NCBI GenBank assembly: GCA_031282725.1
Contig: JAITDD010000027.1
Span: 1 to 41,536, forward strand
DNA from: Mycoplasmataceae bacterium
Lineage (GTDB): Bacteria > Bacillota_I > Bacilli_A > Mycoplasmatales > Mycoplasmoidaceae
Length of the DNA: 41,536 nt
Reading direction: 5' to 3'
Position numbers and translations under genes: made by a program. The notes under the pieces were generated by a model that was not told the origin of the DNA, did not search any database, and saw nothing but the letters and a program-made list of their open reading frames with translations. This document shows positions 1 to 41,536 of the stretch, piece by piece. Each line of letters starts with the position of its first letter. Position 1 is the first letter of the stretch.

Positions 1-91
1 CATTCATTAAACCATCTTTTGGATATAAAGTAAATCCAAGAATATCTTTAAACAATAAGGAGTCTAATCCAAGAAAAAATAATAATCCCAT
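1..91 (-). CDS. Unknown protein, N-terminal fragment cut by window edge
   Basis: Thirty codons are visible, beginning MGLLFFLGLDSLLFKDILGF, hydrophobic at first and then reading LYPKDGLMN. The start is chosen because a TATAAC box (101-106, minus) lies 9 nt upstream of the ATG, the spacing seen for other first genes in the window. The gene follows the SufD-like gene on the same strand but appears to have its own promoter. I do not recognise the family from this fragment. It may be a membrane or exported protein. Confidence 0.45.
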   Translation of the reverse strand, partial: MGLLFFLGLDSLLFKDILGFTLYPKDGLMN

Positions 92-100
92 AACACTTAT

Positions 101-106
101 GTTATA
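101..106 (-). promoter_or_regulatory. -10 box (TATAAC) for the edge gene
   Basis: TATAAC on the minus strand, 9 nt before the ATG at 91. It matches the short box-to-ATG spacing of neighbouring genes. Confidence 0.4.
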
Positions 107-130
107 GTAAAAAAAATTAAAAATGTGGGG

Positions 131-583
131 TTATTCCACAAGGCTTTTTATTAATAAGGAAATCGCTTCTTCTTTACAAAACCCTTTATTCATTAGATAG
201 AAGATTTTATCCTTTTCCACCCTTCCTATATGAATGGAATGAGAGGCATTGATTTTGGAAGTGGCAATATTCATGACTGGAGTGACTTGGATAGAGGAAG
301 AGTCTAAAACTATGCCATTCACAGTTTGGGATAAAACGCAGTGGGGGGAATGGGAAGAGACATCATTTTTTAAAAAGATTTGAATGGAACCTTTATTCTT
401 GGCTATACAGGAGAAGGATATGTGAAATTGACAAGATTGGGATAAAGAGAAGGAAAGATCGATTTTTTTTAAACATCCATCAGCAATGATGATGTATCGG
501 ATTTTTTGAATCTCTTTTTCATTTAGAATGTGGGAGGAAGAGATGACTTGGTTTTCTTTACTCTCAAGACGAATAAGAGGCAT
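131..583 (-). CDS. Short SufD/SufB-like iron-sulfur assembly protein
   Basis: 150 residues. The C-terminal half reads like the end of SufB/SufD scaffold proteins: INASHSIHIGRVEKDKIFYL (about residues 111-130) followed by MNKGFCKEEAISLL corresponds to the family pattern with a conserved His-containing stretch, a Gly, then LD-E-LFYL and a -RG-xxxEA- helix. In complete SUF systems SufB and SufD (about 430 residues or more) pair on the SufC ATPase to build Fe-S clusters. This copy is about a third of that length and keeps mainly the C-terminal beta-helix and helical end. It may be a minimal SufD partner or a decayed remnant. The reading frame is clean. A sufU gene lies at 24717. A TATAAA box at 601-606 could drive it. 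Family assignment rests on the C-terminal motif only. Confidence 0.55.
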   Translation of the reverse strand: MPLIRLESKENQVISSSHILNEKEIQKIRYIIIADGCLKKIDLSFSLSQSCQFHISFSCIAKNKGSIQIFLKNDVSSHSPHCVLSQTVNGIVLDSSSIQVTPVMNIATSKINASHSIHIGRVEKDKIFYLMNKGFCKEEAISLLIKSLVE

Positions 584-597
584 AAGAACTAGTTCTT
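584..597. promoter_or_regulatory. 14-bp perfect palindrome abutting a start codon
   Basis: AAGAACTAGTTCTT is its own reverse complement. It touches the ATG of the SufD-like gene (583) and contains the TAG stop (591-589, minus) of the preceding lipoprotein gene. It could be an operator, or an RNA hairpin around the expected transcript start. Chance in AT-rich DNA is not excluded. Confidence 0.3.
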
Positions 598-3500
598 TTC
601 TTTATAATTCTCTACTCATAATGTTCCTAGTTTGTCATTGAATCTTCTGTCATATACTGTTACTTTTTCAGTGCCTCGAACCTTTTTAGAAGCTTCGTTA
701 GAGTTTATTGGATCTTGGGAAGCAGTATAGACAAGGTTGTAGATAATACTTTCACCATATTTTGCGATAAGGTTATAGTATACAGTTGCAAAATCATCTT
801 CAGATACGGGTTTGTGCATTTCAGTACCTGTTACTGCTGGCACCATGAAATCAGCTGGGTTAACTTGAAGATATAAAACCTCAGCAGCATTGTTTGTTCC
901 ATCCACTTCGTTATAGAATACATTTTTATTAGTTGCAGCAGCACCATTTCTTTCATTGATTAGAAGAGAAGGATAATCGTTTTGTTTGAAGTAATCAGGG
1001 ACATCATCACCGCTAACCAAAGTCTTGAATTTGAAAGAAGTTTTAATTTTGTCTTGTTGGCCAGAAGTAGAAGCTGCAGCTAGATAGTAAGGGTCTTTGG
1101 ATGGCATAGAACCGGAAGTATCAAAGCTAGTTCCATAAATCGCAGTAATCAAAGCTTGGGTGATATGTTTAAAATCTACATTGGCCAAAGTTTCATCGTA
1201 AGGGTCTTTGTAAGAGTTTATCATGTCATATACACCATCAAAACCTTTAACAGCTCCATCGATTGCTTTAGCAACAGCTTTAGTATTAGATACGGAACGG
1301 TTGATATATAGATATCCTGTTAAACTGTTTTTGAATCAATCTTTGTCAACAATGGGAGTGATGTCTGATCAAGCAGCGCCACCAGAGTGGCTAAGATCTC
1401 AGTATTGATCTGTTTTAACATTAATGTATGGTCCTATTGTTACATATCTAGCTAAAGCTCCTTCTCCATCACTAGAAGGGTTGTTAGCGTTACCATTCTT
1501 GAACGATTCGAAAAGGTTTTCCGCTCCGTGTTTTGTAACATTATCTGTGGAAGAAGTAACAAGGCCTAAATAACCCATTAAATCAACATTGGTAGGAGTA
1601 TCAGTACTGACTTTTGCATTTGCATATTTGAAGTAGTTAGGGTTTTCAGAATATCCGCATGTGTCTTTTATTGGGGTAGTACCTACATCTCCTTTATTAG
1701 AATAGTCAGCATCTTCACTTTGATCCATACCACTAAATTTGGTGTTGTTGAATTTTTGATAGTTAGCTTTTCATTCAAAATCACTAACACTTCCTGTTAA
1801 ACCGGAGTTAGTATAATCAGTACTGTTTTTTGTTACTCAAAGGAAGTAAGCGGGTTGTCCATAAACAACTTTGCTTGCTTGTCATTCGATGAATCGTTTG
1901 GGGTTGAATTTGTATTGGTCATCGAAAAGAAGGTATTTGATAGTGTCAAGTGTTTTTCAGTAAGAGATTTTGTCAGCACTAGTACCTAAAAAAGCATAGT
2001 CTCCATCAGTTATTTCTGTTTTCTCAAAACCTCAAGTGTTTGTTGCTAATTGTTGGCTCTTTCATGTATTTCCAGCCTTCTTTACTAAATCTTCAACACT
2101 TGTTGGATTGGTGGAAGTTAGGAAGGAGTTATTTGCTACTAATTTTGGGAAATAGATATTGTTAGCGAAAACACCTTCTCATGGGTTAAGAGTATTTTCT
2201 TCACGTGTTGGAACACCAGAGACTGTTGTTGGTACATTAATATTAGCAAACATATTTGAAGAATCTAAGAACTTAGCAGATTCATTAACCGCATCACCAC
2301 TTCCATTAGCCATTAAATGTTCTCATGAATAGGATAATAGAATGGAGTTTGTAAAAGTATCTGTGGCACAATATCCATTAATAAGAGCATTAATAGCACC
2401 AGAGTCTGTAAAGATATGTTCGGAATAATAAGCATTTCCTGTCTTTGGTCTTGCTTTTGGGGATACTAAAGGAGTTTTGCCAGGAGTTGTTGATCCGATA
2501 TTTAATGAATCTACCGCATCATCTAGATTTTTGGTTAATTTTTTAACAGTGATCTCGTTGGTTGGGTTTACTGGATCTCCAATAAATTCATTAGAAGAGA
2601 AAGCGAAGTAAGCTTGGTATAATCAGATTTCAACATCGAAAAGAAGGTAAGATACTGGAGCAGCGTCTGCTTTATTGTTGAATAAGGTTCTTGATTTTAC
2701 TGCAAAAGGGAATTGGGAAGCAATACCGTTTTTGTAGATATCTGAAATAGGGTAGAACTTATCTTTTCCATGAACTCCACTAGCTCCGTTTCATTTATCG
2801 TTAGTAATTTCAGCAGAGTTGAAAGCCATAAGTTTTTCGTAAGATTCTTTTAAGTTCTTAACAACAGCTTCATAGTTTTTTAATATGTCTGCATTGTAAG
2901 CAATTTTGTATAAAGCTTTGAATAGATTTTCTTGTTCAGCATTAACATCTTTGGAAGGAAGTTTAAATATTCTCTTAGAATAAGGGATTGGTTGACCTGA
3001 ACTTGTTGCATTTTCTCCAAAGATAGCTTTAAAGTCATCACGCATATTGCATTGACCAATAGTATTAGAAAGAAGGTTACCTAGTTTGAAATCACTGCTA
3101 GTTACAGGGTCTTTCATTTCCATTGCTAATTCAAGAATAATCTCATCCATATTGTTTTGGAAGAAGGTTTTAAGATCAGTGGTTACGAAATTGAAAGAAG
3201 AAGAATATCTATCATCATTTCATAAATTAGCAAGACATCTTACTTTTAAAACGTCATTAGTTTTTTCTCTGATAGTTCTTGTGTCAGCAGATGCAATGTG
3301 AGAATATCCATCAATAGCTATGAAGTGAACTCCACCTGTTCCTTTATCTCCACCACTTCTTTCTCGAATAAGCATACATGGAACAGAAGCGGAAGGTTGG
3401 TAGGCATTTAAAGTAGCAACATATCCGTCAGTATATAAGTCTATATTATTGTTAAAAACTTCGGCATGAGGGATGTATTCGGCACGTTCGTCAACAGTTT

Positions 3501-5190
3501 CATCACCTTGAACGATTCTACTATTTTTTCCAGGAGTAACTGCCGCTTCTTGTCCAAAGGCTTCTATATCACCAGTGACAGTAACTTGTTGATCCATAAA
3601 AGGGTATTTTTTATTATTTTCAGTGGTAGGGTCAACGAAGTAAGAAGTAGTGCTAGAAGAATTTTGTGGTTTTCCGTGTGAATCTAAGTTTTTGATTCTT
3701 TTGTTTGGTTCGCATTGGAAAGCAGGCCCTAGGAAAGAGTAGGTGGGTTTATTAGAATCGTCGAAAGTAGGAGCATCACTTGCCATTGTAGAATCCTCAG
3801 GCATAACTTTGTATGTGAATTCATCGCCATCTTTAGATAATCTAGCTCTATACAAAAAGTTTTTAAGAAGGTCATTTTGATTTAAAATTCCAGTAGAAAC
3901 AGGAACAGAAGTCATTTTAACTCCAGTATTTTTAAAAATAGTGTTTCAATATAAGTAAGAAGTGGCAGCAGAGAAAGTAACGTCCAAAGAAGTGAAAGCA
4001 TCGGAAGCTAAATTAACTTTGATTAAAGTAGCAGAATCGTCAGTATAGGATTGATCAGAACCTTTTGATACTGGAATATTGAAAAGACCTGAATTTTTAA
4101 GAATGAAGTTGTTGGTGTTGTCTTCATTTTTAATATCAGTCGCAATCTTAGGAGCGAAGTTTTTTCATTTATTGTTATCAAATACTGGATATTCATAACT
4201 TGCTTTAGCGTCAGCGGAAACTGTTCCTAGAGGGTTTTTAGAGTCGTCTTTGATGTTGTAAGTAGAAGCGAAATCACTTTTATTTTCACTTCCTTTTCAT
4301 AATACCATAACAGTAGAAACAGGAAGAGTAGTGTATGTATATTCTTGGAAGGTAACATGTTGTAAATAAGCTCATACTCAGTCTAGGTATTTATCATAGG
4401 TTGTTTCTGTAGATGCTCCAGCTGCTGTGATAACGTTATAGTTAGGGTTAGCTTTAGGATAGAAGTCAATGTATTGTCATTTGTTTTCTGCGGCAGCTAC
4501 ATCATCTTTGGTTCCATAAAGTTTCGTATCAATGTTGTTGTAGTCGCCTTTTTCTACATCGGAGTTGAATAAGGTTTTGTAAGAGGAAGAAGAAGGAATA
4601 TCTTTAGGAAGAGCTAAATAACTTCTTTCAAAAACTTTGGTAACAAAATCATTTCTGATGGAAGGATACATAGTGAGACGAACATAAGAATCTCTTTCAC
4701 TTTCAGCGGCACCAGTGACAGGATTTTTTAATGTTCCATCTATTCCTAATGGATCTAATACTTCGTTTTGGAAATAGTAAGGTCAGTTACTACCTTTATT
4801 ATTTTTGTAGGAAGTTACTTTATCATCATAAGATTTTCCAGCACTAGTTGTTCAATCATCTCAATTCTTTTTGTAAGTGTTTCAGTCTATGTTATGTTTG
4901 TCTGTATCTGTTTCAGTACAAATGTCGTAGTAGAATCGGTATAGTATTTCGTTAGTTACAAAATCTTTAAAGGAATTAGTAGAAGTTGGATCGGTTAATG
5001 CCATCTTGATCATTTCAGAAAGTGTTAAGTCTCCTTGTTGAGAAGAAGCGAATCTGGTACCTTTCTCTTTATCTACCATATTGGAAGTAATTTTAGAGTC
5101 TACAGCCTTAGCACAACTTGCTAAAGAAGTAACAGCTAGGCAGGAAACAAAAAATAGGGAAGAAAATAATAATGTTTTCTTAAGTTTCAT
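589..5190 (-). CDS. Large surface lipoprotein, 1533 aa (MG307/MG309-like?)
   Basis: One continuous frame once TGA is read as Trp. The end is LGTLWVENYKEKN then TAG, placing the final Trp codon TGA beyond where standard code would stop. The N-terminus has a Lys-rich start, a hydrophobic stretch and the lipobox LASC with Cys at residue 26, so the protein should be lipid-anchored on the outer face of the membrane. The body is Ser/Thr/Asn/Asp-rich without obvious internal repeats. Features such as YYFQNEVLDPLGIDG (about residues 140-155), GGVHFIAIDGYSHI (about 630-643) and a C-terminal VTVYDRRFNDKLG recall, from memory, the large MG307/MG309-type lipoproteins of mycoplasmas (Lipoprotein_10 region). 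That link is tentative. TATAAT lies 9 nt before the ATG. Probably an adhesin or other surface protein; the function is unknown. Confidence 0.8.
601..606 (-). promoter_or_regulatory. Possible -10 box (TATAAA) for the SufD-like gene
   Basis: TATAAA on the minus strand, 17 nt before the ATG at 583, would give a leader of about 10 nt. The box lies inside the end of the intergenic-free junction with the lipoprotein gene. Confidence 0.3.
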
Positions 5191-5199
5191 TTTATTAAT

Positions 5200-5205
5200 A
5201 TTATA
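5200..5205 (-). promoter_or_regulatory. -10 box (TATAAT) for the 1533-aa lipoprotein
   Basis: TATAAT on the minus strand, 9 nt before the ATG at 5190. The transcript should carry at most two or three leader bases. Confidence 0.6.
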
Positions 5206-5266
5206 TATTAATTAGTCGGGTTGTGGGTTATTTTTTTGGAAGATTTAATAGATAGAAAAGGCTAAA

Positions 5267-5499
5267 AGTTAACTTTTTGTTTTTTTTGTCGCTATATATA
5301 TATGTATGGTTAAAAATAAAAAACCCGAAAAATCAACAAGAAAACTCGTACCTTTTGGCAAACCACTTGAGGCGCAAATCGTGAAAAAAACGGGAAATGT
5401 TGTGGTTATAATTATTAATAAATAGTTAAACCCAGAAATGTTTGAAACAGGTAATGATAAAAAATTCGATTCATTTCTTAAAATATATTTAGAAGATAA
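5267..5499 (+). repeat. Dispersed repeat, copy 1 (part shared with 41305-41536)
   Basis: This 233-nt stretch is about 97% identical to 41305-41536 in the same orientation. By eye there are seven substitutions and one T-run length change. Identity starts at AGTTAACTTTTTG, upstream of the gene, so promoter and coding start were duplicated together. Copy 2 leaves the window, so the true repeat length is unknown. Confidence 0.9.
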
Positions 5500-5890
5500 G
5501 AAACAAAGAGAGAAAGAAGCGATAGAGGCGCGAAGATGAGAAGAAGAAAATCGTAAATGACAACTTAACATGGAAAAAGAACGAAAGGAAGATAAAGAAG
5601 AAAACCGTAAATGACAGCTTAACATGGAAAGAGAACGAAAAGAGGATAAAGAAGAAGCAAGAAGATTAAGAGAAGCAGATAGGGAAGAAAATCGTAAATG
5701 ACAACTTAACATGGAAAGAGAATGAAAAGAGGATAAGGAAGAGGCACGAAGAATACGGGAAGAAGATAGATTAGAAAACAAAACTTTTCAAAAAGAGATG
5801 ATAGCCGAATTTAAAGAAGTTAAAGAAGATATTCGAGAAATCAAAAAAGACATCAATAACATCGTAGAAAAGAACAATCTAAAAAGGTAA
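5306..5890 (+). pseudogene. Coiled-coil family gene, copy 1, nonsense-interrupted
   Basis: The frame from ATG 5306 to TAA 5888-5890 is 194 codons, with TGA as Trp. Codon 40 is TAG (5423-5425) where copy 2 has GAG, Glu. The N-terminal domain begins MVKNKKPEKSTRKLVPFGKP and includes a beta-like GNVVVIIINKELNPEMF. From about residue 65 it becomes a long charged helix built of tandem 18-residue units and ends in a FKEVKEDIREIKKDI coiled coil. An in-frame ATG at 5438 could restart translation of the C-terminal 150 residues. No signal peptide or membrane helix. I do not recognise the family; its structure recalls the repetitive coiled-coil protein families of mycoplasmas. Expression of the full protein is impossible without stop readthrough. 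Confidence 0.75.
5543..5770 (+). repeat. In-frame 54-nt tandem repeats with 33-nt spacers
   Basis: Three 54-nt units (5543-5596, 5597-5650, 5684-5737) encode EENRKWQLNMEKERKEDK or near copies. Two 33-nt units (5651-5683, 5738-5770) encode EEARRLREADR-like segments, giving the order A-A-B-A-B. Period and frame are maintained, so unit number could vary without breaking the frame. Confidence 0.85.
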
Positions 5891-5936
5891 TCACTCTATT
5901 CTTACATTTTAAAACCAACAGAATACAGAAAGGATT

Positions 5937-6731
5937 TTATTTTTTTAAAGAAGCAAAAAAGGATTTAATTGCTTTCTCATAAACTTTAAAAGCTTTTTTA
6001 TAGTGAAGTTTGTCTGCCTTGCTATATTTCTCCATCATTACTCCACTATTCCCTTCCACAATATAAGGTTCATTATTTATAAAAGCAAAATCTATGGAAC
6101 AGAAGGATATGGGGAGAATCTTGATTACTGAAGATATAACCTTTTGGATCTTATTAATAATAGAAGTTGAAACATCATCAGAAAAGGAGGCACCTAAACC
6201 TAGATTAAATCTTCACTCTTCATCTTTTTTAATCTTTTGATAAACTATTTTTATTTTCTTATTAAGGATAATGGCACGGTATTCGGTCGTATATGAATAA
6301 AAGGGGGAGATGCAAAACCCAAGATGAGAGGAGGTAATAAGGTTTATCTTTTCTTCTAAATCAGAGAAAGAGGTGCAATGATAGACATTATTACCACCAG
6401 ACCCGACATTGGGTTTAATAACAACATCTTCGTTTAAAGAGGAGAATAAGGTTTTAACAGAAGAAAGTTCATAATACCCTTTCATAAAATAAGTGTGAGA
6501 AAAACATTTGATTTTATTCTTTATTAATATTTCACTGAATCCAGATTTATCATCGAAGATTTTGGTGATTGATGCATTATTGTTAGGGAAGTTATATCCA
6601 TATATTGGCATCATCTTCCCTTTGCGTTCTAGAATATTGATTCATCCGGAGGCAATAGTGGTTAGTTTATATTCGTGCTTTTTTGCAATATCTTTTAATA
6701 TAAGTTCTAATTGTCTTGTTGGATAATTCAT
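5937..6731 (-). CDS. ATP-grasp domain ligase (RimK-like fold)
   Basis: 264 residues, with TGA as Trp at two places. ATP-grasp enzymes join a carboxylate to an amine or other nucleophile through an acyl-phosphate made from ATP. Visible hallmarks are VVIKPNVGSGG (about residues 104-114), the lysine and glycine-rich loop that holds ATP, and a C-terminal SIDFAFINNEPYIVEGNSGV (about 215-234), the D...E-x-N metal-binding pattern. Length fits a compact RimK/YheC-type ligase; the substrate cannot be read from the sequence. The ATG at 6731 gives a full N-terminal subdomain. The internal ATGs near 6614 would cut into it. The gene sits 38 nt after the membrane-protein gene on the same strand with no clear promoter, so it is likely the last gene of the holA operon. 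Confidence 0.7.
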
Positions 6732-6769
6732 AGTTTGTTTCTTTTTTTTTATTCTTATTATTTCTCTTA

Positions 6770-7822
6770 TTAAATATTCTTAATATATTCTTTGTATAAT
6801 TCTTCAATTTTTTTTTCATCTCTTTTAGGAGAAAACACCGCCCCGATAATTAAGGAGATTAAAGAGATAGTGAGAAAGAAGAACATTAAACCACAAAAAA
6901 CGATGTATAAGGTACAAAAGGTTGAGTTTATTTTAGAAGCGGCATGAAAATTAAGGAAGATATTTTTAGAATTCTCGTCAGTGAAAACAGAAAGAGTAGA
7001 AGAAAAGATAACAAGGATAAGAACAAACATTGCCCCATGTCAACGGAATTGGTAGATAAAGTTGTCATTATTTAGTTTTTTATTCTTTAAATAGGTACTG
7101 AATCCAATAATAGTAAAGGTACAGAATGTTAAACCCATTAATAAAAGGAGTAAACTATTCTCTCAATCAAGATTTAAGGAAGAAGGAAGAGAGGAAGAGG
7201 AGAAACCCATAATAGCGATTGCTATGATAGAAAGGATCGAAAGAAGAAAAGAAAAGTTATAGATTTTTTTAATGATTGGGATGATCTTAGGTTTTGAGGT
7301 AAAGATGTAGATTTTTCCAGAATTGATGTCCTCGCTGAATTTCATTGCAGCTTGAGCTATTTTTTGGTTTAAAGCGAAAACTCCTTCTGGGTTTGTTTGT
7401 CCTCCAATAGCATCAGTGATGATTTCGTTTTGTTTTATTGTGTTTTCTGAAAGATTCTTAACTTCGGCATTGTTTATAGTGTGGACTGGTTTGTTAATAG
7501 AGATGTCAATATTGTATGTATTGGAACAATAAATGGAAAGCCAGTTAATTTGATCAATAAGGTCAGATTCTTCTTCTTTTGTTGAAACATCGATTTTAGA
7601 TAAAGAACATGTTTTTTGGGATATTTCTTCATATTTTTTGAGAATTTTTTTAAACTTAGGGGTTTTTGGTTCTAAGAAGGCAAGAATGGAAAGGGTTTGT
7701 TCAATCGCTTTTTGTAAGGTGATGTCGGAAAGGATTTTAGAACAAATAATATTATTAGTAAAGATTGTATCTAAATCTATATATATCTTTTTAATTTGCG
7801 AGGTTATTATTGCTTTGTCCAT
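6770..7822 (-). CDS. Membrane protein of unknown function, four helices
   Basis: 350 residues. The first roughly 195 residues are soluble, helical and charged. Then come four hydrophobic segments at about 196-218, 222-244, 260-282 and 305-332, ending in a charged tail KRDEKKIEELYKEYIKNI. TGA is Trp after SLNLD and after QFR, joining what would otherwise look like two genes. The start codon lies inside the end of holA (32-nt overlap), which suggests translational coupling; no promoter is visible in front. I do not recognise the family. Position between a replication-clamp-loader gene and an ATP-grasp ligase gives no functional clue. Confidence 0.75.
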
Positions 7823-8678
7823 AGTAATTTAAAAGAAGGACTTTAAACCCGATCGTAGGCTCTTTCTCCCCTTTTTTTATATTATAGTCAAATTCATAAA
7901 AGAAGGATAAAAGTGATTCAATATGGTTTTTGTCAAATTTTTTAGCAATCTCATGTAATTTGTTTATTTTTCACAAAGGGGTTTTAAGGATTAAGGATAG
8001 GGAAGAGATATCATCACAATTACACATCTTAATTATTTTAAGAGTGAAAAGATTGGAACTGATCGCATTAATAATATTGATTCCATTTATTTTTAATAAG
8101 GCAAATTGATTTAAGGAAGAAAAGGTTTTTTGAAAATCACAGAAAAGGATGTGTGAAAGGAAAGAAAAGATATTATCGTTGCTGGGCTTTTGAAAAATGC
8201 AGTTCACCATTTCTTCCGTTATTTCTTTTTTATCATCGTAATAATATAAGGAATAGATATTATTTTGGATAACTAATGGGTTTTTGTTTGAGTTTTCGAT
8301 AATAAGGTCGTATACTTGTTCATTTTGCACTTTCTTATCTTTTAATAATGAATCAATCAATTTAACAAAATCGGTTCGTCCAAAAGGTTTTAATAGTTTA
8401 CCATTTTGTAAAAGGAAAGGGTTAGGTTTATCGCATAGAATAAAAAAGACCGAGGAATCTTCTTCTATATTAATAAAGGTTTTTTGTTTTAAAATATTGA
8501 AGTGGTGGAAGAGGAAATTATGTTGGTTTTCGAAAAGGTTTATTTGGGATATTTTTTGGTTTATATCTTCACTTGTATATAAGGACGCATCTATTGATTC
8601 ACAGGAAGGATGATTTTTTAAAAAGATGTGAATGTAATATGATAATAAAGATTCATCATTTGTGTAATAAAAAAGCAT
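7791..8678 (-). CDS. holA: Probable DNA polymerase III subunit delta
   Basis: 295 residues, slightly short for HolA (about 320-345) but usual for mollicutes. Delta is the clamp-loader subunit that opens the sliding clamp and works with the DnaX subunits, encoded here at 38481-40211. There is no intact Walker motif, as expected. The layout fits: an N-terminal region with LFENQHNFLFHHFNILK, a middle KPFGRTDFVKLIDSLLK (about residues 99-115), and a C-terminal helical collar domain with DNIFSFLSHILFCDFQKTF and a NAISSNLFTLKIIKM helix typical of delta. One TGA is Trp. TATATA lies 6 nt before the ATG. tRNA-Ser is 34 nt upstream on the same strand. Identification rests on overall pattern, not on catalytic residues. 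Confidence 0.65.
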
Positions 8679-8684
8679 AGTTCT

Positions 8685-8690
8685 TATATA
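8685..8690 (-). promoter_or_regulatory. -10-like box (TATATA) for holA
   Basis: TATATA 6 nt before the ATG at 8678, between tRNA-Ser and holA. Co-transcription from the tRNA promoter is also possible. Confidence 0.35.
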
Positions 8691-8712
8691 TTTATATTTT
8701 TAGGAAAGAAAA

Positions 8713-8803
8713 TGGCGGATGCTGAGAGATTCGAACTCCCGCATAGCTTTCACTATCTATCGGTTTTCGAAACCGAACCCTTCAACCACTTGGGTAAGCA
8801 TCC
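8713..8803 (-). tRNA. tRNA-Ser(CGA)
   Basis: 91 nt including encoded CCA. The acceptor stem GGATGCT pairs with AGCATCC. The anticodon stem TCGGT/ACCGA encloses the loop TTCGAAA, anticodon CGA, reading UCG. The long variable arm has an ATAG/CTAT stem, the class II shape expected for serine. The T-loop is TTCGAAT. A TATAAT box lies 10 nt upstream. Confidence 0.95.
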
Positions 8804-8813
8804 AATAAATATG

Positions 8814-8819
8814 ATTATA
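8814..8819 (-). promoter_or_regulatory. -10 box (TATAAT) for tRNA-Ser
   Basis: TATAAT on the minus strand, 10 nt before the mature tRNA 5' end. Confidence 0.6.
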
Positions 8820-8851
8820 TTTCAGCTTCAAATCGACGTTTTTTAAAAAAA

Positions 8852-8857
8852 TATAAT
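8852..8857 (+). promoter_or_regulatory. -10 box (TATAAT) for the 97-aa gene
   Basis: TATAAT 9 nt before the ATG at 8867. Confidence 0.55.
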
Positions 8858-8866
8858 GTAAGCATT

Positions 8867-9160
8867 ATGAAAGGTTTTGATAAAATTTACAATATGGAAA
8901 TTGTTCGAAAAGAACCTTTAAACGAAGAAGAACAAGCTTTTTTCGATGACTCGTGTAAGTTTTGAAAAGTATTTAAACATACAGACGGGAAATATTATTC
9001 AAGGTTCGCAAGTAATCCAAAAGGGGCTTTGTTTAGTGTAGCGGTAGATTGTGAAGAAATGTTTCCTATAATAAAGAAGGTTGATAGTTGATTTGTTTCT
9101 TACGGAGAGAGCTACACCAGTCTGTTCGCAGAATGAAAACGTGGAGGAGTTATCGAATAA
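8867..9160 (+). CDS. Small unknown protein, 97 aa
   Basis: The frame is open only with UGA as Trp (three TGA codons), so a standard-code search misses it. The protein begins MKGFDKIYNMEIVRKE, is acidic in the first third, and continues FFDDSCKFWKVFKHTDGKYY and a C-terminal SWFVSYGESYTSLFAEWKRG. No signal peptide or membrane helix. A well-placed TATAAT supports it as an expressed gene. A truncated copy of its first 17 residues lies at 9537, so it belongs to a small family or has been locally duplicated. The two TAA codons soon after its end and the decayed frames that follow mean it could itself be the 5' part of a broken longer gene. Function unknown. Confidence 0.55.
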
Positions 9161-9183
9161 AACTAAAAGTACAGGTAAATTAG

Positions 9184-9429
9184 ATCTCTATTTTCGATAC
9201 CTCTTTTGATTTAAACACGAAGGATCTGAATTTTAGTATAGATATGTATGCTAAGTTTCGAAAATTTATGTCAAATGATTTCGAATGATTAAAAGATAGT
9301 AATTGCATCAGTAAGAATAAAATGTCTGAACTGGATTTATTAAAATTAGGCAATAAAATTGTCCTGCTTTTCCCGAAATGGTTTCATGTTGCAAAAAATT
9401 TGAATGAACAATACGGGTGCCAGAATTAA
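9184..9429 (+). pseudogene. Open fragment without a good start, probable gene remnant
   Basis: The frame opens after TAG 9181-9183, reading IFDTSFDLNTKDLNFSIDMY, and runs to TAA 9427-9429. One TGA is Trp. The first ATG is at 9244, which would leave 61 residues ending FHVAKNLNEQYGCQN. No promoter box stands near that ATG. The codon pattern looks protein-like, but the 5' part is missing or out of frame, so I read it as part of a decayed gene. The following 9430-9536 holds a short Lys/Glu-rich frame and no gene. Confidence 0.4.
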
Positions 9430-9536
9430 TACATGACGAATTAGATAGAATTTAAGCAGCCATTATACGAAAAAGAGAGAAAGAAAAAGATAACAAGGAT
9501 AAAAGAAAAGAGTAAGGAGAAAGTTATTATCTTAAT

Positions 9537-9596
9537 ATGGAACACTTTGATCAAATTTACAATATTGAAATTATTTGAAAAGAGGAGAGTGTCTAA
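9537..9596 (+). pseudogene. Truncated paralogue of the 97-aa gene
   Basis: The ATG at 9537 opens MEHFDQIYNIEIIWKEESV and then TAA. It matches the first 17 residues of the 8867 gene (MKGFDKIYNMEIVRKE) at most positions, then ends. The duplicate has lost everything after the start. The 65 nt between it and the end of metG contain no gene. Confidence 0.6.
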
Positions 9597-9661
9597 TTTA
9601 AAATTGAATAGTTGGGTTTTTATTGCAGTAATTTTTAGAGGATTCAGCCTATAGGACTTCC

Positions 9662-11218
9662 TTATTTAATTCTTAGATAAATCGGAGATGCTTCGTTAAC
9701 TTTTAAGCCCTCGATGATGTTGATGTTATTGATAGAAGAATATTGGGTCATTTCTGAAGTAAAGTTCATCATTTGATTAATTAGAGCACAACCTTTAACA
9801 AGAACAGGAGAAAGAAGAATACTCATAGTTCTAACAGCATCGGTTAATATGAAAAGAAAGTTGTTTATTTTTTCTTTATCGTTCGCTTTATTAATTTCTC
9901 AAGGTTTACTGTTTTCAATATATTGGTTAATATCTTTAGCATAGTTATTTACAAGAGTTAAAACTTCTTTGATATTAAAATTATTGATTTCGTTTTCGAT
10001 CAAAGGGAGAAGCGCTTCTTTAGCTTTTAACATTTTTTCCATTTCAGAAGTAAGGATGTTAGATTCTAAATGAACTTTTCCTGAATTGTAAAGGCGTAAC
10101 ATTCCAATAGTTCGAGAAACAATGTTACCATATATATTTGCTAAATCAGAGTTAAAAAGTTCAACATATCTTTTTTCAGAAAAACAGTTGTCAGAATCTA
10201 AAACGAATTCTTTAAGAAGATAGTATCGGAAAATATCGGAACCATATTTATCGCAAATAATTTCAGGATCGATAACGTTACCAAAGGATTTACTCATTTT
10301 TCTTCCATCTTCCGCCATAATAAAGCTGTGACTAATAACTTTAGAAGGAAGGTTAAGATTAATGGAATGAAGAAGAATAGGCCAGAATACTGTGTGGAAT
10401 CGTGCAATATCTTTTCCGACAATGTGAACAATTTGAGATTTATCATTATTTCAGAATTTTTGATATAAAGAGTCGTCTGGTTGTAAATAACCTAAGGCAG
10501 AAACATAGTTGAATAAAGCATCTAATCAAACATACATTACATGCTTTTTGTTTTCAAGAATAGGGATACCTCAGGAAAAGGTGGTACGACTTATAGAAAG
10601 ATCTTCTAATCCTTTATTAACGAAATTATTAAGCATTTCGTGAGTTATTTTTATTGGGTAGATAAAGTCTGGGTTAGAAGTGATGTAGGTTTTTATTCAA
10701 TCAGTATATTTTGCCATTTTAAAAAAGTAGGAGGATTCGGTTCTATTTGATAGTTTATGGCCAACACGACAATATAAACAACCATCCTCTTTCTTAATAG
10801 CTTCACTTTCATTGTAGGGTTCTTCACATCCTAAACAATACAAACCTTTCCATTCTCCTAAATAAATATCGTCATTTTTAAGCATAGTTGAAAAAACCTT
10901 TTGGACAGTATCGATGTGTTTCGGGTTAGTAGTTCTGATAAATTGGGAATAGTTAATGTCAAGTTTTTTTCATAAATCAGTGAAATAAGGAACCATAGAA
11001 TCAACATAAGCTTGGGAGGAATCAAACCCTTCTTCTTTTGATTTTTGTTCAATCTTTTGTCCGTGTTCATCCAATCCTGTTAGAAAGTAAGAATCAAAGC
11101 CAATTAGTTTTTTATAACGAAAAATTACATCAGCCAAAATAGTGGTATATGCTGTACCAATGTGAGGTTTTCCGCTGGGGTAATAAATGGGGGTTGTTAT
11201 ATAGAACTTTTTTTCCAT
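9662..11218 (-). CDS. metG: Methionyl-tRNA synthetase
   Basis: 518 residues, the normal length for mollicute MetRS. It charges tRNA-Met, both initiator and elongator, in the cytoplasm using ATP. The Rossmann catalytic domain opens [20 protein letters not shown], with the HIGH-type motif PHIG at about residues 18-21. The knuckle contains CLGCEEPY and a second DGCLYC pair. The KMSKS loop [15 protein letters not shown] is at about 304-318. The C-terminal anticodon-binding helices end in YLRIK. Several TGA codons are Trp. No dimerisation (Trbp111-like) C-terminal extension is present. It is transcribed from a palindromic box shared with the divergent gene at 11235. The ATG is 7 nt from TATAAT, so the mRNA should be leaderless. 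Confidence 0.97.
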
Positions 11219-11234
11219 AAATATAATTATATTT
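11219..11234. promoter_or_regulatory. Palindromic bidirectional -10 element
   Basis: AAATATAATTATATTT, 16 bp, is a perfect palindrome and fills the entire gap between the ATG of metG (minus, 11218) and the ATG at 11235 (plus). Each strand carries TATAAT followed by 7 nt and then ATG. Two polymerases could not open both promoters at once. Confidence 0.7.
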
Positions 11235-12086
11235 ATGCTATTAATCTTCTTTTATATCCGAAATAATATTAAAAATTTGAAGCTTTCTTTGGAATCATTA
11301 TTTTCTTTTTCTGATAAAAATGTTGATATTCATATTTTTTGTGATAATTGTAATGAAGAAATTGGACAAGTATTGCAAAACTTCGATTTTTCAAAAAAGA
11401 ATATTCATTTAACAAAGACAAATAAGGTTTTAGGAATCGATTATTTTATTTCAAATAACTTATTCAATACAAAAGGGGAATATGTTTGAATTATTGATGG
11501 GATTGTTAATGTAAATAGTTTAAATAAGATTAGCAAAGAGATTGAAGATTCTACTTTTGATGTTATTTGTTTCAATTCCGCAAAAACAAAGGTTGTAGAA
11601 AGTGATGCTATTGAAAAAAACTCCTTCCTTTTTAAACCGATATTTGTTGATAAATTATTTAGTTTAGAGTTTTTGAAAAAGAACATTGCATTCTTTAACT
11701 CTTTTAGTTATCTTTCATTTTTTTACAAAGTTTTTTCTGTCGCAAAGAGATTTAGTTTTTTAGAGGAAAAGGTAATTGCGACAACCAATATTGATTTTCA
11801 ACAAACTCTTGATATTCACAAGACATTTATCTTGGCTAATGATTTTTTAATAAACTATAGCCAGGCAAATTTTTGGAAAAATAATAAGATTCTTCTTGAA
11901 GGACTTTTTGTTTATTTCTTTATCAATGTTTTTTGAAAACAGATTAATGTTTGTGAGAAAAATAAGGTTATTCGTCAAATCTATTTTAACGGAATCAAAA
12001 ATTTTTTAACTCAATCTTTTCCTAATTGAAAAAACAATCAAAACTATTTCTCTTCTTTCAATATAAACCTTAATGAATGAAAATAG
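11235..12086 (+). CDS. Possible family 2-type glycosyltransferase
   Basis: 283 residues, four TGA codons read as Trp. The N-terminal part resembles the nucleotide-sugar fold of GT2 enzymes in outline: a first strand and helix [19 protein letters not shown], a second strand [11 protein letters not shown], and an [20 protein letters not shown] segment where GT2 proteins have a -GEYI-x-x-D-x-D- strand. The second Asp of a DxD motif is not evident (IDG), so activity is uncertain. The C-terminal half is Phe/Asn-rich and unlike anything I recognise. First gene of an operon with an RDD protein (14-nt overlap) and pcrA. Leaderless start 7 nt from TATAAT. It could be an enzyme for surface glycolipids or a degenerate relative. 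Confidence 0.45.
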
Positions 12087-12747
12087 ATATTATTTAGCTA
12101 GTTCTTCGAAAAGAGTTTTTGCCAGGGTATTTGATTTGCTTCTTACTTATGCTTTCATTATTGGGCTATTCTTTTTATTGAATTTAATCCAAAACTTCGA
12201 TCTTAAAACTATTCTTTTCGCCTTTTCCTTTTTTCTTATCCATTTTTGTTATTTTATTCTAATTCCTTTTTTTTGTAAACAGACTTTATTCATGCTTTGT
12301 TTTAAGATAAAAATGTACAATAAAGAAAAAAATTTCTTGCTTAATTTAGGTAAAAGGGAGTTTTTTATTTGAATTGTGCAGGATTTTATTTTCTTCTCTT
12401 TCTTTATATCTCTTTGTTTTTTTAGCGAAGGAAATAGGGAGAAGATTCTTAATTATTTATTTTTTAAGAAAGACGAGACCGGATTTTCTTCTGTTCATAT
12501 TCTTCCGATAATTTTTAATGCCTTACTTGGTTTTTCGGTATTGATGCAAATTTTCATTTTAATCGCCACAATTTTAAAATCAAACAAAATGACTTTATTG
12601 GATGAAATTTCTCATATTGTTATTTTTTATAACAAGAAAGAAGAAAATAAAGAAAAAAAAGTTACATTTAACAAAACAATATTACAACCCAAGATCCTTC
12701 CTTTTGTTTTATCGGAAGAGGATAGAAAGGAGGTTGAAAAATTGTAA
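12073..12747 (+). CDS. RDD family membrane protein
   Basis: 224 residues, one TGA as Trp. It starts YYLASSSKRVFARVFDLLLT, the R-x-x-A-R-x-x-D arrangement that defines the RDD family, at the head of the first membrane helix (about residues 17-40). Further hydrophobic segments lie at about 46-70, 101-119 and 139-162, followed by a soluble Lys/Glu-rich tail ending in EEDRKEVEKL. RDD proteins are poorly characterised; a few are implicated in ion exchange. The start overlaps the preceding gene by 14 nt and the stop overlaps pcrA in TAATG. Confidence 0.7.
12726..12733 (+). promoter_or_regulatory. Shine-Dalgarno sequence before pcrA
   Basis: AAAGGAGG, with 13 nt to the pcrA ATG at 12747, inside the end of the RDD gene. 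It is the clearest ribosome binding site in the window. Leaderless first genes have none, so it marks internal operon initiation. Confidence 0.6.
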
Positions 12748-14939
12748 TGCTGAATATTAATTATTTGAACCAAAATCAAAAAAAAGCTGTTTGTGCCCCT
12801 TTTAATGTGCCTATTGTTGTTATTGCTGGAGCCGGGACTGGAAAGACAAAAGTTTTAACATCCAGAATTATGTATCTTCTTGATGAATTAGAGTTTAATT
12901 ATGACAATATTTTAGCATTAACATTCACAAACAAGGCAGCTTATGAAATGAAGGAAAGAATCGAAAAGGCAGGGTATAGTAAAATAACATGAATGAGTAC
13001 TTACAGTTCTTTGGGATTACGCATTTTAAAAGAAGAGATTGGGAAATTAAGAAGAGATAGTAATTTTGTTGTTATAGATGAACAAGAACAAAGCGAAATC
13101 ATCTTATCATTAAAAAAGAAAATGAATGCCGGATTGGAGAAAAAACTAAGTAAGTCTCCCCGAGTTATTTTAGGAATTATTAGTGGAATATACAGCGGTT
13201 TTTTTGACAATGTGTATGAAGAAGAGTTTAATTCCATTTTATCAAACAAAAAGTTTTGGCTCCCTTTTATGTTAAATGAAGAAGAAAAAAAACAAATTTT
13301 TGATATATTCATACAGTATCACGAAACTAAAAAAAACAATAATTATGTTGACTATGACGATTTGTTATCACTGCCTCTTTTAATTTTTAAGAAGAATAAG
13401 GATGTTGTGGAAAAATGAAGAAAACGATTTGCTTATATTCTTGTTGATGAGTTCCAAGATACAAGTTTTATCCAATTTACTTTCCTTCTTTATCTTTTAG
13501 ATCCTTCTCACAATAATCTTTTCGTTGTTGGAGATCCTGATCAAACGATATATACATGAAGAGGAGCTTACCCACAGATATTTCAAGATTTATACGACAA
13601 ATTTCCTAACTGTATCAAAATTACGTTAGACAAGAATTATCGTTCCATTCAACATATTCTTGATGCCGGAAATAAGGTGATAGCTAATAATAAAAATCGA
13701 GAAGATAAAAAATTAGTGAGCGATATTAAAGAAGGGGAGTTGGTTAATATCTATATCGGTGATAACAAAGAGAAACAATGGAATTTTGTAATTAGTGAAA
13801 TTGAAAAGTTAAAAGGAGAGTATTCATATCGAGATATTGCCATTTTATATCGAAGTAAGAATGAAACATCCTTAATAGAGAACAAATTTGCAGTAAAAAA
13901 AATGCCTTACAAAATATTCGGTGGGATTAAGTTTTGACAAAGAAGAGAGATTAAGGATATTGTTGCTTTTTTAAAATTTATGATTAATCCGAATGATGAA
14001 TTGGCATTGATTAGAATTATTAATTTTTCAAGAGTGGGAATAGGGGAAACCAGAATTAACAATATTGCTAAAAGTGCCTTTGAGAAAAAAATATCCTTTT
14101 ACGACGAATTAGAGAATATGGAAAACGAAAAGATACAAAACTTCGTTAATCAAATAAATAATATTAAGGATACTTGTTTCAATTTGACTGTTTCCAAAGC
14201 TTTAACAAAAATTGTGGAAATGTCCTTTTACCACGACTTTTTAATGAACGAATACGAGATTAATGACGCAAAAGAAAGAATAGAAAATGTGAACGAGTTA
14301 ATAGTTACCGCAACAGAAAAGGAGAAACAAATGAAGGAAGATGTTTCTATATCCGAATTTTTAGCAGAAATATCTTTATACATTACAGCCAATGATTCAA
14401 TTAACGAAAATAATAAAGACTATATCTCATTAATGACAATCCACCATGCCAAAGGTCTTGAATTCAAAGTTGTTTTTGTCGTGGGAATGGTGGATGGTAT
14501 TTTCCCAAGTAGTAACGCCGAGAATTATGAAGAAGAAAGAAGGTTAGCTTATGTTGCGATTACAAGAGCAAAGGAAAGGCTTTATTTATGCGGATATAAA
14601 GAGATATTGGGTTATTTAAAAAGTAGATGAGATTCTGCCCCTAGTTTTAGTTTTATTCAAGAAGCAACAGGATTACATACAAAGAAGGTTTTTGATAGTG
14701 TTAAGACTTTGACAGATTTGGAAAACTCATGATTCGATTCTACTCAACAAACTTCTGTGAAAGATAGGTATAATGAAGAAGCGATCGACATTAATGTTGG
14801 GGATAGTGTTGTGCATACTTTATTTGGGGAGGGACATGTTGTAGGGGTTAGCAATGATTATTTAGATATTGTTTTTAATGACGGAAAAAGGATGACAGTG
14901 AACGCAAAACATAAGGCGATTAGCAAGAAGATAAATTAG
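12747..14939 (+). CDS. pcrA: ATP-dependent DNA helicase PcrA/UvrD
   Basis: 730 residues, the usual PcrA length. A 3'-5' superfamily 1A helicase for nucleotide excision repair and removal of recombination intermediates or stalled RNA polymerase. Motifs in order: Q-motif LNQNQKKAV; Walker A VVIAGAGTGKTKVL; Ia TFTNKAAYEM; Walker B VDEFQDT (Phe where Tyr is commoner); motif III GDPDQTIYTWRGA, whose Trp is TGA; motif IV LDKNYRS; motif V LMTIHHAKGLEFKVVFV; motif VI RRLAYVAITRAKERLYL. The C-terminal domain VGDSVVHTLFGEGHVVGV is the Tudor-like module typical of PcrA. The TAATG junction with the RDD gene plus the Shine-Dalgarno support this start. Many TGA codons are Trp. Confidence 0.96.
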
Positions 14940-15034
14940 GAGTTAATGTAGGACAAATCGAGCGCATTTTTTAGGCATTTTATCTCGGTAAAATAGCAAA
15001 AGTTATCGTAACAGCGTCTTGATAGGATATTGAA

Positions 15035-15664
15035 CTATTTTTTTAAACTAACTAAGATTTCATCATATACAGAAAGGAAGATACAAACAAGAACAAATAA
15101 TCAAAGAAGAACAAATACGGTAAGATACACCTTTCTTAAATTAGTTTTTTTGTGATTATCCTTTTCTGAGTATGTGGTAAGTTCTGGGAGTTTGACATTA
15201 ATATTAGCATCAACATCCATCGAAAAATCAGAGGCATCGAAACGATGTTTTGCATTTGTGAAAGGGTGAAGAGTATTAGCGCTGAATTTTTGGTATTCAC
15301 TATAAGAGTTGATTCATTTTTCACTAATAATTCCTTTTTCGTTAATACATTCAGAGTTTTTCTTTTCTTCATATGAAAGTTTAAGTTTTTCGAATTCGTT
15401 GTTGATTTCATCTAACTTACTAATATTTATTTTTTTAATAGTGGCTTCGATAAAGTTTTGGGAGGTTTTTTGAGAGATATCGCAAGAAGAGAAGGAGTTT
15501 ATTTTGACATTATTTTCAATGACGTCAAGAATATTTGGATTGATTTTATTGATGAGATTTTTATATTTTATTAGTTTGACATTTTGTTCGTCCAAAACTT
15601 TTTTATTCTGACTTTTACAAAATATTTCTTCTCGATAAGTTTTTCATTTTTCAATCCTAGTCAT
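15035..15664 (-). CDS. Tail-anchored protein of unknown function
   Basis: 209 residues. It begins MTRIEKWKTYREEIFCKSQN; both the Trp in that segment and later ones are TGA, so the true start is well upstream of the first frame seen under standard code. The body is charged and helical, with an acidic region in the middle. A single hydrophobic segment near the C-terminus (about residues 175-197, VYLTVFVLLWLFVLVCIFLS) would anchor it with a short outer tail. TATAAT lies 8 nt before the ATG. The TRIEKW-YREEI start resembles short membrane-anchored proteins I have seen in Firmicutes, but I cannot name the family. It converges on pcrA with 95 nt between stops. Confidence 0.65.
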
Positions 15665-15672
15665 TTAGTTTA

Positions 15673-15678
15673 ATTATA
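15673..15678 (-). promoter_or_regulatory. -10 box (TATAAT) for the tail-anchored protein
   Basis: TATAAT on the minus strand, 8 nt before the ATG at 15664. Confidence 0.55.
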
Positions 15679-15741
15679 AATAATTCGGTAAAATTTTTCA
15701 AGGTTTTTTACAATAAAAATCAGTTAATAATGTCACAAAAA

Positions 15742-15747
15742 TATAAT
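15742..15747 (+). promoter_or_regulatory. -10 box (TATAAT) for the 529-aa lipoprotein
   Basis: TATAAT 20 nt before the ATG at 15768, so this gene should have a leader of about 13 nt, unlike most first genes here. A TATAAA at 15758-15763 is too close to the ATG to serve. Confidence 0.45.
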
Positions 15748-15767
15748 AATATTGTTCTATAAAGAAA

Positions 15768-17357
15768 ATGAAAAAATCCATTCTTTTCCTGTTTTCATTT
15801 CCTTTATTCTTTTCGGCTCTTTCACCTTTATTTTTAACTTCTTGCGCTGTAACTCCTGTCGCTGTTAGAGCTAATAAAAGTGATGCCTTAATTGGGGATG
15901 ATGAAAAAATTAACTTCTCTTGCGATTTTTATGGTGTTAATATTGATGATTTCGATTGAACAATAGAACCTGGATACAATTTTGATGACAACGACATTAT
16001 TTTAGGTAGCGCTAATAAAAAGGTAGTTAACAACACAATGTTTATTGAAATTCCTTTAAACTGTGATTTGCCGAATTCTGATGTCAATTATTTCACATTA
16101 AGAGGAGTGTTTTTCAATAAGAATCACACTATAGTTAAAAAAACAGAACCCATATCTTGTTACCGTAATTTATATTCTCCTTATCTTTTTGACAATATGC
16201 AAATATCTTTAAATGAAAAACCAAGTTTAAAATCAGAATATTTTTCCAATCCGGATACATATAAGGATTGCGATATTTTTACTGCTGCCGACAAATTTCT
16301 TGATGTAACAGAAAAGGACGGGAATGGCAAATATGTTTTTGATGATTTCACTAGAATAAAACACATATTCCATGCCGATTTAGTTTGTTTCACTCTTTTC
16401 ACTTTACAGAACTTTCGCAGTTTTGACATCGGGCTTCCCATCAAACTTTCAATCGGATTCAATGATTTAAAAGCGAATATTTCTTACCTTTACAATATTG
16501 AAGAGAAAAATTTTGAATACATTAAAATTAACATTGATTTCACTGGACTTATTGGTTTTCAAACAGCAAAAGCAAGCATTAATATGAGTCTGGAGAATTA
16601 CAAAATATTGGGAGTTTTTACAAAATTAGGAAGTGATAACACTCAATTCTACGATCATAATAGGAAAGTTGTTGGGAATTTTTTATCGCTAGTTCCTTTA
16701 AATGAAGAATCAATATATACAGCAGATATTGTTGTTAATCTTGTCAACCTCTTAAAAATAAGTTTTAACCACGATTATTGATTAAATAATTCTGGAATGT
16801 TAGGGATTGCGGGAGATATTTATTCAGATGGAGGAAATTCTGGGTTTTATATCCCTTGTTACAATTTGGACGGAGAAGAATTTTCACAACTTTATGGAGA
16901 AAAGGATGATTCGGGAAAATATTGATATGAAGATGCTTCTCAAATTCCGACATTGGAAGATAAGTTATTAATTAAAACAAAAAAATATGATCTTAAAAAA
17001 CAAGGCGGGGTTCTTTTTGATAAAGACATGGCATTTTATGTAAAAGAGATTTATAAGGACATGGAAGATATTCGTACATATACTTTTGACACTTTAGATA
17101 AAAAACTTCTTTTCTTAAGTTATGTACAACAATTAGCAACTAACCCCGATAAAGAAAAATGGTTATGTATACGGGTAAAAGACAAAGATAATAAATGACA
17201 CGATATTCACTATTGACAATATCTATCCCGAATTCAATTTTATAACACCAAGGATGAATATGGCTATTTATACTATTTTTTTATCTACAATAGTTGTTTC
17301 TGTCTAGATGGAGAAAAAGATACTAGATTTGAACATATTCTTTACACTAATGTTTAA
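15768..17357 (+). CDS. Surface lipoprotein of unknown function, 529 aa
   Basis: Signal peptide and lipobox LTSC with Cys at residue 26, after a Lys-Lys start and a Phe/Leu-rich core. The mature protein should be lipid-anchored outside the cell. At least six TGA codons are Trp; without them the gene breaks into four pieces. Residues after the anchor look like a beta-rich domain (KINFSCDFYGVNIDDFDW) and the rest is a mixed fold with many aromatic and Asp residues; no repeats seen. I do not recognise a family. Its stop overlaps the stop of the convergent lipoprotein in a shared TTAA. Confidence 0.8.
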
Positions 17358-18049
17358 ATTTCAACGTCAGTTAATGTAACATTTGGATATCATTCACAAG
17401 GAAGAAGAAAAATACCATCAAATCAAGAACCAGATAGCTTTATCACAAACATATCCTTTCCTAATATTTGTTCTTTGTCTTTTCAAGGGATTTCCAATTC
17501 ATTTAAATTAGTTTCTTGAGAATAAGAGTAGTTATCAATCAATTCTTTGTTTTTCATAACTGTGTTGTGTATTGAAAGTTTTATTCTATTGTTAATGATT
17601 GAATATTGAATATGACTTCCTTTTTTTCAAGAATGATTAAAGGAGGGATCAAATACAAAATCATCATCAATGGTAACTAAACAAGTGTAACGACTATAAG
17701 ATATGGAAATATGAAGATTTTGAAAGGAGTTGATTTTGGCAAAATCAGTAATGCCGTTATTTCGTAAAAAAGAATAGTAAGTAGAAAGAAATAGGTTTTT
17801 TCCCGAGAAATGGTTTGAGTTGAAGAAAAAATCTTTTGCTTGTTCCGCTGTGGCTGCATTTAGGTTTATAGGGTCAGTATATTTGTCGTGGTGGTTATTA
17901 ATAAAATTGGAAAGTGTATCAGAATCTTTATTAAGAACAAGTTTATATTCTCCGATTGAATCTGGGTAGGTACAACTTGTTAAGGGGAAGGCGATAAAAG
18001 AACTAATACCGACAAAAGAAAAACTAAGAAGTAAAGAAAGAGGTTTCAT
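17354..18049 (-). CDS. Surface lipoprotein of unknown function, 231 aa
   Basis: Starts MKPLSLLLSFSFVGISSFIA and has lipobox LTSC with Cys at residue 26, the same position as in the facing lipoprotein. The start is chosen at 18049 rather than an upstream ATG inside tRNA-Cys because TATAAT lies 7 nt before it and the signal peptide begins there. The mature part is Asn/Ser/Asp-rich and ends CEWYPNVTLTDVEI; three TGA codons are Trp. The C-terminal region of both convergent lipoproteins is beta-rich, but I see no clear sequence match between them. Function unknown. Confidence 0.8.
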
Positions 18050-18056
18050 CAAAATA

Positions 18057-18062
18057 ATTATA
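18057..18062 (-). promoter_or_regulatory. -10 box (TATAAT) for the 231-aa lipoprotein
   Basis: TATAAT on the minus strand, 7 nt before the ATG at 18049, in the 26-nt gap after tRNA-Cys. Confidence 0.55.
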
Positions 18063-18075
18063 CTTTTAAAAGGAA

Positions 18076-18150
18076 TGGAGGTGCCGACTGGACTCGAACC
18101 AGCGAATAAGAAGGTTGCAGCTTCTGACCTTACCACTTGGCTACGGCACC
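18076..18150 (-). tRNA. tRNA-Cys(GCA)
   Basis: 75 nt with encoded CCA. The acceptor stem GGTGCCG pairs with CGGCACC, discriminator U as usual for tRNA-Cys. The anticodon stem AGAAG/CTTCT encloses the loop CTGCAAC, anticodon GCA. The T-arm is CTGG TTCGAGT CCAG. Confidence 0.95.
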
Positions 18151-18159
18151 AATAAGATA

Positions 18160-18165
18160 ATTATA
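18160..18165 (-). promoter_or_regulatory. -10 box (TATAAT) for tRNA-Cys
   Basis: TATAAT on the minus strand, 9 nt before the mature 5' end. Confidence 0.6.
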
Positions 18166-18200
18166 AGTTATTAAAGGTTGGAAAAAAGGAGGAAAAAAAA

Positions 18201-18206
18201 TATAAT
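18201..18206 (+). promoter_or_regulatory. -10 box (TATAAT) for serS
   Basis: TATAAT 8 nt before the serS ATG. The GGAGG further upstream (about 18188-18192) lies before the box, so it would not be in the transcript. Confidence 0.6.
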
Positions 18207-18214
18207 ATGGGAAA

Positions 18215-19528
<1,314 letters not shown>

Positions 19529-19566
19529 GAATCTTTATAGTGTTTTATACGCACAAATAATAAGGA

Positions 19567-22500
19567 CTAAACCGCAGGATATCTAACTCAGTTACTTAAA
19601 TTTCCACTTGCGCCACCGAAAGCAGTTTTAAAATTATTAAATGAATCTACATTTGATGATAAGATTTGGGAAAAAGGTTCAACACTTGGGTTAGGGGCAT
19701 TGGCGAAAGCAGTGGTAACGCCTGTTGCAGAAGTAGAAAAAGTAACATTGGATCATTCATCAGTCTTAGTGTTAGTTGTATTTATTTGAATTTCAGTTAA
19801 AACACTACAGAATGCGAAGAAATAAGAACCAAGAATAAGAGGTGGGGTTTTTCAAGAATAGTCAGTAGTGGTAACGTGTCATAATTCAATTTTAATGGAT
19901 GTAAGGGAAGGACAGTGATAACAGAAATAATCACCAATCTCGCCAATATCATATCAATTACTTAAATCTAAAGTCGTAAGAGCGGTGCAATTGGCTAAAA
20001 AGTTAGAACCAACTTTTTGTAATTTACGAAGAGGCTGCAAAGTAACTGAGGATAATTTAGTACATAATGAACAGAAATAGTCACCGATTTGAGTTAAAGA
20101 TTCAAACATTGAAGCCAATGAAACATTTTCGATTGCAGTATTGTATAAAAAATAATTCCCGATAGAAGTAACATGCGTAAATTTTTGTAAATCAATTGTT
20201 TTAAGATTAACGAAATTTTTACAGAAATCATCGGGGATGGAAGTTGTGTCAGAGTAAGAATCACCAAATTCGATTTCTTCAATATCATCAGGGTTGATAT
20301 AAATTTGTTTTACCGTTTTATCGGTGGAAGATTGAATGGAATTAATTAAAACTTTTCCGGAATTGGCATTAATGGCACTAGCGGTTAGATTTTGTATTGG
20401 AAGTTCAGATTGAACGAAAAGGAATTTTACTCCACTTTTTAGTTTTAAATAAGAATTATCATTGACATTAATAATTGGATAGTAACTTCAGGAAGCGAAG
20501 GGGTTTGTATAATCTGGGCCATCATTATCTTCGTCAACAGAGAAAAAGTTTGCAAGATTAGATGGATTTTCTCCGAAGAAGGTTCCGGTAGTTTTAACAT
20601 CAACAAATCAGTTTTCTCTGTTTTCACCTATTAATTGTCGAATCTTTGTTTCATCACTAAAAATACCGACATTTATTCTTTCTAACTCATCACATTCTGA
20701 AAAAGCATCACTACCAATACTTATAAGATTAGAGAAGCAAGAAAAATCGAATTCTTCCAAATCAGATTGTCAAAAAAAGTAATCACCAATATTTAATACT
20801 CCAGAAGGAAGGGATATTTTTTTAACTTTAGAAGATGAACAGAAATAATCTCCAATATCGGATAATAGAATGTTAGGTGTTAAATTAATATCCTCAACTC
20901 CGGAATTGCTTAAAAAATAATCACCAATAGAAGTTAGTTTAGTTAAAGAAGAAATATAAAGTTGTTTTAAAGAAGAATATCCGTAACAAAAGTAATCTGG
21001 GATATATGTAACGGATGAATAGGAAGAGTTTAGGGCTAGTTGAGTGATGTTGTCAGTATTGATATTAATTCCATTTAAACTAATATCTTTAACAAAAGAA
21101 CCGATATCTGCAGGACAGAATACAGAAAGAGGTATGTGGTTTGCTTCAAGACTAATAGGAAGGTTTATTGTTACAGCAGGATCTGCATTCGCAATTGCCA
21201 CATCTAAAAAAGCAAAAGAAGAATTATCAGAATATTCCCCAGCATCTCAATTTTTAGGATCTTCATGTGGAGTTGCAAATATTGGAGATTCATAGAATTT
21301 ATTGACAAAGGAAACGAGATTTTTTCCGAGAAGTTTCCCTTTTTTTGCAGGATCGGATGGTGTATCAGAGAAATCACCAGTTCCAGAAGTGTGAGTTATT
21401 AAAGAATAATCATAATCATGTACATTAATACTTTTTAAGGAATTACTTTCTTGGAAAAAGTTATCACCTATACTAATAACTTTCGAATCATCGTCAAACA
21501 AGTTTACAGATTCCAAATTATTTTTGGCAAAGAAATCATCGCCAATAGTTGTTAATTCAGGATAGATATAGCTTTCTAGTGAAAAACTTTTCATCGATAT
21601 ACATCCAGCCATAAAAGAGTTTCCTATTTCTGCAAGACTTGAAAAACCACCTGGATTAGCATTCGAGAACGTAGTTAGTTTAGTACATCCTTTTAGAAAA
21701 TCATCACCTATTTTAGTAATATTGGAAACATCAGAAAACTCCACTTGTTCTAATCCTGTATAACCATCGATGCTTTCGCCCTCTTCCACATCGCACTTTA
21801 AAAAACCATCAGGGATTTCTGTGGAAGATGCAAAATAACCTTCAGGAAAATAAATGGCAGTAATTTCACTTTTGTTAATCTCATTACCTTGGATAGTTAC
21901 AAACGAAGAAAAAGCAGCAGGAGGTTCTTCTGGTTCACAAAAGGTTGTTAAGGGGGTGTTTGTGGAATCGAAATTGATTATCGCTCCGTTTTTTAAAACA
22001 ATTTCCCCAATTCCTTCACCTATACCTCAATTTGATGAAAGGTTAGAAAAAGAAAGAGCTAAGTTAGCGGCATCGGTTCCTTTTAGCATAGGCCTTGGAT
22101 TAAGAAGATCATCTAAATTTAAAGAAAAGGCGGATTCTTTATTTATGAATTTACCGCCAAAATCTAAATGTTCAACATGTTCTCTTTTTATTTCTTTTAA
22201 AGAATGACAGTTATATAAGAATCTTTCTCCATCAATAGTTGGGACATCATCATCGAAGGTACTAATTGTTGATAAATCTATTTTTGCCAAAGATTCACAC
22301 TCTGATAAGAAACCTTTTTTTATTGTTTGGATACTTGAGAAATCATTTAAATTAAAGTTTCGTATAGAAGAACCTTTTAAAAAGTTTTCTCCAAATGAGG
22401 TTATTAGATTTTCACCATCCACGCCGGCAAAAAAATCTTGTTCCCCTTCTTCGGCAATATTAGCTCCTTGCAAAAAACCATCAGGGACAATGGCGGAAAA

Positions 22501-23826
22501 ATATTTAAGATTATGTAAAAACCCTTCTTCACCTCATGTCGCATTAGTTAAAGGGAGACTTTTACAATTGTTAAGAAAATTAGTTCCAGTGAAATAATTA
22601 ATAGATGGTTTGAATTTTAATGTTTTTAATTTTGCACAATTAGATAAGAAGTTGTTTCCTAAAAAGTTTACATTGGTTAGACTTGATAAATCGATTTCTT
22701 CCAATGAAGTACAGTCTTTACAAAAATTTTCACCGATAGTTTTAACATTTTTAAATACAGAAAAGCCGTGTTGATCACCAAATGTTTTAAGATTAACAAA
22801 ACCATTAAGGAAATTAGCGGGGATGGATTCTTCTTCATAAATGTAAGGGTGTGGAGATTCAAATGTAATGGAAACAACATCAGACTTCTTTATATCTTTT
22901 GAAAGAAGGGAGAAGGTGTCAGACGTGGTACATAAGGATTCGATAAAGGTTTTGCTCATTGGATAAAGGATGTCAAAGTTATCTTCGCCTCTAAGTTGGA
23001 TAATAGCTAATTCTGCATTGCTAGTATTGTTTAAAAGGATTGTTATTCATAATTGATCGATTCCACAAATTAATTGGGTTAGGGTGGCATCAGTTCTTAA
23101 TTTGATGTTTTTTATGAAATCTAAGAAAGCGGAGAAGGGTGTTTTTTTAGAAAGAAAATCAGCACCAACAAAAGAGTCATTAAGGAATTTTATATAAACA
23201 TCACAAAAACTTGAAACAACCTGGCTAGTAATATCACTCTCGGAACCTGTATAATTTTCTTTTAAAGAAAATCTAACAGCATCAAATAACATTGGAAAAG
23301 AATCGGAAGGGGTGGATAAAATGAATTGGTTAGATTGAATGAAAGAGACGATGTTTTGTTTTTGCTTTGTAATATGATTGTTTATTTTAATAAGGACTTG
23401 TTTTTGTTCCGTTGATAAGGAAGTAGCTTTTTTTACTTTATCGACAATAACATTCATATCATCGGTAGAAAAATATTGCTTTGCTTCTTGTTTTAAAGGC
23501 AAATCTAAGTTTAAGATATTGTATTCATTAATGTTAAAATCATCATGAAATAAGGGTGCATCACTAAAAACTCCGGCAATAGGAACATTATTACTTCCTA
23601 GATAAGCTTTTTTGAATTGGGGGATGGTGACTTGATTAAATTTCCCTTGTCCATAATATATCGGGTCAATTGAAGGAAAATTAGCGAGGAATTCTTTTTT
23701 AAGTTCTTCAAAATCTTTATCTGTTTGTTTGTTACAAGAAGTGGTATATGTTGTTGTAAATAAAAAGGATGCTGGCAATAATATAACAGCACTTGACAAT
23801 AAAAGAATATTATTTAGTTTTTTCAT
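19567..23826 (-). CDS. BspA-like leucine-rich repeat surface lipoprotein, 1419 aa
   Basis: One frame of 1420 codons, exact from ATG 23826 to TAG 19567, when TGA is Trp. The signal peptide ends in TTSC (Cys at residue 31), so the protein is lipid-anchored. Residues of about 35-280 form a helical stalk region. After that come many repeats of about 22 residues of the BspA (LRR_5) type, for example IGENFCKDCTSLEEI, IGDDFLKGCTKLTTF, IGNSFMAGCISMKSF, IGDNFFQESNSLKSI and IGDYFCSSSKVKKI. The repeats stack into a curved surface that in other bacteria and in Trichomonas binds host proteins or other microbes. Blocks without repeats separate the repeat groups. There is no promoter between it and tRNA-Lys, which ends 5 nt before the ATG. 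A start inside the tRNA is rejected because the signal peptide begins here. Likely an adhesin. Confidence 0.88.
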
Positions 23827-23831
23827 ATTTT

Positions 23832-23907
23832 TGGTGCTCGGTGGGGGACTCGAACCCACGACCCAGTGATTAAGAGTCACTTGCTCTACCAACTGAGCTA
23901 ACCGAAC
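23832..23907 (-). tRNA. tRNA-Lys(CTT)
   Basis: 76 nt with encoded CCA. The acceptor stem GTTCGGT pairs with ACCGAGC (one G-U). The anticodon stem AGTGA/TCACT encloses the loop CTCTTAA, anticodon CTT, reading AAG. The T-arm has TTCGAGT and one mismatched pair. The 3' CCA is 5 nt from the start codon of the BspA-like gene. Confidence 0.95.
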
Positions 23908-23908
23908 C

Positions 23909-23921
23909 TATAATTATTATA
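23909..23921. promoter_or_regulatory. Back-to-back -10 boxes, tRNA-Lys and phosphoesterase
   Basis: TATAAT on plus (23909-23914), 6 nt before the ATG at 23921, and TATAAT on minus (23921-23916), 8 nt before the tRNA-Lys 5' end. The minus box overlaps the first base of the plus start codon. The boxes are one base apart, so the two promoters probably exclude each other. Confidence 0.6.
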
Positions 23922-24730
23922 TGAAAATATACTATATTTCCGATTTACATTTCGACTATAAAACACAAGAAGAAGTTGATAAATTTTTGTCAATTCTTAA
24001 TGATAAAGATCTATACCTTTTTGCCGGGGATTTTTATAACGATTGAACCAAAACATTAACATTAATCGAAGAGATGGACAAAAGGAAAATTCATGGTTAT
24101 TGGGTTTTAGGAAATCATGAATATTGCTGATTGGCAGAACCTTGTAATACCGACCCAAGTATTAAAGATTTGAAAGTATTTAAAGAAGAAGATTTTGTGA
24201 TTCAAAAAGACACCGCTTACGACCATTTTATTGATGCTGTGAAAAAAAAATGTGCAATGTGCAAAAATATGAAGTTTTTGGATTTATACGATATTGTTAA
24301 TTTAAAAAATGGGTGAAGAATTATCGGAGACACCGCTTGGGGACAAATTGATATTAAAAAAGCCCCCTCCTTCGAATGAAACCATGTCCATAATTGAAAA
24401 TGAATCAACAAAAGAAACAGTATGTGAAACAAATTTTTAGAAGAGCAGATAAAAAGGAATGATAAACTGATTGTACTTACTCACCACCCTTTATATACCC
24501 CTAAAAAGTTTGAACCAAAATCTAGGTTTTTAAAGAAAATGAATGGTGAGATCCAGTTCTGATTTTCTAATAAGAGCAAAAAGGTTTCAAAAGAAAAAAG
24601 CATTATCTTTATTCACGGACACACTCACGATATTTCCTACGAAAAAAATCATTTAACTAACGCGATCGGAAGGAAAGAAAACTGTTTTGAAATGAAATTA
24701 AAATCATTTGATATAGATGAAAAAAAATAA
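23921..24730 (+). CDS. Calcineurin-like metallophosphoesterase
   Basis: 269 residues. Metal-ligand motifs of the family are all present: YYISDLHFD (D-x-H, residues 4-12), FAGDFYNDW (GD), VLGNHEYCW (GNHE), VLTHHPLY (the H of motif IV) and IIFIHGHTHD (GHTH). Such enzymes use two metal ions to hydrolyse phosphomonoesters or diesters, from nucleotides to proteins or RNA; the substrate is not readable here. Seven or more Trp are TGA, so standard-code frames show only a piece. Leaderless start 6 nt from TATAAT. It overlaps sufU by 14 nt, suggesting one transcript, though a functional link is not obvious. C-terminal end FEMKLKSFDIDEKK. Confidence 0.9.
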
Positions 24731-25187
24731 GATTCTTATTGACGAAAATTATAAAAGGGAATTAATCTTGCAACACTATGAAAATCCTATTAATAAAATA
24801 GAGGATAAAAAGGTTATCAATGACGAATATATCACTTTAAAATCTGTTAGCGTTAGTTGTATTGATAACTTCGACATCTTTATTAAATTTAAGAATGATA
24901 AGATTGCAGACTTTAAATTCTTTGGTAATGGTTGCGCCATATCCACCAGTTCCATCGACATTATGGGGGAGATATTAAAAAAAAACAGTCTTCAAGAAGA
25001 TAAGGTTATTATTGATAATTATTTAAAAATGGTTGTAGGGGATAAGTTCGATGGTACTTTATTAGGCGTTCTTCTTGTTTTTGCTAATGTGTACAAACAA
25101 GCAAATAGGATTAAATGTGCCACAATCGGGATTGAAACCATTAAGGATATTATTAATAAATATTTGGAAAAGAAAGAGGGAAAATAG
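24717..25187 (+). CDS. sufU: Iron-sulfur cluster assembly protein SufU
   Basis: 156 residues. SufU/IscU-family proteins take sulfur from a cysteine desulfurase and pass it, with zinc or iron, into Fe-S cluster building. The three conserved cysteines are visible: SVSCIDN (Cys about 46), FFGNGCAISTSSIDI (Cys about 72) and RIKCATIG (Cys about 137). The N-terminal ELILQHYENPIN matches the family opening. Length is normal. The desulfurase and SufBC are not in the window; a short SufD-like gene lies at 131-583. It converges on rpsG, with 15 nt between stops and no visible terminator. Confidence 0.9.
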   Translation: MKKNKILIDENYKRELILQHYENPINKIEDKKVINDEYITLKSVSVSCIDNFDIFIKFKNDKIADFKFFGNGCAISTSSIDIMGEILKKNSLQEDKVIIDNYLKMVVGDKFDGTLLGVLLVFANVYKQANRIKCATIGIETIKDIINKYLEKKEGK

Positions 25188-25202
25188 TAAAAGGTTCTAT
25201 TA

Positions 25203-25670
25203 CTAGAATCGAAGGTTTGTGTACACTTTGTTTGCTTCTGCATTTTTGTGAGTATCTTCTTTTTTCTTAATAGAAGCACCAGTTCCATTGTATGCATCAA
25301 CTATTTCATTAGCTAATCTATCAATTTGTTTTTTCTCATTTCTATTTCTAGAATATTCAACTAATCAACGTAAAGCTAGAGTTGTTCTTCTTTCAGGATT
25401 AACTTCTGTAGGAACTTGGTAGTTACTTCCAGCAACACGAACAGCTTTTAATTCAACATTTGGACCAATATTAGAAATAGCTCTATTAAAAACTTCTAAA
25501 GCACCTAATTTAAGTTTTGCAGCAGCTTTGTCTAATGCAGTATAAACAATTGTTTGAGCTAAACCTTTTTTACCTTCTCACATAATCATGTTGATAAGTT
25601 TGGCAATAGTTTGAGAATTGTAAATAGGGTCGTTTAAAATAACACGTTTTTCGGCTTGGTTCTTTCTCAT
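25203..25670 (-). CDS. rpsG: 30S ribosomal protein S7
   Basis: 155 residues, standard length. S7 nucleates assembly of the 30S head and contacts the E-site tRNA. Typical segments: [20 protein letters not shown], then [20 protein letters not shown] (that Trp is TGA), [20 protein letters not shown] and [15 protein letters not shown]. The start ATG shares its A with the rpsL stop (TAATG), so translation is coupled. No fusA or tuf follows; the next gene faces the other way. Confidence 0.97.
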
Positions 25671-26086
25671 TATGCTACTTTTCCTTTCTTAGCACCATAT
25701 TTAGATCTTTGTTGAGTTCTTTTAACAACACCTTGAGTATCTAATTTTCCTCGAACAATGTGGTAACGAACACCTGGTAAATCTTTAACACGACCACCAC
25801 GAACTAATACGACGGAGTGTTCTTGTAAATTGTGACCTTCTCCTGGGATGTATGCTAAAACTTCTTTTTTGTTACTTAATCTTACTTTGGCAAATTTTCT
25901 TTGGGCAGAGTTTGGTTTCTTTGGAGTCATAATTCCTACTTTAATACATACTCCAGTTTTTAGAGGGTTAGCTTTAACTTTACTTGTATTTTTTATTTTG
26001 TTAAAATTTAAAATCATAGCAGGAGATTTTGTTTTATGAATTTTCTTACTACGTCCGTGTTTAACAAGTTGTTGAATTGTAGGCAT
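25670..26086 (-). CDS. rpsL: 30S ribosomal protein S12
   Basis: 138 residues, standard length. S12 is at the decoding centre. [15 protein letters not shown] is the family N-terminus. [19 protein letters not shown] holds the two lysines whose change gives streptomycin resistance in other bacteria, here in the usual sensitive form. [20 protein letters not shown] and [12 protein letters not shown] follow. No TGA codons. Leaderless start: TATAAT at 26093-26098 lies 6 nt before the ATG. First gene of a two-gene operon with rpsG. Confidence 0.98.
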
Positions 26087-26092
26087 ATTATT

Positions 26093-26098
26093 ATTATA
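26093..26098 (-). promoter_or_regulatory. -10 box (TATAAT) for rpsL-rpsG
   Basis: TATAAT on the minus strand, 6 nt before the rpsL ATG. Confidence 0.6.
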
Positions 26099-26222
26099 TT
26101 AAATCAAGTAAGTTTAAACAGGAAAATGAAGATTCAATAGAATTGTAGAAGATTTTTATGCTTAAAAGGGGTGGGTAAATCGAGTTATTATCTTTTTTGT
26201 TTATTCTTTTTTACAATATTTG

Positions 26223-26251
26223 CAAAACCATGATAAAGTTTGGCGGTTTTG
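26223..26251. terminator. Weak hairpin, possible terminator
   Basis: CAAAACC (26223-26229) can pair with GGTTTTG (26245-26251) across a 15-nt loop, 13 nt past the stop of the beta-helix gene on minus. The U-rich stretch (TTATTTTTC) is on the plus side, which fits no plus gene. The rest of 26099-26263 holds nothing I can name. Confidence 0.2.
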
Positions 26252-26263
26252 TTATTTTTCTAT

Positions 26264-27433
26264 CTATGAAACAATCTTGGCTATTATTTGATTTGTATAG
26301 GAGTTACTAATTTTTAAGCCTAATTCATTTATCTTTTTACCAAAAATGTTTTTAAAAGAATCGAAATAGCAAAATTGATATATGAAAGAAGAATCGAAAG
26401 AGGAAAATAATTTAATATCAATGTTTTCTTCAACTTTTTTGTAAGAACCAAAAGAGGGAGTAAAAGAATCATTGTTGATATCTTGAGAAATATCTGACAC
26501 CGCTACATTATCTTTTGAATCTAAAAAGTCAATTAAAGCATCATCCTCTATTAAGAATACACGACAAAAAGGAGTTCTTAAATCGGTTGGATAGCTAGAA
26601 GAGGAATTAAAGATGTTATTTGTTATATTAAAGGAAGAATTGTCAGAAAAATCTATTAGAGAACTACGATAGGAAGATGCGACAGAGGAAAGGAAGTTGT
26701 TTTTGATAGTTCCTTCTTCAATATCTCCTAAGCTAATGATATTTCCAGAGGAGGTAAAATTCTGAATTAGATTATTTTCAATATTCATTTTTTTTGTTTC
26801 GTAACATGAAATAGCAGCACCACCAACTCCATTACTTGTAAGGATATTATCATGGATATTTAAATAAGAAACATTTTCAGTGTCGATACATTTACAATAA
26901 GCACTTTGAGAAGTACTTATCTGATTGTTATAGATTTCAACATTAGTACATTGTTGGATAAAAATTCCATTGTTACCGTATCCACCATCATTGGATGTAG
27001 ATATACTTAGGTTGTGAATCTTAACATTGGTAGTTTTTTCTTCTTGATCATTAGGAGTTAGGGTTCCAATAATAATGCCATAATTAATGTCATAATCGCC
27101 ACTTGAAAGAATTCTGGCAGTCGAATCTCCTGAAAGTTCAAAATCACTACCTAAGGGGATGAAAATAGGGGTGTTAATAATATCTCCGTGAACAATGAAC
27201 TTTTTGATATTATTATTCTTTTTAGAGATAGTTTCTAAATTAATCATGTAAGGAAAATCTGAGGGAAGAGTCGTATCTGTTCCGTAATAATAAGGGAATG
27301 TTAATTCTTTTAAAGTTTTGCTATTAATTTCAACATAATCTTTTTTAACTCCAATGTTAACAGAAAATAAAAAAGCAAGAAAAGGAACGGGAGCTAATAA
27401 GGAAAAGGAAAGAATCTTATTTATTTTAGACAT
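26264..27433 (-). CDS. Exported parallel beta-helix protein, 389 aa
   Basis: The N-terminus has Lys residues and a hydrophobic stretch (about residues 8-27, LSFSLLAPVPFLAFLFSVNI) without a lipobox Cys, so it is a signal peptide or an uncleaved anchor. From about residue 90 the sequence repeats short N-[hydrophobic]-x-N-N-x-I turns: VKIHNLSIS, VEIYNNQIS, LNIHDNILT, MNIENNLIQ, GTIKNNFLS, FNITNNIFN. This is the ladder of a right-handed parallel beta-helix (PbH1/NosD-like), a fold found in carbohydrate-cleaving enzymes and surface adhesins. No catalytic residues are identifiable. The end FGKKINELGLKISNSYTNQ is helical. No Trp codons occur. Leaderless start 6 nt from TATAAT. Likely a cell-surface protein. 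Confidence 0.75.
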   Translation of the reverse strand: MSKINKILSFSLLAPVPFLAFLFSVNIGVKKDYVEINSKTLKELTFPYYYGTDTTLPSDFPYMINLETISKKNNNIKKFIVHGDIINTPIFIPLGSDFELSGDSTARILSSGDYDINYGIIIGTLTPNDQEEKTTNVKIHNLSISTSNDGGYGNNGIFIQQCTNVEIYNNQISTSQSAYCKCIDTENVSYLNIHDNILTSNGVGGAAISCYETKKMNIENNLIQNFTSSGNIISLGDIEEGTIKNNFLSSVASSYRSSLIDFSDNSSFNITNNIFNSSSSYPTDLRTPFCRVFLIEDDALIDFLDSKDNVAVSDISQDINNDSFTPSFGSYKKVEENIDIKLFSSFDSSFIYQFCYFDSFKNIFGKKINELGLKISNSYTNQIIAKIVS

Positions 27434-27439
27434 TTATAT

Positions 27440-27445
27440 ATTATA
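27440..27445 (-). promoter_or_regulatory. -10 box (TATAAT) for the beta-helix protein
   Basis: TATAAT on the minus strand, 6 nt before the ATG at 27433, in the 31-nt gap after the upstream gene. Confidence 0.55.
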
Positions 27446-27464
27446 TAAGCTAAAAAAGAGGGAG

Positions 27465-28391
27465 CTAGGATTTGTGGGAAAAAAGGAAGCTTCTTACCAT
27501 CGTCTTTTCTTTCTCTTCCTCTTTTCTTCTTGCCAATTCTGCGGTTCTTTTCGCTTCAATTCTTGCTTTTGTTTGTGAAGCCATGTCATATGTTGTTGTT
27601 AAAGAAGCTTGATACCTTTGTTTTTTGAAAGGGTCTGGCGCGGCAGCTTTTTCACCGATCGCGATTAAACAAGGTTCTAAGGAAGAAGGGGATATGAAAG
27701 GTGAGTGGCCAATGAAGGTGTCGGTGTCTGAAGTTGCGATTGAAATATCTTCATTCATTATTTTGGAAAGTTCATTGTGTGCTTTTATTTCACAAACAGC
27801 TTTGAAATGAAGAAAATAAACATCGGTGGATTCATTGAGTATTGGGGAGGAAGCATTTTCTATACAATGATCGTTTATCTTATTACATAGCCTTATTCCT
27901 TCTGGATTATTTCATTGATGCATTTTGGCGTTTATTGAAGAAAGGTTTTGTAAAACAATATCATCGTAAGCCATAATTGTTTGTTTATCGACATTGATTT
28001 GCGTGAGATAATTAGAAAGTTGTTCGTCATCTCATTCATTCCAAGTTCTATCGCTTTGTAATGTGTAATTGTTGGAAAAATGATAGATTCTTATGAATAA
28101 GGATGACTCCTCAACCTTATTAACAAGAACTTGGCAACAGTTTCTTATTCCTTTAAGTAAAGGGTCATTTTGTTCATCTCTTCCTTGTGCTATAAGGGTG
28201 TCGTATTTTAAACAAAGCATTTTCGTAAGTTCGGTGTTGACAAGAAGCAAGCGGAGTAAACGTTCATAGTCTTCAGAAATATGATAATCACCATCTTGGA
28301 CTAAAGTGGTGGAGTTATATAAAACAGTGTTAATTATTCGTTCTTTTCTTCTTCTATCAATAGCGATTTTTTGTTCGATTAATCCTGGCAT
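27465..28391 (-). CDS. Soluble helical protein of unknown function, 308 aa
   Basis: Two TGA codons are Trp (after RTWNE and in MHQWNN). The start is set at the second ATG (MPGLIEQKIAIDRRRKERII) because it lies 8 nt from TATAAT, while the first ATG (28397) is only 2 nt from the box and so upstream of any likely transcript start. The protein is mostly alpha-helical and charged, with a C-terminal stretch KARIEAKRTAELARRKEEEK suggesting a coiled coil; no signal peptide, membrane helix or catalytic motif. It lies next to two other large unknown helical proteins (29505-32753) with similar composition but no obvious sequence match. Function unknown. Confidence 0.65.
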
Positions 28392-28399
28392 ATGCATTG

Positions 28400-28405
28400 A
28401 TTATA
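28400..28405 (-). promoter_or_regulatory. -10 box (TATAAT) for the 308-aa protein
   Basis: TATAAT on the minus strand, 8 nt before the chosen ATG at 28391. Confidence 0.55.
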
Positions 28406-28435
28406 GTCAGAATTTTTATTTTAGCGGAAAGGACG

Positions 28436-28465
28436 AAAAAAGGGGAATTTGTACCCCTATTTTTT
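28436..28465. terminator. Symmetric hairpin between divergent promoters
   Basis: AGGGG (28441-28445) pairs with CCCCT (28454-28458). An A-run stands before it and a T-run after it, so on either strand a GC stem is followed by about six U. It looks like a bidirectional terminator, yet it sits upstream of both divergent promoters (28400-28405 minus, 28476-28481 plus). Confidence 0.5.
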
Positions 28466-28475
28466 AACGCTTTAC

Positions 28476-28481
28476 TATAAT
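28476..28481 (+). promoter_or_regulatory. -10 box (TATAAT) for the phase-variable gene
   Basis: TATAAT 9 nt before the ATG at 28491. Confidence 0.5.
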
Positions 28482-28490
28482 AAAAATAAT

Positions 28491-29250
28491 ATGTCTATTT
28501 CTATAAAAAAAAATTGGCTTTTTTAGCTCCTTTTTAGTCGGGATTTCTGTTGTATCGATTCCTTCTTTATTATTGTGTTTAGGTGTGTCAGGAATAAAAC
28601 CAGGACAATTAGAATATGGTATTGGACAAGAGATAAGTATTTATGGGACAAAAACACCAAGTCAAATAGGTATGAAAGGAACTTGGGAATTTGTAAGTAC
28701 TGATGCGACAATATGACTTTATGATTACAAAAACTTTAACAGTTCTAACCAGTACGTTGAATTTGGTAATGGTACTCCGGCTACAAATAAATTAATTTTC
28801 ATCAATAATGCCGTTTTCGAACCTTTTATTTCCAATTCAGATAAAAATTGAAATTATTGTTACATAAAGAACAATCTGTTTCATATGGAATATCTCTATA
28901 AATCTGCTGCTAAAACCGCAAATAAAGATACATTAATTTTTTCTTTATCTACAATTTTTTTTACTGGTTGAAAACCATGCTACTTTGTTCCAACGCATAT
29001 CACTGAAAACCCTACCATTAATATCAATAATTCCGGAAATTCCGCTTTTTTAGAACCGATCGCTATTCATCCGTCTATTATTGTTAATAATCGTGCACCT
29101 TGAAAATGACCATTTCAAATTAATGTTAGTGGTGGTTTATATGGAAAAATAATTTTGGAAGCTCTTATAGATACTTCCGATGGTCTTACTTTTGTTAAAA
29201 ATTTAGGGGCGCAAGAAAGCGGAAACAATATCTATTATCGAAAATCTTAA
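28491..29250 (+). pseudogene. Exported protein, frame broken at a poly-A tract
   Basis: From ATG 28491 the frame MSISIKK runs into TAG at 28524 after 11 codons. If the nine-A tract (28505-28513) had eight A, the frame would continue as MSISIKKIGFFSSFLVGISV and run open for 252 residues to TAA 29248-29250. The joined product has a normal signal-type N-terminus and five TGA codons read as Trp, so the downstream part is clearly a gene. The mature part is beta-rich and Asn-rich (ending GNNIYYRKS). A promoter box stands 9 nt before the ATG. The state is OFF in this sequence. Options are slipped-strand phase variation, transcriptional slippage at the A-run, a true pseudogene or a sequencing error. 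Function unknown, probably surface-exposed or secreted. Confidence 0.7.
28505..28513 (+). repeat. Poly-A tract of nine at the frame break
   Basis: Nine A starting at codon 5-6 of the exported-protein gene. Eight (or five, or eleven) would restore the frame. Homopolymers of this length are classic slippage sites. Confidence 0.8.
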
Positions 29251-29504
29251 TTATTAGAATTCGATAAATAAATCGAAGAATGAGATGATATTTATTCCTT
29301 CCTTATTCTTGTAACTAATATTTGAAGTGGTAATGATGTTTTTTATTCTCTTTTGCGAAAATATTAGGGATAGTCTGCATTGCAATATATAGAAAAGTAC
29401 CGTTTAAATATATAGTTTTATACTCTTTCGCTCTTCTTTTCGAATATTTAAAGATAAAAAAACAACTTACACTCAACCCTTAAATCTTAAAAAACAAAGG
29501 ATAA
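29251..29504. other. Convergent intergenic region, nothing recognised
   Basis: 254 nt between the ends of the exported-protein gene and the 390-aa gene. It is AT-rich, with no frame longer than about 20 codons and no convincing terminator or RNA gene. Confidence 0.5.
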
Positions 29505-30677
29505 TTAATTGTTCCCTGTGAAAAAACTAACAATGGCAGTTTTGAATCTTCCAAGTAATGTTTTTGGCTGCTCTATAGGTTGTTCTTGAATAAATGGGGC
29601 AGAAAAAGGAATATTATCAATAGGAGTAGGTCTGGTAGTTTGGTTTGCATTGTAAGTTTTTTTCACTCTTGAAATTTTAGTTCTTACTGAATCAACAACA
29701 ACAGGAAAAGCATAAGCATTAACTCTTAATCCGTTAATTTCTTGTTCGCTAGGAACAGCTAAATTAGATTGTCCCATTAAACTAGTTTTAAGTAAAGTAT
29801 CATCTTGACGTGAAACTTGAACATCTATTCCTAAATCTTTTCTCAATTCATCGGTAGTTAAAGAATGAGTGATTGAAGAGGCTTGGTTAAGTTCATTAAC
29901 AACTTTTTGTAATTGCTCTCGTTGTTCTATTGGAAAGTGGGAAACAAGTAGATTTAAATTTCTCATGTGTCTAGGAAGAGAAGAAAAACCACTGTTAATT
30001 AAAGTATGTTCTTTAATTTCATTAAGATTTTGAATATCTATTAAAGATCCGTCGAAATCAGGATTGGCTGCAAAAAATCGTTCAGCTTTTTGTTTTGAAG
30101 AAAGATTGGTATCGTTATGATGTGTAGGTATAGGAGTTAAAGAACGTAGTAATTGAGGAGTAGCTCTGGCATTATATTTTTGTTTAAATTCGTATGCTTT
30201 TTGCAATAACTCTATTTTGTGTTGTCTTTTAGTAGAGGATAGATGTCATCATTCTTTTTGAAATTTTTCATTTTCAGCATTTAATCTTTCCAATTCATTA
30301 ATAGCTTCTAGCTTTTGTTTACTTTCTTCAACTTTTTTAATAAAGTTATCAACGGAAGTAGCAGCTGCGATACGGATTAATGCTTCATTTTTAGCCAAAT
30401 CGTTATTAGCGACAACAGAATTGAATCTTTCTACACGATCTGTATTTTGATTATTAATATCGATAGCAGTTGTAACTTGAGCCGAAAAATTAAAATTGGT
30501 ATGATTGTAATTTGAATCGATTAAACTAAACGAATAAGGTGTGTGAGTTGTTGGATCGGTATATGTATAATGATTGCCATGATATTCAAATTGAAATAAA
30601 TTAGAATATCTAGCTCGTTGATATTCTGATCATTCTTGCGGAGTTAAACGAGCAAGGGTTTCTATTGAATTTGTCAT
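29505..30677 (-). CDS. Soluble protein of unknown function, 390 aa
   Basis: The start MTNSIETLARLTPQEWSEYQ follows a TATAAC box by 6 nt. The Trp codons near residues 17 and 143-144 are TGA, so standard code hides the first 160 residues. Layout: an aromatic N-terminal part (FEYHGNHYTYTDPTTHTPYS), a helical coiled-coil stretch (about 100-165), a middle region with many Gln/Leu/Asn and a C-terminal segment rich in Pro and Gln (PFIQEQPIEQPKTLLGRFKT) ending in a short amphipathic helix. No signal peptide. Pro/Thr and Gln content is unusual next to the housekeeping genes. I do not recognise a family. Confidence 0.65.
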
Positions 30678-30911
30678 ACTAAGGTTATATAAAATATATT
30701 TTAAATGTGGTTAGATTTAAAAATGAAGTAGTAAAAAATTAAAATTATAGCAGTTTTACTTTTCACTATTTTTTTCATTTTCCCCTCTTAAAACAAGTAA
30801 AATAACACAGAACAAGTGCGAAAGTCTAGAAGTGATTGGAGAAAATATAAAAGTCGTGCATTTTAGATATTGGTTAGGCAGAAAAAACAAGAATTATCTT
30901 ATAAAGTGTGG
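30678..30911. other. Intergenic region between two unknown genes
   Basis: 234 nt, with the promoter of the 390-aa gene at one end. A 25-codon minus frame (30701-30778) begins after AGAGGGGAAA but is too short to support as a gene. Nothing else is recognisable. Confidence 0.4.
30684..30689 (-). promoter_or_regulatory. -10 box (TATAAC) for the 390-aa protein
   Basis: TATAAC on the minus strand, 6 nt before the ATG at 30677. Confidence 0.45.
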
Positions 30912-32753
30912 TTATGAAGTTTGCGCTATGCCTAATTTCATTTGCAAATTTCGTATTTCTTCCGCATTTATTCTTCTCGCATTTTCCTTTCTTACACCAT
31001 CTTCTAAGGCTTCAATCGCGGCGGTTGTTCCACATATTTTTTGGTAGTATCTTTCCATTTCTATTCGTTCTTCGTTTTGTTGTCTTACAGCAGTTTCTTG
31101 TTCTGTTTCAAAGCGTTGAATTCGATGAATATCTTTGATTTGAGGCTCAGTATTACAAACAACATAATGTTCTTCAGTAGTAACCTCAAAATTGGTTTTA
31201 GCTTCCACTAACCTATCAAATCTTTCTTTTTCAACAGTGTCTTCAAGCGCTATTGACACACTTGAAATACTTACATATCTTTTTGTTTGAATTGATTCAT
31301 CAATAGCGTCAGTAACATCGTGTGATAAAGTAGTCGCAATTTTTCTCTCAATTTGACTAGAAATTTTTTCTATTTCTTCAAGTTGGCCGGAAAAAAAATC
31401 TCGTTGTTGCGGATTTTTAATTTTCTCTTGAAGGTATTTTTTAGATTCCTCGAGTATATGAGAATCATTAATATCTTTAAAAATTATTTCAGCTGTTTTG
31501 CGATACGAATATAAGGTTGAATCAATAGCGGCTCGAATTTCTGGATCAGTTTCTGATGCTGATAAAAAATCAAGATTTTCAGCTAAATCCTGCAATATAC
31601 ATACATTTTCTAATATCATTATAACACCTCCGGTATTTAATTGTTGGAAACCTTTATTTATTAATTTTTCTGTGGAGGAATTAATAAAACTAAAAGTTGG
31701 GGAATAAGTTAAAAAAGACTTCGAATAACCAGCGAGTTTTGCTTCTAATTTTTCTCTTTCTTCTTTTGCTTTAGTTTTGGTGGTTTGAAATCTAAAACAA
31801 GATTCTTCTATTTGTTTTAATCTCGATATTTCCGGCATTATTTTTTTGCATCTATTAAAGAATTCAAGATTACAACTACTTGCATATAAAGCATCAGAAA
31901 TAGCGCAGCAGCGTTGGGATGTAAGAGCGGCTATTTTTTGCTGTTTAGTTGAATTCAGCCATAAATAATCAGAAAATTTTCTTCGATCGTAATAAACAAC
32001 CCCATCAGAATCGGTTGTTGTAGGGATATTTACCGAGGTGATAAGAACTTCATTAACACCTGTTTCAAAAAATATTCTACCAGGATGGTAACCTAAATCA
32101 TTGCCAACGGTAGTTCGATTTGTAAACATATTATCAACTAAAAAGCTAGTGAGCGGATTTTTAACCGATGCTCTATCAACACGTGGACCTTCACCAGCTG
32201 AATTCAAAATTTTGTTTTTAGAAACTAATGTTCTTTGTGTTAATAATAAAATCTGTCGGTCTTGTCTGTAAGACATTTTTTTATAATTGTGAACCAATGC
32301 ATATGGAAAAAAATTATCGTATCTCGTTTGTTCAATAACTTTTTGTTTTAAAACGCAATTTTTGAAAAAATCGGAATAATCTTCTTTTAATTCATCTGCA
32401 GTTTTTACAACTCTAGTATTAACAACAGAAGAATCGGCAAAATCGGTATTTTCTAAACTTATTTTTAATCGTTCAAATCGAGGTGATTTATTAGAAAGTA
32501 TACCCACAACAAAATTTCGCAACTTTGTTTCATTAGTAATTATCTCTTGGCTTAACATTTGTTTTCGCAATTCAAAAAATATTTGTCGACTTTCTTCATC
32601 AATAGTTTGATCATTTAATAATGAAGTGAATTTTGAGTATATTGCGATTCAAATAGGACTAAATCTTAAATACCTTGTATCAACTTCAATTTTTCTTTCC
32701 AAACTTGCATTTAAGCTATGTAGTACTCTTTGCTCTGTTGCAGATAAAATCAT
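30912..32753 (-). CDS. Large coiled-coil protein of unknown function, 613 aa
   Basis: The ATG at 32753 precedes the first ATG visible under standard code because a TGA (Trp, in FSPIWIAIY) interrupts it. The protein is soluble and helical. A central globular part contains GNDLGYHPGRIFFETGVNEV and a CC pair (QRCCAISDALY). Long coiled-coil segments follow at about 300-330 (TKTKAKEEREKLEAKLAGY) and 520-600 (RQQNEERIEMERYYQKICG, then a charged Arg/Glu helix). No signal peptide or membrane helix. Trp is rare. Promoter TATAAT at 32776-32781 would give a leader of about 15 nt. Together with the 390-aa and 308-aa proteins it forms a cluster of unknown cytoplasmic helical proteins that could be cytoskeletal. 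That is speculation. Confidence 0.65.
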
Positions 32754-32775
32754 ATATGTACGGGCGTGTAAAGAT

Positions 32776-32781
32776 ATTATA
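32776..32781 (-). promoter_or_regulatory. -10 box (TATAAT) for the 613-aa protein
   Basis: TATAAT on the minus strand, 22 nt before the ATG at 32753. Confidence 0.4.
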
Positions 32782-32795
32782 TGGATCTATTAATT

Positions 32796-32801
32796 TATAA
32801 T
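32796..32801 (+). promoter_or_regulatory. -10 box (TATAAT) for pflB-pflA
   Basis: TATAAT 6 nt before ATG 32808. It lies downstream of the in-frame ATG at 32781, so the longer form would not be transcribed from it. This sets the pflB start. Confidence 0.6.
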
Positions 32802-32807
32802 ATACCC

Positions 32808-35042
32808 ATGGAAAAAGAAACAATAAATGTAGGAAAATTTATAAAGGAAAATTATACCCCTTATTTAGGTGACTCTTCCTTCTTAAAAGGACCTAGTCAA
32901 AAGACAATGAAAGTTTGGGAAAAAGTTAAGGATTTATTTACTTTAGAAAGAAAGAATAAAGGAGTTTTAGGATTTGACAAAAGAAATAGTTTCGCCGATG
33001 CTTTTAAAGCAGGATATATAGATAAGGAGAACGAAACTATTGTGGGAATTCAAACAGAACAACCTCTTGTCCGTGCTTATATGCCTATCGGGGGAGTAAA
33101 ACAAGCAAAAGAAGCCGCAAACCAATTCGGGTATACTACTGATGAAAATGTTGATATGATATACTCAAAGTACCGTAAAACTCATAATCAGGGTGTTTTT
33201 GATGTTTACACTCCCTCAATGAGAAAAGCAAGACATGTTCATATTATTACTGGACTTCCTGACAATTATGCAAGAGGGCGTATTATCGGGGATTATCGTC
33301 GTGTTGCCTTATATGGTGTTAATTTCTTAATGAAACAAAAGGTTAGCGATTGAAACAAGATAGACAATGAGATGAGCGAAGAGAAGATAAGATTAAGAGA
33401 AGAATTGACAGAACAATACAATGCTTTAAATAGGATGAAGGTAATGGCGATGGAATACGGGTTTGATATTTCTTTAAAAGCAAATAATGCAAAAGAAGCT
33501 ATTCAATGAACCTATTTTGCCTATCTCGCTTCAATAAAAGAACAGAATGGTGCCGCTATGAGTTTAGGAAGAGTATCTACCTTTTTTGACATCTATATAC
33601 AAAAGGATATTGAAGAGGGGATATTAACAGAAGAAGAGGCACAAGAATTAATTGACCAGTTTGTAATAAAGTTAAGAATTGTTCGTTTTTTAAGAGCTGA
33701 TGCTTATAACCAATTGTTTTCTGGAGATCCTGTTTGGGCTACCGAATCTATTGGCGGAATGGGAGAAGATGGACGAACTTTGGTTACCAAAACATCTTTT
33801 CGTTTCTTACATACTCTTTCAAATCTAGGACCTTCTCCAGAACCAAATCTGACTATTTTATGAAGCGAGAAATTGCCTTTGAATTTTAAAATGTTTTGTT
33901 CTTCTTATTCAATAAAGTATTCTTCTATCCAATATGAAAATGATGATTTGATGAGAGAAAGCAAGGGAGATGATTATGCTATCGCTTGTTGTGTCTCTTC
34001 AATGAGAATTGGGAAGGAAATGCAGTTTTTTGGTGCTAGGGCTAATTTACCGAAAACTCTTTTATACAGCATTAATAATGGATATGACGAAATCCACCCA
34101 ATTGATCAAAAAACTAACAAAATAAATAAGCTAGGGCCTGAGTTGGGACAATATCCAATGAACCAAGTTTTAGATTATGAAACAGTTTATGCTAGATTCA
34201 AAAAATATTTATCGTGACTTGTAGATTTGTATATTAATATGCTTAATGTGATCCACTACATGCATGACAAATATTATTATGAATCAATGCAAATGGCTTT
34301 ATATGATACTAATGTGACTAGGTTTATGGCGACAGGAATTGCTGGGTTTTCGATATTAGTGGATAGTTTAAGTGCAATAAAGTACGCCAAAGTAACTCCT
34401 GTTTGAGAAAAAGTGGAAGGGACAAATGATTACATTGCTACAGACTTTAAAATAGAAGGAGATTATCCGAAGTATGGGAATGATGATGATAGAGCTGATA
34501 ATATTGCCAAAGAAATTCTTTTATTGTACAATGAAGAACTAAAGAAACACAAACCTTATCGTAATTCTATTCCTACTGTTTCGATTTTAACAATTACTTC
34601 CAATGTTGTTTATGGAAAAGCAACAGGAAATACTTGTGATGGTCGAGTTAAGGGAACCCCTTTTGCTCCTGGGGCTAATCCGATGAATAAAAGGGATGAA
34701 AATGGTGCAGTATCATCTTTATGTTCTGTTGCAAAGCTTCCTTATTCTTGTGCTTGCGACGGAATCTCGAATACATTCACAATTACCCCTTCTACCTTAG
34801 GGAGTGGTTTAAAGGAACAGGAAAAGAACTTGTGTCAATTATTGGATGGATATTTTAAAAAACAAGGGCACCACTTAAATGTGAATGTATTAAATAAGGA
34901 AACATTAATTGACGCAATGAAAAATCCGGAAAAATATCCGCAATTAACTATTAGGGTTTCTGGGTATGCTGTTAATTTTATTAAGCTAACAAAGGAACAA
35001 CAAGAGGATGTTATTTCTCGAACATTCCACGAAAAAATGTAA
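32808..35042 (+). CDS. pflB: Formate acetyltransferase (pyruvate formate-lyase)
   Basis: 744 residues, the family length. It converts pyruvate and CoA to acetyl-CoA and formate by a glycyl-radical mechanism without oxygen. The active-site cysteine pair is in [20 protein letters not shown] and the [19 protein letters not shown] segment follows. The C-terminal radical site [20 protein letters not shown] carries the glycine that PflA activates. Many Trp are TGA, which splits the gene under standard code. The start is placed at 32808 ([16 protein letters not shown]) from the -10 box. The gene overlaps pflA in TAATG. Acetyl-CoA from here would feed acetate and ATP formation, with formate as waste. 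Confidence 0.97.
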
Positions 35043-35755
35043 TGTGTGAATCAGGCTGTTTTAAAATAGAATCTTTTTCTTGTTTAGATGGGGAAGGAGT
35101 TAGATTGGTGGTGTTTTTAGATTTATGCCCTTATCGATGTCTATATTGTCATAATCCAGAAGGGTGGAGCGAAAGTAAGAAAAAGGTAAGTGTGGAAGGG
35201 GTGATTAAACTTTATGAAAAGAATATCGAGTTCTATTCAAATGGCGGGATTACTTTGTCAGGAGGAGAACCTTTGATGCATAAAGAGTTTTGTTTAGAGA
35301 TGGCTGAACAGTGTTTTTTAAAGAAGATTAGTTTAGCAATAGATACTTGTGGCTATATTTGTGAAAAAAGGTTTATTGAAAAGCTAGCGGGGTATAAGGT
35401 TCATTTCCTTGTCGATATAAAACATACCATTCCTAAATATCATCGTTTGATCACGGGAAAAGAAGGGGTTAACGAATTAAAGTTAATCAAGTTATTGGAA
35501 AAATGCAAATCCTTATACACTATCAGATTCGTTTATGCGAAAGGGCTGACGGATCAGAAAAAGAATCTTGAAAGGATAAAAAAGATTATTGAGAAAACTA
35601 AATATATGAAAGAGTTTGCAATATTGCCATTGCATCTTCTTGCGAAAAAAAAGTATGAAGAGGTGGGGTATAAATATAAAGTGGACGAAAGTAATGTACC
35701 AAGCAATGAAGAGGTGGAAAAGTTGAAGGAATATTTCAAAATAATGAACAAGTAA
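35042..35755 (+). CDS. pflA: Pyruvate formate-lyase activating enzyme
   Basis: 237 residues, near the 240-250 of the family. A radical SAM enzyme that uses a 4Fe-4S cluster and S-adenosylmethionine to put the radical on the PflB glycine. The cluster motif is CPYRCLYCHNPEGW (C-x3-C-x2-C, about residues 28-34). SGGEPLMHKEF is the SAM-binding GGE motif, and LVDIKH and VYAKGLTDQ sit on later strands. Its start codon shares an A with the pflB stop, so the two are translated together. Its Fe-S cluster makes it a client of the Suf proteins elsewhere in the window. Confidence 0.96.
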   Translation: MCESGCFKIESFSCLDGEGVRLVVFLDLCPYRCLYCHNPEGWSESKKKVSVEGVIKLYEKNIEFYSNGGITLSGGEPLMHKEFCLEMAEQCFLKKISLAIDTCGYICEKRFIEKLAGYKVHFLVDIKHTIPKYHRLITGKEGVNELKLIKLLEKCKSLYTIRFVYAKGLTDQKKNLERIKKIIEKTKYMKEFAILPLHLLAKKKYEEVGYKYKVDESNVPSNEEVEKLKEYFKIMNK

Positions 35756-35782
35756 ATAAGGGAGGAAAAACCTGTCTTAAAC

Positions 35783-36289
35783 TTAAACAGTTACTTTTTT
35801 AGTAGGCGATTTTTTCTTTGCTACAGCTGAAGTATCAGAGGAAGATAATGGTACTTTTTTAGTTCTTGGTTTTTGTTCAGATTTTTTTTCTACTTCCTTT
35901 TCTTTAACACTATCTTTTTTGTTTTCGTCTTGGGATGAAGAGGAGTTAGAAGAGGAAGCATCAGTAATTAATAAGATTCCAGCAATAACATTTAAAATAC
36001 CACAACCAAAGATAATAGCAAGGATAGCTAAGGGAAGATTTTTTTTGTTAGTTTTAGAATTTAGTTTTATTAATACGAAAAAAGTAATAGGGAGAATAAT
36101 GGACGCAGGAAGAGAAAAGTATAATGCGTCGGTAGCATACTTATCGATTTGTTTAAAGAAATTATGTGAATCTTGAATAACACCATTTTGAACAAGAAAA
36201 AATATCGTTCCGATAATAATGCACAAACAACTATTAAGAATCATATTGCACAAGGATAGGGTAACAGCAATTTTTTTGTTTTGTGACAT
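35783..36289 (-). CDS. Small membrane protein with Lys/Ser-rich tail, 168 aa
   Basis: Three hydrophobic segments, about residues 10-35 (SLCNMILNSCLCIIIGTIFF), 55-75 and 86-110 (LPLAILAIIFGCGILNVIAG). Then comes a hydrophilic tail of about 55 residues that is Ser-rich (SSSNSSSSQDE) and then strongly basic with many Lys and Glu. The tail looks disordered and might bind nucleic acid or be cytoplasmic. TATAAT lies 6 nt before the ATG. It converges on pflA with 27 nt between stops. No family recognised. Confidence 0.7.
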   Translation of the reverse strand: MSQNKKIAVTLSLCNMILNSCLCIIIGTIFFLVQNGVIQDSHNFFKQIDKYATDALYFSLPASIILPITFFVLIKLNSKTNKKNLPLAILAIIFGCGILNVIAGILLITDASSSNSSSSQDENKKDSVKEKEVEKKSEQKPRTKKVPLSSSDTSAVAKKKSPTKKVTV

Positions 36290-36295
36290 ATTTTT

Positions 36296-36301
36296 ATTAT
36301 A
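36296..36301 (-). promoter_or_regulatory. -10 box (TATAAT) for the small membrane protein
   Basis: TATAAT on the minus strand, 6 nt before the ATG at 36289. Confidence 0.55.
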
Positions 36302-36334
36302 TCCGACTCGCTAAGTTTACCAACTTACTAAAAA

Positions 36335-37978
36335 TTACAAAGCTGCTTGATTAATTATTTGGTTGATACAATCACACATTTCATACCATTCAGAATAAGT
36401 GTTGCTTTGTTCTGGAATATTGTTAAGGGTGGTTTTGTAAGTATCGTGTAAAGCAGCAAAAGTTCAATCATTAGCAGGGACCGTAAGACCAGCAAATCTT
36501 CTTCTTGCATTTTCCAACCGTGAAAGAGTTGTTTGTTCAATTGATAGGATTTGTGAAAATTTGATGTTTTTTTTAGAATTGTAGTTTGTTTTTCCAGGAA
36601 TAGAATCGATTAAATTGATTGCCTTTGCTTTATTGTAATGAATCTGAATTATTTTAATAATGGGGGTTGTAGAATCTCAATTAAGTTTTTTGCTCTCAGC
36701 GGAAGATAGGGCGCCGCTTGTTGCAAGAGTTACTAAAGTATCTAAAAACATGCTAGTAGCATATGTCGTTCCCGGATTTATTAAATTTAACATATACACA
36801 AGGTTGCCGGCAGCTACAGCCCCAAAAGCGTCTGAAATATGAGCACTTGGTTCATAATTTCACAAAGATGTCGGAAGATGAACGAATTCTGATAATGCTT
36901 GATTTTTAGCAATCATGTTTGATCATTTAAGTTCAATATTAACATTTATTGCAGCAGTACACAAGTTTTTTCAAGAGGTTATGGTACCATTGGAAGTTGA
37001 TAAATAACCAGACTCAGAGTAAGAATTGGCATATTGGGAAATTGATGAGTTGGAAATAAGTTTATTCGCTTGGGGAACTATTTGATTAAAGTATGTTATT
37101 AAAGGGGTAGATTTTCCATTTGGGATTTGACTAAGTAACATTGTATCAAATAAATAAGGGAAACTATGAAGATATAGGATAGTGGACAAAGTTTCATATT
37201 TGTATTTTAAATATGTATTGAATTGTTGAATAATATCATAAATAGCGTAAGCCAAATTATTTCACGAACCTATAAGAGTACAATTAGGATCGGCTTCATC
37301 AATATTGGTTCCATCAACAGAATGACGTGAGGGGATAAAATCACCGACTTTAGTTCCTAAATTAATGTGGGCTGTTGCTATATTATTGTAGTGTTCAATA
37401 AGATTGGAAATGCAAGTTGGTTTGGTGTCGATGATATCTTTGATGTTTTGTAAAGAATGTTGTCCGTAGGAGATTAAGGAGTCGTATAATTCGTTTTTGA
37501 ATAAATGTAAAACTCCTTGACGAATCTTTGTTTTTTTAGAATCAAATTTTCTCACTAATTCTTGAAGACGGTTATGTAAGGTTTGTCAATCAGAATCTTC
37601 AGGAATAGTATTTAATTTTCCATCGCTACTTGCCAAATTGATTAGGTCGGAAAAGGTGAAAGAGGAAGAATCGATGGCGATATTGAAAGAAGAAGAAAGC
37701 GTGTTAAGGAATCGAGCAAGAGTATTTGTTTCTAAATTAATGTCTACAGATTCTTCTAAATATTTTTCGACAGTGTAAGAACCTTGAATATTGTCGCTAA
37801 GTTTAGAATCGAAAAGAACACAATAAAATGGTTGGTTTTTAAAATCAGATAAGGTGTCAATAATTATTTGTTTATAGGAACGAGAATCAACACCTTCACA
37901 GGAAGTTAGGATAGGAGTAAGAAGGGGAATGGGTAAAAGAAGAAGAGGAAAGAATATAAGTTTTTTTATTCTTGACAT
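36335..37978 (-). CDS. Surface lipoprotein of unknown function, 547 aa
   Basis: Signal peptide MSRIKKLIFFPLLLLPIPLL and lipobox LTSC with Cys at residue 27. The frame is open throughout with eight or so TGA codons as Trp; under standard code it breaks into at least three frames. The mature part is predominantly helical, with Asn/Ser/Ile/Tyr content, and shows no repeats or motifs I can name. It ends CDCINQIINQAAL. TATAAC at 37997-38002 lies 18 nt before the ATG, giving a leader of about 11 nt. Probably a surface antigen or nutrient-binding protein; no evidence decides. Confidence 0.8.
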
Positions 37979-37996
37979 ATTTGTGGTAACATTAAT

Positions 37997-38002
37997 GTTA
38001 TA
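37997..38002 (-). promoter_or_regulatory. -10 box (TATAAC) for the 547-aa lipoprotein
   Basis: TATAAC on the minus strand, 18 nt before the ATG at 37978. Confidence 0.35.
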
Positions 38003-38083
38003 TTAAACTTTATACTGTTTGATAGTTATTTTTATTTTTTCCTCTTAAAAACCACTTTTTTCTTGTATATAAAGGCTTGGTTT

Positions 38084-38479
38084 TTACAATACAATGCGAA
38101 CAATATCGTTCTTTTTTAGTTTCACATCTTCCTCAAAAGTTACATAAGCATAAACCATAGGTGATGGAATAATTGAAACAGATTCATTGCCTTTATTCAA
38201 TATTTTGATAATTTTGATTTTTTTTATTTCTTGCAACAAAGGGCTTAGAATTTCGTAATCATAGTTAATATCGATTTTGTTTCTTGTTAGGATTTTGTAA
38301 GTATTGTTGTTTATTTTGCTAACGATGGAGAAGGCAAAGTTTTGGTTTACTTTTTTTAACTGTTCATGATACAACATTTGTTCCACCCCAGGTTTTCCTT
38401 CAAATCAAGCAGTACTTGTTTCCCTATTGGCGGCTTTTTTAACATCTTCAATGTATTGGTTAATGTTATTGTTTTTCAT
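38084..38479 (-). CDS. Stand-alone peptidase U32 C-terminal-like domain, 131 aa
   Basis: A TGA at about residue 25 is Trp, which moves the start to 38479 (MKNNNINQYIEDVKKAANRE). The sequence then reads TSTAWFEGKPGVEQMLYHEQ, like the segment of U32 family proteins where -TGFYFG-P- precedes the C-terminal barrel. YDYEILSPLLQEIKKIKI and SIIPSPMVYAYVTFEEDVKL, then KKNDIVRIVL, match the pattern -EILSP-, -PHP-, -V-x-NDILR of that barrel. Full U32 proteins have about 300 residues of catalytic domain in front; none is present. It lies 1 nt after the dnaX stop and must be co-transcribed. Either a natural single-domain protein or the surviving end of a lost peptidase gene. Some U32 proteins modify rRNA or tRNA; function here is unknown. 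Confidence 0.6.
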
Positions 38480-38480
38480 C

Positions 38481-40211
38481 TTAGCTTTGGAATATATCAG
38501 AAAATACTTTATTAATTTCGCTTTCATTAGTTAAAAAATCGGAAACATTGATTTCTTGGAAGGAAACGCCTTTTTTTCTTGCATCTTGATATGCGATTTT
38601 AAATTCATCAATCTTTTTATTTTCTAATCCAATAAGGATAATTGGACATCCGAATTGGGAAGAATACGATTCAATAAATTTAGGTTTTAAGGAATATGAA
38701 TTGAAAAGGTTAGCGTCATCTTCTGTGGGAAAACGAAGAATGGCTCCTTTTTTTGAAGCAATAAAGATTTTGTCACAATCGTTAATATTTGCAAAAGAAG
38801 GGTTATTGGTTTGTTTAAGAATGTCAACATTATTTTGGATCAAAGCATTATCTTCTTTGGAATAATTGAAAGCAATTTGTAAAAATAAATCTTTTAGATT
38901 GTATATTTTTTCATTTCTTTTTTCTTCCTTTTTTTGTGGTTTTTCTTCGCCTTTGACGGTTTTGCTTGATTTAATATCTTCTTTTCTTATAACATACTCT
39001 TTGCAAGAAAAAACTCCTTCCAAATCGACAGCTGTGTACGAAACTTCTTTTTTAGATTCTTCCTTAATTTCTTTTTCTTTATTCTTTTTTTCTACCTTCG
39101 GTTTTTCTTCGTTTTCGTTTTGGACACATGAAGAAGGTTCGTTTTTTTCGATCGCTTCAAATATGGCTTTATTAAGGAAAAAAGTGGCATCTGGAGTGGT
39201 TTTTATTTTTATTAATTTATCTTCAAAAATGTTAAGGATGTGCAAAAGGGTTTTGAAGGAGGAGGAAGAAATAGAAGATAAGGATTCGAAAGATGTTTTT
39301 AAAAGAAGAGTTTTATCGTTTGTTTGTAAAAAAACTAGTTTATCGATAAGGATATTGCACAAGTCAGAGACTAATATAAAGATATTGATTCCTTTTTGAA
39401 AAAAATCTTCAGTCAATTTTAATGCTTCCTTTAAATTTGAAGAAAGAATATAGTTTAAAAGGTTGATTTTATTTTTAGTGTCTACGAGTCCATAAACCTT
39501 ATTGATTAATTGTTCATCTATTTTATCATTGTTAGCACTCAATTGTTCTAAAATAACCAAAGCATCTCTGGCGTGTCCATTAGCAAGGGTGATAAGAGCT
39601 TTTTTTGCATTTTCTTCAATATCAATTTTTTCATTAACAATAACCTTATCGATTACAGAAGATAATTCTTTATCATTAAGTTTAGAAAGATGAAAGTATT
39701 GACTTCGAGAAACAATGGTGGAAGGGATTTTATGAAACTCTGTTGTGGCGAAAATGAAAACAATGTGCTCTGGAGTATCTTCTAGCGTTTTTAACAAAGC
39801 ATTCCAAGCTTCTTGGGTAATCATGTGTGCTTCATCGATAATGTATACTTTTTTCTTCAACATAGTAGGGAGATAATTCGTGTTAGAAATTATTTCCCTT
39901 ACTTGATTGACCCCATTATTACTTGCTGCATCTAATTCAATGATATCGTAGCATTCTTTTTCTTGTATCATTTTACAATTTTCACATTCTCCACAAGCAT
40001 CACCTTTTTTAGGATGTAAGCAATTGATGGCTTTCGCAAAGATTCGGGCTGTCGTTGTTTTTCCATTTCCTTTGGGACCTGAAAAAATGTAGACACTTGC
40101 TATTTTTTGGTCTTTTATTTCGTTTTTTAGGGTATTTACAAGATGAGACTGGCCAATAACATCAGCGAATTTGTCTGGACGATATTTTTTATAAAAGGAT
40201 ACAAAACTCAT
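38481..40211 (-). CDS. dnaX: DNA polymerase III subunit gamma/tau
   Basis: 576 residues. The clamp-loader ATPase that opens the sliding clamp and links polymerase copies. N-terminal YKKYRPDKFADVIGQSHLVN; Walker A GPKGNGKTTTARI (about residues 45-57); zinc site CLHPKKGDACGECENC; Walker B IIDEAHMIT; sensor 1 IFATTEFHKIPSTIVSRSQY with the SRC-type arginine finger region. Domain III continues to about residue 365, then a Lys/Glu-rich linker, and a C-terminal domain to the end (tau-like). The frame has no TGA. Leaderless start: TATAAT 8 nt before the ATG. The partner delta subunit is probably the gene at 7791. Confidence 0.97.
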   Translation of the reverse strand: MSFVSFYKKYRPDKFADVIGQSHLVNTLKNEIKDQKIASVYIFSGPKGNGKTTTARIFAKAINCLHPKKGDACGECENCKMIQEKECYDIIELDAASNNGVNQVREIISNTNYLPTMLKKKVYIIDEAHMITQEAWNALLKTLEDTPEHIVFIFATTEFHKIPSTIVSRSQYFHLSKLNDKELSSVIDKVIVNEKIDIEENAKKALITLANGHARDALVILEQLSANNDKIDEQLINKVYGLVDTKNKINLLNYILSSNLKEALKLTEDFFQKGINIFILVSDLCNILIDKLVFLQTNDKTLLLKTSFESLSSISSSSFKTLLHILNIFEDKLIKIKTTPDATFFLNKAIFEAIEKNEPSSCVQNENEEKPKVEKKNKEKEIKEESKKEVSYTAVDLEGVFSCKEYVIRKEDIKSSKTVKGEEKPQKKEEKRNEKIYNLKDLFLQIAFNYSKEDNALIQNNVDILKQTNNPSFANINDCDKIFIASKKGAILRFPTEDDANLFNSYSLKPKFIESYSSQFGCPIILIGLENKKIDEFKIAYQDARKKGVSFQEINVSDFLTNESEINKVFSDIFQS

Positions 40212-40219
40212 ATTATTAA

Positions 40220-40225
40220 ATTATA
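40220..40225 (-). promoter_or_regulatory. -10 box (TATAAT) for dnaX
   Basis: TATAAT on the minus strand, 8 nt before the ATG at 40211. Confidence 0.6.
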
Positions 40226-40264
40226 ATTTTAGTAGTTTTTTTATATAAAAAAATATGCGTAAGA

Positions 40265-41263
40265 ATGGAAAAAATTATTTTAAGTAAAAAGAATCTTGTC
40301 ATTAAAAGAGGAGGGATTTTTAAATTTGTTTTTTTCAAATATTGTTGAGAGGAAAATAAGTTCTTTTCCATCCTTTGTTCTTGTTCCTTTTTATTCTTAG
40401 CCTTTTTAATTCCTTTAATTACATATTTTTCCTGCTTAAATTTACAAGAAACAAAGGAAGAGTCAACAATTATGTTTCTTCGTGCTTATATTGTTATTTT
40501 TCCGCAAGTATATGTTATTCCTTTAATTTTTCTTATTATCCTTTTTGGTTGGACTTTAACAAATATTGTTAATCGGGGAGACTTGGGGTGGATTCTTGCC
40601 ACATCTACTAGTAGGAAGCAAGTTTTTTTCACTTTTGTATTTCAGTTCTTTATTGTCTTTTTTTCCGTCTTTTTCATTCTTTTAATCCCAAGCTTTTTTA
40701 TTTTTAATGGAGAAAAACCAATTGTTAGTCTTGTTGATAATCCTTTATCTGGAGAAAAAGGCTTTTCCGAACTCGATCCTGATACTTGAGTTTTTAAACA
40801 CAAAACTTTTAACGTGCCAAGTTACTATTTTTATTTTAGTGTTTTGCAACATTTTGTTATCGGGGTTATCTTTATTGCGATTAGTATCTTCTTTGCATCT
40901 TTGTTTAATACTAGCGCAAAATATTTCTTGTATTGCGGCGGGATATATACCTTTTTCTTTGTTTTTTACATCTTACATGAAGTTGGGAAAGTATATGAAG
41001 GGATAAGCTGGATGACTTATTTTAATAATTTCACAGTTTTATCTTTGTGTTGGAACGGCTATTTTTTGTACATTGGAAATTTAAGTCGTGTGTTTAGTCC
41101 TTATTATCCTCCATTAAAAGGATCGACACATGAAGTTGTTGTTGGCAATTTTGATGTTAATAAAAGTCATATTTTTATGGTCGATTCTATTCTTCTTGTT
41201 TTTTGTGTCGGTGTTATTTTAGGTTCTTACTATATTTTTAAGAAAAAAGATTTGCCTTTATAG
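40265..41263 (+). CDS. ABC-2-like transport permease
   Basis: 332 residues, two TGA as Trp. About six hydrophobic segments: around 40-57, 77-97, 120-143, 190-218, 225-245 and 305-325. NRGDLGWILATSTSRKQVFF (about residues 104-123), between the second and third segments, is the amphipathic coupling region of ABC-2-type exporters in Firmicutes (commonly -G-I-LSTPTSR-). SWMTYFNNFTVL is a second familiar point. Such permeases need an ATPase subunit; none is adjacent, so the partner must be elsewhere or the operon is broken. The start is set at ATG 40265 (MEKIILSKKNLVIKRG); TATAAA at 40244-40249 may be the promoter. Substrate unknown. Confidence 0.65.
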
Positions 41264-41304
41264 AAGAAGGGAAACACTATATTTTAGAGGCGAAAAAGAG
41301 GAAG

Positions 41305-41536
41305 AGTTAACTTTTTGTTTTTTTGACGCTATATATATATGTATGGTTAAAAATAAAAAACCCGAAAAATCAACAAGAAAATTAGTACCTTTCGGCAAAC
41401 CACTTGAGGCACAAATCGTGAAAAAAACGGGAAATGTTGTGGTTATAATTATTAATAAAGAGTTAAACCCAGAAATGTTTGAAACAGGTAATGATAAAAA
41501 ATTCGATTCATTTCTTAAAATGTATTTAGAAGATAA
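41305..41536 (+). repeat. Dispersed repeat, copy 2 (cut by window edge)
   Basis: Matches 5267-5499 at about 97% identity, same orientation, 36 kb away. It includes the same promoter-proximal AGTTAACTTTTTG and TATATATATA stretch. Confidence 0.9.
41343..41536 (+). CDS. Coiled-coil family gene, copy 2, partial, intact so far
   Basis: 64 codons visible, beginning MVKNKKPEKSTRKLVPFGKP and reaching FDSFLKMYLED. Codon 40 is GAG, where copy 1 has the TAG. Within the gene the copies differ at six bases: two in one Leu codon and two others are silent, one is the nonsense change and one is Ile to Met. This pattern indicates that both copies were translated for most of their history. The charged repeat region would follow outside the window. 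Function unknown. Confidence 0.75.
   Translation, partial: MVKNKKPEKSTRKLVPFGKPLEAQIVKKTGNVVVIIINKELNPEMFETGNDKKFDSFLKMYLED

Follow-up and report, generated by a model that had tools for sequence, protein, structure and literature searches.

In the 41,536-nt contig of a Mycoplasmataceae bacterium analysed here (the window, considered at its full length), two divergent genes are separated by nothing but a perfect 16-bp palindrome, AAATATAATTATATTT (11219–11234), which raises the question of how both genes can be expressed from such a short interval and what its symmetry means. The palindrome forms the entire gap between metG and a gene for a glycosyltransferase family 2-like protein (GT2). Since the gap is flanked by CAT (the metG start codon on the minus strand, 11216–11218) and ATG (11235–11237), the exact palindrome extends to 22 bp. 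Judged from the sequence, the 16 bp very probably represent two ordinary leaderless promoters fused back to back into a bidirectional promoter of the Warman-Grainger kind. The genes and signals concerned are listed below, with the positions of the window.

9662–11218, minus strand: metG, methionyl-tRNA synthetase, 518 aa in genetic code 4 (Pfam PF09334, E = 1.2e-99)
11235–12086, plus strand: glycosyltransferase family 2-like protein (GT2), 283 aa in genetic code 4 (PF00535, E = 2.8e-4)
12073–12747, plus strand: RDD family membrane protein, 224 aa, second gene of the operon (PF06271, E = 4.2e-6)
12747–14939, plus strand: UvrD/PcrA helicase, 730 aa, third gene of the operon (PF00580 and PF13361)
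11216–11237, no strand: full exact palindrome including both start codons, CATAAATATAATTATATTTATG (from the sequence)
11219–11234, no strand: putative common core of a divergent pair of leaderless promoters (from the sequence and genome-wide promoter statistics)
11222–11227, plus strand: putative TATAAT -10 element of the GT2 operon, 7 nt to ATG (from the sequence and the genome-wide peak 6–9 nt before ATG)
11226–11231, minus strand: putative TATAAT -10 element of metG, 7 nt to ATG (from the sequence and its geometry)
11235, plus strand: predicted GT2 transcription start at the A of ATG, leaderless mRNA (from spacing, purine preference and the YA initiator signature of the 6-nt class)
11218, minus strand: predicted metG transcription start at the A of ATG, leaderless mRNA (from spacing, purine preference and the YA initiator signature)

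The genes were read with genetic code 4 (TGA = Trp); table 11 makes them look fragmented. metG was present in nearly all relatives searched, and GT2 homologues were found in 23 of the 36 genomes of the genus. The GT2 assignment itself is weak, with a PF00535 score of 21.3 bits that lies slightly under the gathering score of 23.3. Both start codons are credible, because the homologues of metG (72% identity) and GT2 (46%, on ATG) in the closest relative (G039) align from residue 1. A GT2-RDD-pcrA operon, as proposed in the preliminary description of this DNA, is likewise credible, since the gene order is preserved in three relatives (G039, G043 and G054). The genome is a MAG with an estimated completeness of 75%, which leaves some room for an assembly error at the metG/GT2 junction.

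The gap measures exactly 16 bp, and TATAAT, 7 nt and ATG follow each other on both strands, as had been described. The two -10 elements also overlap as claimed, with 2 bp (11226–11227) at their downstream ends common to both hexamers. Two traits of leaderless genes were found on either side, namely a -10 box spaced such that the start codon would be +1 (7 nt in both cases) and an AUG start that is not preceded by a Shine-Dalgarno (SD) motif, none being present within the 16-bp gap. A -35 match at usable spacing was found on neither strand of the locus. Elsewhere in the window, a copy of the 16-mer with one mismatch (8807–8822) is situated immediately upstream of the gene for tRNA-Ser(cga) (8713–8803, minus strand). 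There, a TATAAT on the minus strand stops 10 nt short of the tRNA gene, which makes the copy the likely promoter of this gene.

The whole genome (876 kb, 29% G+C, a mycoplasma-type MAG with termite-gut relatives) was then read with code 4, using a set of 622 open reading frames of at least 100 aa that were taken from the first ATG, with uncurated starts. An exact TATAAT ended 6, 7, 8 or 9 nt before the first ATG in 88, 33, 33 and 31 of the 622 genes, respectively (~30% of all genes); it was almost absent at 3–5 nt and dropped slowly out to 13 nt. The control anagram TAATAT, in contrast, was found 15, 7, 6 and 11 times at the same four distances, without a comparable peak. At distances of 5–9 nt, TATAAT preceded 40% of the divergent genes and 37–46% of the co-directional genes with a gap of at least 15 nt, compared to 4% of the tightly packed operon-internal genes and 0–1% at upstream control positions. 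When the distance was extended to 6–13 nt, 218 of 422 transcription-unit-leading genes (52%) carried the hexamer. The signal was specific for ATG, with 136 occurrences of TATAAT-N6-ATG versus 14 with GTG and 20 with TTG at the same spacing. In the 6-nt class, T directly preceded ATG in 71 of the 88 genes (81%), a pyrimidine-purine initiator signature which suggests that +1 is the A of ATG. In M. gallisepticum, transcription starts 6 nt, rarely 5 or 7 nt, after TATAAT (PMC4245973), so that a spacing of 6 or 7 nt to ATG would mean a leaderless or nearly leaderless transcript. The metG/GT2 locus uses 7 nt as opposed to the 6 nt preferred in the genome, and a 1-nt leader is therefore possible.

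SD-like motifs were found in only 1 of the 185 genes with TATAAT 6–9 nt before ATG, and SD motifs in 35 of the 622 genes genome-wide. The tail of the 16S rRNA retains the anti-SD sequence (GGAACACCTCCTTTC); an intact anti-SD, CACCTCCTTTC, is located at the 16S rRNA 3' end on contig 18, around position 2119 (L049), despite the small number of SD-bearing genes. In the window, serS (18215–19528, plus strand) combines an SD-like AGGAGG with a TATAAT 8 nt before ATG. Because the AGGAGG precedes the -10 box, a transcript initiated from that box would not contain it. The extended -10 motif TGn was not in excess among TATAAT-bearing starts, and TTGACA-like sequences with at least four of six matches were mildly enriched only (70 of 185 versus 40–49 in controls); the lack of a -35 element at the locus matches this rule. 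Both elements were considered as parts of the locus and rejected, given that TGn shows no excess and that no -35-like match is paired with the boxes. Judging from these frequencies, leaderless or near-leaderless starts seem to be the default in this genome and to apply to about half of its transcription units. The preliminary description had rightly taken the gap as the whole promoter region of both genes, a view backed by the sequence statistics, but overlooked that TATAAT-N7-ATG would imply leaderless mRNAs, apparently the genome default.

A search of the genome for further short ATG-to-ATG gaps, which had been suggested before, identified eight gaps of 13–23 bp among 107 divergent pairs. 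Exact TATAAT hexamers were present on both strands in all eight, compared to 20 of 74 gaps of 26–400 bp (Fisher P ~9e-5), and other anagram hexamers were found on both strands in at most four of the eight. The metG/GT2 gap is the only one of the eight that is a perfect palindrome throughout. The tightest gap comprises 13 bp, CATATAATCATATTATATG, and lies outside the window (contig 23, 11298–11310; L053) between genes of 1830 and 1680 bp, with each TATAAT starting inside the opposite start codon. Among the genomes of the family, the shared-core form CATN6ATTATAATN6ATG was detected at 12 sites in 10 genomes, versus none for the reversed control. The window also contains a 27-bp divergent gap (32754–32780) between the genes at 30912–32753 (minus strand) and 32781–35042 (plus strand); here, the minus-strand TATAAT starts within the opposite start codon, and 22 nt separate its end from its own ATG.

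Bidirectional promoters are established in bacteria, with start sites 7–25 bp apart (PMC10268837, PMC12825309). As proposed for the metG/GT2 locus, such Warman-Grainger promoters have a short pseudo-symmetric -10 region that serves two opposite-strand starts at this distance. Steric exclusion is expected in both cases, and a -35 element is little needed. The locus shows the defining overlap or interlocking of -10 elements on opposite strands. The 18-bp form that is preferred but not required, in which -7T and -11A are reciprocally paired, was not found, as the -10 register differs. With both transcripts starting at ATG, the predicted start sites would be 17 bp apart, near but not equal to the commonest distance of 18 bp. 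The locus further differs from Warman-Grainger promoters in that its two perfect TATAAT hexamers overlap by just 2 bp at their downstream ends, with predicted starts 17 bp apart, in that both mRNAs are predicted to be leaderless and in that the shared core fills the gap between the genes completely. PMC12825309 makes no use of the word 'leaderless'.

In 2011, Zheng et al. described leaderless genes whose -10 box is located ~12 bp ahead of the start codon, and they reported a mean of 18.3% for five Mycoplasma genomes (PMC3160421). As at the locus, the spacing of TATAAT in these genes makes the start codon the 5' end, and an SD motif is lacking. Their Mycoplasma mean is far below the values obtained for the present genome (~30% of all genes at 6–9 nt, ~52% of leading genes at 6–13 nt). 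The 46% reported for Deinococcus radiodurans is near the latter value, with methods and denominators that differ. Among related mollicutes with TATAAT-dominated promoters like those of this genome, 16% of the M. pneumoniae mRNAs have a 5' UTR of at most 8 nt (PMC10568206), and nine leaderless transcripts are known from M. gallisepticum (PMC4245973), which also shares the 6-nt spacer to the start site. Short leaders are thus a minority in these two species, whereas they look like the main class in part of the genus of the window's organism.

The proposed arrangement is built from a simple unit, a TATAAT 6–9 nt before ATG, two copies of which would have 2 bp in common. RNA polymerase with the housekeeping sigma factor would bind in either orientation, melt the same AT-only block in each case and begin transcription at the A of each ATG or no more than one nucleotide away from it, giving rise to two leaderless mRNAs that would be translated without an SD motif. 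Rearrangement or a compaction of the gap within this lineage is the most likely origin of the layout, which most likely does no more than allow both genes to be expressed. Going by footprint size and by PMC12825309, the two boxes would both lie within each transcription bubble, and two initiating polymerases could not coexist. Steric exclusion between polymerases at the locus is thus plausible, and it probably matters little at basal firing rates.

In the preliminary description, the overlap had been interpreted as built-in mutual exclusion between the two genes. If this were a selected regulatory device, the firing of metG would block GT2-RDD-pcrA and vice versa, acting either as an either/or switch or as a noise-limiting balance. 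The position of each -10 element inside the melted region of the other makes simultaneous occupancy impossible in principle, and in an E. coli bidirectional promoter, the other direction is repressed and the noise between cells declines when one direction fires more strongly (PMC12825309). However, the five E. coli bidirectional promoters tested in that study fired too seldom at basal level for their two directions to compete, and interference was seen only once one direction had been strengthened (PMC12825309). The pairing itself is absent in the closest relative, which argues against a selected switch: in G039, the GT2 homologue follows an upstream gene and has its start at TAATG, and metG, there with a longer leader, is found on a separate contig. 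The seven further compact gaps, moreover, suggest a general layout rather than a special device. We also know of no functional link between metG and the GT2 gene, another point against such a device. A regulatory switch is therefore unlikely. Of the exclusion proposed earlier, the steric part appears plausible and the regulatory part is not borne out, so that the preliminary description as a whole is partly supported, with the gap, the -10 overlap and the operon standing.

The symmetry could alternatively reflect an operator bound by a dimeric repressor that controls both genes, and the shape is indeed the classical one for such a site, a perfect dyad of 22 bp situated in a shared promoter. 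Palindromes of this length nevertheless occur at chance frequency. The genome contains 37 perfect palindromes of at least 16 bp, compared to 35–52 in first-order Markov random genomes, and four of at least 22 bp, compared to 1–3. Palindrome length alone was consequently rejected as a sign of significance at 29% G+C. The correctly spaced TATAAT on both strands, unlike the palindrome itself, is beyond chance. Furthermore, two leaderless promoters with 7-nt spacing in a 16-bp gap make the central 10 bp, TATAATTATA, palindromic by necessity. Only the outer 3 bp are free, and two leaderless starts agree there in ~6% of draws (P ~0.06), so that two promoters plus this coincidence account for the symmetry. 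The 22-mer is present in a single copy in the genome even when up to three mismatches are allowed, which leaves no regulon, and the palindrome was kept at metG in none of the 29 relatives inspected. The pattern CATNNNTATAATTATANNNATG has no second occurrence in the 95 genomes of the family, and a search for conservation of the exact junction, using patterns with 6/6 and 7/7 spacing around TATAATTATA, returned one match each. A recurrent or conserved palindromic site was thus not found, and an operator is very improbable; the palindrome would be a by-product of promoter geometry. A cruciform or hairpin was also considered and rejected, as the single-strand fold of the palindrome as DNA is weak (-4.6 kcal/mol) and would lie outside the transcript if the mRNAs begin at the ATGs. 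That the TATAAT boxes are chance occurrences in an AT-rich gap, with transcripts starting elsewhere, for instance inside the neighbouring genes, is suggested by the 29% G+C of the genome and by the 16 genomic copies of TATAATTATA, most of them elsewhere, yet has hardly any probability left given the spacing-specific enrichment of TATAAT before ATG, the presence of both boxes in all eight compact gaps and the failure of a consensus scan to find a strong -35/-10 pair near the gap reading out of the neighbouring genes.

Nearest among the named relatives are MAGs that carry the label Mycoplasmataceae. Two of their sample codes, Kf353 and Nm470, belong to Kalotermes flavicollis and Neotermes meruensis, both of them lower termites (PMC11707648), and the host of the window's organism is presumably a termite as well. 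TATAAT-N6-ATG was at least 3-fold enriched over the reversed control in about a dozen of the 36 genomes of the genus; in several further members of the genus, as in most of the family's other genera, it stayed close to background. When T was required before ATG, the pattern outnumbered its control by 105 to 4 in the present genome and by 100 to 6 in G040, and it was modestly enriched in some other families of the order. In G043 (312 kb sampled), 94 of 158 leading genes carried TATAAT at 6–13 nt, with T at -1 in 45 of 49 cases. In G061, of the same genus (360 kb sampled), TATAAT was found at this distance in 30 of 164 leading genes, and SD-like motifs were found in 81 of 295 genes. When a ratio of 3 was taken as the cut-off, ten genomes counted as high; in a metG tree, eight of these fell into one well-supported group of nine that includes the window's genome, and the ninth member (G035) lies slightly under the cut-off. 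A single clean origin of the leaderless-rich state was not recovered with this cut-off, as the ten high genomes require four changes on the tree. In three genomes (G102, G113 and G118; family f9, genus g19), the reversed control GTATNNNNNTAATAT occurred 124–182 times per genome versus 6–7 times for the pattern, an excess that is probably due to a dispersed repeat. The literature was also searched for reports on leaderless expression in mollicutes of termites, with no relevant result.

In a wider reading, TATAAT-N6-ATG with T at -1 might act as a joint promoter and translation start at most gene starts in part of the genus, so that gaps of 13–23 bp would yield two leaderless mRNAs from one AT-only block, and the occupancy of the block by one polymerase might balance the two directions or limit noise. 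We offer this proposal tentatively and, in its full form, would lean against it.

A working divergent gene junction may thus shrink to 13–16 bp, with the promoter merged with the translation start. More notable than the palindrome is that about half of the transcription units in this genome seem to start almost without an untranslated leader. The organism appears to belong to a gut-associated group of mycoplasmas that seem to express their genes mainly from leaderless transcripts, at a share close to the top values given for bacteria by Zheng et al. Such genomes would be good natural tests of ribosome initiation without leaders, and they hold a warning to annotators, because start prediction based on SD motifs would fail in them.
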